Source: Hoeflea prorocentri (GTDB lineage: Bacteria > Pseudomonadota > Alphaproteobacteria > Rhizobiales > Rhizobiaceae). From it: DNA of 64,000 nt. The stretch covers positions 186,001-250,000 of the forward strand of contig NZ_JAPJZI010000001.1 in assembly GCF_027944115.1 (NCBI RefSeq), in the 5' to 3' direction. Position 1 is the first letter of the stretch, and the number at the start of each line of letters is the position of its first letter. The position numbers and the translations under genes were made by a program. The notes beneath the pieces were generated by a model. That model worked only from the letters and a program-made list of their open reading frames with translations, did no database searches and was not told the origin of the DNA. Positions 1-64,000 of the stretch are shown piece by piece.

Positions 1-348
1 GAGCAAGAAGCGGCACTCGGGGGACAAAGCACGAGCGCCGGTCAGGAACTTTCGCAAAGCGAAATGGATGCCCTGCGGGGTCAGATCCAGCGTTGCTGGC
101 AAATCGTTCCGGGACTGAGCGACGGGGGAGAAGTCCGGGTTCAGGTCAGTATGCGCCTCGACCGCTCCGGTGCCATTGAGGGGCAGCCCGATGTTCAGGC
201 GAGGGGTGGAACCGAACAGGTGCGCCGTGTGCTGGCCGGTGGGGCGCGACGCGCCGTGCTGCGCTGCGCGCCCTATAATCTGCCCGCGGAAAAATACGAG
301 ACCTGGTCCGAAGTCGTTGTGAACTTCGATCCAAGCAAGATGTTCTGA
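1..348 (+). CDS. tolA: TolA C-terminal part (gene enters from left edge)
   Basis: The open frame runs from base 1 without a start and stops at 346-348, so only the last 115 residues are seen. They begin Gln/Ser/Ala-rich, like the end of the long TolA helical domain, and continue into a small globular domain with the pattern LRGQIQRCW and an RAVLRCAPY segment, which is how alphaproteobacterial TolA C-terminal domains read. TolA is the inner-membrane protein that spans the periplasm and couples TolQR to TolB and Pal. tolB follows after 10 bases, supporting the call. The N-terminal membrane anchor lies outside the window. Confidence 0.88.
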
Positions 349-358
349 GGAAAGTGTC

Positions 359-1705
359 TTGAGCGAAACATATACAAACAGCATTCATCCCAAACTTGGT
401 CGCCTCCACGGCCTCTTCATCCTGTGTTTTGCAGTTGCCGGCTGTGTGCTGACATTCGCGCGTCCGGCCTACGCCTTGGTCGAGATCGACATAAACCAGG
501 CCAATGTCGAGCCCCTGCCGATGGCGGTGACCGATTTCATCTCCGAGGACGATCTCGGACCGAAGATTTCCGATGTCATTGCAAGTGACCTGCGGCGGTC
601 CGGACTGTTTGCGCCAATCAACAAGCAGGCCTTCATTCAGAAGATTTCCAATCCTGACGTTTCGCCTCGATTTGAGGATTGGCGGGTGATCAATGCGCAG
701 GCCCTGGTCGTCGGCCGGGTCAGCAAGGAGGCGGACGGGCGGCTGCGTGCCGAGTTCCGCCTTTGGGACACGTTTGCAGGCGATCAGCTCATCGGTCAGC
801 AGTTTTTTACGCAGCCTGAAAACTGGCGCCGCGTCGCGCATATAATCGCCGATGCGATCTATGAGCGGCTGACCGGCGAAAGCGGCTATTTCGATACCCG
901 CGTGGTTTTCGTTTCGGAAACCGGTCCTCGCAATGAGCGGCAGAAGCAGCTTGCGATCATGGATCAGGACGGCGAGAACCTGCGCTTCCTGACCCAGGGC
1001 AACGATCTTGTGCTGACGCCGCGCTTTTCGCCAAGCCGTCAGGAGGTCACTTACATGTCCTTCGCTGACGGACAGCCGCGCGTCTACCTGCTTCAGCTCG
1101 AAACGGGCCAGCGTGAAATCGTCGGCAATTTCCCGGGCATGACATTCTCACCACGCTTTTCGCCGGACGGGCAAAAAGTGATCATGAGCCTGCAGCAGGA
1201 CGGGAATGCAAATATCTACACAATGGACCTGCGCACCCGCGCGACCACCCGTCTCACGGACACGGCAGCGATCGATACCTCGCCATCCTATGCACCGGAT
1301 GGCAACCAGATCGTATTTGAGTCCGACCGGGGCGGGCGTCAGCAGCTCTACGTAATGAATGCGGACGGGTCCAACCAGCGCCGCATTTCGTTTGGCGATG
1401 GCTCCTATTCAACGCCGGTCTGGTCCCCGCGAGGCGATCTGATCGCCTTTACCAAGCAGTCCGGGGGCAAGTTTTCCATCGGCGTGATGCGGCCGGACGG
1501 GTCCGGCGAGCGTATTTTGACAACCGGATTTCACAATGAGGGACCGACCTGGTCGCCGAACGGGCGGGTCATCATGTTCTTCCGCCAGCCGGCAGGGGCT
1601 TCAGGCCCGCAACTCTATTCAATCGACCTGACCGGCTATAACGAAATAAGGGTGGAAACACCGAATTTCGGATCAGATCCGGCGTGGTCGCCATTGCTGA
1701 AATAG
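359..1705 (+). CDS. tolB: Tol-Pal system beta-propeller protein TolB
   Basis: TolB is the periplasmic beta-propeller that links TolA and Pal in the envelope-constriction machine. The 448-residue product has an N-terminal signal sequence (hydrophobic stretch about 18-39, ending Ala-Tyr-Ala), the TolB N-terminal domain (about 45-170) and repeated PD40 blades from about 190 onward (for example [22 protein letters not shown]). The start is TTG, chosen because a GAGGAAAG ribosome site lies 6-12 bases upstream and the predicted signal peptide begins right after it. Length is normal for the family. It lies between tolA and pal in the usual order. Confidence 0.96.
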
Positions 1706-1806
1706 TATCGCAAGGAAACCGTATTCTGCTGTATAAGGAGAAAGCGGCGTATGACCGTGCACCCCGGCAGATTAACGAAAGTGTCGTCATAACGAGGAGA
1801 TCGACC

Positions 1807-2313
1807 ATGACAATGATGATGAGCTTAGCGCGCAGTCCGGCCGTGCTTGCGCTGGCCGTAGCGCTGGCCGTTGCCGGCTGCTCGTCCAAAAGATCGCTAC
1901 CCAACAGCCCGGGTGAACTTGGACTTGCCGGCGGCGGCGCAGTTCCCGGTTCGCAACAGGATCTGACCCTGAATGTCGGCGACAGGATTTTCTTTGATAC
2001 CGATTCGTCGGCGATCCGTCCGGATTCAGCGGCGACGCTCGACCGCCAGGCACAATGGCTGGCAAAGTACCGCGATAAATCGGTTACCATCGAAGGTCAT
2101 GCCGACGAGCGCGGAACACGCGAGTACAACCTGGCGCTCGGTGCGCGCAGGGCTGCGGCCACGCGCTCTTATCTCGTTTCCAAAGGCGTCGCGGCAAACC
2201 GTATCAAAACCATTTCTTTCGGCAAGGAACGTCCGGTGGCGGTTTGCGACGATATTTCGTGCTGGTCACAAAACCGGCGTGCTGTAACGGTTGTCGGCGG
2301 TGTCGGCAGTTGA
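1807..2313 (+). CDS. pal: Peptidoglycan-associated lipoprotein Pal
   Basis: Outer-membrane lipoprotein that binds peptidoglycan through an OmpA-like domain and is recruited by TolB. The open frame extends back to 1684, but the ATG at 1807 is preferred: it follows a GAGGAGA ribosome site and begins a short basic n-region, a hydrophobic helix and a lipobox (LAVAGC, Cys at residue about 21). The OmpA C-terminal domain is clear, with the FDTDSS strand, the IEGHADERGTREYN motif and the LGARRAAA helix. The product is 168 residues, typical for Pal. Confidence 0.96.
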   Translation: MTMMMSLARSPAVLALAVALAVAGCSSKRSLPNSPGELGLAGGGAVPGSQQDLTLNVGDRIFFDTDSSAIRPDSAATLDRQAQWLAKYRDKSVTIEGHADERGTREYNLALGARRAAATRSYLVSKGVAANRIKTISFGKERPVAVCDDISCWSQNRRAVTVVGGVGS

Positions 2314-2368
2314 TCGCAGCCGAGGGTGGGGTCCTTGAAATCGCGCCAAGGAAAGGCAGGTAAAACAC

Positions 2369-3265
2369 ATGACCGCGTATAAACGTATTCTGGCCGCCTG
2401 TTTCGCGCTGGCGTTCATGCCCTGTGTAGCGCAGGCTGCACTGTCGCTCCAGCCGCAGGTCGCGTCAACGCCCATTGCCGCGTCGGCAAAGTCCGGAAAA
2501 CCGGCCGAACAACGGCCCGTTCTCCTGGCCCAGGCTGGTGATACAGCCTTTCGCATGGGGCAGATGGAAGAGCAGATTCGCGCCCTGAACGGCCGTGTTG
2601 AGGAAATGAACTTTCTGCTGCTTCAGATGCAGGAGCAGATGCGGCAGATGCAGGAGGACAATGAGTTTCGCTTTCAGGAAATCGAAGGCGGCACTGGCAA
2701 TCGCACCGAGGCGGCGCCGCAGGGCGAGCGCGATGTCGCCGTGGTTGATCCGTCCGAAGGGCCGGCCGATCCGCCGCGCGATCTCGGCACAATCACTTTC
2801 GATGAGAGTGGGGAGCTGGTCGGCGGTTCCGCTTCCGAGCCGGCCGCGCAGGACGATACGCAGACGGCTTCTCTTCCTGCGGGCGATGCCGAGCAGCTCT
2901 ATCGCGCGGCCTACGGCTATGTGCTGTCGGGCGATTACCAGCAGGCTGAAGCGGCTTTCAACGATTATATTGCCCGCTATCCGCAAGAGCCTAAAATTGC
3001 CGATGCCTATTTCTGGCTTGGCGAGGCGCAGTATTCGCAAGGGTCTTTCCATGAGGCCGCCAAGACGCTTTTGACGGCACATAAACAGTATCCGGAAGCC
3101 CCGAAGGCTCCGGAGATGCTCCTGAAGCTCGGCATGTCGCTTGCCGCGCTTGACAATCGTGACACGGCCTGCGCCACTTACAGGGAAGTGCTGACGCGCT
3201 ATCCGAATTCTTCGGAGGCGGTCAAAAACAAAGTGGCGGTCGAACAGAGCCGGATGAGCTGCTAG
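2369..3265 (+). CDS. cpoB: Cell division coordinator CpoB (YbgF), TolA-binding TPR protein
   Basis: Periplasmic TPR protein that coordinates peptidoglycan synthesis with Tol-driven outer-membrane constriction. A signal peptide (residues 1-24, ending Ala-Gln-Ala) is followed by a Gln/Met-rich coiled coil about 55-100 (trimerisation region of YbgF) and, after an acidic linker, tetratricopeptide repeats about 170-290 (AEQLYRAAYGYVLSGDYQQAEAAF, then YFWLGEAQYSQGSF). The 298-residue length and position directly after pal are standard. Two cysteines near the C-terminus (residues about 266 and 298) are seen; their role is unknown. Confidence 0.93.
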   Translation: MTAYKRILAACFALAFMPCVAQAALSLQPQVASTPIAASAKSGKPAEQRPVLLAQAGDTAFRMGQMEEQIRALNGRVEEMNFLLLQMQEQMRQMQEDNEFRFQEIEGGTGNRTEAAPQGERDVAVVDPSEGPADPPRDLGTITFDESGELVGGSASEPAAQDDTQTASLPAGDAEQLYRAAYGYVLSGDYQQAEAAFNDYIARYPQEPKIADAYFWLGEAQYSQGSFHEAAKTLLTAHKQYPEAPKAPEMLLKLGMSLAALDNRDTACATYREVLTRYPNSSEAVKNKVAVEQSRMSC

Positions 3266-3302
3266 ACGAACCGCTTTCACCGGGCGAAAGAAATGAGGAA
3301 CG

Positions 3303-4631
3303 GTGCCAGACGTTCGTCCAGAAGCAGAAATTGACGATTTCATCTCCCGGCTCGGGACGCTGAAGGTTCTTTGTGTCGCGGTTTCCGGCGGCAGCGATTC
3401 CACCGCACTCCTGCATCTTCTCCATCAACGCATGCCCTCCATCAGCGAGACACGCCTTGTCGCGGTCACGATTGACCACGCATTACGGCCGGATTCCGCG
3501 CAAGAGGCGGCCAAGGTTGCCGAGTTTTGCAAGCTGCGCGGCATAGAACATCGCATCAAGATATGGACAGGGGAAAAACCCGCATCCGGGCTGCAGGATG
3601 CGGCGCGCAATGTTCGCTACGAACTGCTTCGGGAAGCGGCCCTGGAGCTTGAGACCAATGCCGTCGTAACCGCACATACGCGCGACGACCAGATCGAAAC
3701 GATCAGAATGCGGCAACAGCGGGCGGCCGGTCGCGGACTGTCCGGCATGGCGGGCAGGGTTTTGTTCAGGCGCGATTGCTGGATCATGCGGCCGTTTCTA
3801 CGTGTCCGGAAACAGGCGCTGCGCGACGTGCTGACGGCGGCGCAGATCGGCTGGAGCGAGGACCCGAGCAATCGCGACCGCCGGTTCGAACGCGTCCGTA
3901 TTCGCCAGGCGCAGAACGAGCCGGGCGCGGACATGGAGCTTTTGTCGATGGTCGAGGCAATGGCCGATGCCCGGCAAAAGGACAATATGCGATTGGCGAG
4001 GTTCCTCAGTGAGGGCACGCGTGTCCATGGTGATATGGTCGTCGAGCTTCCGCTGGTTCCTGAAGGCCTTTCGGATGTGCTTCAGCAGGCGGTGGCGATG
4101 ATGGCTGCCCTGATGGGGGGAAGGGCCTATCTGCCGGGTGCACGATCGCAGGATCAGATCGCCCGGCTGATCGCCGGCGGCGGGCCGCCGCGGGTCAATC
4201 TCAGCCGTTCGGTGATCGACCGGCGGGCAAACCGCATTTTTATCTACCGGGAGCGGCGGTCTCTTCCCAAACTCGAACTCGCACCCGGCGCCAGCGCCGT
4301 CTGGGACGGCCGTTACCGGATTAAGAACGACTACAAGCGGCGAACCGTTTCGATCGGGCCGATGGGCGACAATCCGCCGCGGCTGGCCGAAAGTCTGCCC
4401 GGTGATGTGCCGCGTGGCGTGATTTCGCGGTCTGCCCGCTCCATGCCAGGACTGATCGATCCCAAGGGTACGCCGGGGGCTCTGACGGGAGCCGACAGAG
4501 CCGAAAGCCGGGTCTCTTGCATACGCCATTTTGTCCATTTCGATCAGTTTTTGCCGGATTTTGACCGCGTTGTGGCGGATGAGTGTGCCCGTCTCTTCGG
4601 CTGTTCGCCCTATCCTGTGCCGCCTGCCTGA
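3303..4631 (+). CDS. tilS: tRNA(Ile)-lysidine synthase TilS
   Basis: Cytosolic ATP-dependent enzyme that converts C34 of tRNA-Ile(CAU) to lysidine, changing decoding from AUG to AUA. The PP-loop motif SGGSDS lies near residue 29, and the N-terminal ATPase core continues through TIDHALRPDS, GIEHRIKIW and TAHTRDDQIET, which are typical TilS stretches. The start is GTG at 3303, 37 bases after cpoB. Length (442) fits TilS with its C-terminal tRNA-binding extension, which is weakly conserved here. The tilS-ftsH order is common in proteobacteria. Confidence 0.93.
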   Translation: MPDVRPEAEIDDFISRLGTLKVLCVAVSGGSDSTALLHLLHQRMPSISETRLVAVTIDHALRPDSAQEAAKVAEFCKLRGIEHRIKIWTGEKPASGLQDAARNVRYELLREAALELETNAVVTAHTRDDQIETIRMRQQRAAGRGLSGMAGRVLFRRDCWIMRPFLRVRKQALRDVLTAAQIGWSEDPSNRDRRFERVRIRQAQNEPGADMELLSMVEAMADARQKDNMRLARFLSEGTRVHGDMVVELPLVPEGLSDVLQQAVAMMAALMGGRAYLPGARSQDQIARLIAGGGPPRVNLSRSVIDRRANRIFIYRERRSLPKLELAPGASAVWDGRYRIKNDYKRRTVSIGPMGDNPPRLAESLPGDVPRGVISRSARSMPGLIDPKGTPGALTGADRAESRVSCIRHFVHFDQFLPDFDRVVADECARLFGCSPYPVPPA

Positions 4632-4902
4632 GGTGAAACCAACCCATCCGGCAGGCGGATGGACCCGTTTTTGCCTGATTTGACGCTTAGTCTCGTATAT
4701 GAGGACGCTGTCGTTTTCGCCTTTATGCCGTGTGCAGCCGGGGCATTCGATCAGCGCTTTAGGGATATGGGGCCGATAATTAAGGTTGATGCCACATGCA
4801 GGGCCCTTGCGGTCTTGGCAAGGGGCCTTCCGGGACCTATGTTGTCCATCAGATGAGTTTACCTGCCAAAAGGGCAGAGTTCCGGTAGTTTCGGGGAACC
4901 GT

Positions 4903-6843
4903 ATGAACCCAAATTTCAGAAATTTCGCCCTCTGGGCAATCATTGCGCTGTTGTTGATTGCTCTGTTCAATATGTTTCAGGGGCCGAGCGAACGCAGCGC
5001 ATCGCGTGAAATCAGCTATTCGGAGTTCCTTCAGGACGTCGATAATGGCCGTATCCGCAACGTCACCATCGTCGGCGACACCATTACCGGGGTGTATGCA
5101 GAGGGTGGAAAATCGTTCCAGACCTACTCCCCGGGCGATTCAGGACTTGTTCAAAGGCTTGAGGACCGCGGCGTCGGCATTACGGCAAAGCCCGAGGTTG
5201 ACGGCTCGAACACGTTTTTCGGCTACCTGATCTCCTGGCTGCCCATTCTTCTGATCCTCGGCGTATGGATTTTCTTCATGCGGCAGATGCAGGGCGGCTC
5301 GCGGGGCGCCATGGGTTTCGGCAAATCGAAAGCCAAATTGCTGACTGAATCGCATGGGCGCGTGACGTTTGACGACGTTGCCGGTGTCGATGAAGCGAAA
5401 GAGGATCTGGAAGAGATCGTCGAATTCCTGCGTGACCCGCAGAAGTTCCAGCGCCTTGGCGGCCGCATTCCGCGTGGTGTTCTGCTTGTCGGACCGCCCG
5501 GTACCGGTAAGACGCTTCTTGCCCGTTCCGTCGCCGGTGAGGCGGCTGTGCCGTTCTTTACGATTTCCGGCTCGGATTTTGTCGAGATGTTTGTTGGCGT
5601 CGGCGCCAGCCGTGTGCGCGACATGTTTGAGCAGGCGAAGAAAAACGCCCCTTGCATCATCTTCATCGATGAAATCGACGCTGTTGGACGACACCGTGGT
5701 GCCGGCCTCGGCGGCGGCAATGACGAGCGCGAGCAAACGCTCAACCAGTTGCTGGTTGAGATGGACGGCTTCGAGGCGAATGAGGGTATTATCCTGATTG
5801 CCGCCACCAACCGTCCGGACGTGCTTGATCCGGCCCTGTTGCGTCCAGGCCGTTTCGACCGGCAGGTGGTCGTTCCCAATCCTGATATCATCGGCCGCGA
5901 ACGTATCCTGAAAGTTCACGTACGCAATGTGCCGCTGGCACCGAACGTTGATCTCAAGGTCATCGCACGCGGCACGCCGGGCTTTTCCGGCGCCGACCTG
6001 ATGAACCTCGTCAACGAAGCGGCGCTGATGGCGGCGCGGCGCAACAAGCGTCTCGTCACCATGCTGGAATTCGAAGATGCCAAGGACAAGGTGATGATGG
6101 GTGCGGAGCGCCGTTCCACCGCGATGACGCAGGAGGAAAAGAAGCTCACCGCCTATCACGAATCCGGTCACGCCATCGTTGCACTCAACGTGGAATCGTC
6201 CGATCCGGTTCACAAGGCAACCATTATTCCGCGTGGTCGCGCGCTTGGCATGGTCATGCAGTTGCCGGAAGGCGACCGCTATTCCATGAGCTACAAATAT
6301 ATGGTGTCGCGCCTTGCCATCATGATGGGCGGGCGGGTCGCAGAAGAGCTGACATTCGGCAAGGAAAACATCACATCCGGTGCAGCCTCCGATATCGAGC
6401 AGGCGACCAAGCTTGCGCGGGCCATGGTGACGCAATGGGGCTTTTCCGATGAACTCGGACAGGTCGCCTATGGCGAAAACCAGCAGGAAGTGTTCCTCGG
6501 TCATTCTGTTGCTCAGCAAAAGAATGTCTCGGAATCGACGGCGCAGAAGATCGACAGTGAAATCCATCGCCTGATTGATGATGCCTACGCAGCCGCCAGA
6601 CGTATCCTGACGGAGAAGGAAAAGGACTTCAAAACGCTGGCTGAGGGTCTGCTCGAATATGAGACGCTTTCGGGCGACGAGATCAAGGCCCTGCTTCGCG
6701 GTGAGAAGCCTTCACGCGATATGGGTGATGACACGCCGCCCTCCCGTGGTTCTGCCGTGCCCACCGCCGGTGCGAAGAGCCCTGACGGCAAGGAGGAGCC
6801 GGACGACAAGCCGGATGCGGGTATGGAGCCGCAGCCTCAGTAA
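4903..6843 (+). CDS. ftsH: ATP-dependent zinc metalloprotease FtsH
   Basis: Membrane-bound AAA+ protease that degrades sigma-32, LpxC and misassembled membrane proteins. The frame extends back to 4786, but the ATG at 4903 gives the usual start MNPNFRNF just before transmembrane helix 1 (about 9-27); helix 2 is about 105-126. Walker A GPPGTGKT (197-204), Walker B IIFIDEID (252-259), the arginine-finger region RPGRFDR and the zinc site HESGH (418-422) are all present. It has 646 residues, normal for alphaproteobacteria, with an acidic Pro-rich tail. The rpoH gene for its classic substrate lies about 13 kb downstream. A hairpin terminator follows. Confidence 0.98.
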
Positions 6844-6871
6844 CCCTACGTCAAGAAAAACTTGTGAAAAT

Positions 6872-6894
6872 GGCCGCTTCGAGCGGCCTTTTTT
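6872..6894 (+). terminator. Rho-independent terminator after ftsH
   Basis: A 7-bp perfect stem (GGCCGCT / AGCGGCC) with a TCG loop is followed directly by six T residues. It lies 28 bases after the ftsH stop and before glmM, so glmM probably has its own promoter. Confidence 0.88.
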
Positions 6895-6983
6895 GCTATA
6901 TCGGCGTGTAACGAAATCTTACCGGCAAAGGCCGCGCCCTATGGTAGGGATGAAAATTGCCGACGGCGGCGCAGGGGAAAGTG

Positions 6984-8336
6984 ATGTCACGTCAATATTT
7001 CGGAACGGACGGTATTCGTGGAAAATCCAACACATTCCCGATGACCCCCGATGTGGCTATGCGGGTCGGTCTTGCAGCCGGACGCGTCTTCCGGCGCGGT
7101 GATCACAGGCACCGGGTGGTGATCGGCAAGGATACCCGTCTGTCGGGCTATATGCTGGAAAACGCGCTTGTTGCGGGCTTCACCGCGGCCGGGATGGACG
7201 TCTTCCTCCTCGGTCCTATTCCGACGCCTGCGGTTGCAATGCTGACCCGGTCGCTGCGCTCAGATATCGGCGTGATGATTTCGGCTTCCCATAACCCCTT
7301 CGAGGATAACGGCATCAAGCTGTTCGGGCCGGACGGATACAAACTGTCCGATGAACTTGAGTTGCGCATTGAGCGTCTTGTCGATGCGAACATGGCCGAT
7401 CTGCTGGCAAGTTCTCCAAATATCGGTCGCGCCAAGCGCATTGACGGCGTCCATGACCGCTATATCGAGTTCGCCAAACGGACGTTGCCACGCAATGTGT
7501 CTCTTGACGGACTGCGGGTCGCGATCGATTGCGCCAACGGTGCCGCCTACAAGGTCGCTCCGGCGGCGCTTTGGGAACTGGGTGCGGAAGTGGTGACTTT
7601 CGGCAATGAGCCCAATGGTCACAATATCAATCTGAATTGCGGCTCCACCCATCCGGTGACGCTGGCAAAGAAGGTTCACGAGGTGCGCGCCGATATCGGG
7701 ATCGCGCTCGACGGCGATGCGGACCGTGTGCTGATCGTCGATGAGAAGGGAACGGTCATCGACGGTGATCAGCTGATGGCCGTGATCGCCGAATCCTGGG
7801 CCGGTGACGGACGTCTTTCCGGCAACGGCATTGTTGCGACCGTCATGTCCAATCTGGGACTTGAGCGATTTCTGTCGGAAAGGGATTTGGCCCTGGCGCG
7901 CACCAAGGTCGGTGACCGTTATGTGGTCGAACATATGAGAGCCAACGGCTTCAATGTCGGTGGCGAGCAATCCGGACATATCGTCATGTCAGACTTCGCG
8001 ACGACCGGCGACGGGCTTGTCGCGGCTTTGCAGATCCTGGCCTGCGTGAAACGCATGGACCGGCCTGTGAGCGATGTGTGCCGCCGCTTTGAACCGGTGC
8101 CCCAGGTGCTGAAAAATGTCCGTATTTCAGGCGGCAAACCGCTTGAGGACAAGCACGTTAAACAGGCTGTCGAGGCTGCCGAGGACGAACTTGGGTCGAG
8201 TGGACGGCTCGTCATCCGTCCTTCGGGCACGGAGCCATTGATCCGCGTCATGGCTGAAGGGGACGACCAGGGCAAGGTCGAGCGAATTGTCGACCAGCTC
8301 GTGAGCGTCATTTCAGACGTGCGCAGCGCCGCCTGA
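6984..8336 (+). CDS. glmM: Phosphoglucosamine mutase GlmM
   Basis: Converts glucosamine-6-phosphate to glucosamine-1-phosphate for UDP-GlcNAc, and so for peptidoglycan and lipid A. The ATG at 6984 follows GGGGAAA and gives the family N-terminus [13 protein letters not shown]. The active phosphoserine loop ISASHNP has Ser102, the metal loop DGDADR is present, and the C-terminal phosphate-binding loop [12 protein letters not shown] is seen. The 450-residue length is standard. The ftsH-glmM order is conserved in many proteobacteria. Confidence 0.97.
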
Positions 8337-8661
8337 TCACCCCGCCTCGATAAAGGACAATGCGCGCCATTCAATCGCGCATCCGCCTGCTTTTCTTCGC
8401 TGCTGATATGGAAACGACGACCGCCATGGCCGCGGGCGACGTTTCTGTCGGGGTCGCGAAACTGTTCGAATTTTCAGAAAGCCTGAAAGTCTGAAGCCGG
8501 ATTAATGTCTGAAAACAAAAAGAAATTTTCGATTCTTCGGTAAATGGACATAGATAACAGGCTCTTAACCTTTTTCAGCGACACTTCCGGTGTGTAACAG
8601 AAATTTCGCCACGGTACGGACATGGGGGTTCGACCGGTTTGGTGGGGCCTGGAGAAGTAAA
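8337..8661. other. Intergenic region between glmM and the first barrel gene
   Basis: About 325 bases without a convincing gene. A short open frame from 8360 encodes about 44 residues with no recognisable domain. The second half (8480-8600) is AT-rich and probably holds the promoter of the outer-membrane gene at 8662. I could not pick unambiguous -35/-10 elements. Confidence 0.4.
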
Positions 8662-9525
8662 ATGAGAGTATTCCTGTTAGCAACCACAGCGGCACTTGCC
8701 GTCACACCGGTTTTCGCGGCCGACACGCCTGTCGCAGTACCCGCAGTTGAACCACAGCCCGTTCACTACGGCGAAATGCGCGGATCGCATGATCCGTGGG
8801 AAGGATTTTATGTCAAAGGCCAGGTGGGTTACCTGTGGCCGGAATTTCGCGGTGCAACCTATGCCGTGACCGGCGGCACGTCCGGGTTTGAAACTGGTGA
8901 GCTCGACAACACTTGGGCCGCCGGTATTGGAGCGGGTTTCCAGGTGAACCGGTATCTTAGAACAGAGCTGATGTTCGACTATATTTTTGATTCGGATTTC
9001 TATGGTTCCACGGTCGGTCAATGCGGTGTTGGCCCAGGTGGCGCTCTGGTCGATTGTACATCCACCGACACCACAAGCTGGAATGCGTACACGCTGATGG
9101 CCAGCCTTTATGTCGACCTTGATTTTTGGGAGCACCATTCCGCATGGGGCCACATTGTCCCGTTTGTCGGTGGTGGCATCGGTGGTAGCTATGTGAACTG
9201 GGATCGGCTCAACAACACTGCTTGTGAGATTGCTGATCCGACAAACTGCGAGACCATTTACCACGAGGGCGAAAGCTCCTGGCGCTTCGCCTGGCAGGTT
9301 GAAGCCGGTGCTTCTTACTACTTCCGTTGCGATTTCGCCGGTGAGGCATCCTATCGCTACCGCCGGATCGGCGAGGGTGGGATGTTCGGTTACGCCAGCT
9401 CCACAGGTCCTGGCCATGATCAGGGTATCAATGTGCAGTCGGTCAATCTCGGCCTGCGGTACTACCCCGGCCGCGACTGCGAGCCGCCTTATGTCCCGCC
9501 GCATGTCCCGCCGGTCTATAAATAA
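8662..9525 (+). CDS. Outer-membrane beta-barrel protein (Omp25/Omp31-like)
   Basis: A 287-residue predicted outer-membrane barrel. The frame opens at 8590, but the ATG at 8662 follows GGAGAAG and starts a clean signal peptide (residues 1-20, ending Val-Phe-Ala-Ala). The mature part begins with a proline-rich segment, then WEGFYVKGQVGYLWPEF and alternating aromatic/small strands, TWAAGIGAGFQVNRYLRTELMFDY, ending in LGLRYYPG. This is the small 8-strand surface-antigen pattern of Hyphomicrobiales. It has a Pro-rich tail after the last strand (PPYVPPHVPPVYK), unlike the usual terminal aromatic residue. A paralogue follows at 9737. Function beyond envelope structure is not established. Confidence 0.85.
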   Translation: MRVFLLATTAALAVTPVFAADTPVAVPAVEPQPVHYGEMRGSHDPWEGFYVKGQVGYLWPEFRGATYAVTGGTSGFETGELDNTWAAGIGAGFQVNRYLRTELMFDYIFDSDFYGSTVGQCGVGPGGALVDCTSTDTTSWNAYTLMASLYVDLDFWEHHSAWGHIVPFVGGGIGGSYVNWDRLNNTACEIADPTNCETIYHEGESSWRFAWQVEAGASYYFRCDFAGEASYRYRRIGEGGMFGYASSTGPGHDQGINVQSVNLGLRYYPGRDCEPPYVPPHVPPVYK

Positions 9526-9548
9526 GACCAGCTGATATTATCGTTTCG

Positions 9549-9575
9549 AACCGCCCGGCTTGCCGGGCGGTTTTC
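9549..9575 (+). terminator. Rho-independent terminator after first barrel gene
   Basis: 8-bp perfect stem CCGCCCGG / CCGGGCGG (9551-9558 and 9563-9570) with a 4-base loop, followed by TTTTCGTTT. Confidence 0.85.
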
Positions 9576-9643
9576 GTTTGTCGGGCCGTTTTCGTCTCAT
9601 GCATGGGTAACGATCGGTAAAGAAACGTGGTGAACGAACATGC

Positions 9644-9659
9644 TTAACCGCAACTTAAC
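9644..9659 (+). promoter_or_regulatory. Predicted CtrA binding site upstream of second barrel gene
   Basis: Exact match to the CtrA consensus TTAA-N7-TTAAC (TTAA at 9644-9647, TTAAC at 9655-9659), 78 bases before the ATG at 9737. CtrA is encoded in this window. In Brucella, CtrA is reported to control Omp25-type proteins, so direct control here is a reasonable inference. Confidence 0.65.
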
Positions 9660-9736
9660 CAGTTTCGCCCATAGTTGGCTTATGGAATTTGCGTCGGGGG
9701 AATACCTGCCCCGAGACAGGCAGAGGAACTGGTTTA

Positions 9737-10573
9737 ATGATGAAGAGTTTCATGTCCCGCTCACTGATCGCAGCGCTTCTGCTTGGAAGTTCAAGCGCCG
9801 CTCTTTCGGCCGACCTGGACAACATAATCTACGCGCCGGAATTGCCCAGAACGAAGCCGGTTGAAGTCGGCAATGGCTGGTATCTTCGCGGCGATGTCAG
9901 CTACGATTTCTCGACCAGCGGATCCGGCGACACATTCCGCACCTATGATGGTGTGAGCTACACCGCACGCAACTTCACGACGTCTTCGTTCGATACCGAT
10001 TGGGGTGCCGGTATCGGCTTCGGCTACCAATTTTCCAACTGGCTGCGGGCCGAGGCTATGCTGAACTACCAGCAAGGAACGCTGGACGGCTCGTACTCCT
10101 CGGCCGTCGTGCCGTGTTCGACGCCCGTTTTAGGGACAGGATGTAGTGTTGTCGGGTCCGGTGAGTTCGATTCCTACAGCGCCATGACCAATGGTTACAT
10201 CGACCTCGGGACTTACGCGGGTTTCACACCCTATGTCGGTGCGGGCGCCGGTATGACCTACGTAAGCTATGACTCATTCAATGCGCAGGAGACCTGTATC
10301 GGCGGTGCTTGTCCTGTGGCGCCGCCTGCTTCGGTCACACGGCCGGGTGAATCCGATTGGCGCTTCACCTATGCGCTGATGGCCGGCGTTGCCTACGAGT
10401 TCATGCGCAATCTGAAAGTCGATGTGGGCTACAGATACACCAATGTCAGTGGCGGAGACGCGTTCGGCTTTGACGGCACATCTGCTGCGGGGGGCGCGAC
10501 CGGCGTTCAAGGGACCGACAACGGTTACAGCACGCACGCTGTCACGACTTCACTGCGTTACTCCCTTTGGTAG
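9737..10573 (+). CDS. Outer-membrane beta-barrel protein (Omp25/Omp31-like), CtrA-controlled candidate
   Basis: 278-residue predicted barrel. The frame opens at 9689; the ATG pair at 9737/9740 follows a GAGG element and begins a signal peptide (about 1-24, ending Ala-Leu-Ser-Ala). The mature protein shows GNGWYLRGDVSYDFS, DWGAGIGFGYQFSNWLRAEAMLNYQ, YIDLGTYAGFTPYVGAGAGMTYV and a C-terminal strand ending in VTTSLRYSLW, a terminal aromatic residue as expected for Bam-dependent insertion. It is a diverged tandem paralogue of the gene at 8662. Upstream is an exact CtrA consensus box; downstream a strong terminator, so it is probably monocistronic. Confidence 0.87.
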   Translation: MMKSFMSRSLIAALLLGSSSAALSADLDNIIYAPELPRTKPVEVGNGWYLRGDVSYDFSTSGSGDTFRTYDGVSYTARNFTTSSFDTDWGAGIGFGYQFSNWLRAEAMLNYQQGTLDGSYSSAVVPCSTPVLGTGCSVVGSGEFDSYSAMTNGYIDLGTYAGFTPYVGAGAGMTYVSYDSFNAQETCIGGACPVAPPASVTRPGESDWRFTYALMAGVAYEFMRNLKVDVGYRYTNVSGGDAFGFDGTSAAGGATGVQGTDNGYSTHAVTTSLRYSLW

Positions 10574-10600
10574 GGTTCGTATCCGATTGCTCGAGAAATT

Positions 10601-10629
10601 GGCGGGTCATTCGGCCCGCCTTTTCTTTT
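10601..10629 (+). terminator. Rho-independent terminator after second barrel gene
   Basis: GGCGGG / CCCGCC stem, extendable by a G-T pair, with a short loop, followed by TTTTCTTTTT. Confidence 0.82.
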
Positions 10630-10727
10630 TCGGCAATTGGCGACTGATTGACGACGTCGCTCGCACGCAGCAGCTGTGGACGAAAACCAACAGACGGGCA
10701 AGAACAGAGCCAGGTGTCTTTGCCCCA

Positions 10728-11534
10728 TCAGTACCCGATCACGTTCACAATATCATCTCTGATAAAAACGAAATTCGAGAAGATGTATATGTTTGAATAG
10801 GGACTTTTCGGGTCCCTTTTCTCCAAACGGTCCGGCAGCAATTGAAAGACTTCATACCCTTCCAGCAATCTTGCAAACGAGTACAGGCTCTTTTCCCTGA
10901 AAAGATGATGGATGTTGAACTCAATCTGAATCAGTTTCGGCCGCAATTCGCGGATGATTCTCTTTGAACCGGACAGAACCTCGTACTCATATCCTTCCGT
11001 GTCGATTTTGATCAGATCGATCCCGGTTACGTCGGGTTGGCCGTGAAAGAAAGTGTCCAGTGTCGTCACTTCAACTTCCTGGGAAAGGTCGTTGACGACA
11101 AAGGGAACGTTTTTCACCTCTTCTGAAAATGATGCATGAGACAGGGCGGAATCGCTGTAGTGAATCAACCGCCTTTCGTTCCTTTCTCCGACACCTTTTT
11201 CGATCGGAACAAAGCGACCATCAAATGTGTCCGTCAAGCCCGAGAGTGTTTCATAGGATGAAGGAAGGGGTTCGAACGCGAAAACCTTTGCCTGTGTGGC
11301 TTGCAAAAGCAGTTTTGAGTAGGCGCCAACATTTGCCCCGACGTCCACACAAACCCTGGGGTTTATTTTGTTGAGAACGGTCTCCACCAGATGTTGTTCA
11401 CCGCTGACATGTTGGTTTTGCCATCGGTCATAACCTTTTTGCTGCAAAATATGAGAGAGGATAAGGTCCGGTTTCCTTTTGACCAGAGGCTGTATGAAAG
11501 TCCGGATGTAAGCCTTGCGCAACAGGTTACCCAT
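10728..11534 (-). CDS. FkbM-family methyltransferase
   Basis: SAM-dependent methyltransferase of the FkbM type, usually acting on sugars or other small molecules. The SAM-binding motif VCVDVGANVGAYS lies at about residue 75; later come VFAFEPLPSSYETL, VTTLDTFF and IDLIKIDTEGYEYEVLSGS, which are the FkbM signature blocks. I prefer the ATG at 11534 over a TTG at 11546; neither has a strong ribosome site. The gene is visibly AT-richer than its neighbours and stands alone between the barrel genes and the SH3 gene, which suggests acquisition. Substrate unknown; surface polysaccharide is a guess from the family. Confidence 0.82.
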   Translation of the reverse strand: MGNLLRKAYIRTFIQPLVKRKPDLILSHILQQKGYDRWQNQHVSGEQHLVETVLNKINPRVCVDVGANVGAYSKLLLQATQAKVFAFEPLPSSYETLSGLTDTFDGRFVPIEKGVGERNERRLIHYSDSALSHASFSEEVKNVPFVVNDLSQEVEVTTLDTFFHGQPDVTGIDLIKIDTEGYEYEVLSGSKRIIRELRPKLIQIEFNIHHLFREKSLYSFARLLEGYEVFQLLPDRLEKRDPKSPYSNIYIFSNFVFIRDDIVNVIGY

Positions 11535-11663
11535 CAGGTGGGCCAACCGGGAAATTCAGCGCGGGTGACAGGCACTGTGATGTGGGTCATCGAATACAAA
11601 CCATTTGTCTTGCGTTTGAGCGGATGAGACACCCGCGGCACACGGTCACAATATTGAAACAAG

Positions 11664-11687
11664 GCGGCCGGAGGCCGCCTTTTTTGT
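11664..11687. terminator. Hairpin terminator between SH3 gene and FkbM gene
   Basis: Perfect 7-bp stem GGCGGCC / GGCCGCC with a 3-base loop. The T-run (TTTTTTG) is on the + side; read on the - strand, for the SH3 gene ending at 11696, the tail is the weaker TTGTTT. It may act in both directions. Confidence 0.6.
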
Positions 11688-11695
11688 CTAGGCCC

Positions 11696-12253
11696 TCAGT
11701 GACGGTGCCATCCGCCGTGGTGGTGTGGGGCGTAGAGCGGTCCATACGGCCCATAAGGATGATAGGGGTGATATGGATGGTACGGCCCGTATGGGTGGTA
11801 GGGGTGGTAGGGATGATACGGGTGATACGGATGATAAGGTCCGTAGGGCGCATAGGGGTGGTAGTAGCGGTTCCAGTAGGGATACCAGGGATAGTTCTGA
11901 TAGTGGGCATGCCAGTAGGCCTGGTTGAAGACCACGATGCTGATTCCGATCGCGACCCCGACCTGTGGTGTCAGCACGACGCGCTGTCCGTTGTTGACGG
12001 TCAGGATATAGGAAGAGGCAATCCAGCCGCGAGCCGAATTCCACGAGATGTCGCACCAGTCATATCCGGACTGACAGCCATAGACTTCAATGGTTGCATC
12101 CTGGGGCAAGGTTGCTATCGCTGGATAATTCGTTCCGGGGCCGGCGCGCATATGCACAGTCGTTGTGGTGTAGCCGGTCGTCTGGGCAAGTGCAGCCGTC
12201 GCGATCAGCGGCAATATCAGGGTTAAAAGCGCTCGCGCGAAGTACATTCTCAT
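11696..12253 (-). CDS. Secreted SH3-domain protein with His-Pro-Tyr repeat tail
   Basis: 185 residues from the ATG at 12253 (a TTG lies four codons earlier). A signal peptide (about 1-23, ending Ala-Leu-Ala) is followed by a bacterial SH3 domain (about 28-90: VHMRAGPGTNYPAIATLP, then GYDWCDISWNSARGWIASSYI), then a hydrophobic connecting segment, and from about residue 120 a low-complexity tail of Tyr-His-Pro-Tyr and Gly-Pro-Tyr units ending in HHHGGWHRH. Such SH3_3 proteins of Hyphomicrobiales are periplasmic, and the SH3 fold suggests cell-wall contact. The His-rich tail could bind metal, but nothing in the sequence proves it. Confidence 0.8.
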   Translation of the reverse strand: MRMYFARALLTLILPLIATAALAQTTGYTTTTVHMRAGPGTNYPAIATLPQDATIEVYGCQSGYDWCDISWNSARGWIASSYILTVNNGQRVVLTPQVGVAIGISIVVFNQAYWHAHYQNYPWYPYWNRYYHPYAPYGPYHPYHPYHPYHPYHPYGPYHPYHPYHPYGPYGPLYAPHHHGGWHRH

Positions 12254-12405
12254 GGAGAAGTCCAATCCACTTTGTTCAACCTGTCTTGATTAGATAGCCG
12301 GGTGCGTTGCGGGTCAAGCCGCGCATTGGCCTGTTATATATTTCCGCAAGCTGTTTTGCCCTGCGACGGCCGGTTGCGTTTTCAGGGTTGCGCTGTCCGG
12401 TTCTT

Positions 12406-12470
12406 TTGGCTATCCCCGCCAGTGGGACACCCCTCCCCAACGAGGGGCAACTATCTGGAAGGATAGCCAA
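12406..12470 (+). promoter_or_regulatory. serC leader RNA element (two nested hairpins)
   Basis: Immediately before the serC ATG, a 10-bp perfect stem pairs 12406-12415 with 12461-12470. Inside it a second hairpin pairs CCCCTC (12430-12435) with GAGGGG (12442-12447). The ribosome site GGAAGGA (12457-12463) is partly inside the closing stem, so folding should limit translation. This matches the position and design of the alphaproteobacterial serC motif described from comparative genomics. The ligand or trigger is not known to me. Confidence 0.75.
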
Positions 12471-13646
12471 ATGACTGAGAATACAAAGCCGGACGTGCGT
12501 CCGGACAATCCCCGTTTTTCATCCGGACCTTGCACGAAGCGCCCCGGCTGGATGCCCGAAGCGCTCAAGGATGCCGCGTTGGGACGCTCCCATCGCGCCA
12601 AGATCGGCAAGGCCAAACTCAAACAGGCGATCGATGAGACCCGTGAGATACTCGGTGTGCCTGCCGACTATCGCATTGGTATTGTGCCTGCATCCGATAC
12701 CGGTGCGGTGGAAATGGCGCTGTGGTCGATGCTCGGCGCGCGCGGCGTTCAGATGCTCGCCTGGGAATCTTTCGGCTCCGGCTGGGTCAGCGATGTCGTC
12801 AAACAGCTCAAGCTGCCGGATGCCGATGTTCTCGAGGCCGATTACGGTCATTTACCCGACCTCGAAAAGGTCGACTTTGCCCGTGATGTGGTTTTCACAT
12901 GGAATGGCACCACCTCGGGGGTGTGTGTTCCAAATGGCGACTTTATTCCCGATGACCGGCAGGGGCTGACGATCTGCGATGCAACGTCCGCGGCGTTTGC
13001 CCAGGACCTTCCGTTCGAAAAGCTCGATGTTGTGACCTTCTCCTGGCAAAAGGTGCTTGGCGGCGAAGGCGGGCATGGTGTGCTGATTTTGAGTCCACGG
13101 GCTGTCGAACGCCTTGAAACTTACACGCCGCCATGGCCTTTGCCGAAAATCTTCTGCATGACCAAGGGCGGGAAGCTGATCGAGGGTATCTTCGAAGGCG
13201 CAACCATCAACACGCCCTCCATGCTTTGTGTCGAGGACTATCTGGACGCCCTGGCCTGGGCGAAGCATATCGGCGGCCTGCCGCAGCTTATGCGCCGCGC
13301 CGATGAAAATGCGGCGGTTATCGATGGTTTTGTGAAGCAATCGGACTGGATCGATTACCTCGCCGCCGATCCGGCGACCCGTTCGAATACGTCGGTGTGT
13401 CTCAAGATCGTCGATCCGCGTGTCGCAGCCCTGCCTGCGGCTGCGCAGGCCGCCTTCGCAAAGGGTCTGGCGGCCTCGCTCGAAAAGGAAGGCGTTGCCT
13501 ATGATATCGGAGCCTACCGGGATGCGCCGGCGGGCTTGAGAATATGGGCAGGCGGAACGGTTGAAAAAACCGATCTCGAAGCGCTGATGCCGTGGCTCGA
13601 ATGGGCTTTTGCGATGCAGATCGTCACTATTGAGTCAGCTGCCTGA
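12471..13646 (+). CDS. serC: Phosphoserine transaminase SerC
   Basis: Second step of serine synthesis: 3-phosphohydroxypyruvate plus glutamate to phosphoserine, PLP-dependent; can also serve pyridoxal synthesis. The 391-residue protein is the alphaproteobacterial type ([15 protein letters not shown] at the N-terminus, [14 protein letters not shown]). The PLP lysine is in [14 protein letters not shown] (about residue 196). It starts inside a leader hairpin that overlaps its ribosome site, and serA follows 70 bases downstream behind a possible attenuating hairpin. Confidence 0.96.
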
Positions 13647-13655
13647 CTGAGTTTT

Positions 13656-13683
13656 GGGCCGCTGATGACGGCGGCCCGCTTTT
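13656..13683 (+). terminator. Hairpin between serC and serA
   Basis: Stem GGGCCGC (13656-13662) with GCGGCCC (13671-13677), loop of 8, then GCTTTTA. The T-run is short, so it may be a partial terminator or mRNA stabiliser within the serC-serA unit. Confidence 0.55.
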
Positions 13684-13716
13684 ACACCACATATCGCGAT
13701 AGAGAGGGAGGCCATC

Positions 13717-15312
13717 ATGGCACCGCGCGTACTTGTTTCCGACAAGCTTTCCGAAACCGCAGTTCAAATCTTCAAGGATCGCGGCATTGATGTCGATTTC
13801 CTGCCGGATGTTGGCAAGGACAAGGAGAAGCTGCTCGAGATCATCGATCAATATGATGGTCTCGCGATCCGTTCCGCAACAAAGGTAACATCCAAACTCA
13901 TCGATGCGGCGAGCCGGCTCAAAGTGGTCGGCCGCGCCGGTATCGGCGTTGATAATGTCGAGATTCCGGCGGCTTCGCGCCGAGGCATTATCGTCATGAA
14001 CACGCCGTTCGGGAACTCGATCACCACAGCAGAACATGCAATCGCCATGCTGATGGCCGTGGCGCGGCAGGTTCCGGCGGCCGATGTTTCCACCCAGGAA
14101 GGCAAATGGGAAAAGTCCCGTTTCATGGGTGTCGAAATCACCGGCAAGACACTGGGTGTTATCGGTTGCGGGAATATCGGCTCGGTTGCCGCGACGCGTG
14201 GGATTGGCCTCAAGATGCGGGTCATCGCGTTTGACCCGTTCCTTTCGGCCGAGCGGGCCGAGGAACTCGGCGTTGAAAAGGTTGAGCTGGACGAACTTCT
14301 CGCCCGGTCGGACTTTATCACGCTGCATGTTCCGCTCACCGACAAGACGCGGAACATCATCGACGCCGAGGCGATTGCCAAAATGAAAGATGGAGCGCGT
14401 GTCATCAACTGCGCGCGCGGCGGGCTTGTGGTCGAGGCCGATCTTGCCGAAGCCATCAAGTCCGGCAAGATTGCCGGCGCGGGGTTCGATGTGTTTGAAC
14501 AGGAACCGGCGACCAACAGCCCGCTCTTCGGCCTTCCAAACGTTGTGTGCACGCCTCACCTTGGTGCGTCCACGAGTGAAGCGCAGGAAAATGTCGCCGT
14601 CCAGGTTGCCGAGCAGATGTCGGACTATCTGATCAAGGGTGCGGTCACCAATGCGATCAATATGCCATCGATCAGCGCGGAAGAAGCGCCTCGTCTCAAG
14701 CCGTTCGTCAAGCTGGCTGAAGTCCTGGGCGCCTTTGTCGGGCAGGTGACCGAAAGCGCTATCAAGGAAGTCGAGATTCTTTACGACGGATCGACCGCGC
14801 AGATGAACACCAAGGCGTTGACAAGCGCGGTGCTTGCGGGGCTCATCCGTCCTCAGGTGGCGGATGTGAACATGGTTTCAGCTCCGGTCATGGTGAAGGA
14901 GCGTGGTATCATTCTGTCAGAGGCGCGCCGCGACAAATCCGGGGTTTTCGACGGTTATATCAAGCTGACCGTCAATACCGCAAACCAGACACGGTCCATC
15001 GCCGGCACATGTTTTTCCGACGGCAAGCCGCGATTTATCCAGATCAAAGGCATTAATCTCGATGCCGAGGTAGGCGCCAATATGGTTTATACCACCAACG
15101 CGGATGCACCGGGGATCATCGGCCTTCTCGGAACCGTTTTTGGAACTGCCGGCGTAAATATTGCCAACTTCTCCCTCGGTCGCAACAAGCCGGGCGGCGA
15201 TGCGATCGCGCTGCTCTATGTCGATGCGCCTGTCGATGAGAAGGTGCTGGATCTGGTGCGTGGCCATGCGGAAATTGAATCGGCAAAACCGCTCGTCTTT
15301 GACGTCGCTTGA
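13717..15312 (+). CDS. serA: D-3-phosphoglycerate dehydrogenase SerA
   Basis: First committed step of serine synthesis, oxidising 3-phosphoglycerate with NAD+. 531 residues: substrate-binding domain, Rossmann motif GVIGCGNIGSVAATR (about 147-161), the NCARGGLVVEADL block and the catalytic H in TPHLGAS, then the intervening domain and a C-terminal ACT domain (about 455-531, with ADAPGIIGLLGTVFG) that normally binds serine for feedback inhibition. A GAGAGGGAGG ribosome site precedes the ATG. It forms a transcription unit with serC. Confidence 0.97.
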   Translation: MAPRVLVSDKLSETAVQIFKDRGIDVDFLPDVGKDKEKLLEIIDQYDGLAIRSATKVTSKLIDAASRLKVVGRAGIGVDNVEIPAASRRGIIVMNTPFGNSITTAEHAIAMLMAVARQVPAADVSTQEGKWEKSRFMGVEITGKTLGVIGCGNIGSVAATRGIGLKMRVIAFDPFLSAERAEELGVEKVELDELLARSDFITLHVPLTDKTRNIIDAEAIAKMKDGARVINCARGGLVVEADLAEAIKSGKIAGAGFDVFEQEPATNSPLFGLPNVVCTPHLGASTSEAQENVAVQVAEQMSDYLIKGAVTNAINMPSISAEEAPRLKPFVKLAEVLGAFVGQVTESAIKEVEILYDGSTAQMNTKALTSAVLAGLIRPQVADVNMVSAPVMVKERGIILSEARRDKSGVFDGYIKLTVNTANQTRSIAGTCFSDGKPRFIQIKGINLDAEVGANMVYTTNADAPGIIGLLGTVFGTAGVNIANFSLGRNKPGGDAIALLYVDAPVDEKVLDLVRGHAEIESAKPLVFDVA

Positions 15313-15327
15313 CGGGACCGTTTCGCC

Positions 15328-16218
15328 TCAGACCTGAGCGCGATCGGGTTTGTGCTCGGCGAGCGCTATACCGCCGAGCACAAGACCCAATGCGATCAGG
15401 TGGAACATTTCAAGCTGTTCGCCGAGCAGAAGAACGGCGAACAGCGTTCCGAAAATCGGCACCAGATTGATAAACAGGCCGCCACGGTTGGCGCCGATAA
15501 TCGCCACACCCTTGATGAAGCAGGCCTGTGAGACGATCGACGGAAAAACCGCTGCAAACACTATGACAAACCAGCCTGTCATATCCGGCAAAATCAGGCT
15601 GCCGGACCATGCCTCAAACACCGTAAAGGGCGCGCCTCCGATAAGGGCACCCAGTGCAAGCGCGACCATCGCGCTGCTCCAGTGCAGTTTTGGCATCCAG
15701 CGCAGGGCAACCGTATAGGCTCCGTAAAACGAGATCGACAGGATCAGGAGCGCATCGCCATAGCCGACATCAAGGCTTAAAAGGCCCGGCAGATTGCCAT
15801 TGGTGGCAACGAGCGCGACTCCGGTAATGGAGATGAAAAAGCCGATAATCTGGCTGTAACTGACCCTCTGGCCAAAAAGCAGGAAATTTGCTGCAAACAC
15901 CAGCAGCGGCATTGCGGCCTGTTCGATGGCTCCGTTGATCGCACTGGTGTAGTTGAGCGCCAGATAGTAAAAATTGTTAAACAGAGCAAAACCGACAATT
16001 CCCATTCCCAGCAGAAACAGGAAATGGGCGCGCAGAACCGACCACTCACGTCGTAAATGCGGCAACGCGAATGGCAGCAAAAGCAGCAAAGCAAGGAGCC
16101 ATCGACCGCTGGTCAGCAGGGCCGGGCTGACATGGCCGGCCGCAAACTTGCCGGCAACAGCGTTCCCGCCCCAGCCAAGCGTGGTGATGACCAGCAGAAT
16201 ATAGGCTTTGAGCGCCAT
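15328..16218 (-). CDS. DMT-superfamily (EamA) transporter
   Basis: 296-residue inner-membrane protein with about ten hydrophobic helices arranged as two EamA repeats: the first begins ILLVITTLGWGGNAVAGKFAAGHVSP, the second at about residue 150 (LLILSISFYGAYTVALRWMP). EamA proteins export small metabolites such as amino acids or their precursors. It is convergent with serA with a 15-base gap, so an amino-acid related role is only hinted at. Substrate not predictable. Confidence 0.85.
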   Translation of the reverse strand: MALKAYILLVITTLGWGGNAVAGKFAAGHVSPALLTSGRWLLALLLLLPFALPHLRREWSVLRAHFLFLLGMGIVGFALFNNFYYLALNYTSAINGAIEQAAMPLLVFAANFLLFGQRVSYSQIIGFFISITGVALVATNGNLPGLLSLDVGYGDALLILSISFYGAYTVALRWMPKLHWSSAMVALALGALIGGAPFTVFEAWSGSLILPDMTGWFVIVFAAVFPSIVSQACFIKGVAIIGANRGGLFINLVPIFGTLFAVLLLGEQLEMFHLIALGLVLGGIALAEHKPDRAQV

Positions 16219-16445
16219 TGAGTGTCCATTTAGGAGAAAACAGGCCGCAACTTGCTCGCAAAAGCTTTAAAAAGTCAACGCGATTTCGCCTTTTCCACTT
16301 GTCTGACCGCTCGGAGCGCGCTGGCGGTCTTCGGAGGGTTGGCGAAATTGCCAGGCGGCGATTTTACTTGCGTTGAACATGGGTTATAGATGCGCCGGTT
16401 TGGTGCGAATTCGACCGGATGCGGTCAACAAGGTTAGGGAAACAC

Positions 16446-17744
16446 ATGACGAATGTCGTGGTTGTCGGCTCGCAATGGGGCGATGAGGGCAAGGGCAAGA
16501 TTGTAGACTGGCTGTCGGAGCGCGCCGATGTCGTCGTGCGCTTCCAGGGCGGGCACAATGCCGGCCATACGCTAGTAATCGACGGCGTCAGCTACAAGCT
16601 TTCGCTTCTGCCCTCAGGCGTGGTCCGTGAGGGCAAACTTGCCGTTATCGGCAATGGCGTTGTCATTGACCCGCATGCACTGGTCGCCGAAATCGACAGG
16701 CTTGGCGAGCAGGGCGTGCCGATTTCGCCTGACAATCTGCGCATCGCGGACAATGCGACGCTGATTTTGTCCCTGCATCGCGAACTGGACGGCATCCGCG
16801 AGGATGCAGCGTCCAATTCGGGAACCAAGATCGGAACGACGCGTCGCGGCATCGGACCTGCCTATGAGGACAAGGTCGGGCGGCGCGCGGTGCGGGTGAT
16901 GGACCTTGCCAATATGGAGACGCTGCCGGCGAAGGTCGACCGGTTGCTGACGCACCACAATGCACTGCGCCGTGGATTGGACCAGGAAGAGGTCGCACAT
17001 GATGCGATCATGGACGAATTGAAGGAGGTGGCCGGCCGCATTCTTCCGTTCCGCGAGACCGTCTGGCGGCTGCTTGATACGAAGCGCCGTGCCGGCAAGC
17101 GCATCCTGTTCGAGGGCGCGCAGGGAACATTGCTCGATATAGATCATGGAACCTATCCGTTCGTGACCTCGTCCAACACGGTAGCCGGGCAGGCGGCAGC
17201 CGGTTCCGGCATGGGGCCGGGATCGGTCGGATATGTCCTCGGCATCACCAAGGCCTACACGACGCGTGTCGGCGAGGGGCCGTTCCCGACCGAGCAGGAT
17301 AATGATGTCGGCCAGTTCCTCGGCGAACGGGGTAAAGAATTCGGAACGGTAACGGGGCGCAAGCGCCGATGCGGCTGGTTTGATGCCGTTCTGGTGCGCC
17401 AGGCGGTGGCGACCAACGGCATTACCGGTATCGCGCTGACCAAGCTGGATGTTCTCGACGGCCTTGACGAGTTGAAAATCTGCGTAGGCTACAAGCTTGA
17501 TGGCCAGGAGGTAGATTTCCTGCCGGCCAGCCAGGGGCAGCAGGCGCGTGTCGAGCCGATCTACGAGACGCTGGAGGGGTGGAAGGGCTCGACCGTTGGC
17601 GCACGAAGCTGGAACGACCTGCCAGCGCAGGCGGTCAAATATGTCCGTCATATCGAGGAACTTATCGGCGCTCCGGTCGCGCTCCTGTCGACAAGTCCAG
17701 AACGCGATGACACAATCCTTGTGACCGACCCGTTTGAAGATTAG
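16446..17744 (+). CDS. purA: Adenylosuccinate synthetase PurA
   Basis: GTP-dependent condensation of IMP and aspartate to adenylosuccinate, committing to AMP. The frame opens at 16419, but the ATG at 16446 follows TTAGGGA and gives the family start [23 protein letters not shown]. Phosphate-loop [28 protein letters not shown] and [11 protein letters not shown] are all present. 432 residues is the normal length. The preceding 227 bases should contain its promoter. Confidence 0.97.
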
Positions 17745-17783
17745 GGTTGTGACCGCAGGGACTTATATTTACAGAGCAGTTGT

Positions 17784-19262
17784 ATGGTGGATTTTGTAGC
17801 AGTTATTGAAAAGGCTGTTAGCGGGCTGAACGACAACACGCCGGAGATGCGTGAAAAGGTCTATGAAAAAGCCCGTGGAGCAATCCGCCGTCAGTTGGAG
17901 AACCTGAACCCGCCGGTTACCGACGCCGTGCGGGAGAAGCAGCTCGCCAAGCTTGAAGAAGCCATTCAGGAAATCGAGGACCGCAATACGGAGGCGTTCT
18001 CCGATTTCGACGAGGATGCCTTTGCCGATATCCTGACCGACGCGCAGATTGATGCCGATGATATCGGCGATGAAGAAGACATTATCCCGCGAGAGCCCAC
18101 CCGCAGCCGTCCTGCGCGCTCCGCCCGTCCGACAATCGAAGATGAATTCGACGATGAGGACGACGAAGACGACTACGATGATGTTTCACTTGATGATTCG
18201 GTTCGACCCGAAGCGCGGCGTCTGGGAGACAGCAACAGCGCCGACTATCTCCAGCCGCGTCGAAGCGGCGGCTTCGGCACAATCATTGCCGTTGCCGCGG
18301 CGATTGTTGTCATTCTGGTGGTTGCTATCGGACTCTGGACATTCCGTGGCACGCTTTCGGCAATGGTGTTCGGGTCGGGAAGTGATGTCGAAACAGCGGA
18401 CAGCCAGCCTGCGTCCTCGGACGGTCAGCAGGCTGCATCAGGCAATGAGGCGAACTCGGGTGAGGGGCAACCTGCCGGAACCTCTGGCCCAGACAAATTC
18501 ACGCAGCGTTTGATGCCTGACGGATCAGAAGTCGACGAGGGGCCGGGCACCAGTCCGGACCTGGAGGTGGATGCGGAAGGTCGATCTGTCGCCGCGCTCG
18601 ATCTGTCGCAGCCCGACGCGGCCAGCACGGATGGCCAGCCGGCAGCGGGTACGGATACTGCTGAACAACCCGATGGGGCGGCCACTGCGGCACCGCCTCA
18701 GGTCGGGCAGAAGATGTTTCTTTACGAAGAGCGTCTCGGGCAGCAAGCGCCGACCGCAGAAGAGGGCAGTGTCGTCTGGTCCATCGTTCGCGAATCCCCG
18801 GGAGACAATCTTCCTCCCGAGCCGGCCATCGAGGCGCAGATCAATGTGCCTGGCAAAGGCCTGAGTGCGATATTGACCATCAAGCGCAATGCCGACCAGT
18901 CATTGCCGGCCAGTCATCTCATTGAAATCGTCTTTGCCGTGACCGAAGAGTTTGACGGCAACGGCATTGGCTCCATCCAGAATTTTGCGCTGAAACAGAC
19001 CGAACAGGACACAGGTGATTCGCTGATCGCCGTACCTGCGAAGATCACCGACAGCTTTTTCATGATTGCTCTGAACGATTATGTCGAGGCGGTTCAGCTC
19101 AATCTGCGGCTGCTTCGCGAAAGAAACTGGATCGACCTTCCCGTCAGCTACGGCAACGGTCGTAGAGCTCTCTTGACCCTTGAAAAAGGATCAACGGGAG
19201 CCGAAGTCTTTGATCAGGTGATCCGCGCATGGGAGGCGCGCACCGCCGGCGGTACTCAGTAA
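17784..19262 (+). CDS. Conserved hypothetical single-pass membrane protein
   Basis: 492 residues in three parts. Residues 1-85 are helical and charged (NDNTPEMREKVYEKARGAIRRQLENLNPP); 86-160 are extremely acidic with Asp/Glu runs; a single transmembrane helix at about 168-188 (IIAVAAAIVVILVVAIGLW) precedes a low-complexity Ser/Gly/Gln/Asp linker and a folded domain from about 310 to the end. That topology suggests a cytosolic N-terminus and periplasmic C-terminal domain. It follows purA by 39 bases and may be co-transcribed. I recognise it as a type seen in Hyphomicrobiales genomes but know no function. Confidence 0.8.
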   Translation: MVDFVAVIEKAVSGLNDNTPEMREKVYEKARGAIRRQLENLNPPVTDAVREKQLAKLEEAIQEIEDRNTEAFSDFDEDAFADILTDAQIDADDIGDEEDIIPREPTRSRPARSARPTIEDEFDDEDDEDDYDDVSLDDSVRPEARRLGDSNSADYLQPRRSGGFGTIIAVAAAIVVILVVAIGLWTFRGTLSAMVFGSGSDVETADSQPASSDGQQAASGNEANSGEGQPAGTSGPDKFTQRLMPDGSEVDEGPGTSPDLEVDAEGRSVAALDLSQPDAASTDGQPAAGTDTAEQPDGAATAAPPQVGQKMFLYEERLGQQAPTAEEGSVVWSIVRESPGDNLPPEPAIEAQINVPGKGLSAILTIKRNADQSLPASHLIEIVFAVTEEFDGNGIGSIQNFALKQTEQDTGDSLIAVPAKITDSFFMIALNDYVEAVQLNLRLLRERNWIDLPVSYGNGRRALLTLEKGSTGAEVFDQVIRAWEARTAGGTQ

Positions 19263-19290
19263 CGCCGGCGACGGCAGGACGCATTGAACT

Positions 19291-20193
19291 TTATTGAGAT
19301 ACGGCCTGGAGGCTGTTTGCCCGTTCAAGGGCAGCCTTGCGAACTGCGCCCTGTACCTTTTCGAAGGCCCGGACCTCGATCTGCCGGACGCGCTCCCGGC
19401 TGATATCGAACTCGCCTGACAGCTCTTCGAGCGTCATCGGGTTTTCCGAAAGCCGGCGGGCCTGGAAAATACGCTTCTCGCGGTCGTTCAGGACATCCAT
19501 TGCCGAGGCCAGCATGGCACGGCGGTTTTCCAGCTCATCCTGCTGTATCAGCAGGGTTTCCTGGTCCTCGCTCTCGTCGACCAACCAATCCTGCCACTGA
19601 CCCGATTCACCTTCGGAGGCTTTGATCGGCGCATTCAGCGAGGCATCGCCCGACAGGCGGCGATTCATCGACACGACCTCGTCTTCGCTGACGTTGAGCT
19701 TGGTGGCGATCTCTGTGACCTGATCGGGTTTAAGGTCACCTTCCTCGAGCGCCTGGATCTTGCCCTTCAGCTTGCGCAGGTTGAAGAACAGGCGCTTCTG
19801 ATTCGCCGTGGTGCCCATTTTAACGAGCGACCAGGAACGCAGGATATATTCCTGTATCGAGGCCTTGATCCACCACATTGCATAGGTGGCGAGCCGGAAA
19901 CCGCGCTCGGGGTCAAACTTTTTCACCGCCTGCATCAGGCCGACATTGCCTTCGGAAATGACTTCGCCGATGGGAAGGCCATAGCCGCGATAGCCCATGG
20001 CAATCTTGGCGACCAGACGCAGATGGCTGGTCACCAGTTCGTGCGCGGCTTCTGTGTCGGAATGCTCGTGGTAACGTTTGGCCAGCATATATTCCTGCTG
20101 GGGTTCCAGCATCGGAAAGCGGCGGATTTCTTCCAGATAACGGTTCAGGCCACCTTCGCCGGCAGCCACCGATGGTAAGGTGTTTCGGGCCAT
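19291..20193 (-). CDS. rpoH: RNA polymerase heat-shock sigma factor RpoH
   Basis: Sigma-32 type factor of 300 residues directing heat-shock transcription. The frame extends to 20238, but the ATG at 20193 follows AGAGGGG and starts MARNTLPSVAAGEGGLNRYL. Region 2 has FRLATYAMWWIKASIQEYILRSWSLVK; the RpoH box is QKRLFFNLRKLKG; region 4 helix-turn-helix is LEELSGEFDISRERVRQIEVRAFEKVQ. The C-terminal KAALERANSL matches alphaproteobacterial RpoH. It is convergent with the 17784 gene. Many Hyphomicrobiales carry two rpoH genes; only one is in view. Confidence 0.95.
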   Translation of the reverse strand: MARNTLPSVAAGEGGLNRYLEEIRRFPMLEPQQEYMLAKRYHEHSDTEAAHELVTSHLRLVAKIAMGYRGYGLPIGEVISEGNVGLMQAVKKFDPERGFRLATYAMWWIKASIQEYILRSWSLVKMGTTANQKRLFFNLRKLKGKIQALEEGDLKPDQVTEIATKLNVSEDEVVSMNRRLSGDASLNAPIKASEGESGQWQDWLVDESEDQETLLIQQDELENRRAMLASAMDVLNDREKRIFQARRLSENPMTLEELSGEFDISRERVRQIEVRAFEKVQGAVRKAALERANSLQAVSQ

Positions 20194-20413
20194 TACAGCA
20201 CCCCTCTTTCTTTGTTTGAGGCTCCCTCTTCGAGGCAAGCCCGCCGTGCCCTTTATTAGCCAGGCACATTCAGCTTTGAGATAGTTACGAAAAGCGGCGA
20301 GATCAAGCCAACGCCACGCAAATCGATTTATGCCATTGATTCCAAGCAGGTTTTAGACTTTAAGGCACGATTTTTCGCGACAAATCCGCACGGACGTCGC
20401 TGATCGCCCAAGT

Positions 20414-21436
20414 CTATGAAAACGCTGAGATTACTTCGCTTATGTCGGTCGGTACCGGTGCTTCGAAGCGCATTGTGTGCGCATCGCGTGGATGGGAAAA
20501 CTGCAGCAGATATGCATGCAAGGCCTGGCGGTTCAGCTTGGCGACCGCTGCAGCAATATCGGCCGGCAACGTGTTGATCTTGGTGCGAAAGGCCGTTCCG
20601 TATTCGGGATCGCCGATGAGCGGGTTGCCGAGATGTTCCAGATGGACCCGGATCTGGTGGGTCCGTCCGGTTTCCAGCCGGCAGTCCACCAGCGCGGCTA
20701 CTGGCTGTTCGGCTTCCCTCGCGCCAAAACGTTGCCTGACCTCGTAATGGGTTACGGCGTGGCGGGTATCGGGTCCTACGGACCGATGGACGGAACGCTT
20801 GGTCCGGTGGGAGGGCGAGCGGCCGATGGGGGCATCAATTGTACCCTTGAGCGGCGAGGGACAACCCCAGACAAGGGCGAGATAGGCGCGCCGCAGAGGA
20901 CCGGATCTGCCATGGTCCGCAAACTGCTCGGCGAGGCGGTTGTGGGCAAAATCGTTCTTGGCGACAACCATGACGCCGCTGGTGTTCTTGTCGAGGCGGT
21001 GAACGATGCCGGGCCGCTTGACGCCGCCGATTCCCGACAGGCTGTCTCCGCAATGGTGAAGCAATGCATTGACCAGCGTTCCGGTATGATTGCCGGCGCC
21101 TGGATGAACGACCATGCCGGCGGCCTTTGATATGACAATGAGGTCGTCATCTTCGTAGAGGATGTCCAGCGGGAGCGCTTCACCTGTTGGCTTTGCCTCC
21201 TTCGCTTCCGGCATGTCGAGCTCAATCAGATCGCCGGGCGCGACAGCGCGCCGCGGCTCGTTCACCACGGCGCCGTTCACACGGACGGAACCGTCGCGTA
21301 TCAAAGCCTGCAGGCGGTTGCGCGACAGTTTGCCCGAAAGTGCGGCTGTCAGCCAGGCATCGAGCCGGCCGGTGGCGGAGGAGTCCGCCGTCAGCACTTT
21401 CTTCTCGGCCTCTGCTTGGGTAAAGGGATCAGTCAT
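20414..21436 (-). CDS. rluD: RluA-family 23S rRNA pseudouridine synthase (RluD-like)
   Basis: 340 residues: an N-terminal S4 RNA-binding domain (about 20-85) and the RluA catalytic domain with the aspartate motif GIVHRLDKNTSGVMVVAKN (about 143-161) and GRTHQIRVHLEHLGNPLIGDPEYG. The order and length fit RluD, which modifies helix 69 of 23S rRNA; RluC-type specificity cannot be excluded from sequence alone. It is divergent from the small membrane protein at 21467, with only 30 bases between the starts, so the two promoters must overlap. Confidence 0.9.
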   Translation of the reverse strand: MTDPFTQAEAEKKVLTADSSATGRLDAWLTAALSGKLSRNRLQALIRDGSVRVNGAVVNEPRRAVAPGDLIELDMPEAKEAKPTGEALPLDILYEDDDLIVISKAAGMVVHPGAGNHTGTLVNALLHHCGDSLSGIGGVKRPGIVHRLDKNTSGVMVVAKNDFAHNRLAEQFADHGRSGPLRRAYLALVWGCPSPLKGTIDAPIGRSPSHRTKRSVHRSVGPDTRHAVTHYEVRQRFGAREAEQPVAALVDCRLETGRTHQIRVHLEHLGNPLIGDPEYGTAFRTKINTLPADIAAAVAKLNRQALHAYLLQFSHPRDAHTMRFEAPVPTDISEVISAFS

Positions 21437-21466
21437 GGAACTGCAATCTGCGAAACAGGGGTCCTG

Positions 21467-21847
21467 ATGAACAAGGTGGAACTCGAACCGGAAGAGGAAA
21501 AGCCGCTTGATCCGGAAATGGAAAAAGTGCGGAAAAAAATGGTTCGGCTGCTGGTCGTTTCCATCGGCATCATGATTTTGGGAGTTATGGCGGTCCTTGC
21601 GGGCGTTGTCTACAAGGTCATGCAGCCCGGTGAAGAAACCGCTATTGCTGCGGGGCAGGGCCTTGCCGTGCCGTCAGGAGAACCCATACAGCATAGCATG
21701 TCGCTGCCGCAGGGCTTTGTTGTCGACGATGTTGCCCTCGATGGATCGCGCATCCTGTTTTATGGAAGAATGGTCGACGGCTCGCAAAAGGTCGTGATCC
21801 TCGACATCGAAACGGGCCGCATGGCTGCGGAAATCACATTGAAATGA
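21467..21847 (+). CDS. Small single-pass membrane protein, unknown function
   Basis: 126 residues from the ATG at 21467; an upstream in-frame ATG at 21416 would overlap rluD. A charged N-terminus (KVELEPEEEKPLDPEMEKVRKKM) precedes one transmembrane helix at about 26-48 and a periplasmic domain that ends in beta-strand-like segments (RILFYGRMVDGSQKVVILDIETGRMAAEI). The stop overlaps the start of the methyltransferase gene by four bases (ATGA), so they are co-translated. Unknown function. Confidence 0.78.
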   Translation: MNKVELEPEEEKPLDPEMEKVRKKMVRLLVVSIGIMILGVMAVLAGVVYKVMQPGEETAIAAGQGLAVPSGEPIQHSMSLPQGFVVDDVALDGSRILFYGRMVDGSQKVVILDIETGRMAAEITLK

Positions 21848-22671
21848 CAGGGCAGTCACGCCGGATCGTCCGCATAACCGATCCCGACGACGAGCGTGTG
21901 GCGGAATTCAGACATATTCGCGAGCGCGATCTTGTCCGGCGCGACGGCCGCTTTATCGCGGAGGGCACGGTCGTTCTTCGCATGCTTGCGCAGTCCGACC
22001 GGTTCTTGGCGGAAAAGATCCTTCTCCTGGAGGGTCGAGTGGAGGGCGTTGCCGATGTAATCGAGGCGTTCGATCCGGAAATACCGGTGCTGGTGTGCAA
22101 TCGCGAAACAATCGATGCCATTGCAGGCTTTCCGATGCATCGCGGTGTCCTTGCGGTCGGTAAGGCACGGCGAAACGAGCCGTTTGGCGAGGCGATTGCC
22201 GGACTGCCACCCCATGCACTTGTCCTGGTATGTCATGCGATTTCCAATCACGACAATCTGGGCGGGCTGTTCCGCAATGCCGCCGCTTTCGGCGTTGATC
22301 TCGTTTGCCTTGATGCGGAATGCTGCGATCCGCTTTACCGCAAATCCATCCGGGTTTCCGTCGGTTCAGCCTTGACGGTGCCCTTTGCCCGGGGAGGCGG
22401 CGTTGATGACATTGCCGCGCAGTTGTCGGATGCAGGTTTCGGGTTGATCGCGCTTTCACCTGATGGCGAACGCCCCATCGGGGAAGTGGATACGGGGCCG
22501 CGCACCGCACTGCTGGTGGGAACTGAAGGGCAGGGGTTGCCGTACAACCTGCTTGAAAAGCTTGGCAGGGTGCGGATCCCGCAGGCAAAGGATTTGGACA
22601 GCCTCAATGTCGCGACGGCGGCGGGTATCGCCCTTTATTGCGTGGCAACGGGTCAGAAACGTTTCACCTAG
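21844..22671 (+). CDS. SpoU/TrmH-family RNA 2'-O-methyltransferase
   Basis: 275 residues. The N-terminal part is a substrate-binding domain; the C-terminal SPOUT trefoil-knot domain shows the three SpoU motifs: SNHDNLGGLFRNAAAFGVD, LLVGTEGQGLPYNLL and IPQAKDLDSLNVATAAGIALY. These are the SAM-binding knot residues of TrmH/RlmB-like enzymes that methylate ribose in tRNA or rRNA. The target nucleotide cannot be assigned. It overlaps the preceding gene by four bases and converges with the coiled-coil gene 21 bases later. Confidence 0.88.
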   Translation: MTGQSRRIVRITDPDDERVAEFRHIRERDLVRRDGRFIAEGTVVLRMLAQSDRFLAEKILLLEGRVEGVADVIEAFDPEIPVLVCNRETIDAIAGFPMHRGVLAVGKARRNEPFGEAIAGLPPHALVLVCHAISNHDNLGGLFRNAAAFGVDLVCLDAECCDPLYRKSIRVSVGSALTVPFARGGGVDDIAAQLSDAGFGLIALSPDGERPIGEVDTGPRTALLVGTEGQGLPYNLLEKLGRVRIPQAKDLDSLNVATAAGIALYCVATGQKRFT

Positions 22672-22692
22672 GAAATTGTACGGTGCGGCGGT

Positions 22693-24846
22693 TCAGCCTT
22701 CCAATTCCGACTTTGCCCGGCTGGCCAGGCTGACCCGTTTTGCACCCGGATGATCCGAGGTTCCCGCATCTGAAATAATTTCGTGGATCGGTGACGCTTC
22801 ACCCTCACGCTGCCCCGACAGGCCGACAACGGCTGCGGCAATTGCTGCGATCTCTTCGCGCATTCCCGTATCGTCATCCGTGTTCGGCGTGTTCTTCAGC
22901 TTGTCCACCAGGGCCGTGTGGCGCTCACGAAGGTCTTCCATCCGTCCTTTTACGGTACCGTTGATGTCCCTTTTCTCCTCTTGCGTGTCTTCGGCAGTCA
23001 AGCTTTCGGCTTGCACAAGTCCATTCGCGCCGTTGGCGATCTGCTGCTGCTGCTCCGGTCGTGATTGTTCCGTGTCGTCAGGTCCGGATTGTGTGATGTG
23101 CTCGCTCGGCGCAGTTTGTGCATCCTCGCGTTTGCTGGCTGCGGTGGCAAGGTCCTGCTCGCCCGAATTGTCAGGCGCGGACCGACCGAGGGTCCTTTCC
23201 CGTTCATTTTCAAGACGTTTTTGCAGATCATCGGCTGCAGACTGTGAGGCTTTCAGGTCCTTTTTAAGCTGCCGGTTGCCGGCTTTCAGCACGATGATCT
23301 GCTCGCGTCCCCCGCGTTCCGTCATCCTGCTCTTTTCCAGTGCTGCCTTTGTGTTTTCGACGCGTCCGTTCAGCGCCTCGATGTCGCGTTGCGCCTTTTG
23401 CAGATCAACAAGACCCAGCCTGTGGGCCTCGCTTGTTTCTTCGACCCTTTTGTGCAGCTCATCGATCTGAGCATTTGCCTCGCCGAGCTGACGTATACGC
23501 TCATCGAGCACGGACTGCCGCGCTGCCAGATCAATGCGCGTTTCCTTGTGGCCCGCCTTCTCATTGCTCAAATCAGCCTCAAGCGCCTCGCGGCGTTTAT
23601 GGGTCGTTTCGAGTTCGGAGGTGCGCTTTTCGCCTTCAAGCTGCAGGGCTTTTATCTGTTTTTCCAGCGCCGCGGCGGTCTTGGCATTTTCGCGTCGCGT
23701 CTTGTCGTGTTGTGCAACGCTGTCCTTGAAGGCCGCGTGTGCCGTTTTCAGCTCGATGCCTGTTTGTTTGTGACCATCCTTCTCGGCGTTCAACTTGTCT
23801 TCAAGCGCACTGTATCTTTCAGCCTCGCGCGTCAATTGGGATGTCAGCTTCTCGCCTTGCTTGACCAGTCTGTCGATCTGGCTGTTCAGCTCGTTTGCCT
23901 GTTGTTTCATGGCGCCATCGAGCTGGGCAAGCTGGCTGTCGCGGTCCGCAACGCCGGACTGCGCGGCGGCCAGTTCAATCCTGGTTGCCTCGTGTTCCTG
24001 TTTTTCCTTCTGCAACATATTGTCCTGATCAACCGCTGCTTCCGCCGCCGCCTTCAGGCTGTCTTCCAGTGTTTTGATTTCGGTGCCCAACTGGCTTTTT
24101 TGAAGTTCAAGCAGCTCAAACGTGTCCTTCAACTGAGCTTCAGTGTCGGCATGGGACGACTGCGCGGCTGCCAGCTCAATCCGCGTCTGGTTGTGGGCTT
24201 CCTGTTCGTGCTGCATGGTCTGCTCAAGCGTTTGCGCGGCGTCGGCGACAGTCGCGATATCATTGAGCAGTTGATCGCGCTCCATTGAAACCGTATCGAG
24301 TTGGGTTCGCAGATTGACCATTTCGGTATGGCTTGCCGCAAGATCGATCTTCGTGCTCTCGACTTCCGTGGACACGGTGATCAGATCGTTGTGCAGCCGT
24401 GCGATTTCCGCAGTGTCCAACTTCTTCATGCGCTCGAATTCGCGCATGGTTTCCGACAGCTTGTCGATCAATTGCTGCTTCTTGCGCCCGTCCGAGCGCA
24501 GTTCGCCGCCTTCGGTGACCAACTCCTCGATGTGCTGATCCGCCAGCTTTTTGTCGCCTGCAAGTGCGGCGAGATCCGATTGAAGCTTTTCAGCACGCAT
24601 TTTGGCGAGTGCGACCTCTTCGCGCTCTGATTTCAGTTCGGTTGTCAGCTTTGCGGATTCGGAGGCAAAAGCAGCGCGCAACTGATCCGTCTTTCCCCTG
24701 ATTTCCGACAGGCTCAGCGGTACCGTCGCCTCGATACGCTTTTCTGTCAGCTTGACGATGCGGCCGTAGATGGCCGGGGTAATCAGCATTGCGAGGATCG
24801 CTGCTGCAAGAAAACCCAAGGCAAATATGAGGAGAAACTCAATCAC
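22693..24846 (-). CDS. Membrane-anchored long coiled-coil protein with internal repeats
   Basis: 717 residues from the GTG at 24846 (another GTG lies three codons earlier; neither has a clear ribosome site). One transmembrane helix near the N-terminus (about 3-27) is followed by RIEATVPLSLSEIRGKTDQLRAAFA and then about 500 residues of coiled coil. Within it a motif like H-(E/K)-x-T-R-I-E-L-A-A-A-Q-S recurs at about residues 164, 220, 287, 362, 435 and 478, spaced 43-75 apart. A charged, Gln-rich region and a small C-terminal segment follow. Predicted topology puts the rod in the cytoplasm. Similar anchors occur in Hyphomicrobiales without known function. Confidence 0.8.
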   Translation of the reverse strand: MIEFLLIFALGFLAAAILAMLITPAIYGRIVKLTEKRIEATVPLSLSEIRGKTDQLRAAFASESAKLTTELKSEREEVALAKMRAEKLQSDLAALAGDKKLADQHIEELVTEGGELRSDGRKKQQLIDKLSETMREFERMKKLDTAEIARLHNDLITVSTEVESTKIDLAASHTEMVNLRTQLDTVSMERDQLLNDIATVADAAQTLEQTMQHEQEAHNQTRIELAAAQSSHADTEAQLKDTFELLELQKSQLGTEIKTLEDSLKAAAEAAVDQDNMLQKEKQEHEATRIELAAAQSGVADRDSQLAQLDGAMKQQANELNSQIDRLVKQGEKLTSQLTREAERYSALEDKLNAEKDGHKQTGIELKTAHAAFKDSVAQHDKTRRENAKTAAALEKQIKALQLEGEKRTSELETTHKRREALEADLSNEKAGHKETRIDLAARQSVLDERIRQLGEANAQIDELHKRVEETSEAHRLGLVDLQKAQRDIEALNGRVENTKAALEKSRMTERGGREQIIVLKAGNRQLKKDLKASQSAADDLQKRLENERERTLGRSAPDNSGEQDLATAASKREDAQTAPSEHITQSGPDDTEQSRPEQQQQIANGANGLVQAESLTAEDTQEEKRDINGTVKGRMEDLRERHTALVDKLKNTPNTDDDTGMREEIAAIAAAVVGLSGQREGEASPIHEIISDAGTSDHPGAKRVSLASRAKSELEG

Positions 24847-25129
24847 GCGGCACACCCGCTGATTTGCTTGCCTCGCGCATCGTTGGCCTTGTCGATAGGG
24901 CTGGTGTTCGGCTCATCACTTGTACTTGTCCGTTCCCGCGGGAAGACCGGGGCCATAGTCGGCACCCGTTTTCGCGGCAACTGCAACACAAAGGATGTGT
25001 CGTATAGTCCATCGATTGCCGCGCCCACCTGCATAAAGCATGCTAGCAGATACGGGTAAAGGGTTCCCGGTTACTTCTGGTTAACCAGCGTGTCTTTTCG
25101 GGCACAGCCGCTACGGCCTCCGCGATCGG

Positions 25130-25729
25130 TCAGAACGGGTTCCAGGTCGGGCGGCGCGTCAACTTCAGGTAGCCGATATTGATGCCGATCCGGGCACCGA
25201 CGCCGGTACGAATGGGCACAATGACCACATGCGCGCCCTGCAGCACGGTCATGCCCGCGCCGGCGACGGCATAGGCCTGGCCGCTAACGCCTGCGAAACG
25301 GCCGTAGATGTCATCGACGCTTCCGAGCTCGTAAACCAGCATCATCACCCGGCTGCCCTGGCCGCCATAGTCAAAGCCCAGGGACGGGCCTTGCCAGAAG
25401 ACCGGATGTTCACCGGCATTCTTGGTGTAGAGCTGGCCTTCGCCATAGGTCAAACCTCCGACAAGGGCTCCAGATGCCTCTTCACCCAGAACATATCCAT
25501 TTGGCAGACCGTATTGCTGAAAGGCGTTTTCAACCACGCGGGCAAAACCGTCTGTTGCGGAGCCAAAATAGTTGTGCCCGGCGTCAACCATCTCCTGCAT
25601 CGTGTAATGCTGTGAGCCGTCCGGTTGGGCCTGCTGAGCCAATGCTGTGGAAAGGCCTGCCGCCGCCAGCGCTGACGCAATTGTCATATGCAGCAACAAG
25701 GCAGCGATTGCGCGATGCACGCGGTTCAT
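25130..25729 (-). CDS. eipA: EipA-type periplasmic envelope protein (DUF1134)
   Basis: 199 residues from the ATG at 25729, behind GGAGAT. A signal peptide (about 1-32) precedes the DUF1134 domain: GYVLGEEASGALVGGLTYGEGQLYTKN, PVFWQGPSLGFDYGGQGSRVMMLVYEL, DDIYGRFAGVSGQAYAVAGAGMTVLQ. In Brucella this family (EipA) is a periplasmic protein needed for envelope stress resistance and is reported as a CtrA target. Here a CtrA-type box (25794-25809) sits 65 bases upstream, shared with the divergent chpT. Confidence 0.88.
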   Translation of the reverse strand: MNRVHRAIAALLLHMTIASALAAAGLSTALAQQAQPDGSQHYTMQEMVDAGHNYFGSATDGFARVVENAFQQYGLPNGYVLGEEASGALVGGLTYGEGQLYTKNAGEHPVFWQGPSLGFDYGGQGSRVMMLVYELGSVDDIYGRFAGVSGQAYAVAGAGMTVLQGAHVVIVPIRTGVGARIGINIGYLKLTRRPTWNPF

Positions 25730-25793
25730 CTTATATCTCCGAATCGGAATTAACCTGGCACTCATAATGCCTCAGTATCATCGCCGGAGGACG

Positions 25794-25809
25794 TTAACAG
25801 TCAGTTTAC
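25794..25809. promoter_or_regulatory. Predicted CtrA box between eipA and chpT
   Basis: TTAA (25794-25797), seven bases, TTTAC (25805-25809): one mismatch to TTAA-N7-TTAAC. It lies 65 bases from the eipA start and 95 from the chpT start, so it could serve either gene. Confidence 0.55.
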
Positions 25810-25903
25810 CAAATGTGTTGTCATTGTGACATCCGCTGGTTTGTCAGGAGCTGTAGCCGAACCTCGAACTTTTGCCTGGGCGGGCCTTAACAAGGAGCAA
25901 GAC

Positions 25904-26539
25904 ATGTCTTCAAATCCAAATCTGACGCTTTCGGGTCCGGACCTGGCTGCGCTCCTTTGCAGCAGGGTGTGTCATGACATCATCTCGCCGGTCGGGGCCA
26001 TCAACAATGGCCTGGAGCTTCTCGATGAAGGTGGCGCTGACGAAGATGCCATGGACCTTATCCGAACCAGTGCGCATAACGCGTCGGTGCGCTTGAAATT
26101 TGCCCGGCTGGCTTTCGGCGCATCGGGCTCGGTCGGTGCGTCAATCGATACTGGAGAGGCGGAAAAGGTCGTGATGGACTTTGCCGGCGCCGACAATAAA
26201 ACCGAGATTTCCTGGCAAGGTGGACGTGCAATTGTCGCAAAGAACAAGGTCAAGTTGCTGTTGAACCTTTTTCTCGTCGCCTACGGATCGATCCCGCGCG
26301 GGGGCTCGATAACCATTATTCTCGAAGACCTTGAGACCAATCCGAAATTCACATTGAGGGCGAGCGGCAGCATGCTGCGCGTTCCGCCGAAATTTCTCGA
26401 AATTCACAGTGGCGAATCCAGCGAGCCGATCGATGCGCATTCCATTCAGCCCTATTACACGGTGCTGTTGGCCGAGGCCGCCGATATGGTGCTGACAAGC
26501 ACCGCTGGCGCCGAGGAAGTGGTCTTTACCGCGTCCTGA
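25904..26539 (+). CDS. chpT: Histidine phosphotransferase ChpT
   Basis: ChpT carries phosphate from the CckA hybrid kinase to CtrA and CpdR. The frame opens at 25826; the ATG at 25904 follows AAGGAG and gives 211 residues. The phosphorylated histidine is in CSRVCHDIISPVGAINNGLELL (His24), followed by the dimerisation four-helix segment and a degenerate Bergerat-like C-terminal domain (NKVKLLLNLFLVAYGSIPRGG). Length and motif match alphaproteobacterial ChpT. Its substrate CtrA is encoded about 1 kb downstream on the other strand. Confidence 0.92.
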   Translation: MSSNPNLTLSGPDLAALLCSRVCHDIISPVGAINNGLELLDEGGADEDAMDLIRTSAHNASVRLKFARLAFGASGSVGASIDTGEAEKVVMDFAGADNKTEISWQGGRAIVAKNKVKLLLNLFLVAYGSIPRGGSITIILEDLETNPKFTLRASGSMLRVPPKFLEIHSGESSEPIDAHSIQPYYTVLLAEAADMVLTSTAGAEEVVFTAS

Positions 26540-26571
26540 GTGGCCGCTGCCCCATCAAAACGGCATCTCTA

Positions 26572-26586
26572 TTTACCGCTTGTTAA
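26572..26586 (+). promoter_or_regulatory. Predicted CtrA box upstream of the receiver gene
   Basis: TTTA (26572-26575), seven bases, TTAA (26583-26586), 130 bases before the receiver start. One mismatch to the consensus. Confidence 0.45.
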
Positions 26587-26715
26587 GCGTCTGCGGTAAC
26601 CAAATCTTACGGTCTCCAACCTAAATTACGATCAGGTGGGGCGCGACAAACGCCCCCGAGCTCCGTTGGCCCACGGGCGGGTATTCGGGACCGGGCCTTT
26701 TATTGGGGAGAAACG

Positions 26716-27084
26716 ATGATGCAACGGCTTGTTTTGGTCGATAAATCGGTGATCATTCGGAAGGTCGCCAAACGGATCCTGGCGGATCTGGGATTTCTCG
26801 TTTCCGAGGCAGATAATGTTGAGGCCGCGATGTCGATCTGCAAAGGGCGCGTGCCGGCGGTACTGATCGTTGATGCTGACCTGCCGGGGGCGACCGAGCT
26901 GATCAGCGATGTCAGGAAATTGCCTGGCGGCGACAAGGTGAAAATTTACTATTGCCTGATCGAGGGCAAGCTGAAGAACATGATGCAGGGAAAGCGCGCG
27001 GGTGCGGACGACTTCCTGCTCAAGCCCTTTGATCGGGATATCCTTACAAAGGTGTTCTCCGAACAGGCAAAAACGGCAGCCTGA
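26716..27084 (+). CDS. Single-domain response regulator, atypical receiver
   Basis: 122 residues, a lone receiver domain. The phosphoacceptor is probably Asp53 in VLIVDADLP (D-x3-P spacing), and the conserved lysine is Lys103 in DDFLLKPFD. Two normal residues are changed: the N-terminal acidic pair reads Asp-Lys (LVLVDKS) and the usual Thr/Ser after strand 4 is Cys80. So phosphorylation may be weak or altered. It is not CpdR by sequence. Position between chpT and ctrA suggests a phosphorelay or cell-cycle role, but that is inference. A strong terminator follows. Confidence 0.83.
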   Translation: MMQRLVLVDKSVIIRKVAKRILADLGFLVSEADNVEAAMSICKGRVPAVLIVDADLPGATELISDVRKLPGGDKVKIYYCLIEGKLKNMMQGKRAGADDFLLKPFDRDILTKVFSEQAKTAA

Positions 27085-27125
27085 GCAGACATTTAGCCGT
27101 TGTGGCAATTTTGTCGCGATTGATG

Positions 27126-27154
27126 GCGGCGCATCCCTGTGCGCCGCTTTTTTT
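27126..27154 (+). terminator. Rho-independent terminator after the receiver gene
   Basis: 8-bp stem GCGGCGCA (27126-27133) / TGCGCCGC (27140-27147) and seven T residues. The following bases to 27362 hold no gene I can support. Confidence 0.88.
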
Positions 27155-27362
27155 GTTTTCCGACCATAGGTTGAAACCGAAAATTGTGGAGATCAGGCCA
27201 GAGGGCACGGATCGGATCGGATGCAGGCCATATCCGAAGACGGGTTTTCCGGGTGTTTGGTGTGTCGGCTGACTTAGATGTCCAGGGCGTTCAGGGATGG
27301 TGCGCTCGTTGAAAAGGTTCACAAGTCTTGCCGAAACGACTGCTTGCCTGGACAGGCCGGCA

Positions 27363-27399
27363 GAAAAATACCCGCCGGAAGCTTTGCTTCGGCGGGTAT
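27363..27399 (-). terminator. Rho-independent terminator of ctrA
   Basis: Stem 27368-27376 with 27391-27399 (ATACCCGCC / GGCGGGTAT) plus an inner GAAG/CTTC pairing; on the - strand it is followed by a T-rich tail (TATTTTTCT). It begins 30 bases after the ctrA stop. Confidence 0.85.
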
Positions 27400-27428
27400 G
27401 ATTATGTTCGTCTGAATGCTGGCCTGCG

Positions 27429-28130
27429 TCAGGCGCTTTCGAGTATCTCGCTGTCTTCCGGTTCGCGAAGCACGTATCCGCGGCCCCAGACAGTCTCGAT
27501 GTAGTTGCGGCCACCGGCTGCAGTTGCCAGTTTCTTGCGTAGCTTGCAGATGAAAACGTCGATGATCTTGAGTTCCGGTTCATCCATGCCGCCATAAAGA
27601 TGGTTGAGGAACATTTCCTTCGTCAGGGTCGTGCCCTTGCGTAGGGAAAGCAGTTCCAGCATCTGGTATTCCTTGCCGGTGAGGTGGACGCGCTGTCCGG
27701 CGACTTCGACGGTCTTGGCGTCGAGATTGACCAGCAAATCACCGGTCGTGATGACCGATTGCGCATGTCCCTTCGAGCGGCGGACGATGGCGTGGATGCG
27801 CGCGATCAGTTCGTCCTTGTGGAATGGCTTGGTCATATAGTCATCGGCACCGAAGCCGAGACCGCGAACCTTGTCTTCAATACCGGCCATGCCTGACAGG
27901 ATGAGAATAGGTGTCTTTACTTTCGAAAGACGCAGGGTACGCAGGACCTCGTAACCGGACATATCCGGCAGGTTCAGGTCTAGCAGGATGATGTCGTAAT
28001 CATACAGCTTGCCCAGGTCCACACCTTCTTCGCCGAGGTCGGTGGTGTATACATTGAAACTTTCCGACTTGAGCATCAATTCGATACTCTGTGCAGTCGC
28101 ACTGTCGTCCTCGATCAATAAAACCCGCAT
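27429..28130 (-). CDS. ctrA: Cell-cycle master regulator CtrA
   Basis: OmpR-type response regulator of 233 residues controlling division, motility and envelope genes in alphaproteobacteria. The frame extends to 28163 but the ATG at 28130 gives the canonical start [23 protein letters not shown]. Receiver with Asp51 in [19 protein letters not shown] and Lys in [30 protein letters not shown]; winged helix with [52 protein letters not shown], essentially invariant in the family. The long upstream region carries GANTC and CtrA-type sites, consistent with autoregulation and CcrM methylation control. Confidence 0.98.
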
Positions 28131-28559
28131 GAATTTCCCCTTTTCCGCCGCAAAAGGCCGCAACGGCCATGTGCACCCTATGGACCGAGTCGTCGCCCAC
28201 CGAACCTGTCATGAAATGGTTAACAAATTCTAATTCGGTAACGCAACCCTTAATTCTGTCGTCAGTTGTGATGTTCAACCTACTGATTCTTAATGTGAAT
28301 CAAAAAAACGGAAGTTAATTTGATACATTAAGAAAAGCTTATAACCGACTCGGTAGATTCACGAAAGAAAACTCGATTCAGGTGAATTTCATTTACCCGG
28401 TTTTAAGCGATTGGCCCTATGATTAACGATGTCCGTAAACGAAAGGTTACCAAAACGGCCAAACGGCCGTTTCGTTAGCATTAAGTTATGCGAATTGTGT
28501 AATCGGGGACGGATAACGGAATTGGAGTGCCGGGATCTCGCGTCACGGGAGTAATGCGT
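28131..28559. promoter_or_regulatory. ctrA / fliJ-like divergent control region
   Basis: 429 bases without a gene. A TTAACCAT half-site lies on the - strand at 28216-28223. A TTTA-N7-TTAA box lies at 28392-28406. Six GANTC (CcrM methylation) sites are at 28187, 28285, 28297, 28347, 28356 and 28375, five of them within 95 bases. In Caulobacter, ctrA promoters are controlled by CtrA and by the methylation state of GANTC; the same is inferred here. Confidence 0.65.
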
Positions 28560-28916
28560 ATGAAGTCTAGTGAGAGCCTCGTTCGCCTGAAAGAGTTTCA
28601 GGTCAACGACAAACGCCGGCAGCTGAATCAGATTCAGCTGATGATGTCCGAGTTCGAGCGCATGGCCGCCGAACTGGAGTATCAGATTGCGGCAGAGGAA
28701 AAGAAGTCGGGAATTTCGGATCCCACCCATTTCGCCTATCCGACCTTCGCCAAGGCGGCGCGTCAGCGGGCTGAAAACCTGCAAGGCTCCATCCGCGAGT
28801 TGCGGGTGCAGCAGGATGCCGCGGAACTGGCGGTGGAGGAAGCCGAGGCCGATCTGGAGAAAGCCGAGGCGCTTGAAGTGCGTGATGCAAACGCGCGCAG
28901 CACCAAGGTCGGCTAG
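28560..28916 (+). CDS. fliJ: FliJ-like flagellar export chaperone
   Basis: 118 residues, almost entirely charged coiled coil (SLVRLKEFQVNDKRRQLNQIQLMMSEFERMAAELEYQI, then a second helix AARQRAENLQGSIRELRVQQDAAELAVEEAEADLEKAEALE). That two-helix hairpin and length match FliJ, which connects the flagellar export ATPase FliI to the export gate, and a FliJ-annotated gene is common beside ctrA in this order. The ATG at 28560 is 9 bases from a GGAG ribosome site; ATG 28554 is too close. No other flagellar gene is in the window. Coiled-coil similarity alone is weak evidence. Confidence 0.7.
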   Translation: MKSSESLVRLKEFQVNDKRRQLNQIQLMMSEFERMAAELEYQIAAEEKKSGISDPTHFAYPTFAKAARQRAENLQGSIRELRVQQDAAELAVEEAEADLEKAEALEVRDANARSTKVG

Positions 28917-29020
28917 CCGAACTCCTTTTACCTGGACGCAAGAACATCCCGCTGGTTCCGCCAGCGCGGATGTGCTTTGCTGCGCGCGGTGCTAAAGCCG
29001 AGGGGCATTCCGGGAAGGGC

Positions 29021-29527
29021 GTGTCTCAACCACTCACAGGCCGGGGTTCGTCATTGCGCTATCCGCTTTTGTTGCCGCCTCTTTTGTTCGCCGGTCCTTT
29101 CCTCCTGGCGCTTGGGCTCGTGCTGCCGCTTGTGCGGTTCGAAAAACTCTATTTCTTTGAGGAAACCCCGTCACTTGCAGATATCATCGCCACGCTTTGG
29201 CGCGACGGAAATATTGCCCTGTCATTGCTGGTGGCGCTTTTTTCGGCCATCTTTCCCGTATTGAAAATTCTGACGGTTCTTTACGAGGCCGCAAGGCGCG
29301 GCAATGAACCGGGCCGATCCGGGCTGATCGGCCGGTTTATACCGCTGCTTTCTAAATGGTCGATGATGGATGTCCTGCTGGTGGCACTGGTTATCGTCGC
29401 CGCCAAATCAAGCGGTGTCGCCAGCGCATTCACCCAACCGGGATTGTGGTGTTATGCCGGCTCGGCGCTGACGGTCACGGTGGCGCACTGGCTCATTCAG
29501 GCAAGACCATCGCCAAACGGGCTGTGA
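29021..29527 (+). CDS. PqiA-domain membrane protein
   Basis: Paraquat-inducible-protein-A-like inner-membrane protein, 168 residues from the GTG at 29021, which follows GGGAAGG; an ATG at 28970 would add 17 residues without a ribosome site. Four hydrophobic helices are visible, with LALGLVLPLVRFEKLYFF, LFSAIFPVLKILTVLYE and the PqiA signature KWSMMDVLLVALVIVAAK. PqiA domains accompany MCE-type lipid transport, but no mce or pqiB gene is nearby. Half the size of E. coli PqiA, as common for single-domain versions. Confidence 0.82.
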   Translation: MSQPLTGRGSSLRYPLLLPPLLFAGPFLLALGLVLPLVRFEKLYFFEETPSLADIIATLWRDGNIALSLLVALFSAIFPVLKILTVLYEAARRGNEPGRSGLIGRFIPLLSKWSMMDVLLVALVIVAAKSSGVASAFTQPGLWCYAGSALTVTVAHWLIQARPSPNGL

Positions 29528-29605
29528 CCGGAGCCGGGCATGTTTATGATTTTGGGGAAGCAGGTGCGCGCCGATCGGATGACGGCCGGCGCGTAATCGT
29601 CGCGA

Positions 29606-29881
29606 TCAGTGACGGTATTGCTGGATACGCGTGGTCCGCAGTCCTGCAAGGCCGTGGGCATCGATGGATGCCTGCCAGGAAAGGAATTCCTCGACGGTCA
29701 GCGTATAGCGTTCACACGCTTCCTCAAGGCTCAGAAGTCCGCCCCTTACGGCGGCAACGACTTCGGCCTTGCGGCGGATGACCCAGCGCCTCGTGGAGCT
29801 CGGAGGAAGATCGGCAATTGTCAACGGACTACCGTCGGGGCCGATTACATATTTAATTCTCGGTCGTACCATCTCGGTCAT
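29606..29881 (-). CDS. sciP: CtrA inhibitor SciP (DUF1153)
   Basis: 91 residues with the DUF1153 helix-turn-helix: RIKYVIGPDGSPLTIADLPPSSTRRWVIRRKAEVVAAVRGGLLSLEEACERYTLTVEEFLSWQ. In Caulobacter this small protein binds CtrA and blocks its activation of target promoters in G1. The near-complete match to the family and the location near ctrA and chpT make the call firm. A TTAA-N7-CTAAAC element lies 56 bases upstream, hinting at CtrA feedback. Confidence 0.92.
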   Translation of the reverse strand: MTEMVRPRIKYVIGPDGSPLTIADLPPSSTRRWVIRRKAEVVAAVRGGLLSLEEACERYTLTVEEFLSWQASIDAHGLAGLRTTRIQQYRH

Positions 29882-30348
29882 TGGACACTCTACACAAACT
29901 CAAAGACCTAACTTCCAACACCATACAGATTGAGGTTTAAAGATTGTCTAAACAAATGACCTTGAGTTTACATGTATTTGAGTGATCGCTTTTGAGGCCG
30001 GCGTGACACGGTTGTCGACTTTTCTTGCGACCTATCGCTAGTGCATTGCTTTTAAAGAATTAATAGGCTGGTTCTGGGTTGGCCGGTCGAAGGTGCCTTA
30101 GCCGTTTGCACCAACCTGAAATTGTGGGCAATCCGGATTGCACCGCCGATTGCGCCGGATGAAACGAAGTGCGTATTGCGTCGGAAGATGGGTTTGGCTG
30201 CCGGTTTTCAGCAGCGGTTTCGAGGGCAAGGGCGTTCTTGAAAAACGGCCCAAGGGCGCGAATGGCTTGCCGACAGACAGCCGATTGCATATATCATTGC
30301 CAGAAGCTTGATTGGCGCCTTTAACGCCTTTGAACGCGGAAAACGGTT
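29882..30348. other. sciP-mnmA intergenic region
   Basis: 467 bases without a supported gene. Near sciP, a CtrA-like element TTAA-N7-CTAAAC spans 29937-29953 inside an imperfect GTTTA/TAAAC dyad. The part from 30060 to 30340 is GC-richer and has short open frames but no recognisable protein. Promoters for sciP (leftward) and mnmA (rightward) must lie here. Confidence 0.45.
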
Positions 30349-31548
30349 TTGAACACTTTAGATATCGATAAGAAGCCCGAAGACACACGGGTTGTCGTCG
30401 CCATGTCCGGCGGTGTCGACTCGTCGGTTGTTGCCGGCATTTTGAAGCGCGAAGGCTATGATGTCGTCGGCGTGACGCTGCAGCTCTACGATCACGGGGC
30501 CGCCGTGCACCGGGCCGGCTCCTGCTGCGCGGGCCAGGACATTGATGACGCACGGCGCGTCTGCGAAACGCTGGACATCCCTCACTATGTGCTGGACTAC
30601 GAACAGCGTTTCCGCGAGGCCGTGATCGATCCGTTTGCCGAGAGCTACGTGGCCGGCGAGACGCCTATTCCCTGCGTTGCCTGTAATCAGACGGTCAAGT
30701 TTGCGGATCTTTTGAAGACAGCCCAAGATCTCGGCGCTGATGCGCTGGCCACCGGGCATTACATCCGCTCACGTCCCCGTGGCGAGCACAGGGCGCTTTA
30801 TCGTCCGCTCGATAGCAGCAAGGACCAGAGTTATTTTCTCTTTGCCACGACCCAGGAACAGCTCGACTTCCTGCGGTTTCCGCTTGGCAGTTTGCCGAAG
30901 GCCGAAACCCGGGCTTTGGCGGCCGGCATGGGGCTGAACGTGGCCGACAAGGCGGAAAGCCAGGACATCTGCTTCGTGCCGCAGGGAAAATACAGCGACA
31001 TCATCACAAAACTGCGGCCGGAAGCGGCGGCGAAGGGCGAGATCGTTCATATTGACGGCCGGGTTCTTGGCCGCCATGACGGCATCATGCATTACACGAT
31101 CGGTCAACGCCGTGGCATAGGCGTTGCGGTCGGCGAACCCCTTTACGTTGTTCATCTTGATGCGCCGTCTTCGCGTGTAGTTGTCGGTCCGAGATCGGCG
31201 CTCGACACCCACAGGCTTTTCCTGCGTGACGTCAATTGGCTTGGCGACACGCCGCACAGTGAACTGCCGCAGGACGGTTTCAACTGCTTTGCCAAGGTTC
31301 GCTCGACGCGGCCGCCAAAGCCGGCAATCGTCTGGTCGAGGGACGGCACGCTGGTGGTAGAACTCGAAAAGGGCGAGCCGGGCATTGCTCCGGGGCAGGC
31401 CTGTGTCCTTTATTCAAGCGATGAAGACGATGCGCGTGTCTTCGGCGGCGGTTTCATCGACCGGACCGAACGCACGGACGAGGCGGAAAAACTGCTTCAG
31501 GCGGTGTTGTCAGACGCTTCCGAACCCGCGGCCCTGCACCAGGGCTAA
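30349..31548 (+). CDS. mnmA: tRNA 2-thiouridylase MnmA
   Basis: Forms 2-thiouridine at the wobble base of tRNA-Lys, -Glu and -Gln using sulfur from a persulfide relay. 399 residues; PP-loop [13 protein letters not shown] at about 18-30, catalytic cysteines in [10 protein letters not shown] and in ESQDICFVP, and the tRNA-contact segments KDQSYFLF and [11 protein letters not shown]. The start is a TTG at 30349 with a poor ribosome site; an in-frame ATG near codon 19 would remove part of the PP-loop, so TTG is preferred. Confidence 0.95.
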
Positions 31549-31585
31549 GCCTTGTGTGATTTAACCCGAGGCGTTCCGTCCGTGC

Positions 31586-31612
31586 AAAAAAAGGCCGGCA
31601 CAATGGCCGGCC
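31586..31612 (-). terminator. Rho-independent terminator of the aminotransferase gene
   Basis: 7-bp stem GGCCGGC / GCCGGCC (31593-31599, 31606-31612), loop of six; read on the - strand it ends in seven T residues. It lies between two convergent genes and may also stop mnmA transcripts. Confidence 0.85.
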
Positions 31613-31634
31613 GATACCCCAGATAGCGGTTTGG

Positions 31635-32774
31635 TTATTCCGCCGCCACCGCCTGGCGGGAGGACGCAAATTCAATGATCGTCTCGATGATGCGATCCTG
31701 ATCGCTGCGCTGCAGGTAGGGATGCATGGGCAGGCACAATATTGAATTCGGCAGTTGTTCCGTGACCGTCAGCTCGCCGGGGCCCTTCGGATGGTGAGCA
31801 TAGGCGGGCTGCTGATGCAGCGGTTTGACGTAGTAGATCACCGACGGGATATCGCGCTCGGCCAGCGTTGCCTTAAGGGCGTCCCGGTCGACGGTTTCGA
31901 TGGCGAACTGCGCCCAGGCTGACACCATGCCTTCCGGCGTGTGCGGCACGCGGACATGGTCTTTCAGATTTTCGCTGTAATAGGCCGCAACATTCTGGCG
32001 TGCTTCCAGCTCCTCGTCGAAGATCGCCAGTTTCTCAAGCAGGATGGCTGCCTGGATCGTGTCGAGCCGAGAGTTTATGCCGACATGAATGTTGTCGTAC
32101 TGGCTTTCACCCTTGCCGTGGAAAGCATAGGAGCGCAGCTTTTCCATCATGGCATCGTCATTGGTGAACATGGCGCCGCCGTCACCGTAACAGCCGAGCG
32201 GTTTTGCCGGATAGAAACTGGTTGCCGCGGCATGGCCAAAGGACCCGCAACGGCCGGCAGGGGTCTTGCCGCCAATGCTTTGTGCAGCATCCTCCAGCAT
32301 CAGCAGGCCGAATTTGTTACAGACGGCATTGATCGCCGGGTAATCGGCAGGCGTGCCGAACAGATCAACCGGAAGCACAGCCTTCGGATTAAGGCGGCCC
32401 TCCGCGCGAATGGCGACGATGGTTTCTTCAAGATGGACCGGATCGATATTGTATGTCTCGTGCGAGACTTCCACGAAGACAGGGGTTGCACCGGTCAGTG
32501 CCACGACTTCAGCCGTTGCGGCAAATGTGAATGACGGCACGAAGACCGCGTCTCCCGGGCCGATCTTCCAGGCCATGAGCGGGATCAGAAGCGCATCGGT
32601 GCCATTGGCGCATGCGATTGCGTGCTTGACGCCCACATAGTCGGCAATCTTTTCCTCGAATTCCGACACTTCCGGTCCGAGAATATAACGGCCTTCGCTG
32701 AGAACCTTGGAGACTGCCTTTTCAAGACGATCGCCAATGCGCGCCCTTTGCGCAGCAAGATCGATAAACTGCAT
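31635..32774 (-). CDS. DegT/DnrJ/EryC1/StrS-family sugar aminotransferase
   Basis: 379 residues, PLP-dependent aminotransferase of nucleotide-linked keto-sugars. Key stretches: PSFTFAATAEVVALTGATPVFVEV, the PLP-stacking LEDAAQSIGGK and the lysine in FYPAKPLGCYGDGGAMFTN. The family makes amino-sugars for O-antigen, capsule or glycosylation. Upstream on the same strand is a Gfo/Idh/MocA dehydrogenase like WlbA/WbpB, which oxidises the sugar before transamination, so a UDP-3-amino sugar pathway is a fair inference. They are separate transcripts because a terminator separates them. Confidence 0.9.
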   Translation of the reverse strand: MQFIDLAAQRARIGDRLEKAVSKVLSEGRYILGPEVSEFEEKIADYVGVKHAIACANGTDALLIPLMAWKIGPGDAVFVPSFTFAATAEVVALTGATPVFVEVSHETYNIDPVHLEETIVAIRAEGRLNPKAVLPVDLFGTPADYPAINAVCNKFGLLMLEDAAQSIGGKTPAGRCGSFGHAAATSFYPAKPLGCYGDGGAMFTNDDAMMEKLRSYAFHGKGESQYDNIHVGINSRLDTIQAAILLEKLAIFDEELEARQNVAAYYSENLKDHVRVPHTPEGMVSAWAQFAIETVDRDALKATLAERDIPSVIYYVKPLHQQPAYAHHPKGPGELTVTEQLPNSILCLPMHPYLQRSDQDRIIETIIEFASSRQAVAAE

Positions 32775-32842
32775 GTTTGCTTCAGTCCCCCTGCGGTCGC
32801 ACTGATGGTGGTCCGGAATAGGCCGGTCGCCCGACAGTGCCT

Positions 32843-32896
32843 AAAAAAGAGTATTGTGGACATTCGGACCCCAACATGCCGAATGTCCACACTCTC
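32843..32896 (-). terminator. Long rho-independent terminator after the Gfo/Idh/MocA gene
   Basis: 12-bp perfect inverted repeat GTGGACATTCGG (32856-32867) / CCGAATGTCCAC (32879-32890), extended by AGAG/CTCT around a small bulge; on the - strand the stem runs into six T residues (complement of 32843-32848). It stops the gene ending at 33041. Confidence 0.82.
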
Positions 32897-33040
32897 ACCG
32901 ACAATAACGTCAAATCCCTTTGAATCTAGCTAATACGCTGTCATTGCACATATTTCTACCCCTTGACCATCACACAAAGGCGCAGTTTGTAACCGCAGGT
33001 GATCGGTATTTTTTGGGTGATTTGCGCCGCAAATCGCCAA

Positions 33041-34000
33041 TCAGTCGTGGCTTACAGTGCCCGTCGAGAGGATTTTGATGACGGCGAGGCCGTCGTCAAC
33101 CGGCGTGCGGGAGGGTTTGCCTTCGGCAATACACGCGATGAAATGGGCGCATTCACGTGTCAGCGGAAGCCCGTCCGCGATGTCGATAAAGCGCGGCTCG
33201 GCCGTCTCAAACTCCAGGCCGTTGTCACCCTTCCAGACCTGGTGGTCATAAACAGCGAGCTTTTCCTGCCATGGCGCGACATCATCAAACACAGCCATCG
33301 CCTTGTCGCCGATCACCGTCAGGCGGCGCTCGCGGTAGGGGTTCAGGCGCGAGGCAAAGACATGTGAGCGGATGCCGCCCGGGAAGCTCAGATGCAAATG
33401 GGCAAAATCGCTCAAGTGATCGAGGACAGCCGCCCCTTCGCCACGGATATCGGCGGGTTCCTCGCCGGTAAGCGCCAGAATCAGCGACAAGTCATGGGGG
33501 GCGATATCCCAAAGCGCATCGTTTTCGGTGTGAAACCTGCCGAGGCCGACGCGGTGGGAGTGGATATATTGAATATGTCCCAGCTTGCCCTCTAGAACCA
33601 TGCGTTCGAGGGCTTCGAAGGCCGGGTGAAAGCGCAGCACATGGCCGGTCATGACTGTCAGGTCTGTTTTTGCCGCGGCTTCGACGACGGCCGAGGCATC
33701 CTCGACAGTCAGCGCAATCGGTTTCTCGATCAGAAGATGTTTGCCGGCTGCGATGATCTTGAGAGCCATCGGCGCATGGAACTGCGGCGGCAGCGCGAGG
33801 ACAACGGCATCAATGTCGCTGCTCGAAAGAACGTCTTCCATGTCCATTGAAGCAACGCCGAATTGCCCGGCAAGGTCTGCCGCGCGGATTTTATCCTCAT
33901 CGCATACGGCATAAAGGGCTCCAAGCTCGCTCAGTGTCCTGACGTGATTCCTGCCCCAATAGCCGCATCCGATGACGGCAACTGCCGGTTTGGATTTCAT
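33041..34000 (-). CDS. Gfo/Idh/MocA-family NAD-dependent sugar dehydrogenase
   Basis: 319 residues from the ATG at 34000. N-terminal Rossmann fold AVIGCGYWGRNHVRTLSELG, then DIDAVVLALPPQFHAPMALKIIAAGKHLLIEKPIA, the Gfo/Idh/MocA signature with the catalytic Lys in EKP. HRVGLGRFHTENDALWDIAPHDLSLIL resembles the WlbA/WbpB UDP-GlcNAc(A) 3-dehydrogenase subgroup. Together with the aminotransferase it probably contributes to an unusual surface sugar. Its product cannot be named from sequence. Confidence 0.87.
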   Translation of the reverse strand: MKSKPAVAVIGCGYWGRNHVRTLSELGALYAVCDEDKIRAADLAGQFGVASMDMEDVLSSSDIDAVVLALPPQFHAPMALKIIAAGKHLLIEKPIALTVEDASAVVEAAAKTDLTVMTGHVLRFHPAFEALERMVLEGKLGHIQYIHSHRVGLGRFHTENDALWDIAPHDLSLILALTGEEPADIRGEGAAVLDHLSDFAHLHLSFPGGIRSHVFASRLNPYRERRLTVIGDKAMAVFDDVAPWQEKLAVYDHQVWKGDNGLEFETAEPRFIDIADGLPLTRECAHFIACIAEGKPSRTPVDDGLAVIKILSTGTVSHD

Positions 34001-34094
34001 ACTGTTTGTCTGCGTCCTTTGTCGTTCCCGCGTTGCCATATCGGCCTGCCTGGCAGCGCGCAAGTGGCGGGCCGGATTTTCTGCAAGCTTTTGC

Positions 34095-34124
34095 TTGACA
34101 CCGGCAAGCGTGCGCCCTTATATC
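34095..34124 (+). promoter_or_regulatory. Promoter of tRNA-Met
   Basis: TTGACA (34095-34100) and TATATC (34119-34124) separated by 18 bases, with the mature tRNA beginning 20 bases after the -10. A near-consensus housekeeping promoter. Confidence 0.78.
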
Positions 34125-34143
34125 GCGCCGTTCTTGGCTCTCC

Positions 34144-34220
34144 GGCGGGGTAGCTCAGGTGGTTAGAGCAGCGGAATCATAATCCGCGTGTCGGGGGTTC
34201 GAGTCCCTCTCCCGCTACCA
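34144..34220 (+). tRNA. tRNA-Met (anticodon CAT)
   Basis: 77 bases folding into a complete cloverleaf: acceptor GGCGGGG / TCCCGCT with G-T ends, D-arm GCTC/GAGC, anticodon stem GCGGA / TCCGC with loop ATCATAA (anticodon CAT), T-arm GGGGG-TTCGAGT-CCCTC and encoded ACCA. The sequence resembles rhizobial elongator tRNA-Met; a lysidine-modified tRNA-Ile2 also has CAT, so isotype rests on similarity. An integrase points at its 3' end, making it the likely island attachment site. Confidence 0.95.
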
Positions 34221-34419
34221 ATTTTTTCAAAGACTTAGAGAGATTTCGCTGAAAAATAGCCGTTTTTGCGTTAGCGCGAAAAACCCTTATTTTTCAACAC
34301 TTGTCAGATTTTCCGCATTTTCCGTTTGACATAGATTTGACATGCGCGTGCCTGTTTGTACCCGTTTTGTCTTGCGAATTCCTGTTAGGTTGCGCAGTTC
34401 ACTTTCGTGATGATGTTTG

Positions 34420-35580
34420 TCAGGAGAACAACGCTTGCTCAGCTGCCTTGGCAGCGTTTCTTTCGTCCTGATATTCGCGCCAAAGATGCCCGTAAATATC
34501 CCATGTCGTCTGGATGCTGGCATGCCCCGCCCAGGTTTTGACTTGCTTTGGCGTGGCGCCGTTTTTGATCCACAACGATATTCCTGCATGACGAAGGCTG
34601 TGCATGCCGAAGAGAGGCTTATCGCCTTCCTTGATAATATTGGCGGAGACCATCAGTGGAACCCAAAGCCGATTATAGAGATTGGCATAGCTTTCGACTT
34701 TGCCCACCCCGTTGCCGAAGACCAAAGCATCCTGATTTGAAGGGCATGAAAGCATCCACTTGCGGAGTGCTTTTGCTGTTCGAGGCCCTATTGGCACATT
34801 ACGAATGCTGTTCTTTGTTTTAACTCGCTCAATGTTGTTCCAGCGATCGGCCTTGCGTCGAACCTGAATCTCGGTTGTCGGCTTCTTCAAACATATGAAC
34901 CGTCGGCTCACGGCGCGTAGTTCGCTTATTCTGAGGGCTTGGAATAACAAGACGCTCACGAAGGCTTCGGCGCGTCCACTTTTGTCGAAGTTCGCCGACG
35001 CTTGGAGAAACGTTTTCAAGACTTCCATCGGGGGCAAATTCAGAGACTCACGGTCAGCTTCCCAATCGGGCGCGGTGCGTACCGAAATCGCCCGCGCCGG
35101 ATTGCTGCCGATCCAACCCTGACCCACCGAATAGTCAACGATCATACGGAGCGTCGAAAACACGCGTTGGGCCAGATCGTCGCTACGGCTGACTTCCAGT
35201 TCACGTGCGAAAGCGACACAGTCCGGTCCACTTAGCCGAGAGATTTTTGATTTTGCGATATTGAAAGGTATTAAGTGCAAGCGGACGTGTTGTTCGTATC
35301 CCCTCAACGTAATTCGCGCTCGCTTACTGGCGTCGACCAGGTTTTCGAAGTCGCTGAGAAATGCTCGTGCGGCGTCTCCCACCGTTATCGAACGTTTATC
35401 AGGCACATGAACGCCGCGGGCAATCTGACCTTCAACACGGATGCGTTCGTCTTCTGCCTCGCGTTTGGTTCCAAACTGCTTCTGTTGAAGGTTTCCGTCA
35501 CGATCAACATAGTTCAGCTGCCAGGCGGTGCGTTTCTCGCCCGATTTTGTTGCCCAAGACCTTTTCCTGACCCTTGCCAT
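34420..35580 (-). CDS. Tyrosine-type site-specific integrase
   Basis: 386-residue phage-type integrase. N-terminal Arm-binding-like part (WQLNYVDRDGNLQQKQFGTKREAEDE), SAM-like core-binding domain about 60-170, and catalytic domain with Arg in FQALRISELRAVSRR, His-x-x-Arg in FGMHSLRHAGISLWI, GHAS, and the nucleophile Tyr in TTWDIYGHLW. All key residues are present, so it is probably active. Its 3' end faces the tRNA-Met gene 200 bases away, as in tRNA-integrated islands. The small Xis-like gene lies directly upstream. Confidence 0.93.
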   Translation of the reverse strand: MARVRKRSWATKSGEKRTAWQLNYVDRDGNLQQKQFGTKREAEDERIRVEGQIARGVHVPDKRSITVGDAARAFLSDFENLVDASKRARITLRGYEQHVRLHLIPFNIAKSKISRLSGPDCVAFARELEVSRSDDLAQRVFSTLRMIVDYSVGQGWIGSNPARAISVRTAPDWEADRESLNLPPMEVLKTFLQASANFDKSGRAEAFVSVLLFQALRISELRAVSRRFICLKKPTTEIQVRRKADRWNNIERVKTKNSIRNVPIGPRTAKALRKWMLSCPSNQDALVFGNGVGKVESYANLYNRLWVPLMVSANIIKEGDKPLFGMHSLRHAGISLWIKNGATPKQVKTWAGHASIQTTWDIYGHLWREYQDERNAAKAAEQALFS

Positions 35581-35595
35581 ACACGAAGCCTGTAT

Positions 35596-35853
35596 CTATC
35601 TCCGTTCGCGTCCGAGTGCCTGCTGCTCGCGTTTCTTGAAATAGGTTTCGAGCGAAGATTTCCGCGCGACTAGGCCGATACCTGGTTCGTTCCAGATTGG
35701 CATGCAACCGCGCTCTGCAATGTGATAAATCCTCCTCGGTTTACACCCCAAGGCAGCGGCAATAGCCTTGGCGCCGCAAAGGAGATCCGAGTCAAGCCCT
35801 TTGCCTGTTTTCGCTAGCGCGTTACTCTCGTGCTGTCGTTTGCAGTGGTACAT
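35596..35853 (-). CDS. Small helix-turn-helix protein, excisionase-like
   Basis: 85 residues. The middle (LCGAKAIAAALGCKPRRIYHIAERGCMPIWNEPGIGLVARKSSLETYF) fits an AlpA/MerR-type winged helix used by excisionases and phage regulators. It ends 15 bases before the integrase start on the same strand and is probably co-transcribed, which supports an Xis or directionality role. Not assignable to a named protein. Confidence 0.65.
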   Translation of the reverse strand: MYHCKRQHESNALAKTGKGLDSDLLCGAKAIAAALGCKPRRIYHIAERGCMPIWNEPGIGLVARKSSLETYFKKREQQALGRERR

Positions 35854-36248
35854 CGGCTATTCCTGAACGGCTTGTTCTCGTCTTCGACCATCACTAACGT
35901 TTTCCCAAGATGCTCTTGGTTGTGTGTCATATCTAAGTCCGGAAATTCGACAGATCAACGGAAAAACTCACGTAAAAATATACACTTACATCCACCATCA
36001 ACCAGCTGTTGTTCTCTCGGGGAAAGCCTCGAACAGTCCGGCTATTTCCATCCAATATTCTTTTTTCAATGCTTAATCAGATTATGGCCGGGCCGAAGAA
36101 GGCGGACTGTCAAGGGCGGCCCACAGGGCCGCCGCCAGAGGCGGGCATAGCCCCTTGACTGTCCGGTGCGGCCCGGCAGGCTTGCTTGCAAGCAGCAAAA
36201 ACCCTTCCAATCCCCCAGAAGATCCTGGCATCTTCGACATGCGGCCCC
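35854..36248. other. Island intergenic stretch with a nested inverted repeat
   Basis: 395 bases without a supported gene. At 36109-36159, GTCAAGGG pairs with CCCTTGAC around an inner 8-bp hairpin GGCGGCCC-ACA-GGGCCGCC (36115-36133), with a direct repeat GACTGTC at the edges. The role could be a terminator for the gene at 36249 or a recombination/transfer site; the sequence does not decide. Confidence 0.4.
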
Positions 36249-36761
36249 TTAAAGGCGCTGTTCTCGATCCGCCATACGCTCAAGGTCGGAGAGGACGGCA
36301 TCCAACCATGCGCGATCCTCATACATGTAGACCCGGGCTGCATCTTGCCGTGTCGCGATAGCCCCAAGGCTAAGCTTGGCATGGACGCCAGCTACCGTCC
36401 GTGCTGGAACAGCGACAGCTTCACGCACGGCCTTTGCGTAGCCTTCAAAGGATTTCCAGCATTCAAGCCATGCATTCGCATGAGTGTCTCTGAGGGGGCT
36501 GGGCATGAGATCGCTTCGTCTACCTGCTGCTCGAAGTCGTTTGAGTAGTCGCCGCGCCCTGGCGTTCCGGTTACGAAATTGTTCTGCCGTCGCAATGCGG
36601 CGAAACAACTCGGCATCTGCGTTGGGATCGAGGTCGGGTAGCGTAGGCACCGGAAGGGTATCTATGGCGTTGAAAGTAGGAAAGGCCAATGCCGGTGTGG
36701 CAAGGCCTCCGGCCAGTATGGCACGGCGGGAAAGTCTTGTGTTAAAGGTACGGGTAGCCAT
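36249..36761 (-). CDS. Hypothetical protein with Tat-like signal
   Basis: 170 residues starting behind GGAGT. The N-terminus NTRLSRRAILAGGLATPALAFP is a twin-arginine-like signal sequence. The rest is Arg/Ala-rich and helical (RRIATAEQFRNRNARARRLLKRLRAAGRR, HANAWLECWKSFEGYAKAVREAV). No catalytic motif. Similar small Tat-signal proteins occur in alphaproteobacterial prophages and islands. Unknown function. Confidence 0.6.
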   Translation of the reverse strand: MATRTFNTRLSRRAILAGGLATPALAFPTFNAIDTLPVPTLPDLDPNADAELFRRIATAEQFRNRNARARRLLKRLRAAGRRSDLMPSPLRDTHANAWLECWKSFEGYAKAVREAVAVPARTVAGVHAKLSLGAIATRQDAARVYMYEDRAWLDAVLSDLERMADREQRL

Positions 36762-36946
36762 GACCGGACTCCTCTAAGTCAGGTTGTGGTCAGGCGTGGG
36801 GTGGGTGTTCGCGCACCCCCTCACGCTGTTCGGTTACCATGCATTGTCTCAGTAGATAAGTAGTGATACCCCTGTATCACCTATTTCCTATATAGTCAAC
36901 TGTAGGCATTAATGTTGATCTATATGGATCAAGAAAGTTCTTTTGA

Positions 36947-37180
36947 ATGGTGACATCTGAACAGATTCGTGGTGCGCGCGCGATGCTCCGATGGGAGCAG
37001 AAGCAGCTTTCGAAGGCTTCGGGTGTCTCGATTCCAACCATCAAGCGGATGGAGGCAGGATCCGGCCCGGTACGTGGGACGTACGAGAACGTGTTAGCGA
37101 TTCAGACGGCACTCGAAGATGCTGGTGTTGAATTTGTTGATGCGAATGGTGGTGGACCCGGTGTGCGGTTGCGAGGATAG
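36947..37180 (+). CDS. XRE-family transcriptional regulator
   Basis: 77 residues, a single Cro/CI-type helix-turn-helix: SEQIRGARAMLRWEQKQLSKASGVSIPTIKRMEAG, then a short strand AGVEFVDANGGGPGVRL. This compact form is common in alphaproteobacterial islands and may control the neighbouring divergent genes. The upstream 150 bases are AT-rich, a likely promoter/operator area. Confidence 0.8.
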   Translation: MVTSEQIRGARAMLRWEQKQLSKASGVSIPTIKRMEAGSGPVRGTYENVLAIQTALEDAGVEFVDANGGGPGVRLRG

Positions 37181-37267
37181 AATCGCAGATGTCAACTCGC
37201 CCGATTAAACGCTGTGATTTTTAAGCAGAATGTGAAAGCGGGCGTTTGCAGCGAGCGCATTCAATCA

Positions 37268-37810
37268 CTACAAGTCCAAACCACCGCCCATATACTTTCC
37301 CTTGTAGGGGAGGGGCTTTTTGAATACCGCACGGAACAAAGCGTCGACGCAATCAATAATTGCCTGCAGCGCTCCTATTACCTCTATATGCGAGAGAGAA
37401 TGAACCTCCTTGGGGTGCACAAGCCGGTTTCTTGCGTCAATGGCGGCTTGCAGTTTGCTAAACCAAGTACCTTTGGAAGCAGCCACGTCATCGGAGAATT
37501 TTTTGAGAAGTAACTCAATGCGATCAGTCATTCTGGAAAACTTTGGAGTGGCTGAAAGTCGAAAAGAGCCCTTTTCGAGGCGCACCTCCCTTTCGAGTAG
37601 CACACCCTTTTCATGTACGGACAAGATTGAACGGTTTTTAAAGTGATCAGAGATCTCGTTAATATGCGCTTCTAAGAAGGAAACCCCGTGCAAAAGTGCA
37701 GCTCGGAGAAAAGCTTGTTTTTGATCTGTGCGCTTTTCGATCTCTGCCTTTTCCGCAAAGCCCTTGGCGGCATCCATCAAAGTCCTCGCATAGTCCACAA
37801 AATCGGACAT
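37268..37810 (-). CDS. HEPN-like protein coupled to the DGQHR protein
   Basis: 180 residues, helical. The segment WFSKLQAAIDARNRLVHPKEV contains an R-x4-H motif (Arg127-Asn-Arg-Leu-Val-His132), the active-site signature of HEPN ribonucleases and related domains. An early helical part (KQAFLRAALLHGVSFLEAHINEISDHF) also looks like HEPN helix 1-2. Its ATG overlaps the stop of the upstream gene by one base (TAATG), so translation is coupled. HEPN proteins often act as toxins or defence effectors; that role is inference here. Confidence 0.65.
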   Translation of the reverse strand: MSDFVDYARTLMDAAKGFAEKAEIEKRTDQKQAFLRAALLHGVSFLEAHINEISDHFKNRSILSVHEKGVLLEREVRLEKGSFRLSATPKFSRMTDRIELLLKKFSDDVAASKGTWFSKLQAAIDARNRLVHPKEVHSLSHIEVIGALQAIIDCVDALFRAVFKKPLPYKGKYMGGGLDL

Positions 37811-39108
37811 TAAAGCTTTGCCTTACCTTTTTCGAACTCCAACACGGCCTTCTTCGCCTCGTAGCCTTTGATTGCGGTATCTATCACACCCTTCGAAAAG
37901 CCAGTCCCCTTTTCCGCTTGCAGCCAGAAAAGTTCAGTGAAACGTCCGCGTTCTTTTGGATCTGAGCGGAAGCCTAATCCTCGATAAGCCTCAGGGTCGG
38001 TCGCATGCTTTCCCTGAGCTAGCAAGTCGGCACGCAATGGATCCTTGCTCGTACTCTTTACAAGGTCGTAGTGCCGCTTCAGGCGCGCTTTGTTCCTTTG
38101 CAGCACGCCAGCAACGAAAGCCCAACCTGCTAGCAAAGCTATGTTCCGCGTTTTGTAGATTTGGTCGGCTCGCCCCTTTAGCTTTTTTGTTTTCTTGTCC
38201 ATGAAAGCGGCCTTTTGAGCTTCTTGAAGTTTCACGAATTGCTTTCCCGCTTCTAGCAGGTTTTTATCCTGCCACATCTTTGGGTGATCCTTTTTGGCCT
38301 GAACCCAGTCTTGGGGCTCACGTTCGCCCGATTTTACAATTTTGGGCGTGGTGTCGACTGAATCGAACTTTTTGTCGTCAATGTTCTGGCCAGCATAGAA
38401 ATTCACAATAAATGTTCGGGCTTCTTTCACAGTGGTTGGACTTGCCCTGCTCGCCTTGTCGGCAAAATCGCCATCCTTTTCCAGAAGTCCACACTGCTGG
38501 CACCAGTCACGAAGTTCGGGCCCTTCCATCGTGGCATACATTCTATCAAGCAGGTCTGCTGACACAGCTATGTTGGTATTCGAGATTACTTGAACATCCA
38601 GCCTCTGGTCCTTGTCCAAGTCGAAGTAGACTTTGATTCCGTGATGCACATCAATCTTGTCGTTCAGTGCCTCCGAAATCGCTTCGAACCGGTGCTGACC
38701 ACCGATTACCTCAAGAGTGCCATCATTATCACTCAAGAACTCGCAGACGATATTGCTGAACTTACGCCTTCCCAAGGCATCTGACTTCATCTGCTCGAAA
38801 GCCGAGTGGTTTGTTACTAATTCTCGATTCGCTCGATAATCGCCGGAGGCATCAGGATCCAGTGCCACGTCCGTAGTTCCGTGCGCGCAGATAATTGAAG
38901 CAAGAGCGTGGCATTCTACAAAAGGGGCTCCGGTTAGTTCATCGATCAATACAATCATGTTCTGGCGCTCCAACGGCTTGAACAGCTCGCAAAACTCTAC
39001 GATTAGGCTTTCAAGTTCAGTGCCCGTTGGATCTGTGGGGAAATCGGAGAATGTGATCTTATCCGTCAAGACTGTCCTCTTTTGTCGCTGAATTGAGAGA
39101 GCACTCAT
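37810..39108 (-). CDS. DGQHR/DndB-like protein
   Basis: 432 residues from the ATG at 39108 (the frame opens at 39168 with a weaker start). The hallmark is TLEVIGGQHRFEAISEAL (GGQHR at 136-140), the motif of the DGQHR domain shared by DndB-type and ParB-like nuclease-fold proteins, followed by NTNIAVSADLLDRM. The C-terminal half is Lys-rich and helical with no motif I recognise. DndB regulates DNA phosphorothioation, but no dndCDE genes are here, so a dnd system cannot be claimed. First gene of a two-gene unit with the HEPN-like gene. Confidence 0.65.
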   Translation of the reverse strand: MSALSIQRQKRTVLTDKITFSDFPTDPTGTELESLIVEFCELFKPLERQNMIVLIDELTGAPFVECHALASIICAHGTTDVALDPDASGDYRANRELVTNHSAFEQMKSDALGRRKFSNIVCEFLSDNDGTLEVIGGQHRFEAISEALNDKIDVHHGIKVYFDLDKDQRLDVQVISNTNIAVSADLLDRMYATMEGPELRDWCQQCGLLEKDGDFADKASRASPTTVKEARTFIVNFYAGQNIDDKKFDSVDTTPKIVKSGEREPQDWVQAKKDHPKMWQDKNLLEAGKQFVKLQEAQKAAFMDKKTKKLKGRADQIYKTRNIALLAGWAFVAGVLQRNKARLKRHYDLVKSTSKDPLRADLLAQGKHATDPEAYRGLGFRSDPKERGRFTELFWLQAEKGTGFSKGVIDTAIKGYEAKKAVLEFEKGKAKL

Positions 39109-39418
39109 AGTTATACTACTTAGAATCGCCCGGGTAACTATCTTCAGCGGCCGTAGGCCGCGCTGCAACGCAGCGCTTCAACGGACGATGAACAGCAGGT
39201 TTGGGCCGATAGCGTTCACTTGCATGGGCCAAACTATAGCTGACCAAAGAGTCGCGGAGATCAGCCTTCTGCATGAGGACTAGAAGTCGAATGATGAAAA
39301 CATCGTAGAGGTTCAATTCACAACACACCGTTTGAATAGGTGCACCAAAGGGACAAATCGTTCATTCCTACGGTAACTAGACCGATATGGTGAGATGTCC
39401 TGAGAGTATAGGCAGCGA
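39109..39418. other. Divergent promoter region of the DGQHR and ExK genes
   Basis: 310 bases between two divergent starts. A 70-codon frame on the - strand (39116-39328) has no domain and odd composition, so I do not call it. AT-rich patches near 39290-39400 may be promoters. No clear repeat or operator. Confidence 0.35.
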
Positions 39419-40849
39419 ATGATTTCAGAAAAGCGGATAGTTAGGGCAGTTGATGACGCAAATGTACATTTCCTCTGGTGCTGGGAACGGTTTCAGAAGC
39501 TGAAAAGGTTTGAAATTGAGCCACAGGATCTGACTGACTTTCAAGTCAGGCTAACTGCAGCATTTACGATACTTGATCGGACCTATCGATTGATCAAAGC
39601 TGACCAGAAGCGGCTCATTGAACGAAAAGAGCAATACAGTCGGCCTTGGTTTGCCAGCAGAATGGGTAAGCTAGACCTGTACTTGAAGGCGGTAAAAGAG
39701 GCCCTCGGGATTGGCCGCAGCCTAGGGGATGGATTCGCCTGGATTTTTTACAAGGATGAATCCGCGCTGCTTGAGCAACATAATACAGAACAGCGACAGC
39801 TTCTGCTTCCGCCAAGTGTTGGAGGTCTGGGTGAACGGGCATTCATCGAGAAGTTGCAGGGCCTCAAAGGCATGTTTGTGCTGTATCATGCCATCACCTC
39901 GTTTCTGCGCCTGGGCGACGTCAGCTTTTTCGATCCTGTGTCCGGTGAAATCGTGGGCATCGGCGAACTAAAGACACGCCACGTGGAGGGCGACCGTTAC
40001 GACATCACATTGGGGTTTGTCTCAGGTGGTTTCGAAAACCCAATGCTGAAGCAGGACGAGTCTGAAGAGCCCGATGTTAGATTCGAGCCCTTGGACCAAT
40101 CAACTAGGAAAAAGCTCAACAAGCAGATGGATCAGCTGGGTAACGCTTTGGAAATGCGTGTCAAGGCGGATGCCAATCCGAGAATCGAGACCTCCAGCAA
40201 ATTCCATTTTGAAGTGCTAGAGCGAAATATTCAAAGCTGCGGCGCCAGGGCCTTTGAGATGAGAAAGGCCGGACCGGGTCTTATTCTCGGTGCTTGGCGT
40301 CCACGCCTACAGAGTAGCCTTGGAAAGAGAATTATGCGATCAGCGACGAACATAGACGCGGCCATCAGTCCGGTAGAGGCGGCCGTCGCGAAAATCCTTG
40401 ATCCTCAACTTGAAGACAACTGTCTTTTCATTGGCAACCTTGGCAATCATGAAACGGGCTTCCCGGTCACGCCAAGCGGCGGAGTTCCCATGATCTGGTG
40501 GCCGCTCGGAGAGCAACAGATACATGACCTACTCTTTGGACACGTGCTAGTCATCACGCTATTCAACCCCGCTATACTTTGGGCGATCCTGCGCAAGCGA
40601 GGCTTTGAAGTCATTTTGGGCCGAAGGTCACGCGTTCTGAAGATCACCAAGAAGGTGGGAAAAGCAGGTCTGGACCTGGAAAATTTCTCCTACTTTGAGA
40701 ACCTAATACCTTATGCGCTCATGGATGAAAACGCCGTGGCTGATATGATCGATGCAAGTGTGAAGCAGATAGTGGCTGCCGCAGGCGGTCGCCCCGCGAA
40801 AGTTGGCATTAGACCACACCTGAGATTTGAGCCAGATAGGCGCAAATGA
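39419..40849 (+). CDS. Unknown 476-residue protein with PD-(D/E)xK-like motif
   Basis: Residues 1-100 are helical and charged; then GERAFIEKLQGLKGMFVLYHAITSFLRLGDVSFFDPVSGEIVGIGELKTRHV holds Asp172 and Glu183-Leu-Lys185, a D-x10-ExK pattern on adjacent strands like restriction-fold nucleases. The C-terminal part has strands and a hydrophobic stretch (LLFGHVLVITLFNPAILWAIL) but no further motif. No relative is recognised. It is divergent from the DGQHR/HEPN pair in an AT-rich island region, so a joint defence or addiction module is plausible but unproven. Confidence 0.6.
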   Translation: MISEKRIVRAVDDANVHFLWCWERFQKLKRFEIEPQDLTDFQVRLTAAFTILDRTYRLIKADQKRLIERKEQYSRPWFASRMGKLDLYLKAVKEALGIGRSLGDGFAWIFYKDESALLEQHNTEQRQLLLPPSVGGLGERAFIEKLQGLKGMFVLYHAITSFLRLGDVSFFDPVSGEIVGIGELKTRHVEGDRYDITLGFVSGGFENPMLKQDESEEPDVRFEPLDQSTRKKLNKQMDQLGNALEMRVKADANPRIETSSKFHFEVLERNIQSCGARAFEMRKAGPGLILGAWRPRLQSSLGKRIMRSATNIDAAISPVEAAVAKILDPQLEDNCLFIGNLGNHETGFPVTPSGGVPMIWWPLGEQQIHDLLFGHVLVITLFNPAILWAILRKRGFEVILGRRSRVLKITKKVGKAGLDLENFSYFENLIPYALMDENAVADMIDASVKQIVAAAGGRPAKVGIRPHLRFEPDRRK

Positions 40850-41752
40850 CTCAAAGGTAAATCGTGACGGCATCAAAATGGCATTTTAGTTTTCGCGATG
40901 TCACCTACGCCACCTGAAGATGGCCCATTGGCAATTCGCCTTGTGCGCTTGGGTGACGAAGTTCCCATAGAGTTTCTTTTGCGGAAACTCGGCGCATCCC
41001 CTGCAAATGCCTGCTCACCATTGCTCTCGGGCTCCCAAAAGCAGTCCAACCGCGGTCCTGTAATAGTGCGTTGGCACGAATGGCGGCTAAGGGCCGAAAT
41101 TCCCCGTCTTCTTACTCTTTTCAGTGCGACTTCAAAATCCCCCATAAGCGCGCCCGTCCGTGAGCGGATAGAAGTGCCTCTATCGCTTCCTTTTCCTAAT
41201 ATGTCCCGAAGTCCCGCGCTTTCGTTAAACGACTGACTGATCCTTGTGCCATGTTTTCGCCATTGATAACAGAGGCTTGCCCTCTTTCGCCTGCACATGG
41301 GGTTTTGCGCGATGTGCAGGTAAACCGGTTGTGCAGACAAGGGGTTAGGGTGCTTTTGCACCATCACCTTTTATCTTGCCCTCACTAACCGGGCTGTTCC
41401 TGTCAAGCCCATTTCCAGTTCGGTGCGCTTTAACTCCTGCAATGCTGTCATCGCTTTTGCCTCCTTTCATTGCTGTTTCGCCTTCATTTGTCTGCACATC
41501 GGCGGCGCGTTCTGGCGGTCCATGCCCTACTTCGTGATCGGATTATCCCGTCACATGCTGTTGTTTGAGGGGTGAAAGGCCCAAGCCCTCAGCGTCGTGG
41601 TCGATCATCAAAACGATGTTTTCACATGCAAGATAACGGGCTCTTTCCTCCCGCGGCCCCGCCAGGGGACGCTCCGCACGAGGGCGGATTCGGGTGTTAA
41701 ATTGTTGTCTATTTCCTCTTTTGTTTCATCAAAATCATGTTCGTCTCCACGC
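40850..41752. other. Long island stretch without a convincing gene
   Basis: 903 bases. Open frames on both strands over 40873-41367 compete and neither product resembles a protein family. On the - strand a 26-codon frame at 41371-41451 has a strong ribosome site (AAAGGAGG) and is followed directly by another start at 41364, like a decayed phage or plasmid gene cluster. The segment 41580-41700 also reads as protein fragments on the - strand. I interpret the region as gene remnants beside the IS110 copy. Confidence 0.4.
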
Positions 41753-42685
41753 TCATGCGGCGGCTTTTTCAGCTGAAAATTGGAACTCCGTGCCGTCGAC
41801 CCACATGCGATGCATGATCACGGCGAGCTTACGGCCAACGGCGACACAGGCGCATTTGAAGCCATTTCGGCGTTGGATTCTGAGCCCCCAGGACTTCAGT
41901 GCGGACCACTTCTGCACACGGCACAGGATGGAATTACCAGCTTCGAACAGCAGCGTTCGAACCTCGCCGTCACCACATTTTGAGATGCGTCCTTCTTGAT
42001 CAACCGTGCCGGATTGAAAGCGTTGCGGCGTCATCCCGAAATAGGCGCCAACGGTTTTGGAGTGTCGAAAGCGCTTCGGATCATCGATCCCGGACATGAC
42101 AGCGACGGCCGTCATCGGGCCAACACCAGGAATGGTCATGAAGCCGCGCGTCACAGGATTAGCTTTCGCCGCCAGCATTATCAGGCGCTCGCACCGGGTA
42201 AATTGAACGAGCAGAACGCTGCGCGCCTGCAGCATGGGGTCAATCATCTCGTGCAGAAATGGATCTTCATTGCACAATAACTCACGCATTCGATGATCGA
42301 ACTTGGCTCGCGAGATATGACCCGTCTTGATGCCAAAGACCTTCAACGTGCCGCGAATGGTGTTCTCGATATCGAGAAACTTACGCTTCAGCATGCGCCT
42401 GTTGGCCAGCAGAATGCGCAAGCGATGGCTCTCATCGCTCTTGACGTGGACCTCGCGAAACCAGCCCGTGCGCATCATTTGCGCGATGCCCTTGGCGTCG
42501 TTCCGGTCGGTCTTGTTGCGCATGGCGCTCAGCGCCGTTTGAACGCATCTTGCCTCGAACTTCGGCAGACCTAGACCCTGGGAGATTACGTCGGCAGTCA
42601 TTTGCCGAACTCTAGGTGCGGGTGCTCCCTCTTTCCAATCCCATTCGCTTTTCTGTTCGGTGAAGGTCTTGAGCAACTCCCGCAC
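41753..42685 (-). pseudogene. IS110-family transposase, 5'-truncated
   Basis: 310 residues. The IS110 blocks ALSAMRNKTDRNDAKGIAQMMRTGWF, the C-terminal IPGVGPMTAVAVMSGIDDPKRFRHSKTVGAYFGMTPQRFQSG and GDGEVRTLLFEAGNSIL are clear. The normal N-terminus, with the first acidic residue of the DEDD site (a GLD-type strand), is missing: the first 40 residues match nothing and no frame upstream restores it. So this copy should be inactive. IS110 elements have no long inverted repeats, so the ends are not placed. Confidence 0.82.
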
Positions 42686-42787
42686 TTCTCGAGCGTCTTA
42701 GCCCGCGATCTTATCAGGAATGTCCATTTCCGCTCATATTCTTACGCCTGAGATCGACGGTGACCTATCGTGGTCAACTGGTCTCTT

Positions 42788-43729
42788 TCAGATGTCAGTA
42801 CCGATCTGAAACTTGTCGCCAGCCACTTGGGGATGCACGCTCACGAGCTTTTCTATGAACAGATTCAGCAGCTGGCTTCTCTTATTCGCTGTTTTAGTAG
42901 TGAACTCGTAGAGACAATTGTAGCCAATCTTTTCAGGCAGGATTGGGCGTATCTCGTCCGTTTCCACCCAGTGGCGGGCGTAGTGGTAGGGAAGATAGGC
43001 AGTATACTTTCCAGACAGAATGAGAGTCACGAGCCCTTCGACGGTGGAGGCAGATGCGCCAACAAGGAACTTGCGTTCGAACGATGGAAGCTGTGTGGTA
43101 GAGACATAGCCGCGGGCAGCGTGTTCTTCGGTGAACACCTCTTCCAAGTCAATATTGTCAGGAGCCCTTTCAAACAATGGATGTTGACGGCCGCAATAGA
43201 GGTTCATTCCAGAGGTGAACAAGGGCTGATATTCCAGTCCCTGTCGTCTGGCGGGAAAGAAACCGATACCCATATCACAAGCACCATCGAGCACCATCTG
43301 CTCTACTTCGTTTGTTGCTACAACATAAAGAACAACTTCTGAGTTGTTTCCTTGCTCCTTGAAATCACGAATAGCCTCATGCAACCGAAGGTTCTCACTA
43401 AACACCGAGCCATCAACGACACTCACGTGAAGTCGACCACTCAGCCGTCCAGAGGAGGCGGCGACCGATGACCGGAACTCATCGATCGATCTAAATAGGG
43501 TCTGACAGGCTTCAAAGACGTCCTTGCCTTCGCTGGTCAACCAGAAGCCTGAACGACCTCGGTGGCAAAGCGTTACACCCAAACGCTCCTCCAGCTGTTT
43601 CATCTGCATACTAATATTGGCTTGAGAGACATTGAGTGCGGACTGCGACGCTGCAAATCCCCCACAGCGAACGACCGTCATGAACACCCGCAACAGCCGG
43701 ATATCGATATCTGACACTGAACCGCGCAT
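42788..43729 (-). CDS. LysR-family regulator of the adjacent transporter operon
   Basis: 313 residues: N-terminal winged helix (DIDIRLLRVFMTVVRCGGFAASQSALNVSQANISMQMKQLEERLGVTLCHRGRSGFWLT) and a type-2 periplasmic-binding-like effector domain from about 95. It is divergent from the ABC operon that begins at about 43849, the usual LysR arrangement. The inducer is probably a substrate of that operon. Confidence 0.87.
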   Translation of the reverse strand: MRGSVSDIDIRLLRVFMTVVRCGGFAASQSALNVSQANISMQMKQLEERLGVTLCHRGRSGFWLTSEGKDVFEACQTLFRSIDEFRSSVAASSGRLSGRLHVSVVDGSVFSENLRLHEAIRDFKEQGNNSEVVLYVVATNEVEQMVLDGACDMGIGFFPARRQGLEYQPLFTSGMNLYCGRQHPLFERAPDNIDLEEVFTEEHAARGYVSTTQLPSFERKFLVGASASTVEGLVTLILSGKYTAYLPYHYARHWVETDEIRPILPEKIGYNCLYEFTTKTANKRSQLLNLFIEKLVSVHPQVAGDKFQIGTDI

Positions 43730-43848
43730 TCGAATCCTTACTTCAGTCAGTACTTAAGTGAGGTTAAGTTAATTTACATGGTTCGGCAATCAATCCTCCT
43801 CCAATATCTATATTGTTGCATCCGTAAGAGAGCGGATTGGCAATTCAT

Positions 43849-44715
43849 ATGCGAAGAATGGAACGAATGGACATTTTCTTTACTGTCACGCTCAATGCGA
43901 TGACACTTATAAGTATCCTGATGTTGGTGGGCCTAGGCCTTGGCATCATTTACGGGTTGATGGGAGTGATCAACCTGTCCCATGGCGAGTTCGTCACTAT
44001 CGGCGCGTTCAGTCTGGCATTCGTTCAGGCCATGGGTGGCAGCTTCTGGCTGGCCCTGCTCATCGCACCCATTATCGGCGGTCTGGTGGGTTTGCTGATC
44101 GAGCAATCCATCATCAGACATCTCTACACCCGGCCCCTTGCAACCATCATGGCGACCTGGGGCCTGTCGCTGATCATTCAGCAGATGCTTCAGCTCATCT
44201 TCGGCGCTTCTCCGCAGAAGGTCTTCTCGCCAATCTCCGCCACCGTCTCGATCTTCGGAGCCAACTATCCCGTTTACCGGCTGGTCCTGATTTCTCTCGC
44301 CATCTCACTGATGGTGTCGTGCTACCTTCTGATGAAGAAGACGCGTTTTGGTCTCGATCTGCGTACGGTTATTCAGAACCCGGACATGGCTGACGCCTTG
44401 GGTATCAACACCAAGCGGGTCTATGCCATCGCCTTTTCACTTGGTGCTGCGTTCGCTGCCATCGCAGGTGTGCTGATCGCGCCGCTGACCGCAGTGGTTG
44501 CTCATATGGGAGTTAACTACCTGGCGCGTTCCTTTTTTGTCGTCATCGTTGGTGGTGCAGGAAGTGTGCCCGGCGTTGTCGCTGGCAGTACCTTCGTCGG
44601 CGGTATTGAGACACTTCTCAACTACGCGATACCTGCCACACTTTCTCAAGCTCTCGTGCTCGTCTTCGCCATCGTCCTGGTCCGCATGAAGCCAACCGGC
44701 TTGGTGGAAAGGTGA
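43849..44715 (+). CDS. ABC transporter permease, LivH/UrtB type
   Basis: About 288 residues (other in-frame starts at 43837, 43858 and 43867 are possible). Eight or so transmembrane helices with the LivH pattern GLGIIYGLMGVINLSHGEFVTIGAF, RPLATIMATWGLSLIIQQ and FFVVIVGGAGSVPGVVAGSTFVGGIET. This family moves branched-chain amino acids, urea or short amides across the inner membrane. The gene heads a five-gene transporter unit: permease, permease, ATPase, ATPase, binding protein. Its stop overlaps the next start. Confidence 0.9.
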   Translation: MRRMERMDIFFTVTLNAMTLISILMLVGLGLGIIYGLMGVINLSHGEFVTIGAFSLAFVQAMGGSFWLALLIAPIIGGLVGLLIEQSIIRHLYTRPLATIMATWGLSLIIQQMLQLIFGASPQKVFSPISATVSIFGANYPVYRLVLISLAISLMVSCYLLMKKTRFGLDLRTVIQNPDMADALGINTKRVYAIAFSLGAAFAAIAGVLIAPLTAVVAHMGVNYLARSFFVVIVGGAGSVPGVVAGSTFVGGIETLLNYAIPATLSQALVLVFAIVLVRMKPTGLVER

Positions 44716-45752
44716 TGGCCATGGATCATTCTACAAACAAGTCCCGCACAACGCGGGGCCGGTATCTCGCGCTTCTCACGGTTCTTGCTCTCGCCGCCGT
44801 CCTGGCCACACCATTGTTCGTTGGCGTCTATTCAGCGTCTCTCATCCGCGATGCCCTTTTGTTCGCATTGCTGGCTCTGGCGCTGGACTTCCTTTGGGGC
44901 AAGACAGGCGTTCTCAGCTTCGGTCATGCCGCTTTCTTCGGAGCTGGAGCTTATGGCGCGGCGATCATCTCGACACGGTTTGGCCTCGACCCCGCACTGG
45001 GCTCCTGGGCCGGCCTGCTTGCTGGCATTCTGATCTCTGCGACCATTGCTCTAATCGTTGGATACTTCCTGATCTTCGGGGGCGTGCGCGATTCCTATTT
45101 CACAATCGTGACGCTCGCCCTTGCCGTGATTGCCGATCACGTTGTGACCGGCTGGTCCAGCGTCACAGGCGGAGATGCGGGCATCCTCGGAATACCGCCC
45201 CTTCACTTCCCATCGTCAGATGGTTGGGCCGCGCTGTCTCCCCTGGCACTCTACTGGTTCATCGCAGGCATCGTGAGCGTGGTCGGGTTTTCCGTCTGGT
45301 GGGCATGTCGCGGACGCTACGGCGCGGTTCTCAAATCCATCGAGGACAACGAGCAGAGGTCCCAGGCGCTCGGTCACAACACCTCTCTGCACCTGTTGAT
45401 CGTCTTCGTTCTCTCCGCATCGATCGCGGCGCTCGGTGGCGGTCTCTATGCCTCGACGGTGGGCTTCGTCGCGAAGGATACCATCGGACTTTTGCTCTCG
45501 ACACAGGCGATCATCTGGGTCGCGATTGGTGGCCGTGGCACCCTGATCGGACCCGTGCTTGCGACCATCCTCGTCATCTGGCTCGAACAGGAAATCACGA
45601 GCATCGACACCAAGTTCTGGCCGCTGGCGATGGGGGGCTTGTTCATCCTGGCCGTCTTCGCCTTCCCCGATGGCATCCTCAAAACACTGGAACGCCTCTT
45701 CAACCGCCTCCGCTCGTCTGCGGAGCCAAAGGAGGCAAAAGGAAATGACTGA
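44715..45752 (+). CDS. ABC transporter permease, LivM/UrtC type
   Basis: 345 residues from the ATG at 44715 (a GTG one codon earlier overlaps too). Typical LivM helices: LLFALLALALDFLWGKTGVLSFGHAAFFGAGAYGAAI and GGVRDSYFTIVTLALAVIADHVVTGWSSVTGGDAGILGIPP, the latter matching UrtC-like proteins. The downstream ATPase starts eight bases before this stop, so translation is coupled. Confidence 0.9.
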   Translation: MAMDHSTNKSRTTRGRYLALLTVLALAAVLATPLFVGVYSASLIRDALLFALLALALDFLWGKTGVLSFGHAAFFGAGAYGAAIISTRFGLDPALGSWAGLLAGILISATIALIVGYFLIFGGVRDSYFTIVTLALAVIADHVVTGWSSVTGGDAGILGIPPLHFPSSDGWAALSPLALYWFIAGIVSVVGFSVWWACRGRYGAVLKSIEDNEQRSQALGHNTSLHLLIVFVLSASIAALGGGLYASTVGFVAKDTIGLLLSTQAIIWVAIGGRGTLIGPVLATILVIWLEQEITSIDTKFWPLAMGGLFILAVFAFPDGILKTLERLFNRLRSSAEPKEAKGND

Positions 45753-46458
45753 CGCATTGCTCACAGGAACCGACCTCAACAAGCGATTTGGCGGTGTTGT
45801 AGCTGTCGACAACGTGTCGATCTCGATTGCACCGCTCGAAGTCAAATGCATCATCGGCGCGAACGGGGCGGGCAAGAGCTCCCTGTTCAACGTGCTATGC
45901 GGTGCGCTGAAGCCTGATAGCGGCGAACTGCTGTTCGACGGTCAATCCATTCTGGGGCTGCCGCTCTACAAGTTCTCCCGCGTCGGCATCGCACGCAAGT
46001 TCCAAATCCCCAGTGTCTTTGACTCTCTTACGGTCGCTCAGAACCTGGAAACGGCCATTCTTGGTCGGATGTCGTCCGCCGAGGTCGCATCAAAGACTGC
46101 TGACATCCTTCGGCAGGTCGATCTGACCGATATTCAAGACCAACTCGCCGGCAACCTAGCCCATGGTCAGAAATAATGGCTCGAGATCGGCATGGCGATC
46201 ATGTCGAACCCGAAGCTGCTTTTGCTGGATGAGCCGACAGCGGGGATGACTCTAGATGAAACCCAAAAGACAGCCGAGCTGATCCATCGACTGTCCGAGC
46301 GTATGGCGGTGATCGCCATTGAGCATGATATGGCCTTCGTCCGCGCGCTCGCCTGCCACACCTATGTGATGCACCAGGGCAAGATCATTGCTGAAGGTGA
46401 CTTCTCCGATATCGAGAACAACGAGCTTGTTCGCGATGTCTATCTGGGGAGGGCCTGA
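45745..46458 (+). pseudogene. ABC transporter ATPase, LivG/UrtD type, with in-frame stop
   Basis: The frame would give a 237-residue ATPase: Walker A GANGAGKS (about 35-42), Q-loop region KFQIPSVFDSLTVAQNLE, signature LAHGQK at about 139-144, then a TAA codon at 46174-46176, then WLEIGMAIMSNPKLLLLDEPTAGMT (Walker B DEPTAG) and the His-loop AIEHDM in the same frame. Family members read GQKQWLEIG, so the stop is a CAA to TAA change. Translation stops inside the ABC signature and separates Walker B, so the protein should be non-functional, unless readthrough or a sequencing error applies. Confidence 0.85.
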
Positions 46459-46459
46459 C

Positions 46460-47158
46460 ATGCTTGCCGCGCGCGATCTCAAGGCTGGCTATGGCCATGT
46501 CCCCGTACTCCACGATGTGTCGTTTTCGCTCACAAAGGGCGAAACGTTGGTGCTCTTGGGCCGAAACGGAGTCGGCAAGACCACCCTGCTGAAATCACTC
46601 ATCGGGATCACAACGCCAACTTCGGGTGAAATACTGTTGAATGATGAAAACGTCACCGGTTGGGCACCCCACAAGCTCGCCTATGCCGGCGTTGCCTACG
46701 TACCCCAGGGCCGCGGGATATTCGGAAAACTTACCGTTGAAGAAAATCTGCTGGTCGGCTTGCGCAGTCGTAATGACGGTCGCAAGACCATTCCCGACGA
46801 AATCTGGGACATGTTCCCGATCCTGCGCGAACGCATCGACCAACTGGCGGGCACGTTCTCAGGCGGTCAGCAGCAGATCCTCGCGCTTGCACGGGCGCTT
46901 TGCGGTGCACCCGAACTGATGCTGCTCGATGAGCCTTCGGAAGGCATTCAGCCATCCATCGTCCAGCAGATCGGCGACCTGCTCAAAACCTTCAATCAGG
47001 ACTTGAACCTCACCGTCTTGCTCGTCGAGCAGAACCTTGAATTGGCCAAGCGCTCAGCCACCCGCTGCCTCGTGATGGAGAAAGGGAGAATCTCCGGCCA
47101 GCTCAGCAAAGAAGATCTCCAGGATGAAGACAAGGTTTTCAAGGCCTTGGCGCTTTGA
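46460..47158 (+). CDS. ABC transporter ATPase, LivF/UrtE type
   Basis: 232 residues from the ATG at 46460 behind GGGGAGGG, one base after the preceding stop. Walker A GRNGVGKTT (about 37-45), AYVPQGRGIFGKLTVEENL, signature LAGTFSGGQQQILALARAL, Walker B LMLLDEPSEGIQPSIVQQI. Complete and apparently intact. It pairs with the broken ATPase, so the transporter would lack one half of its ATPase dimer. Confidence 0.92.
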   Translation: MLAARDLKAGYGHVPVLHDVSFSLTKGETLVLLGRNGVGKTTLLKSLIGITTPTSGEILLNDENVTGWAPHKLAYAGVAYVPQGRGIFGKLTVEENLLVGLRSRNDGRKTIPDEIWDMFPILRERIDQLAGTFSGGQQQILALARALCGAPELMLLDEPSEGIQPSIVQQIGDLLKTFNQDLNLTVLLVEQNLELAKRSATRCLVMEKGRISGQLSKEDLQDEDKVFKALAL

Positions 47159-47188
47159 TCGTCCAAAACAGCAGGGAAAGGATTACCT

Positions 47189-48394
47189 ATGACTGACAAC
47201 ACCAAATACAAGGGGAGCATTGGCAGACGCTCCGTTCTGAAAGCAGGCAGCGCGCTTGCAGCGGCTGGCATCGGCACACTCGCCATGCCATCTATCTTGC
47301 GCGCCGCGGAAGACAAGATCAAAATCGGCTTTCACTCGGGTCTGACGGGTCTGGAGACACTTCTCGGAGAGACACAGGTGAACTGCTTTAAGATGGCGGT
47401 TGACGAGATCAATGCCGCAGGTGGTGCTGCTGGACGCGAAATAGAGTATCTGATCGAAGACAACCAGACATCGACGCGCGGTGCGATCGATAAGACCCGC
47501 AAGTTCATCCAGCAAGACAATGTCGACGTCATAATCGGCATGATCACGAGCCTAGAGCGTTCCGCAGCGCTCAGCGTGTCGGTACCCGCAAAAAAACTTG
47601 TGATCTATCCAACCTATTATGAAGGTGGTGAATGCGAACGCTATCTCGCATGCACCGGTCAGATTCCAAACCAGTCGGTCGATCCGTTCGTGCCGTGGAT
47701 CGAGAAGAATGTCGGCACATCCGTCTACATCATAGGTTCGGACTATGGGTGGCCGCGAGAAACCGCTAAGGCGATTTCCGCTGCTTTTGAAAAATCGGGT
47801 AGCACAACGCTTGGAACGGAGTTCTTCCCGTTTGGCACGCAAGACTTTGGTCCGGCACTGGATCGGGTTCGAGCGGCTAAACCGGACGTTGTCTGGGAAC
47901 TCTGCGCAGGCGCTGACGCGCTGACCTTCCTCAAGCAGTTCGCCAGTTTCAAACCAGGTGGTCAGTTGCTCACGAACGGCCTGGATGAACTCTTCACGAC
48001 CGCGATGGACGGGGCCGATGTGGAAGGCATCATTGTCAACCAGTCCTACTTCTCGTCGCTTGATACAGAGGCCAACAAAACCTTCCTTGCTAACTACCGC
48101 TCGAAATATGGCGCGGACAGGCACGTCAATTCGATCGCGGAATCAACCTATGTCGGCACATGGCTTTATGCGAAAGCCGTCGATAAGGCCGGAACCACCG
48201 ATACGGAAAAAGTCATCGACGCCATGGCCGGACTGAAATTCGGTGCGCCGCAGGGCGAAGTCACATTTGATGGCACGAACAACCACCTGGCTGTTCACAG
48301 CATCATTGGCCGGTGCCGCAATGATGGTCTCTACGACATCATTGAAGACTTCGGTGCCATTACACCATCGGTCCCAGGCTGCAACCTAACCTAA
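47189..48394 (+). CDS. ABC transporter substrate-binding protein, amide/urea type
   Basis: 401 residues, periplasmic binding protein of the Leu/Ile/Val-amide class. A twin-arginine signal (GRRSVLKAGSALAAAG) spans about 12-38. The mature protein KIKIGFHSGLTGLETLLGETQVNCFKMAVDEINAAGG and YYEGGECERYLACTGQIPNQSVDPFVPWI resembles AmiC/UrtA-type proteins that bind amides or urea. Last transporter gene; a weak hairpin follows. Confidence 0.88.
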   Translation: MTDNTKYKGSIGRRSVLKAGSALAAAGIGTLAMPSILRAAEDKIKIGFHSGLTGLETLLGETQVNCFKMAVDEINAAGGAAGREIEYLIEDNQTSTRGAIDKTRKFIQQDNVDVIIGMITSLERSAALSVSVPAKKLVIYPTYYEGGECERYLACTGQIPNQSVDPFVPWIEKNVGTSVYIIGSDYGWPRETAKAISAAFEKSGSTTLGTEFFPFGTQDFGPALDRVRAAKPDVVWELCAGADALTFLKQFASFKPGGQLLTNGLDELFTTAMDGADVEGIIVNQSYFSSLDTEANKTFLANYRSKYGADRHVNSIAESTYVGTWLYAKAVDKAGTTDTEKVIDAMAGLKFGAPQGEVTFDGTNNHLAVHSIIGRCRNDGLYDIIEDFGAITPSVPGCNLT

Positions 48395-48418
48395 TCGAGC
48401 AAGCCTTCGACCCCTGGT

Positions 48419-48459
48419 CGTCCCGGACAACTCCCACCGGGACGGCCACTTCATTTTTG
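48419..48459 (+). terminator. Weak hairpin terminator after the binding-protein gene
   Basis: 8-bp stem CGTCCCGG (48419-48426) / CCGGGACG (48437-48444), 10-base loop, then a gap and ATTTTT. The T-run is not adjacent, so termination may be partial. Confidence 0.5.
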
Positions 48460-48511
48460 AACCTTCAATTCTTGCCGGATGACCTCGCCGGCAATCCCAT
48501 AGGCGCGTGTT

Positions 48512-49834
48512 TTGACATCTGACATCCAACATAATGATTGCATTGCATCCCTACGCGTTCGTCTGGATAAACGCGAGGTCAGCGCCGCTGAAGTTTGCGA
48601 CAAGGCATTGTGCCGCATCAATGACTGCAACGATCGGCTAAATGCGTTTTCGATGGTGTTTGCTGCGACCGCTAGAAGCGATGCGCATGCCGTTGATCAG
48701 ATGGTTAGGGCAGAACACCCGCTCGGAGCGCTCGCGGGTGTTCCGATCGCAATCAAAGACAATATCGATACCTTGCCCGGGCCCTGCCGTGCCGGACTTG
48801 AACTCTTCAATGACCATGTGCCGGCACGGGATGCTGCAATCGTCAATTCTTTGCGCAAGGCGGGCGCCACTGTTCTTGGTGTTACCCGCACAGACGCAGG
48901 TGCGTTCGGCGTGACCACGCCGGATGTCATTAACCCCAAAAGTCCCTCGCGCATTGTCGGCGGATCGAGCGGGGGCTCAGCTGCGGCCGTCGCAGCGGGT
49001 CAGTGCTTTGCTGCCATTGGCACGGATACAGGCGGGAGTATTCGTATTCCGGCTGCTTGTTGTGGTGTCTTCGGATTCAAGCCGACCTTAGGTCGTATCT
49101 CGCTCGATGGCGTACGTCCGCTTTCGGATTCTTTTGACCATGTCGGACCGATCGCAAACTGTCTCGATGATGTGATTGCGGTTATGGACGTCATTGATCC
49201 GGACCTGACTCAAACCGACGACAAATCTCTCCAAAAACCCTTGGTTCTCGGTGTCCCTAGAAACTGGATACATGACGCTAGCAAAGAGGTTCTGGAGAAC
49301 TTCCAGGCTTTCCTGAGAGCCGCTAAAGCCTTTGGCTTTGGCGTGCTGGATTTGGAGATCCCGACACCGGCCGAAGCCCTACCCATTCACATTGTGCTGT
49401 CGCTTCATGAAGCCGCCCAACACTATAGCCACCTATCCTATGACGCGCTATGTGCTCTGCCCGATCCATTGTGTGAGGGTGTTGAGGTCGGACGGGCAGT
49501 TACGCCATTTGAACTCGAAAACGCTAGAGACAAAAGAGCTGCTCTTGTAAGTCGGATCGACGCTGCCCTTGAAACGGTCGACGCATTGGCCATGCCAACA
49601 CTGCCGATCGAACCTCCGGAACGTGGGTCAACAGCGGCTGTTATTGGTGCGGAAGTCTTCGACCTTCTTTCAGCTTTGATCCACTACACAGCCACCTTCG
49701 ATCAAACTGGGAACCCCGCTCTTGCCTGCCCTTGGGGGCAGTTATCCTGCGGCATGCCCGGCAGCATCCAGCTGGTCGGGCGCAGGGACGAGGATCTCCG
49801 TTTACTCCGACTGGCGAAGGAATTGGGGCTATGA
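48512..49834 (+). CDS. Amidase-signature hydrolase
   Basis: 440 residues. Amidase signature with catalytic Lys in PIAIKDNIDT, cis-Ser in IVGGSSGGSAAAVAAGQ and nucleophile Ser in GTDTGGSIRIPAACCGVFGFKPT. Hydrolyses an amide to a carboxylate and amine or ammonia; family members range from aliphatic amidase to GatA-like. Start is a TTG at 48512 with a weak ribosome site; other options are worse. The stop overlaps the next start (ATGA). The substrate probably enters through the adjacent transporter. Confidence 0.87.
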   Translation: MTSDIQHNDCIASLRVRLDKREVSAAEVCDKALCRINDCNDRLNAFSMVFAATARSDAHAVDQMVRAEHPLGALAGVPIAIKDNIDTLPGPCRAGLELFNDHVPARDAAIVNSLRKAGATVLGVTRTDAGAFGVTTPDVINPKSPSRIVGGSSGGSAAAVAAGQCFAAIGTDTGGSIRIPAACCGVFGFKPTLGRISLDGVRPLSDSFDHVGPIANCLDDVIAVMDVIDPDLTQTDDKSLQKPLVLGVPRNWIHDASKEVLENFQAFLRAAKAFGFGVLDLEIPTPAEALPIHIVLSLHEAAQHYSHLSYDALCALPDPLCEGVEVGRAVTPFELENARDKRAALVSRIDAALETVDALAMPTLPIEPPERGSTAAVIGAEVFDLLSALIHYTATFDQTGNPALACPWGQLSCGMPGSIQLVGRRDEDLRLLRLAKELGL

Positions 49835-50949
49835 GCACAACCAAAAAGCAATCGCGAACCGCCTTCCTTTGGGACGAAAGGTGCTTCTGGCACTTTGGAG
49901 GTAATTACGCACAGCTTGCACCGGTTCGTGAGCATGTTCAGCCGATGGTCGCCGGCGGCCTACCCGAAGCCCCGGAAACAAAACGGCGTCTGAAAAACCT
50001 TCTCGACGTGACCGGACTCAGCGATGAGCTGATCATGCGCAGCGGAGCCCCTGCGACCTACGAAGACGCATTGCGTGTCCACACGGCAGACTATCTTGAA
50101 CAGTTCAAAAACCTCTCCGATGCAAATGGTGGAGAACTCGGCTTAAGAACCCCGTTCGGACCCGGCGCATTTGAAATCGCGCTTCTGTCGGCGGGTTTGG
50201 TCAAGGATGCGATGAAAGGTGTCCTTTCTGGTGATTATCACAATGCATATGCTCTCTCGCGCCCGCCAGGACACCATAGCCTGCCCGACTGGCCCAACGG
50301 GTTTTGCCTGCTGAACAATATCGCCATCGCTGTCGAGGCGGCAAAGGCAGACAAATTGACACAGCGGGTCGCCATTCTGGATTGGGATGTTCATCACGGC
50401 AACGGAACCGAGCATATCTTTCTCGAGCGATCCGATGTGCTGACGATCTCTATTCACCAGGACCGATGCTACCCTTGGGACACCGGGTTCATTGATCAGA
50501 TTGGTTCTGGTGAAGGTAAAGATGCCAATATGAACATCCCGCTCCAGCCAGGGGCCGGTCATGCCACATATTTGGAAGCCATGGAGCGGCTCGTTCTGCC
50601 AAAGCTTCGCGACTTCGCTCCGGACGTGATCGTTATCGCTTGCGGTTTTGATGCCTCGGGTGTCGATCCCCTGGCTCGAATGTTGTGCACCTCCCACACG
50701 TATCGGGAGATGACCGCGCTCCTGATGGAGTTTGATCAAGCCCGATTGGTGGCAGCCCATGAAGGCGGCTATTCCGAAGTCCATGTCCCGTTTTGCGGCC
50801 ACGCAATGCTCGAGCAGATGTCCGGCAGTGCCATCCGGGCCATCGATCCGCTACAGGAGCGGCTCGAAAAGCAGCAACCGGATGCAGGCCTGCAGAACTA
50901 TCACTCCGAGCAAATCACCAAAATGGTGGAGCACTTCGGAACGAGTTGA
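49831..50949 (+). CDS. Histone-deacetylase-fold amidohydrolase (acetylpolyamine amidohydrolase-like)
   Basis: 372 residues from the ATG at 49831. Zinc deacetylase motifs: SRPPGHHSLPDWPNGFCLLNN, the active-site DWDVHHGNGTEHIF and DVIVIACGFDASGVDPLARM. In bacteria this class-II HDAC-like family includes acetylpolyamine and acetoin-type amidohydrolases. Overlap with the amidase gene by four bases indicates a shared operon, so an N-acylated amine as substrate is a fair guess. Zinc ligands (Asp and His in DWDVHHG, Asp in GFDASG) are present. Confidence 0.87.
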   Translation: MSTTKKQSRTAFLWDERCFWHFGGNYAQLAPVREHVQPMVAGGLPEAPETKRRLKNLLDVTGLSDELIMRSGAPATYEDALRVHTADYLEQFKNLSDANGGELGLRTPFGPGAFEIALLSAGLVKDAMKGVLSGDYHNAYALSRPPGHHSLPDWPNGFCLLNNIAIAVEAAKADKLTQRVAILDWDVHHGNGTEHIFLERSDVLTISIHQDRCYPWDTGFIDQIGSGEGKDANMNIPLQPGAGHATYLEAMERLVLPKLRDFAPDVIVIACGFDASGVDPLARMLCTSHTYREMTALLMEFDQARLVAAHEGGYSEVHVPFCGHAMLEQMSGSAIRAIDPLQERLEKQQPDAGLQNYHSEQITKMVEHFGTS

Positions 50950-51029
50950 ACCGACCAAAAAACACAAGACCGCATGCGCGCATCACCGTGTGATCGCGCC
51001 AGGACAATAGATATGAAGGAGACTGCCAG

Positions 51030-52319
51030 ATGGGCACCAATGCAGCCGTTCAGGAGAGGAAGACCAATAGCATCGCCCGCGGCGTCGGGATGATGACGCA
51101 GGTTTATGCGGACCGGGCCGAGAATGCTGAGGTCTGGGATGTCGAAGGCAATCGCTATATCGATTTTGCCGCCGGTATTGCGGTTGTGAATACGGGCCAT
51201 CGCCATCCCAGGGTCATTGATGCCGTCAAGGCGCAACTGGATCGATTTACGCATACCTGCCATCAGGTCGTTCCCTATGAGAACTATGTCGGGCTTGCCG
51301 AAAGACTCAATGACAGCGTGCCGGGTGACTTCGAGAAGAAGACCGTCTTTGTGACGACAGGCGCGGAAGCAACTGAAAATGCGGTCAAGATCGCCCGGGC
51401 AGCGACCGGCAGATCGGCGGTGATCGCCTTTACCGGCGGTTTTCACGGGCGCACATTCATGGGCATGGCGCTGACCGGTAAGGTGGTCCCTTATAAGAAA
51501 GGCTTTGGCGCCATGCCGGGGGACGTGTTCCATGTACCGTTCCCGGTCGAGCTTCACGGCATTTCAGTTGGCGACTCGATCGCGGCGCTCGACAAGCTGT
51601 TCAGGGCGGATGTCGATCCGGCGCGGGTTGCTGCCATTGCCATTGAACCCGTGCAGGGTGAGGGTGGTTTTTATGAAGCGCCGAAGGAACTCCTGGTCCA
51701 TTTGCGCAAGATCTGCGACGAACACGGGATCCTTCTGATCGCGGACGAGGTACAGACTGGATTTGCACGGACCGGCAAGGTGTTTTGTATGGAGCACCAT
51801 GATGTCGCCGCGGACCTGACCTGCATGGCCAAGGGGCTTGGCGGCGGTTTTCCGATCGCCGCCGTGACGGGGCGAGCGGACGTCATGGATGCGGCGGATC
51901 CGGGCGGGCTCGGCGGTACTTATGGCGGAAGCCCCATCGGCATTGCCGCCGCACACGCCGTTCTCGATGTCATTGAGGATGAAGGCCTGTGCGAGCGGGC
52001 AAATCAACTGGGCGCCCGTCTCAAGCAGCGCCTTGCAGCAATGCGTGAGACAACACCGGAGATTACCGACATTCGCGGTCCCGGCTTCATGAATGCGGTC
52101 GAGTTCAATCTTCCGGACGGTTCGGCGCCGCATCCCGGTTTTGCCAATGCGGTCAAGGCACACGCCCTTGAGCGAGGGCTTATCCTCCTGACCTGCGGGG
52201 TCCATGGAAATGTCATTCGTTTCCTTGCGCCTTTGACCATTCAGGACGATATTTTCAATGAGGCGCTCGACATTCTTGAAGCATCGGTTGGTGATGCCAG
52301 AGCGGAACTCGGAGGCTAG
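51030..52319 (+). CDS. gabT: 4-aminobutyrate aminotransferase GabT
   Basis: 429 residues, class III PLP aminotransferase that converts GABA (or a related omega-amino acid) to its semialdehyde. PLP lysine in LTCMAKGLGGGFPIAA, the DEVQTGFARTGK block and NTGHRHPRVIDAVKAQLDRFTHTCHQVVPYENYVGLAERLN are all typical of GabT. Ribosome site AAGGAG before the ATG. gabD begins two bases after the stop. In a polyamine degradation route, the HDAC-like enzyme would provide putrescine or a derivative, and GabT/GabD would finish it. Confidence 0.9.
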   Translation: MGTNAAVQERKTNSIARGVGMMTQVYADRAENAEVWDVEGNRYIDFAAGIAVVNTGHRHPRVIDAVKAQLDRFTHTCHQVVPYENYVGLAERLNDSVPGDFEKKTVFVTTGAEATENAVKIARAATGRSAVIAFTGGFHGRTFMGMALTGKVVPYKKGFGAMPGDVFHVPFPVELHGISVGDSIAALDKLFRADVDPARVAAIAIEPVQGEGGFYEAPKELLVHLRKICDEHGILLIADEVQTGFARTGKVFCMEHHDVAADLTCMAKGLGGGFPIAAVTGRADVMDAADPGGLGGTYGGSPIGIAAAHAVLDVIEDEGLCERANQLGARLKQRLAAMRETTPEITDIRGPGFMNAVEFNLPDGSAPHPGFANAVKAHALERGLILLTCGVHGNVIRFLAPLTIQDDIFNEALDILEASVGDARAELGG

Positions 52320-52321
52320 TC

Positions 52322-53791
52322 ATGGATTTACCGCCAAAACTATCGAACGGTTCGTTGCTGTTGACCAGTGCCTTTATTGGCGGGGAATGGATGGATGCCT
52401 CTTCTTCGGGGGATCGTTTTGACGTGCGCAATCCGTCAACAGGCGATGTGATTACGTCGTTGCCGGATATGGGTGTTGAAGAAACCCGGGCCGCGATTGA
52501 TGCCGCCCATGACGCTCAAAGGGACTGGGCCGCCAGGACAGGCAAGGAACGCGCCGCAGTCCTGCGCAAATGGCACGATCTGATGGTGGCCAATGCGGAT
52601 GATCTCGGCGCCATCTTATGTGCCGAGATGGGAAAACCGCTGGCCGAGGCCAAGGGTGAGATCCTCTATGGTGCGAGCTTCATCGAGTGGTTTGCCGAGG
52701 AAGCCAAACGCGTCTACGGCGATGTCATCCCCGGCCATCAGCCCGACAAACGCATCATCGTGCTGAAACAGCCTGTCGGTGTGGTTGCCTCGATTACGCC
52801 ATGGAACTTCCCGAACGCCATGATCGCGCGAAAGGTCGGACCGGCGCTGGCGGTCGGCTGTGCGTTCATTGCCAAGCCTGCCGCCGAAACACCGCTTTCC
52901 GCGCTGGCAATGGCCTATCTTGCAGAACAGGCCGGCCTTCCGAAAGGTTTGCTGTCGGTTGTTACATCCAAGCGGTCCTCGGTGATCGGTAAAGAGTTCT
53001 GCGAGAATGAAAAGGTCCGCAAGCTGACCTTCACCGGTTCGACGGAGGTGGGCCGGATCCTGATGAAGCAATCCGCCGACCAGATCATGAAGACATCGAT
53101 GGAGCTCGGCGGCAACGCACCCTTTATCGTGTTTGATGATGCCGATCTCGATGCGGCCGTTGAAGGGGCGATGATCTCCAAATACCGCAACAATGGCCAG
53201 ACCTGTGTGTGTGCCAATCGCATCTATGTGCAAGCAGGCATCTACGATGCCTTTGCCGAGAAGCTGGTCAAAGCCGTCAAGGCCATGAAAATCGGCGACG
53301 GGTTTGAGGAAGGGGTCACGGCTGGCCCGCTCATCAGCGATGATGCTGTGGCCAAGGTGGAAGAGCATATTGCGGATGCCACCTCCAAGGGCGCATCGAT
53401 CATAACCGGTGGCAGGAAACATGCGCTTGGGGGCACGTTCTTTGAGCCGACCGTTCTTACGGGCGTCACCAAGGACATGCTGATCGCGTCAGACGAGACC
53501 TTCGGTCCCGTCGCCCCGCTGTTCAAATTCGATACGGTCGACGATGTCATCGAACAGGCCAACGATACGATCTTCGGCCTTGCGTCCTATTTCTATGCCA
53601 AGGATCTTTCCAGGGTCTGGCAAGTTGCCGAGGCGCTGGAATACGGCATGGTGGGTGTCAATACGGGTCTGATCTCCACGGAGGTCGCGCCGTTCGGTGG
53701 TGTGAAGCAATCCGGGACGGGCCGCGAAGGATCGAAATATGGCTGCGACGATTATCTGGAGATGAAATATGTGTGTTTGAGCGGCGTCTAA
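52322..53791 (+). CDS. gabD: Succinate-semialdehyde dehydrogenase GabD
   Basis: 489 residues, NAD(P)-dependent oxidation of succinate semialdehyde to succinate. Catalytic Cys in NNGQTCVCANRIYVQ (about residue 298), Glu in MELGGNAPFIVFDDADLDAA, NAD-binding FTGSTEVGRILM, and ITPWNFPNAMIARKVGPALAVGC. Starts two bases after gabT, so translation is coupled. The substrate call rests on gabT adjacency and family resemblance. Confidence 0.9.
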   Translation: MDLPPKLSNGSLLLTSAFIGGEWMDASSSGDRFDVRNPSTGDVITSLPDMGVEETRAAIDAAHDAQRDWAARTGKERAAVLRKWHDLMVANADDLGAILCAEMGKPLAEAKGEILYGASFIEWFAEEAKRVYGDVIPGHQPDKRIIVLKQPVGVVASITPWNFPNAMIARKVGPALAVGCAFIAKPAAETPLSALAMAYLAEQAGLPKGLLSVVTSKRSSVIGKEFCENEKVRKLTFTGSTEVGRILMKQSADQIMKTSMELGGNAPFIVFDDADLDAAVEGAMISKYRNNGQTCVCANRIYVQAGIYDAFAEKLVKAVKAMKIGDGFEEGVTAGPLISDDAVAKVEEHIADATSKGASIITGGRKHALGGTFFEPTVLTGVTKDMLIASDETFGPVAPLFKFDTVDDVIEQANDTIFGLASYFYAKDLSRVWQVAEALEYGMVGVNTGLISTEVAPFGGVKQSGTGREGSKYGCDDYLEMKYVCLSGV

Positions 53792-53954
53792 CTCGAAGGC
53801 AGCAAGCAATTGTATCCCAGATGCTGGTGACGGATTCTTATAGAGGGAATAGCGTTGTTTGATGGGATAAGACAGGTGTAAACACCTCATTCCTGTTTGC
53901 CTCCGGCGGACGGCGCTCGACGTTTCGCGCAGCGGTGGCGCCCAACCACCGCGC

Positions 53955-54330
53955 CTGCGCGTCATTTCACTCGGTGCCGGCGTTCAAAGTACGACACTTG
54001 CCCTGATGGCGGCCCACGGTGAGATCGGCGCAATGCCGGACTGTGCGATCTTCGCTGATACCGGCTGGAAGCCGCGCGCCGTCTATGACCATCTCGTATG
54101 GCTCAGCTCGGGAAACGTCCTTCCGTTCCCCGTCCATATTGTCTCGGCCGGCAACATCCGCACCGTTCTTCAGCCGTGAGATTTTTCCGGCCGGATCCAA
54201 GCAACCAGTCTTCGATGAGGATGAAAACGGCGATCGCATTCAGGTTGGAACACGGACCTTGACGCGCGACGAATATCGCGACGGCATGGGCAAGTGTCAG
54301 TGCACCTACGAATTCGACATAGCGCCGATC
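53955..54330 (+). pseudogene. Phage-type PAPS-reductase-like gene remnant (frameshifted)
   Basis: 53955-54179 reads LRVISLGAGVQSTTLALMAAHGEIGAMPDCAIFADTGW, then VYDHLVWLSSGNVLPFPVHIVSAGNIR and stops. The family continues with a block like GMGRRQCT, and that block appears here in another frame (DEYRDGMGKCQCTYEFDIAPIAR, 54180-54330). So one gene of the phage phosphoadenosine-phosphosulfate-reductase-like family has decayed. Such genes sit in prophages, which suggests a lost prophage at this spot. No ribosome site remains. Confidence 0.7.
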
Positions 54331-54406
54331 GCCAGGTGTCAAGATGCCCTTAATTGCTGGACGCTCGCTCTAAAAAGCTGAGCAAAATCAGTTCATGGCT
54401 GTGCCG

Positions 54407-54465
54407 TTAATCTCTGGACTGTATCGTTATTTGCAGGACTGTGCCCATTATTCCCGGACTGTATA
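54407..54465 (+). repeat. Three direct repeats with a 20-base period (IS-end-like)
   Basis: GGACTGT occurs at 54416, 54436 and 54456, each inside a similar 20-base unit. Arrays like this are typical of the terminal transposase sites of IS21-type elements. No transposase is present nearby, so this could be a leftover end. The rest of 53792-54715 holds no supported gene apart from this and the pseudogene; a 14-base palindrome (AGGTGT-AA-ACACCT) lies at 53874-53887. Confidence 0.55.
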
Positions 54466-54715
54466 CATTGCAGAGACTTGATCCGGAGTTTCTCCAACGA
54501 GCTGATTTTGTGACTGTTTGGCTCGCGTGATCCTTGCTGCTGTCCAGCAAATACGGGCACAAATCGCAGCAAAACCTGCCTGAATGTGTCTACGTCCGAG
54601 AAATAGCGGCACAGTGACAGCGAGATAAGCTTGTAACTGGCGACCAGGCGAAGTTCAAAAGTCCAAGACGCCGGCTCTCGCTTTAACTAGAAGCCAGAGT
54701 TGAAGGGATTGACTG

Positions 54716-55597
54716 TCAGGCATTCTTCAGAAGCCACTTCTCCAAAAGTAACGCACCTCTCGATGCGGTGGAGGGTTTGTTGACATCCATATAGTATTGC
54801 TCCCTTGAGCGGATGGGGCGCACAATTGGAATGGTCGCCAATCCCAAAGACTCGGCAAGCGGTTCGCACACGTCTCCAAGGGAAATTGCCAGCCCCAGAC
54901 CTTCACGCGCCATGGAAAATGCGATTGGGGTGTTGTCGACCGGCATGAGGTCGACGTCACTGACCTCCGCATGAATTGGCAGCTCTGTCAGAATATGCTG
55001 CCAACCGATGGAATGAGACGCCACATCCAGAAGACGATACTTCAAAATGTCCTCGATCTCGAAGATACTACCAACGACTTCCGGCGCACCCACAACGACA
55101 TAGTTCACGGGTATCAGCGGTTTTGCATTCGCACTGAACTCACTCTTTCTTCCGAACGTGATGGTTATGTCCGCTACGTCCTCGCCGTCTGGTTTTACGA
55201 AATCGTCGGAGCGTACAGATATTCTGATATTTTCATTCTGAGCTTCAAATTTCGCTATCTTCTGTGGCAACCAACTCATCGTCAAAAGCTGGCTGCTCTC
55301 CAAAATCACATGTTGATGAGACTTGGTGTGAAAGAGGCTGGTGAGCTTAGCTTCAATGTTTGACAAAGAACGTTCAACCGTCGGCAATAAGGAGCGTCCG
55401 GCGTTGTTCAACTCGATGCGATTGCCTTTCCGAATAAAGAGAGCCTCTCCAAGATGTGTCTCCAACGCGAGGATCTGCTGACTGACAGCGGCCGGCGACA
55501 CAGCCAGTTCAACACTAGCTTTTGCGAAACTCTCATGCCTGGCGGCGGCTTCGAAAACACGAAGCCAATTCATGGATGGCAGTTTATATCTCTTCAT
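54716..55597 (-). CDS. LysR-family regulator (GcvA-like) of the opine-type operon
   Basis: 293 residues: helix-turn-helix SMNWLRVFEAAARHESFAKASVELAVSPAAVSQQILALETHLGEALF, then the effector-binding domain (QHVILESSQLLTMSWLPQKIAKFEA, VVVGAPEVVGSIFEIEDI). The N-terminal lead KLPSMNWLRVFEAAARH matches the GcvA-like subgroup. It is divergent from the binding-protein gene at 55722, implying control of that operon. Confidence 0.87.
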   Translation of the reverse strand: MKRYKLPSMNWLRVFEAAARHESFAKASVELAVSPAAVSQQILALETHLGEALFIRKGNRIELNNAGRSLLPTVERSLSNIEAKLTSLFHTKSHQHVILESSQLLTMSWLPQKIAKFEAQNENIRISVRSDDFVKPDGEDVADITITFGRKSEFSANAKPLIPVNYVVVGAPEVVGSIFEIEDILKYRLLDVASHSIGWQHILTELPIHAEVSDVDLMPVDNTPIAFSMAREGLGLAISLGDVCEPLAESLGLATIPIVRPIRSREQYYMDVNKPSTASRGALLLEKWLLKNA

Positions 55598-55721
55598 GTC
55601 ACTGATTAATCAAAACTTACGCTGAGTGGCAAGAACAATAACTTTTCTAATTGCAAAGCGTCATGGATAATCTCGGAGTATCGCTCTGCCAATCATGGCT
55701 TGCCAACTCCGGGAGGTTTAC

Positions 55722-56576
55722 GTGAAATTAAGAAAAACAATCCTTGCCATTGCAGCAATAGCTTGCGTCTCAATTACGGGTGCTGTGTCTGCTGAAGACC
55801 GGCCGACTTCGATCACCATCGCGACAGAGGGCGCCTACCCTCCATGGAACTACACCGAGGCTGACGGCACACTTGTCGGCTACGAGATCGAACTGATTGA
55901 TGAAATCTGCGGGCGGCTGAAAGTCGAATGCGAGGTTGTTGCCCAAGACTGGAATGGGATCATACCTGGCCTTACAGCTGGAAAATATGACGCCATCATC
56001 GCATCGATGGGTGCAACTGATGAACGGCGGAAAGTAGTCGATTTTTCTGATCCATATGCGCGTGCACCCAATGGTTTCCTCGTCTCATCAAGCGGAAGCC
56101 TGGCGGATCTGCCTTTTGCAGGACAGACGTTCAACCTAGGTGGTGACACGTCGGAACTTGAGGGCGCCCTGGCTGAACTCAAACCGTTCGTGCAAGGCAA
56201 AACTCTGGGCGTTCAGGGTGGATCGACCGCCGCGAATTTCGCAAATGAAGTCCTGAAGGGCATCGTTGAGATCAAGGAATACGGCACTGTCGATCAACAC
56301 AATCTCGACCTCACAGCAGGCAGGATTGACTTGGTCGTTGGCAACGTCACATCCCTCGCCGCTGCCGCGGAAGACATCGGCGATACCGTCAAGATCGCAG
56401 GACCAAGTTTCACTGGTGGCGTCCTTGGAGCCGGGACGACTCATGTAGCGGTTCGAAAGTCTGAGCCGGCGCTTCTCGAGATGATGAACGAAGCAGTGGC
56501 GTCCATCATTGCGGATGGAACCAATTCCAAACTTACCAAGAAATGGTTTGGCGTTGATATCGGTAATCCGAACTAA
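55722..56576 (+). CDS. ABC transporter substrate-binding protein, polar amino acid/opine type
   Basis: 284 residues from the GTG at 55722 behind GGGAGG (an ATG at 55695 is without a site). A signal peptide (about 1-24, ending Val-Ser-Ala) precedes the ArgT/HisJ/OccT fold: ITIATEGAYPPWNYTEADGTLVGYEIELIDEICGRLKVECEVVAQDWNGIIPGLTAGKYDAIIASMGATDERRKVVDFSDPYARAPNGFLV. This class binds lysine, arginine, histidine or opines. It heads the operon 55.7-61.8 kb; a stem-loop follows that probably favours its transcript. Confidence 0.9.
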   Translation: MKLRKTILAIAAIACVSITGAVSAEDRPTSITIATEGAYPPWNYTEADGTLVGYEIELIDEICGRLKVECEVVAQDWNGIIPGLTAGKYDAIIASMGATDERRKVVDFSDPYARAPNGFLVSSSGSLADLPFAGQTFNLGGDTSELEGALAELKPFVQGKTLGVQGGSTAANFANEVLKGIVEIKEYGTVDQHNLDLTAGRIDLVVGNVTSLAAAAEDIGDTVKIAGPSFTGGVLGAGTTHVAVRKSEPALLEMMNEAVASIIADGTNSKLTKKWFGVDIGNPN

Positions 56577-56592
56577 CGAAACGCCAGCCTTC

Positions 56593-56620
56593 GGAGGCGG
56601 CGAGATTGCCCGCCGCCTCC
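56593..56620 (+). other. Intra-operon stem-loop after the binding-protein gene
   Basis: Perfect 10-bp stem GGAGGCGGCG (56593-56602) / CGCCGCCTCC (56611-56620) with an 8-base loop and no T-run. Such hairpins after binding-protein genes usually stabilise the upstream mRNA so the binding protein is made in excess; that role is inferred. Confidence 0.7.
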
Positions 56621-56676
56621 CGCTTCCAAAACACAAAATGAATCTGGTCCATGTAATTGGCGGCCGGGGAGGCTTA

Positions 56677-56979
56677 ATGTTCACGCGCGCGAAAATTGCC
56701 GATGCTCCTGCAGTTTCCTTCTACTTCGAAGGCGAGCTCATGTCGGGCCGAGAAGGCGACACAATTGCTGCAGCTCTGCTTCTGGCTGATGAACCTGTTC
56801 TTCGCAATTCGTTCGTTTCTCATTCGCCGCGCGCGCCCTTCTGCATGATCGGCAACTGCTTTGAATGTGCGGTTGAAGTCGACGGTATCGACGGCGTTCA
56901 AGCATGTCTGACGCCGTTGCGTGAAGGCATGCGGATCAACCGCTCGCCGACACAACCTATAAAGGCCAAGACGGCATGA
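56677..56979 (+). CDS. (2Fe-2S)-binding subunit of an opine-oxidase/HcnABC-like dehydrogenase
   Basis: 100 residues from the ATG at 56677 behind GGGGAGG (the longer frame back to 56509 is inside the preceding gene). A Fer2_4 domain: VSFYFEGELMSGREGDTIAAALLLADEPVLRNS, then four cysteines in FCMIGNCFECAVEVDGIDGVQACL. This is the small subunit seen next to HcnB/OoxA-type proteins, and passes electrons from the amine oxidation site. Stop and next start overlap (ATGA). Confidence 0.85.
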   Translation: MFTRAKIADAPAVSFYFEGELMSGREGDTIAAALLLADEPVLRNSFVSHSPRAPFCMIGNCFECAVEVDGIDGVQACLTPLREGMRINRSPTQPIKAKTA

Positions 56980-58448
56980 CCAAAAAAACGCCTCGATTGA
57001 ACTATGAGCTCGTTGTGATCGGTGCAGGCCCTGCCGGCATGTCTGCGGCAGTCGAAGCGGCAAATCATAGACTGGATGTCGCTGTTTTCGACATGCAACC
57101 GGCACCGGGCGGCCAGATTTATCGCAATCTTGAGGGAAATAGCGCCTACCAATCAAACCTAACGGGGATATTGGGCTCATCCTATTTCGACGGCGCGCCC
57201 CTCATCTCAGAATTCCGTTCTGCAAAGATAGACTACTTTCCGCGCTCAACCGTTTGGCACCTGCGGGCCGACGGCGCTGTTGGTGTAACCGTGAACGAAG
57301 CCTGCCATTTGATCCGAGCGAAATATGTCCTTGTCGCGAGCGGTGCGATGGAACGACCAGCCCCATTTCCCGGATGGACACTTCCGGGCGTCATGGGAGC
57401 TGGCGCGGCACAAACCTTGATCAAAGCAAGCCACGCTATACCGTCTGGTCCAACAGCGATCGCAGGCACCGGGCCATTGGCCATCTTGGTTGCTTACCAA
57501 CTCATGAAAATGGGGTTAGACCTCCGCGGCCTCCTGCTGACGTCTAACTTCAGCATGCGGCCCGGGAAATCCGTAGCCCTACTCCAGGCGTGGCCCGAGA
57601 TCCGCGAGGTGTTCAAAGGCCTTAAGTGGTTGGGAGCACTGTCTCGCCACGTCCCGATCTACACTGGGGTCGATAATCTTGTTGCCAGTGGAGAGGACCG
57701 CATTGAAAACGTCACCTTTCAGTCAAGAGGCAAAAACCACACGCTAAGCGTCGGAACACTGCTTGTGCACGACGGCATTGTCCCTTTGTTTGAACTTATG
57801 GCTGATGCCGGATGCCAACTGGACTGGTTCAGTGGCGAAACCTATTGGATGCCTCACACGAACGCGTGGGGTCAAACAACCTGCGCCAGGATTTTTGCGG
57901 CTGGAGACGCTCAAGGTGTTGGAGGTGCAAAGGCCGCGCGGATCCGCGGAGCCCTATCAGCCTTGGAAATCGCGAGGCTAGCGAACCAACTTTCGCAGGA
58001 TCGGAGAGATTTCCAGGCCAAGCGTCTGCGACACCAACTCAAGAAGTTCCTCTCGCTCCGTCCCTTGATGCGGGCGCAATTTCCAGAAGGTCTATCGGCG
58101 ACACTGCTGCCTCCTGAGACCATCGTCTGCCGCTGTGAAGAAATCACGTCCAAAACGATCCTCGATGCTCATCGTGCCGGAGCCACCACCATCAATCAGA
58201 TGAAGGCGTTGACAAGATGCGGGATGGGACCGTGCCAGGGTAAGATGTGCGCACCAACCGCAACCCGCGTTCTTTCGAGCGTTGATCAGATACCCATCGA
58301 AGAGATCCAGTCTTACCGCGCCCGTTTTCCTGGCAGACCGCTATCCTTGGGGCAGCTGGCCCAGATGAATGTTTCGCCTGAGTTCCTGCAGAATGCAAAA
58401 ATCGATCAGGAGATCGACAAACCGCAGCTGACAGGGACCGCCCAATGA
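56976..58448 (+). CDS. FAD/NAD-binding subunit of an opine-oxidase/HcnB-like dehydrogenase with BFD domain
   Basis: 490 residues. N-terminal dinucleotide motif LVVIGAGPAGMSAAVEAANH, a second GTGPLAILVAYQLM near 165-180, and LLVHDGIVPLFELMADAGC. A C-terminal BFD-like [2Fe-2S] domain has Cys-x-Cys in IVCRCEEIT and Cys-x4-Cys in CGMGPCQGKMC. That architecture matches HcnB and the alpha subunits of octopine, nopaline or hydroxyproline-related dehydrogenases. Overlaps its neighbours by four bases at both ends, so the three subunits are made together. Confidence 0.87.
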   Translation: MTKKTPRLNYELVVIGAGPAGMSAAVEAANHRLDVAVFDMQPAPGGQIYRNLEGNSAYQSNLTGILGSSYFDGAPLISEFRSAKIDYFPRSTVWHLRADGAVGVTVNEACHLIRAKYVLVASGAMERPAPFPGWTLPGVMGAGAAQTLIKASHAIPSGPTAIAGTGPLAILVAYQLMKMGLDLRGLLLTSNFSMRPGKSVALLQAWPEIREVFKGLKWLGALSRHVPIYTGVDNLVASGEDRIENVTFQSRGKNHTLSVGTLLVHDGIVPLFELMADAGCQLDWFSGETYWMPHTNAWGQTTCARIFAAGDAQGVGGAKAARIRGALSALEIARLANQLSQDRRDFQAKRLRHQLKKFLSLRPLMRAQFPEGLSATLLPPETIVCRCEEITSKTILDAHRAGATTINQMKALTRCGMGPCQGKMCAPTATRVLSSVDQIPIEEIQSYRARFPGRPLSLGQLAQMNVSPEFLQNAKIDQEIDKPQLTGTAQ

Positions 58449-59587
58449 CGAGATCGAGCGATATCATTGTCATTGGCGCAGGGATCCATGGCCTCAGTTG
58501 TGCGTTCCACCTGGCTTGCGAAAAGCGTGCTGTGACAATCTTGGAAAAAGACGTTGTCGGTCAGCACGCATCAAGCGTCAATGCCGGTGGCTTAAGAACA
58601 TTGCTGCGCGATATTCCTGAGATTCCGCTGTCGCTGGAATCGCAAAAGCGTTGGGAGAATCTTGACCAGATCTTGGGATCAAAATTGGCAAAACCCGCAA
58701 AGGTGACAACCAACGTCGGACAAATCGGGATCGCAGTTGAAGCCTCTGAAATGGAATGGTGCAAATCTCGCGCAAACGAGACCAAGAGACTGGGATACGA
58801 TTACGAGGAAATCATCGATCGCAAGGAACTCGATAAGCTCATCGACAATTTGAGCAGCGAATGCCTAGGCGGCATCATTGCTCGCAAAGACGGTCACGCG
58901 AGCCCAGCCAACGCGACACAAGCGTATCGCTCCGCCGCCTCAGCCGCTGGCGTGCGTATTCACGAACGGGTTGTGATCGACAGGATCACCAGGAAAGACC
59001 AACAATGGATTGTCCACACTGACGACGGCGCATTTGAAGCTCCGGTAGTCGTCAATTGTTCGGGAGCCTGGGGACACAAGGTTGCTGAAAGTGTGGGTGA
59101 TCGGCTCCCGATTGAGTGCCAGGCGCTTTCTATGATGGTTACCAAGAGGGTCGGCTTCAACATAACGCCAGTCGTGATCGGCATTGACCAACCGCTCTCC
59201 TTCAAACAGACGGATATCGGAACACTTGTCATTGGCGGTGGAATCCCCGCCAAACCGGAACCTGATCTTTCTACGTCAAAACCATACGCTGAGCGTCTCA
59301 TCGAGAGTGCCAAAACGCTAACGCGATTCTTCCCAAGCTTTTCAGATGTTCAGATCGTGAGAACCTGGTCGGGCTTGGAGGGTTTTACGCCAGATCGAAT
59401 GCCGATAATTGGCCCAAGCACCGACGCAGAGAACTTTTGGCATGTGTGCGGGTTCAGCGCGCATGGCTTCCAACTTGCACCTGAAACAGGATTTCGCGTT
59501 GCCCGATCAATCGTCAACAACCAAGTTGACAACTTGATTGCTCCCTTCACGCCTTCCCGCTTCCAAATCATCAAGAAGGTGAGCTGA
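58445..59587 (+). CDS. D-amino-acid-oxidase-fold subunit of an opine-oxidase/HcnC-like dehydrogenase
   Basis: 380 residues. FAD motif IIVIGAGIHGLSCAFHLACEKRAVTILEKD, NAGGLRTLLRDIPEIPLSLESQKRW, and C-terminal FTPDRMPIIGP and FSAHGFQLAPETG, as in HcnC/OoxB-like catalytic subunits that oxidise an amine of glycine, proline or opines to an imine. The substrate is not predictable; the neighbouring importer suggests a basic amino acid derivative or opine. TGATG overlaps its stop with the start of the permease gene. Confidence 0.87.
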   Translation: MTRSSDIIVIGAGIHGLSCAFHLACEKRAVTILEKDVVGQHASSVNAGGLRTLLRDIPEIPLSLESQKRWENLDQILGSKLAKPAKVTTNVGQIGIAVEASEMEWCKSRANETKRLGYDYEEIIDRKELDKLIDNLSSECLGGIIARKDGHASPANATQAYRSAASAAGVRIHERVVIDRITRKDQQWIVHTDDGAFEAPVVVNCSGAWGHKVAESVGDRLPIECQALSMMVTKRVGFNITPVVIGIDQPLSFKQTDIGTLVIGGGIPAKPEPDLSTSKPYAERLIESAKTLTRFFPSFSDVQIVRTWSGLEGFTPDRMPIIGPSTDAENFWHVCGFSAHGFQLAPETGFRVARSIVNNQVDNLIAPFTPSRFQIIKKVS

Positions 59588-60294
59588 TGGACTATTTTGA
59601 GCTTATGGGATTTGGAGCCGGTGGATGGGGCCCACTGATGCTGAAAGCGGCAGGGATGACGGTCAGCATTGCAGTCGCCGGCTTCACCGTCGGAATATTC
59701 TTCGGTATAATCGGCGCCGCGCTCAAGCTGTCTCGCGACCCCGTAGCGATGACCATCGCTGAGACTTACACCACGATCTTTCGCGGTATTCCGGAACTTC
59801 TCATCATCTACCTGTTTTATTTCGGCGGAAGTCTGGCGTTCTCAAACTTTCTGCACCTCTTCGGATATCAGGGGTTCTTTTCCATACCGTCTTTTGTGAT
59901 CGGCAGCATTGCGATTGGAACAGTATCCGGAGCCTATCAAACCGAAGTCTATCGATCAGCATTCCTCGCCATTGATCGAGGACAGATCGAAGCTGCGCGC
60001 GCTTGCGGGATGAAGGGGTTCTTGATCCTGCGAAGGATCATCGCACCACAAGTCCTGAGAATTGCTTTGCCGGGGCTCGGTAACGTCTGGCAATCGGCGC
60101 TCAAGGAAACCACTCTCTTGTCGGTCACGGGTTTGGTCGAATTGCTCCGCCAGGCCTCAGTCGGTGCTGGATCGACGCGCGAACCCTTCGCTTTCTACCT
60201 GACCGCTGGCGCTATTTTCCTCGTCATCACCAGCATCTCAGGCTGGGGTTTCGAAAAGATGGAGAAACACTTTTCACGATCGGTGAGGAAGTAA
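59587..60294 (+). CDS. ABC transporter permease, HisQ/OccQ type
   Basis: 235 residues, inner-membrane permease with the polar-amino-acid ABC pattern: GMTVSIAVAGFTVGIFFGIIGAALKLS, YTTIFRGIPELLIIYLFYFGG and the EAA-loop QIEAARACGMKGFLILRRIIAPQVLRIALPGLGNVW. It forms a heterodimer with the following permease. Its start overlaps the preceding stop. Confidence 0.9.
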   Translation: MDYFELMGFGAGGWGPLMLKAAGMTVSIAVAGFTVGIFFGIIGAALKLSRDPVAMTIAETYTTIFRGIPELLIIYLFYFGGSLAFSNFLHLFGYQGFFSIPSFVIGSIAIGTVSGAYQTEVYRSAFLAIDRGQIEAARACGMKGFLILRRIIAPQVLRIALPGLGNVWQSALKETTLLSVTGLVELLRQASVGAGSTREPFAFYLTAGAIFLVITSISGWGFEKMEKHFSRSVRK

Positions 60295-60297
60295 TTC

Positions 60298-60984
60298 ATG
60301 GACCTCACCTTTCTAAAAACGACAACCATCTCTCTATTATCCAGTGTTCCACTCACGGTGAGCCTGGTCGCCATATCCCTGGCTTGCGGACTGGTCTTGG
60401 CAATCATCCTGACCACAGCGCGCATGCTCGGTCCGGCGCCGATCGTTTGGTTTGTAAAGTCCTACATCTTTGTCTTTCGCGGAACGCCGCTCCTGGTGCA
60501 GATCTTTTTGATTTACTATGGGCTTGGGCAATTTGAAGCGGTCCGGGGCAGTGTGTTTTGGGTCGTGCTGCGCGAACCGTTTTGGTGTGCGTCTCTCGCC
60601 TTAATGCTCAACACGGCCGCCTACACCACCGAGATCATTCGAGGCGGAATTCAGGCCGTTCCAAGCGGACAAATTGAAGCTGCTCGCGCTTGCGGAATGT
60701 CCAATCTGACCTTGGTTCGTCGAATCCTGGCGCCGATTGCACTGCGTCAGGCATTACCAATCTATGGCAGCGAGGTAATTTTGATGATCAAGGCAACATC
60801 GCTTGCCAGCGTTATCACAATCCTGGAAGTCACGGGCGTTGCGCACAAAATCATCTCGGCATCTTACCGGCCTGTCGAGGTCTTCATGTGTGCCGGTGCC
60901 ATCTACCTGTCGCTCAATTTCCTCGTCACGCGCGCAGTCTCGGCTTTTGAGAAAAAGCTCAACAAACATCTTTCCCATACATGA
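60298..60984 (+). CDS. ABC transporter permease, HisM/OccM type
   Basis: 228 residues with SYIFVFRGTPLLVQIFLIYYGLGQFE and the EAA-loop QIEAARACGMSNLTLVRRILAPIALRQALPIYGSE. Three bases separate it from the previous permease. The short length and signature match HisM/OccM. Confidence 0.9.
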   Translation: MDLTFLKTTTISLLSSVPLTVSLVAISLACGLVLAIILTTARMLGPAPIVWFVKSYIFVFRGTPLLVQIFLIYYGLGQFEAVRGSVFWVVLREPFWCASLALMLNTAAYTTEIIRGGIQAVPSGQIEAARACGMSNLTLVRRILAPIALRQALPIYGSEVILMIKATSLASVITILEVTGVAHKIISASYRPVEVFMCAGAIYLSLNFLVTRAVSAFEKKLNKHLSHT

Positions 60985-61005
60985 AGAAGGGGAGGGGAAA
61001 CGAAT

Positions 61006-61776
61006 ATGAAAAAAGCCAATGCCATAAGCCTCGACAAGCTCTGTAAAAGTTTCGGCGCGCTCGAAGTCCTAAAAGACATCACATTCGATGCCCTTGAGGG
61101 GGATGTGATCTCAATTTTGGGATCCTCAGGATCTGGAAAATCCACGATGCTGAGATGCATCAATATGCTCGAAACACCCACGTCGGGTGACATCTCGATC
61201 TTTGGAGAGAAGATCAAAATGAAAGCGTCGAGCCGCGGAATCAAACCAGCTGACAACAAGCAAATCGAACGCATCCGAACTGATGTTGCAATGGTCTTCC
61301 AAAGCTTCAATCTCTGGAGCCACATGACCGTTCTGGAGAATGTGATTGAAGCCCCTATTCACGTACAAGGCATTGCGAAAAATGAAGCCGTGGACATCGC
61401 TGAATCCGTTCTGAACAGGGTCGGGTTAGCGGAAAAGTTAGACAACTATCCAAGCCAACTTTCCGGAGGACAACAGCAGCGTGTCGCCATTGCCCGAGCC
61501 CTTGCGATGAACCCGCGCGCAATGCTGTTCGATGAACCGACCTCAGCGCTCGACCCGGAATTGGTTGGCGAAGTTCTCAAAGTCATGCGGTCGCTGGCTG
61601 AAGAGGGACGCACCATGTTAGTCGTCACACATGAGATGGGATTTGCGCGCAATGTGTCAAACCGCGTGCTCTTCCTGGATAAGGGCACAGTTGTAGCAGA
61701 TGCAAGCCCGGAAAGAATGTTCTCCGGTGATGAAAACGAGCGATTCAATCAGTTTGTCGCCAATGCCCAGCATTAG
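61006..61776 (+). CDS. ABC transporter ATPase, HisP/OccP type
   Basis: 256 residues. Walker A GSSGSGKST at about 37-45, VFQSFNLWSHMTVLENVIEAPIHV, signature LSGGQQQRVAIARALAM, Walker B AMLFDEPTSALDPELVGEVL and VTHEMGFARNVSNRVLFLDKG, the HisP-like subgroup. The transporter set (binding protein, two permeases, ATPase) is complete and intact, unlike the one at 43.8-48.4 kb. Confidence 0.93.
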   Translation: MKKANAISLDKLCKSFGALEVLKDITFDALEGDVISILGSSGSGKSTMLRCINMLETPTSGDISIFGEKIKMKASSRGIKPADNKQIERIRTDVAMVFQSFNLWSHMTVLENVIEAPIHVQGIAKNEAVDIAESVLNRVGLAEKLDNYPSQLSGGQQQRVAIARALAMNPRAMLFDEPTSALDPELVGEVLKVMRSLAEEGRTMLVVTHEMGFARNVSNRVLFLDKGTVVADASPERMFSGDENERFNQFVANAQH

Positions 61777-61790
61777 GATTCGACGAACCA

Positions 61791-62120
61791 ATGGAAACAG
61801 ACATGATCAACAACGCATCATTCAGAATCATCGGTCGCATCGGCAACATCAACGCCCGAGAACAGGTCACCCACATCTCAATCGCTTCAGACCGACAGAT
61901 CAAAAAGGACGACGAATGGGTCACTAAAACCGACTGGAACACTGTCACAGTTTTCAATTCCAGCCTTCGCAAGCGCCTCACAAACGCCAAGGTCGGCCAG
62001 AAGGGCAATCTGGTGATTTTCGAAGGCAACATCCAGTCCAATGCCCACAAATAGGACACCGACAAGCTCTACCAGACGACCCTCGAAACCATCACACTCA
62101 GGCCCGCTGGCTGGATGTGA
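61791..62120 (+). pseudogene. SSB-like single-stranded-DNA-binding protein with in-frame amber stop
   Basis: Residues 1-87 read as a short OB fold: FRIIGRIGNINAREQVTHISIASDRQIKKDDEWVTKTDWNTVTVFNSSLRKRLTNAKVGQKGNLVIFEGNIQSNAHK, then TAG at 62052-62054. The same frame continues DTDKLYQTTLETITLRPAGWM to a TGA at 62118, which fits the final strand of the domain. So one base change has probably removed the last strand. SSB-like genes of this type are common on plasmids and integrative elements, so this is a mobile-DNA leftover beside the operon. Start may be 61791 or 61803. Confidence 0.7.
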
Positions 62121-62174
62121 GGATGTTTGCTCATGTTAATGGTCGGGAGCGCTCAGGTGTCGTTAGCGATTCCA

Positions 62175-63656
62175 TTAATGCTCGATCAGGACACTCTTTT
62201 GACGACGCGACGATTTGTACGCTTCACGGCCGAGGTCTTTCCCAATTCCTGAAGCCTTGAATCCACCCGTGGGAAGAATGTGATCACGTGACCGTCCGTA
62301 TCGATTGACCCAAACCGTACCAGCCTCAATGCGCTTGGTTGCCCGAAGACACTCTTTCAGGTCGCTAGAGTAAACGCCTGCCGCCAGTCCAAACGTTGGA
62401 TGGTTGGCGAGTTCGTAGGCTTCTTCCTCATCGACGAAGGTTTGGATCGTAACGACTGGGCCAAAGATTTCATTACTCAATGCCGGCGAAGAGGAGTCGA
62501 GATTGGTGAGAATTGTTGGTTCATAGAAATAGCCGGGATGATCCAATTGCTTGCCACCGATTGCACAACTTGCACCCTTGGCAATTGCCGCTTTCACGAT
62601 TCCGTCTATACGCTGGAGTTGCGTCTCGGAGATGATGGGCGAATAGTTCGTATCGTCGACCCATGTTGCGCCGATCCTATAGTCAGACAGCTTGGTCGTG
62701 ACCCGCTCCAGGATTTCTGGGGCAACACTCTCTTGAACAATGATGCGAGAGCCAGCGACGCAGGTTTGGCCGGCATTGACTTGAATGCCTCTGGCGATCG
62801 CAGTCGCAGTACGCTCGATATCAGCCGATCTAAATACGACCTGTGGACTCTTGCCGCCAAGTTCGAGGGTCATGGGTTTGATGCCGGTATCAGCTATTCG
62901 CTTGAGTATAGCCCCACCTGCCACCGTCGAACCCGTGAAACTGATTTTTGCGATATCCGAGTGACCAACCAAGCTCGCACCTGTCGTCGGACCGTCGCCT
63001 AGAACGATATTGACAATGCCGGAAGGTATACCTGCGCGAGTGGCAAGCTCTGCAAGATAGAGTGTGGAAAATGGCGTCATCTCGGATGGTTTGAGCACCA
63101 CCGCATTTCCAGCGGCCAGCGCCGGACCCAGTTTCCAGCCCGCCATCGAAAGCGGAACATTCCAAGGCGTGATGGCACCGACAATCCCGTATGGCTCGGT
63201 GAGAATCATGCCCAGATGGTTCCCATCGGTAGGAACGACATCTCCGCCTTCCTTATCGGCGAACTCGGCAAAGAACCGGATCTGCTCCGCCGTGACCGCA
63301 ACATCGACAGAAATCGCCTGACTGATTGGTCGTGTCGAAGCCAGAGCTTCAAGCTGACCAAGCCTTTCCGATTCCTCTTCCATAAGGTCTGCCCAACGCT
63401 GCAATAGCTGCGCGCGTTCTCTCGGGCGACAAGTCGCCCATTGACTGGTCTTCAAGGCGTGTTTTGCGCTCTGCACGGCACGGTCGACCATGCCTGGATC
63501 GGCGATTGGACAGGCGGCATAGGTTGCGCCGTTCGAAGGGTACCTTAGCTCGATATGTTCGCGATCATCCACGTATGCACCATCGATCCAGTGTCCTTTG
63601 GGCAGGTCTACATCTGCTGGGTCGAAGGAAATTGTCGAGTTTTGATTGCGTAGCAT
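62175..63656 (-). CDS. Aldehyde dehydrogenase
   Basis: 493 residues, NAD(P)-dependent aldehyde dehydrogenase fold. NAD-binding ISFTGSTVAGGAILKR, catalytic Glu in MTLELGGKSPQVVF, Cys in NAGQTCVAGSRIIVQ, and ITPWNVPLSMAGWKLGPALAAGNAVVLKPSEMTPF. It ends the right-edge unit, with its start two bases from the stop of the FAD oxidoreductase. Convergent with the SSB-like remnant. The aldehyde is not identified; it is likely formed by the linked oxidase. Confidence 0.9.
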   Translation of the reverse strand: MLRNQNSTISFDPADVDLPKGHWIDGAYVDDREHIELRYPSNGATYAACPIADPGMVDRAVQSAKHALKTSQWATCRPRERAQLLQRWADLMEEESERLGQLEALASTRPISQAISVDVAVTAEQIRFFAEFADKEGGDVVPTDGNHLGMILTEPYGIVGAITPWNVPLSMAGWKLGPALAAGNAVVLKPSEMTPFSTLYLAELATRAGIPSGIVNIVLGDGPTTGASLVGHSDIAKISFTGSTVAGGAILKRIADTGIKPMTLELGGKSPQVVFRSADIERTATAIARGIQVNAGQTCVAGSRIIVQESVAPEILERVTTKLSDYRIGATWVDDTNYSPIISETQLQRIDGIVKAAIAKGASCAIGGKQLDHPGYFYEPTILTNLDSSSPALSNEIFGPVVTIQTFVDEEEAYELANHPTFGLAAGVYSSDLKECLRATKRIEAGTVWVNRYGRSRDHILPTGGFKASGIGKDLGREAYKSSRRQKSVLIEH

Positions 63657-63658
63657 GA

Positions 63659-64000
63659 TTACATCATTTCGGATGGCGTTATGGCAGATCCGTCGCTAAA
63701 GCGACTGAGCCTGTAAGGTTTTGGATCGACGAAGGGTTTCTCGTTAAGGATGAGTTCAGCCGCGAGACGACCGGCTCCAGGACCAAGAGCAAACCCATGG
63801 CCGCTGAAGCTGGACGCGATCACGAGCCCCTCGAGTTTTTCAGTCTTGGAGATAACAGGAATTAGGTCTGGGGACGTATCAATCATGCCACCCCAGGATC
63901 GTTCCACGCGGATCCCATTGAGAGCCGGAAATTCACTTAGCGCGGCTGCTAGCGCCCGCTTGACCAATTGCAGATCCGGTGCCGGATCGAGAACCCTGAC
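63659..64000 (-). CDS. FAD-dependent D-amino-acid-oxidase-fold oxidoreductase (5' end beyond window)
   Basis: The last 113 residues of a DAO-family protein run off the right edge. VERSWGGMIDTSPDLIPVISKTEKLEGLVIASSFSGHGFALGPGAGRLAAELILNEKPFVDPKPYRLSRF is the conserved FAD-tail block of amine oxidases such as glycine/sarcosine oxidases. The frame continues to base 64000. Two bases separate it from the aldehyde dehydrogenase gene on the same strand. Confidence 0.82.
   Translation of the reverse strand, partial: VRVLDPAPDLQLVKRALAAALSEFPALNGIRVERSWGGMIDTSPDLIPVISKTEKLEGLVIASSFSGHGFALGPGAGRLAAELILNEKPFVDPKPYRLSRFSDGSAITPSEMM

Follow-up and report, generated by a model that had tools for sequence, protein, structure and literature searches.

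A conserved gene pair encoding a GGQHR-type ParB/sulfiredoxin-like protein and a HEPN protein in a tRNA-Met island: a candidate anti-phage module

Gene organization and the carrier island

The analysed window (64,000 nt of the Hoeflea prorocentri genome, whose numbering is used throughout) carries two closely linked genes on its reverse strand. The upstream gene (37810–39168), delimited from its ORF, alignment and a structural model, encodes a ParB/sulfiredoxin (Srx)-like protein with a GGQHR motif, 452 aa long when read from a TTG codon. The downstream gene (37268–37810), recognized by ORF, Pfam and alignment, encodes a 180-aa HEPN protein of the PF18735 (RiboL-PSP-HEPN) family. As the first-pass annotation had stated, the two are joined by a TAATG stop/start overlap (37808–37812, reverse strand), which can be read directly from the sequence. 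The true start of the ParB-like gene may lie downstream, for example at the ATG at 39108, because three relatives of the protein begin near residue 37 of the window protein in the alignment.

The assignment of the locus to a tRNA-Met island is supported as well. An integrase gene (34420–35580, reverse strand; a tyrosine recombinase by its Pfam Phage_integrase match) lies 200 bp from the tRNA-Met gene (34144–34220), and the 3′ part of the latter (34173–34220, forward strand) is a likely attachment-site repeat, with an exact 48-bp copy 83.4 kb away (G000:C1:303600–303647). The island is thus supported by this copy, which places its far end outside the window. There was no further copy of the tRNA end within the 64 kb, and a 12-base match with one mismatch at 56617 is what chance gives. 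Among plasmids, the best matches of the integrase were in Azospirillum and Pseudochrobactrum (identity up to 34%), and those of a host gene to the left of the tRNA in Azospirillum, Limimaricola, Paracoccus and Microvirga (up to 45%), a weak sign of an alphaproteobacterial background. The reported absence of dnd, methylase and CRISPR genes was borne out for the nine ORFs scanned between 34420 and 43729. A role as a CRISPR or restriction-modification component was considered and rejected.

The divergent third gene

On the forward strand, divergent from the pair, lies an orphan gene of 476 aa (39419–40849), which had been proposed as the nuclease-like member of a three-gene cassette. Its length, orientation and D172-x10-E183-x-K185 motif are as described, but the motif is at chance level: it arises in 11% of shuffles of the protein, and the looser D-x8-20-[DE]-x-K in 88%. 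The gene had no family match. Homologues were found neither in 384 other genomes of the class and 198 other genomes of the family nor in plasmids, viral contigs and phage records, and a search at loose limits returned one chance-level match. Moreover, none of the seven related loci described below has the gene in the flanks that were read (one contig, L034, ends just past the HEPN gene, so that this flank is unreadable), and it is missing from three bacterial genomes and one viral record searched whole. The structural model had a pLDDT of 38 and placed strands at the D-x10-ExK stretch with low confidence. Judged from the sequence comparisons, the third gene seems to lie outside the conserved unit and is probably unrelated cargo.

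Conservation and spread of the gene pair

The expected co-occurrence across genomes was found for the ParB-like and HEPN genes, though not for the third gene. The pair was recovered in seven further loci, four in viral contigs and three in Lachnospiraceae (Bacillota), and the search worked from both sides: a HEPN gene adjoined the ParB-like gene in 4/4 loci retrieved by whole-length ParB-like matches (L034, L036, L037 and L038), and a ParB-like gene stood directly upstream of the HEPN gene in 4/4 loci retrieved by the HEPN profile (L043–L046, with L043 being the same contig as L034). The two genes are adjacent or overlapping in all eight intact loci; with the start codons chosen by us, those of the seven relatives overlap by up to 8 bp or lie at most 1 bp apart. 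Across the eight pairs, the protein distances of the two partners were correlated at r = 0.92, a value reached in none of 5,000 permutations, and the pair stayed intact down to pairwise identities of 46% (ParB-like) and 31% (HEPN). This comparison set consists of eight loci only, of which L036 and L037 are 94–98% identical. The one dN/dS comparison made, between these two, gave 0.07 for the ParB-like and 0.03 for the HEPN gene, pointing to purifying selection on both.

The pair is rare. It was present in its own genome only, both among 397 order-level and among 398 phylum-level genomes. Within the L038 family, three genomes out of 299 had it, and one of these copies has decayed to a stub. Genome contigs were scanned with the ParB-like profile only. 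Neither plasmids nor phage records contained the pair, and loose-limit plasmid searches with the ParB-like and HEPN proteins gave chance-level matches. In viral contigs, none of the three proteins gave a match at full length; one fragment of the ParB-like protein did, and a second fragment did not. The former fragment also picked up L035, where just 27 residues aligned with an ordinary ParB-like gene of a phage; this candidate was dropped before the relatives were counted.

Portal, terminase or tail genes were found near the pair in 4/4 viral contigs. Prophage genes can also serve addiction or exclusion. Neighbours were scanned in two of the three Lachnospiraceae loci, and both lay by defence genes; AbiH adjoins the pair at L036, and an EcoRII-type restriction-modification system, Vsr and a Dsr1-like SIR2 protein lie near it at L038. 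These observations support a conserved, mobile pair of ParB-like and HEPN genes, with virion genes of phages in some of its neighbourhoods and defence genes in others.

The HEPN protein

The R-x4-H motif noted at first pass is present (R127-x4-H132), but arises in 38% of shuffles of the protein. The fuller form R127-N-x3-H132 (RNRLVH; 37415–37432, reverse strand) arises in 0.8% and is unchanged in all eight aligned copies. RNase-active HEPN proteins are defined by R-x4-6-H with a polar residue after the arginine (PMC3710099), and Asn128 in the window protein fits that definition; R-N-x3-H is a predicted RNase active site. The family assignment lies at the very edge of the threshold, with a PF18735 (HEPN_RiboL-PSP) score of 28.5 bits against a cut-off of 28.4. 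Seven of the eight members matched PF18735 at E ≤ 0.01, and the L038 protein, at 24.9 bits, scored under the cut-off. Profile comparison of the pair's HEPN proteins with other PF18735 members gave a modest similarity (E 0.0014, probability 18%), mismatched controls giving 0.41–0.54.

The ParB-like protein

The upstream protein had been taken for a DGQHR/DndB-like one. A motif of the GQHR type is indeed there, at residues 156–160 (38689–38703, reverse strand), but it reads GGQHR, not DGQHR, in all eight aligned copies. A [DG]GQ[HQ]R string arises in 0.08% of shuffles of the protein, and GGQHR is a predicted nucleotide-binding motif. The DndB model of Pfam gave 14.0 bits, far below its cut-off of 29.1, and true DndB identity was ruled out on both motif and score. 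GmrSD_N (PF03235) was equally far from its threshold (13.6 against 33.2 bits). Overall, the protein matched no model above cut-off in Pfam, NCBIfam, PADLOC or PHROGs; no PADLOC family was found at E ≤ 1 for the window protein or at E ≤ 0.1 for its L038 relative. Among the eight members, five gave weak DndB matches (best 0.0028) and one matched GmrSD_N/DUF262 at E ≤ 0.1.

Profiles were compared as well. Against DndB, represented by five of the DndB-like proteins L028–L033 from a PF14072 search of 96 genomes of the class, the family aligned over 27 columns (E 1.9e-4, probability 47%). Against DUF262 proteins the similarity was weak both with five sequences (E 0.013) and with eight (E 0.064, off the motif), the alignment being limited to short stretches. 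The AlphaFold2 model had a mean pLDDT of 60, i.e., low confidence. Two of its three best matches in BFVD were GmrSD_N proteins (4.5e-4 and 6.6e-4, TM-scores 0.19), the TM-scores of all three being low (0.19–0.30), and 11 of the best 50 matches listed bore the names GmrSD_N, DUF262, DndB-like or ParB. Among 172 PDB matches of the same low-confidence model, none had E ≤ 0.001, and eight of the best 50 were ParB or Srx. PDB sequence searches returned nothing useful.

Comparison with known systems

Although the first-pass annotation recognized no named system with this composition, the two kinds of domain have been seen together before. PD-T4-2, which protects against T4 natively and in E. coli K-12 according to PMC9519451, is credited in PMC10952713 with a ParB/Srx-type (DUF262) protein and a PF18735 HEPN partner; the latter label covers other HEPN systems in that source and may be loose. 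RiboL-PSP-HEPN genes in operon with ParB are also listed in Table 1 of a 2013 survey (Anantharaman et al., PMC3710099), an entry that shares the HEPN family and a ParB-superfamily neighbour with the window and leaves the ParB family unspecified.

What the window shares with PD-T4-2, compared here by its published description, is the combination of a ParB/Srx-type and a HEPN protein, the window HEPN protein being of the PF18735 type at the margin given above. In other genomes, PF18735 matched at 23 loci, from which ten neighbouring ORFs were picked by eye. Nine of the ten were GmrSD_N genes directly upstream, and the remaining one was EcoEI_R_C with Helicase_C; because the scan covered ten of the 23 loci, a DUF262 neighbour at nine is a lower bound. 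PADLOC PD-T4-2_A was matched by 6/6 GmrSD_N neighbours tested, and each of these precedes its HEPN gene immediately, the order that the window pair also has. In contrast, the window ParB-like protein has GGQHR, lacks a PD-T4-2_A match and falls below the GmrSD_N cut-off, and no GGQHR gene like it was found in the 1.5-kb flanks (shorter at some contig ends) of the 23 loci. GQHR/GQTR strings in other ORFs at L006, L010 and L011 were unrelated as judged by eye.

Other families share single features. DndB/DGQHR proteins (PF14072) have a nearly invariant DGQHR pentapeptide (PMC4619093) and resemble the window protein in the short GQHR motif, but its first residue is G in 8/8 copies here and no dnd gene was among the scanned neighbours. 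The DUF262 NTPases of GmrSD, BrxU and SspE are described as having a ParB/Srx fold with an [I/V]-D-G-Q-Q-R NTP pocket (PMC10952713, PMC4619093); their likeness lies in the fold matches of the low-confidence model, whereas their HNH (DUF1524) domain is unmatched here and the partner is an RNase-type HEPN protein. Identity with Menshen, Dazbog or GmrSD was rejected, as the partner described for them differs (PMC10952713). Accordingly, the ParB-plus-HEPN design is already known and, because its ParB-like protein fails the PD-T4-2_A test, the window pair is classed by sequence as a divergent variant without a name.

Proposed function and alternatives

The pair is best explained as a two-gene anti-phage module of the abortive-infection type, PD-T4-2-like in action although its ParB/Srx-type partner is another, divergent one; from gene content and by analogy we put the probability of this at roughly 0.6. 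The ParB/Srx pocket of the GGQHR protein would bind a nucleotide, and at rest this protein would hold its HEPN partner in an inactive state. An infecting phage might shift that state through a cue such as unusual or modified DNA or an altered pool of nucleotides. The freed HEPN protein, probably dimeric, would cut RNA via its metal-independent R-N-x3-H site, and the cleavage would halt translation ahead of phage progeny. In a more specific form, held tentatively and somewhat doubtful, the pair would be an unnamed immune module borne by phages and hosts alike, in which the ParB/Srx protein, its GGQHR nucleotide pocket being sulfiredoxin-like, serves as infection sensor and gatekeeper of the HEPN RNase: the nucleotide-bound rest state would silence the RNase, phage-made nucleotides or modified DNA would activate it, and the sensor would form a family of its own, distinct from DUF262, DndB and ParB proper.

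The same pair might instead be a toxin–antitoxin addiction module, with HEPN toxin and GGQHR antitoxin, that stabilises prophages or islands and has no specific anti-phage role. Two-gene systems with a HEPN domain as the toxin have been described (PMC3506569), and a mobile gene pair of fixed order, adjacent or overlapping and present in viral contigs and an island, suits that role. We nevertheless regard it as unlikely, since defence genes adjoin both Lachnospiraceae loci with scanned neighbours. Moreover, the ParB-like partner, with its invariant nucleotide-site-like motif, measures 410–452 aa, which is large for an antitoxin. The virion genes beside all four viral copies would agree with a pair concerned with lysogeny, superinfection exclusion or packaging in the prophage's own life cycle; this is improbable, given that those neighbours vary by contig (portal and terminase; terminase; tail genes) and that no virion gene was among the scanned or eye-read neighbours of the window and Lachnospiraceae copies. 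Least credible is the three-gene cassette with the 476-aa protein as nuclease-like component. Although that gene starts divergently 250 bp from the ParB-like ORF and its motif stretch is modelled as strands, its absence from the related loci and whole-searched genomes, the lack of homologues in the collections searched, the chance-level motif and the poor model make the idea highly implausible.

If the anti-phage reading is true, there are at least two divergent forms of the ParB-plus-HEPN design, and comparing them would make it easier to learn what the ParB-like sensors of PD-T4-2-type systems respond to. Defence-finding programs built on Pfam, NCBIfam, PADLOC and PHROGs would probably miss the pair because its ParB-like subunit matches none of them above cut-off. 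Its settings range from viral contigs near virion genes to Lachnospiraceae and a tRNA-borne island.

Gene content and motifs

All three ORFs that the first-pass annotation had combined into one defence-like cassette are present: the ParB/sulfiredoxin (Srx)-like gene (37810–39168, minus strand), the HEPN gene (37268–37810, minus strand) and a divergent gene for 476 amino acids (39419–40849, plus strand), whereby the TAATG overlap of the two minus-strand genes is seen in the sequence. The ParB-like protein, credited earlier with DGQHR, reads GGQHR (residues 156–160). The HEPN assignment holds, PF18735 (HEPN_RiboL-PSP) being matched with 28.5 bits against a Pfam cut-off of 28.4. The ParB-like protein had only sub-threshold Pfam matches to DndB (0.027) and GmrSD_N (0.073), two weak matches in PHROGs (a ParB-like family, 0.008, and an unknown family, 0.13) and none in PADLOC and NCBIfam at E ≤ 1. 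With 5000 residue shuffles per protein as the chance level, [DG]GQ[HQ]R appeared in 0.08% of the shuffled ParB-like proteins; R-x4-H appeared in 38% and R-N-x3-H in 0.8% of the shuffled HEPN proteins. The D-x10-ExK of the third gene, taken earlier as nuclease-like, is at chance level, with frequencies of 11% (D-x10-E-x-K) and 88% (D-x8-20-[DE]-x-K) in its shuffled protein. Taken alone, the motifs thus speak for the minus-strand pair but give the third gene no support.

Distribution and co-occurrence

The ParB-like and HEPN genes form a real, mobile and co-evolving two-gene module. Among 397 order-level and 398 phylum-level genomes (overlapping sets), the ParB-like protein was found only in its own genome, with no match in plasmids or phage records. 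Its 91-residue fragment matched two IMG/VR contigs. One (L034) encodes a protein with 50% identity over the whole-protein alignment, and the HEPN gene that comes after it shares 40% identity with that of the window; the other (L035) was set aside as a short match within an ordinary ParB-like phage gene. Scanning genome contigs with the two-sequence alignment of the window and L034 proteins, in effect two peptide patterns that remoter copies would escape, gave 63 pattern matches, three of them relatives. Two of these are Lachnospiraceae MAG loci (L036, L037) and the third comes from Mediterraneibacter catenae (L038), also of the Lachnospiraceae, each with a ParB-like protein of ~50% identity and a HEPN gene directly downstream. 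Viral contigs scanned with a HEPN profile, blind to the neighbouring gene, gave 61 pattern matches including four relatives (the L034 contig again, L044, L045 and L046). The ParB-like gene lies directly upstream in every one of them, with 47.7–52.3% identity in the latter three. In 299 genomes of the M. catenae family, a profile scan found three with a match, two already known and one decayed copy (L042, genome G1244), in which an AlbA_2-type gene is followed by a 55-residue ParB-like stub and no HEPN gene within 1.5 kb after it.

The neighbourhood search suggested earlier turned out well for these two genes, which stand together in all eight intact loci, in identical order, overlapping by up to 8 bp or lying up to 1 bp apart (with starts chosen by the analyst). 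The ParB-like protein keeps GGQHR and YRANR, and the HEPN protein R-N-x3-H-P-K, unchanged in 8/8 loci, and seven of the eight HEPN proteins match PF18735 at E ≤ 0.01. When L036 is compared with L037, the ParB-like gene has a dN/dS of 0.071 and the HEPN gene one of 0.032. Across the eight loci, distances between ParB-like proteins correlate with those between HEPN proteins at r = 0.92 (0/5000 permutations as high), a value inflated by two near-identical loci and three from one family; this argues that the pair has descended as one unit.

The third gene fared otherwise, and a three-gene cassette is improbable. The gene was seen in none of the flanks read in the seven relatives (the L034 contig ends just past the HEPN gene), nor in full-length searches of three bacterial genomes and one viral record (where an empty answer that lacks a positive control is no proof of absence), nor in 384 other genomes of the class, 198 others of the family, plasmids, phage records or viral contigs. 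Its protein had no match in Pfam, PADLOC, NCBIfam or PHROGs, and its single-sequence model reached a pLDDT of 38. The gene is an orphan within the collections searched and does not appear to belong to the module. Just past it lies an IS110-family transposase gene (41753–42685, minus strand; Pfam).

Relation to known systems

The window pair is a divergent version of an already known ParB-plus-HEPN design: the RiboL-PSP-HEPN family is listed in operon with ParB by Anantharaman and colleagues (2013; PMC3710099). In the open-licence literature on HEPN with DGQHR, ParB, DUF262 or DndB, we recognised no description of this particular pair. In 150 phylum-level genomes, PF18735 had 24 matches in 21 genomes, one being the window's own. 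Ten neighbour ORFs from the other 23 loci were scanned, and nine were GmrSD_N genes directly upstream on the same strand (L004, L008, L010, L011, L012, L015, L016, L019 and L023); all six tested matched the PADLOC models NsnA and PD-T4-2_A. PD-T4-2, an E. coli system whose deletion from the native strain greatly increases T4 plaquing (PMC9519451), is credited in a 2023 review with DUF262 and PF18735 HEPN domains, the HEPN entry there also covering other HEPN systems (PMC10952713). It has the design in common with the window pair, but the A-family of the latter is different.

For the ParB-like protein, an AlphaFold2 model built from five sequences had a mean pLDDT of 60. Against BFVD, three matches passed E ≤ 0.001 (two GmrSD_N proteins and one uncharacterized phage protein; TM-scores 0.19–0.30), and 11 of the best 50 were named GmrSD_N, DUF262, DndB-like or ParB. 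Against PDB, none of 172 matches passed this threshold, and eight of the best 50 were ParB or sulfiredoxin. Profile comparisons, all with probabilities <50%, gave E of 5.4e-4 and 1.9e-4 with DndB-like proteins (on the motif), 0.013 (five sequences, on the motif) and 0.064 (eight sequences, off the motif) with DUF262 proteins, and 3.9e-4 and 0.0014 for HEPN with other PF18735 proteins, as opposed to 0.30–0.64 in mismatched controls. The ParB/Srx-like placement of the large protein is therefore probable, not proven.

Proposed function

The module is probably anti-phage, as a predicted function. DUF262 proteins are described as binding and hydrolysing NTP through a DGQQR pocket, which in SspE activates the nuclease domain (PMC10952713). 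The GmrS motif has been likened to the FG/SGCHR of sulfiredoxin (PMC4619093), which GGQHR resembles, and HEPN RNases are metal-independent with R-x4-6-H (PMC3710099). By analogy with these, a nucleotide-bound ParB-like sensor would most likely keep the HEPN RNase in check as long as no phage infects; what it senses, how it restrains its partner, a HEPN dimer and the target RNA are all inferred.

Neighbourhoods and carrier island

On viral contigs the pair lies near portal and terminase genes (L044), tail genes (L034, L046), or terminase genes (L045); upstream of the pair in the last contig is also a gene (L045:3229–4488) whose product matches both ParB-like and DNA methyltransferase families. 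In L036, GmrSD_N and AlbA_2 genes lie upstream and AbiH downstream; in L038, genes for Vsr and for a methylase and nuclease of EcoRII type precede the pair, and those for an AlbA_2 protein and a Dsr1-like SIR2 protein follow it. The neighbours in L037 were judged by eye only. A Schlafen AlbA_2 + HATPase_c_4 gene adjoins the pair or its remnant in four Lachnospiraceae-family loci (L036:3264–4763 and L038:12107–13636 by Pfam; L042:11–1504 and a remnant at L037:9537–9854 by eye). In L036 and L042 it runs 4 bp into the start of the ParB-like gene, and it is a possible accessory gene. In the window, a small Xre/HipB-like regulator (36947–37180, plus strand) matches an NCBIfam Y4mF-type antitoxin model at 1.4e-7, under its cut-off, with no toxin gene recognised adjoining it.

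The window pair lies beyond an integrase at tRNA-Met. The 3′ end of this tRNA (34173–34220) recurs as a 48-bp exact repeat 83.4 kb away, at C1:303600–303647 of the same genome (G000), where there is no tRNA gene; the carrier is therefore probably an island whose far end lies outside the window, and the distant repeat is the likely far attachment site of an ~83-kb element. Left flank and tRNA occur together in six of seven other genomes of the genus, the seventh (G1584) having a 57-bp match only. Among five of these that were read, the match continues in G1582 alone, across the integrase region as far as about window position 35796. The stretch to the right of the far repeat showed no match to what lies past the tRNA in these relatives, so no clean empty site was seen in them. 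ORFs between 249 and 304 kb of C1 appeared mostly metabolic by eye. Near the far end (C1:292001–303164), a 2710-residue ORF is followed by two ORFs resembling, by eye, a secretion ABC transporter and its membrane-fusion partner.
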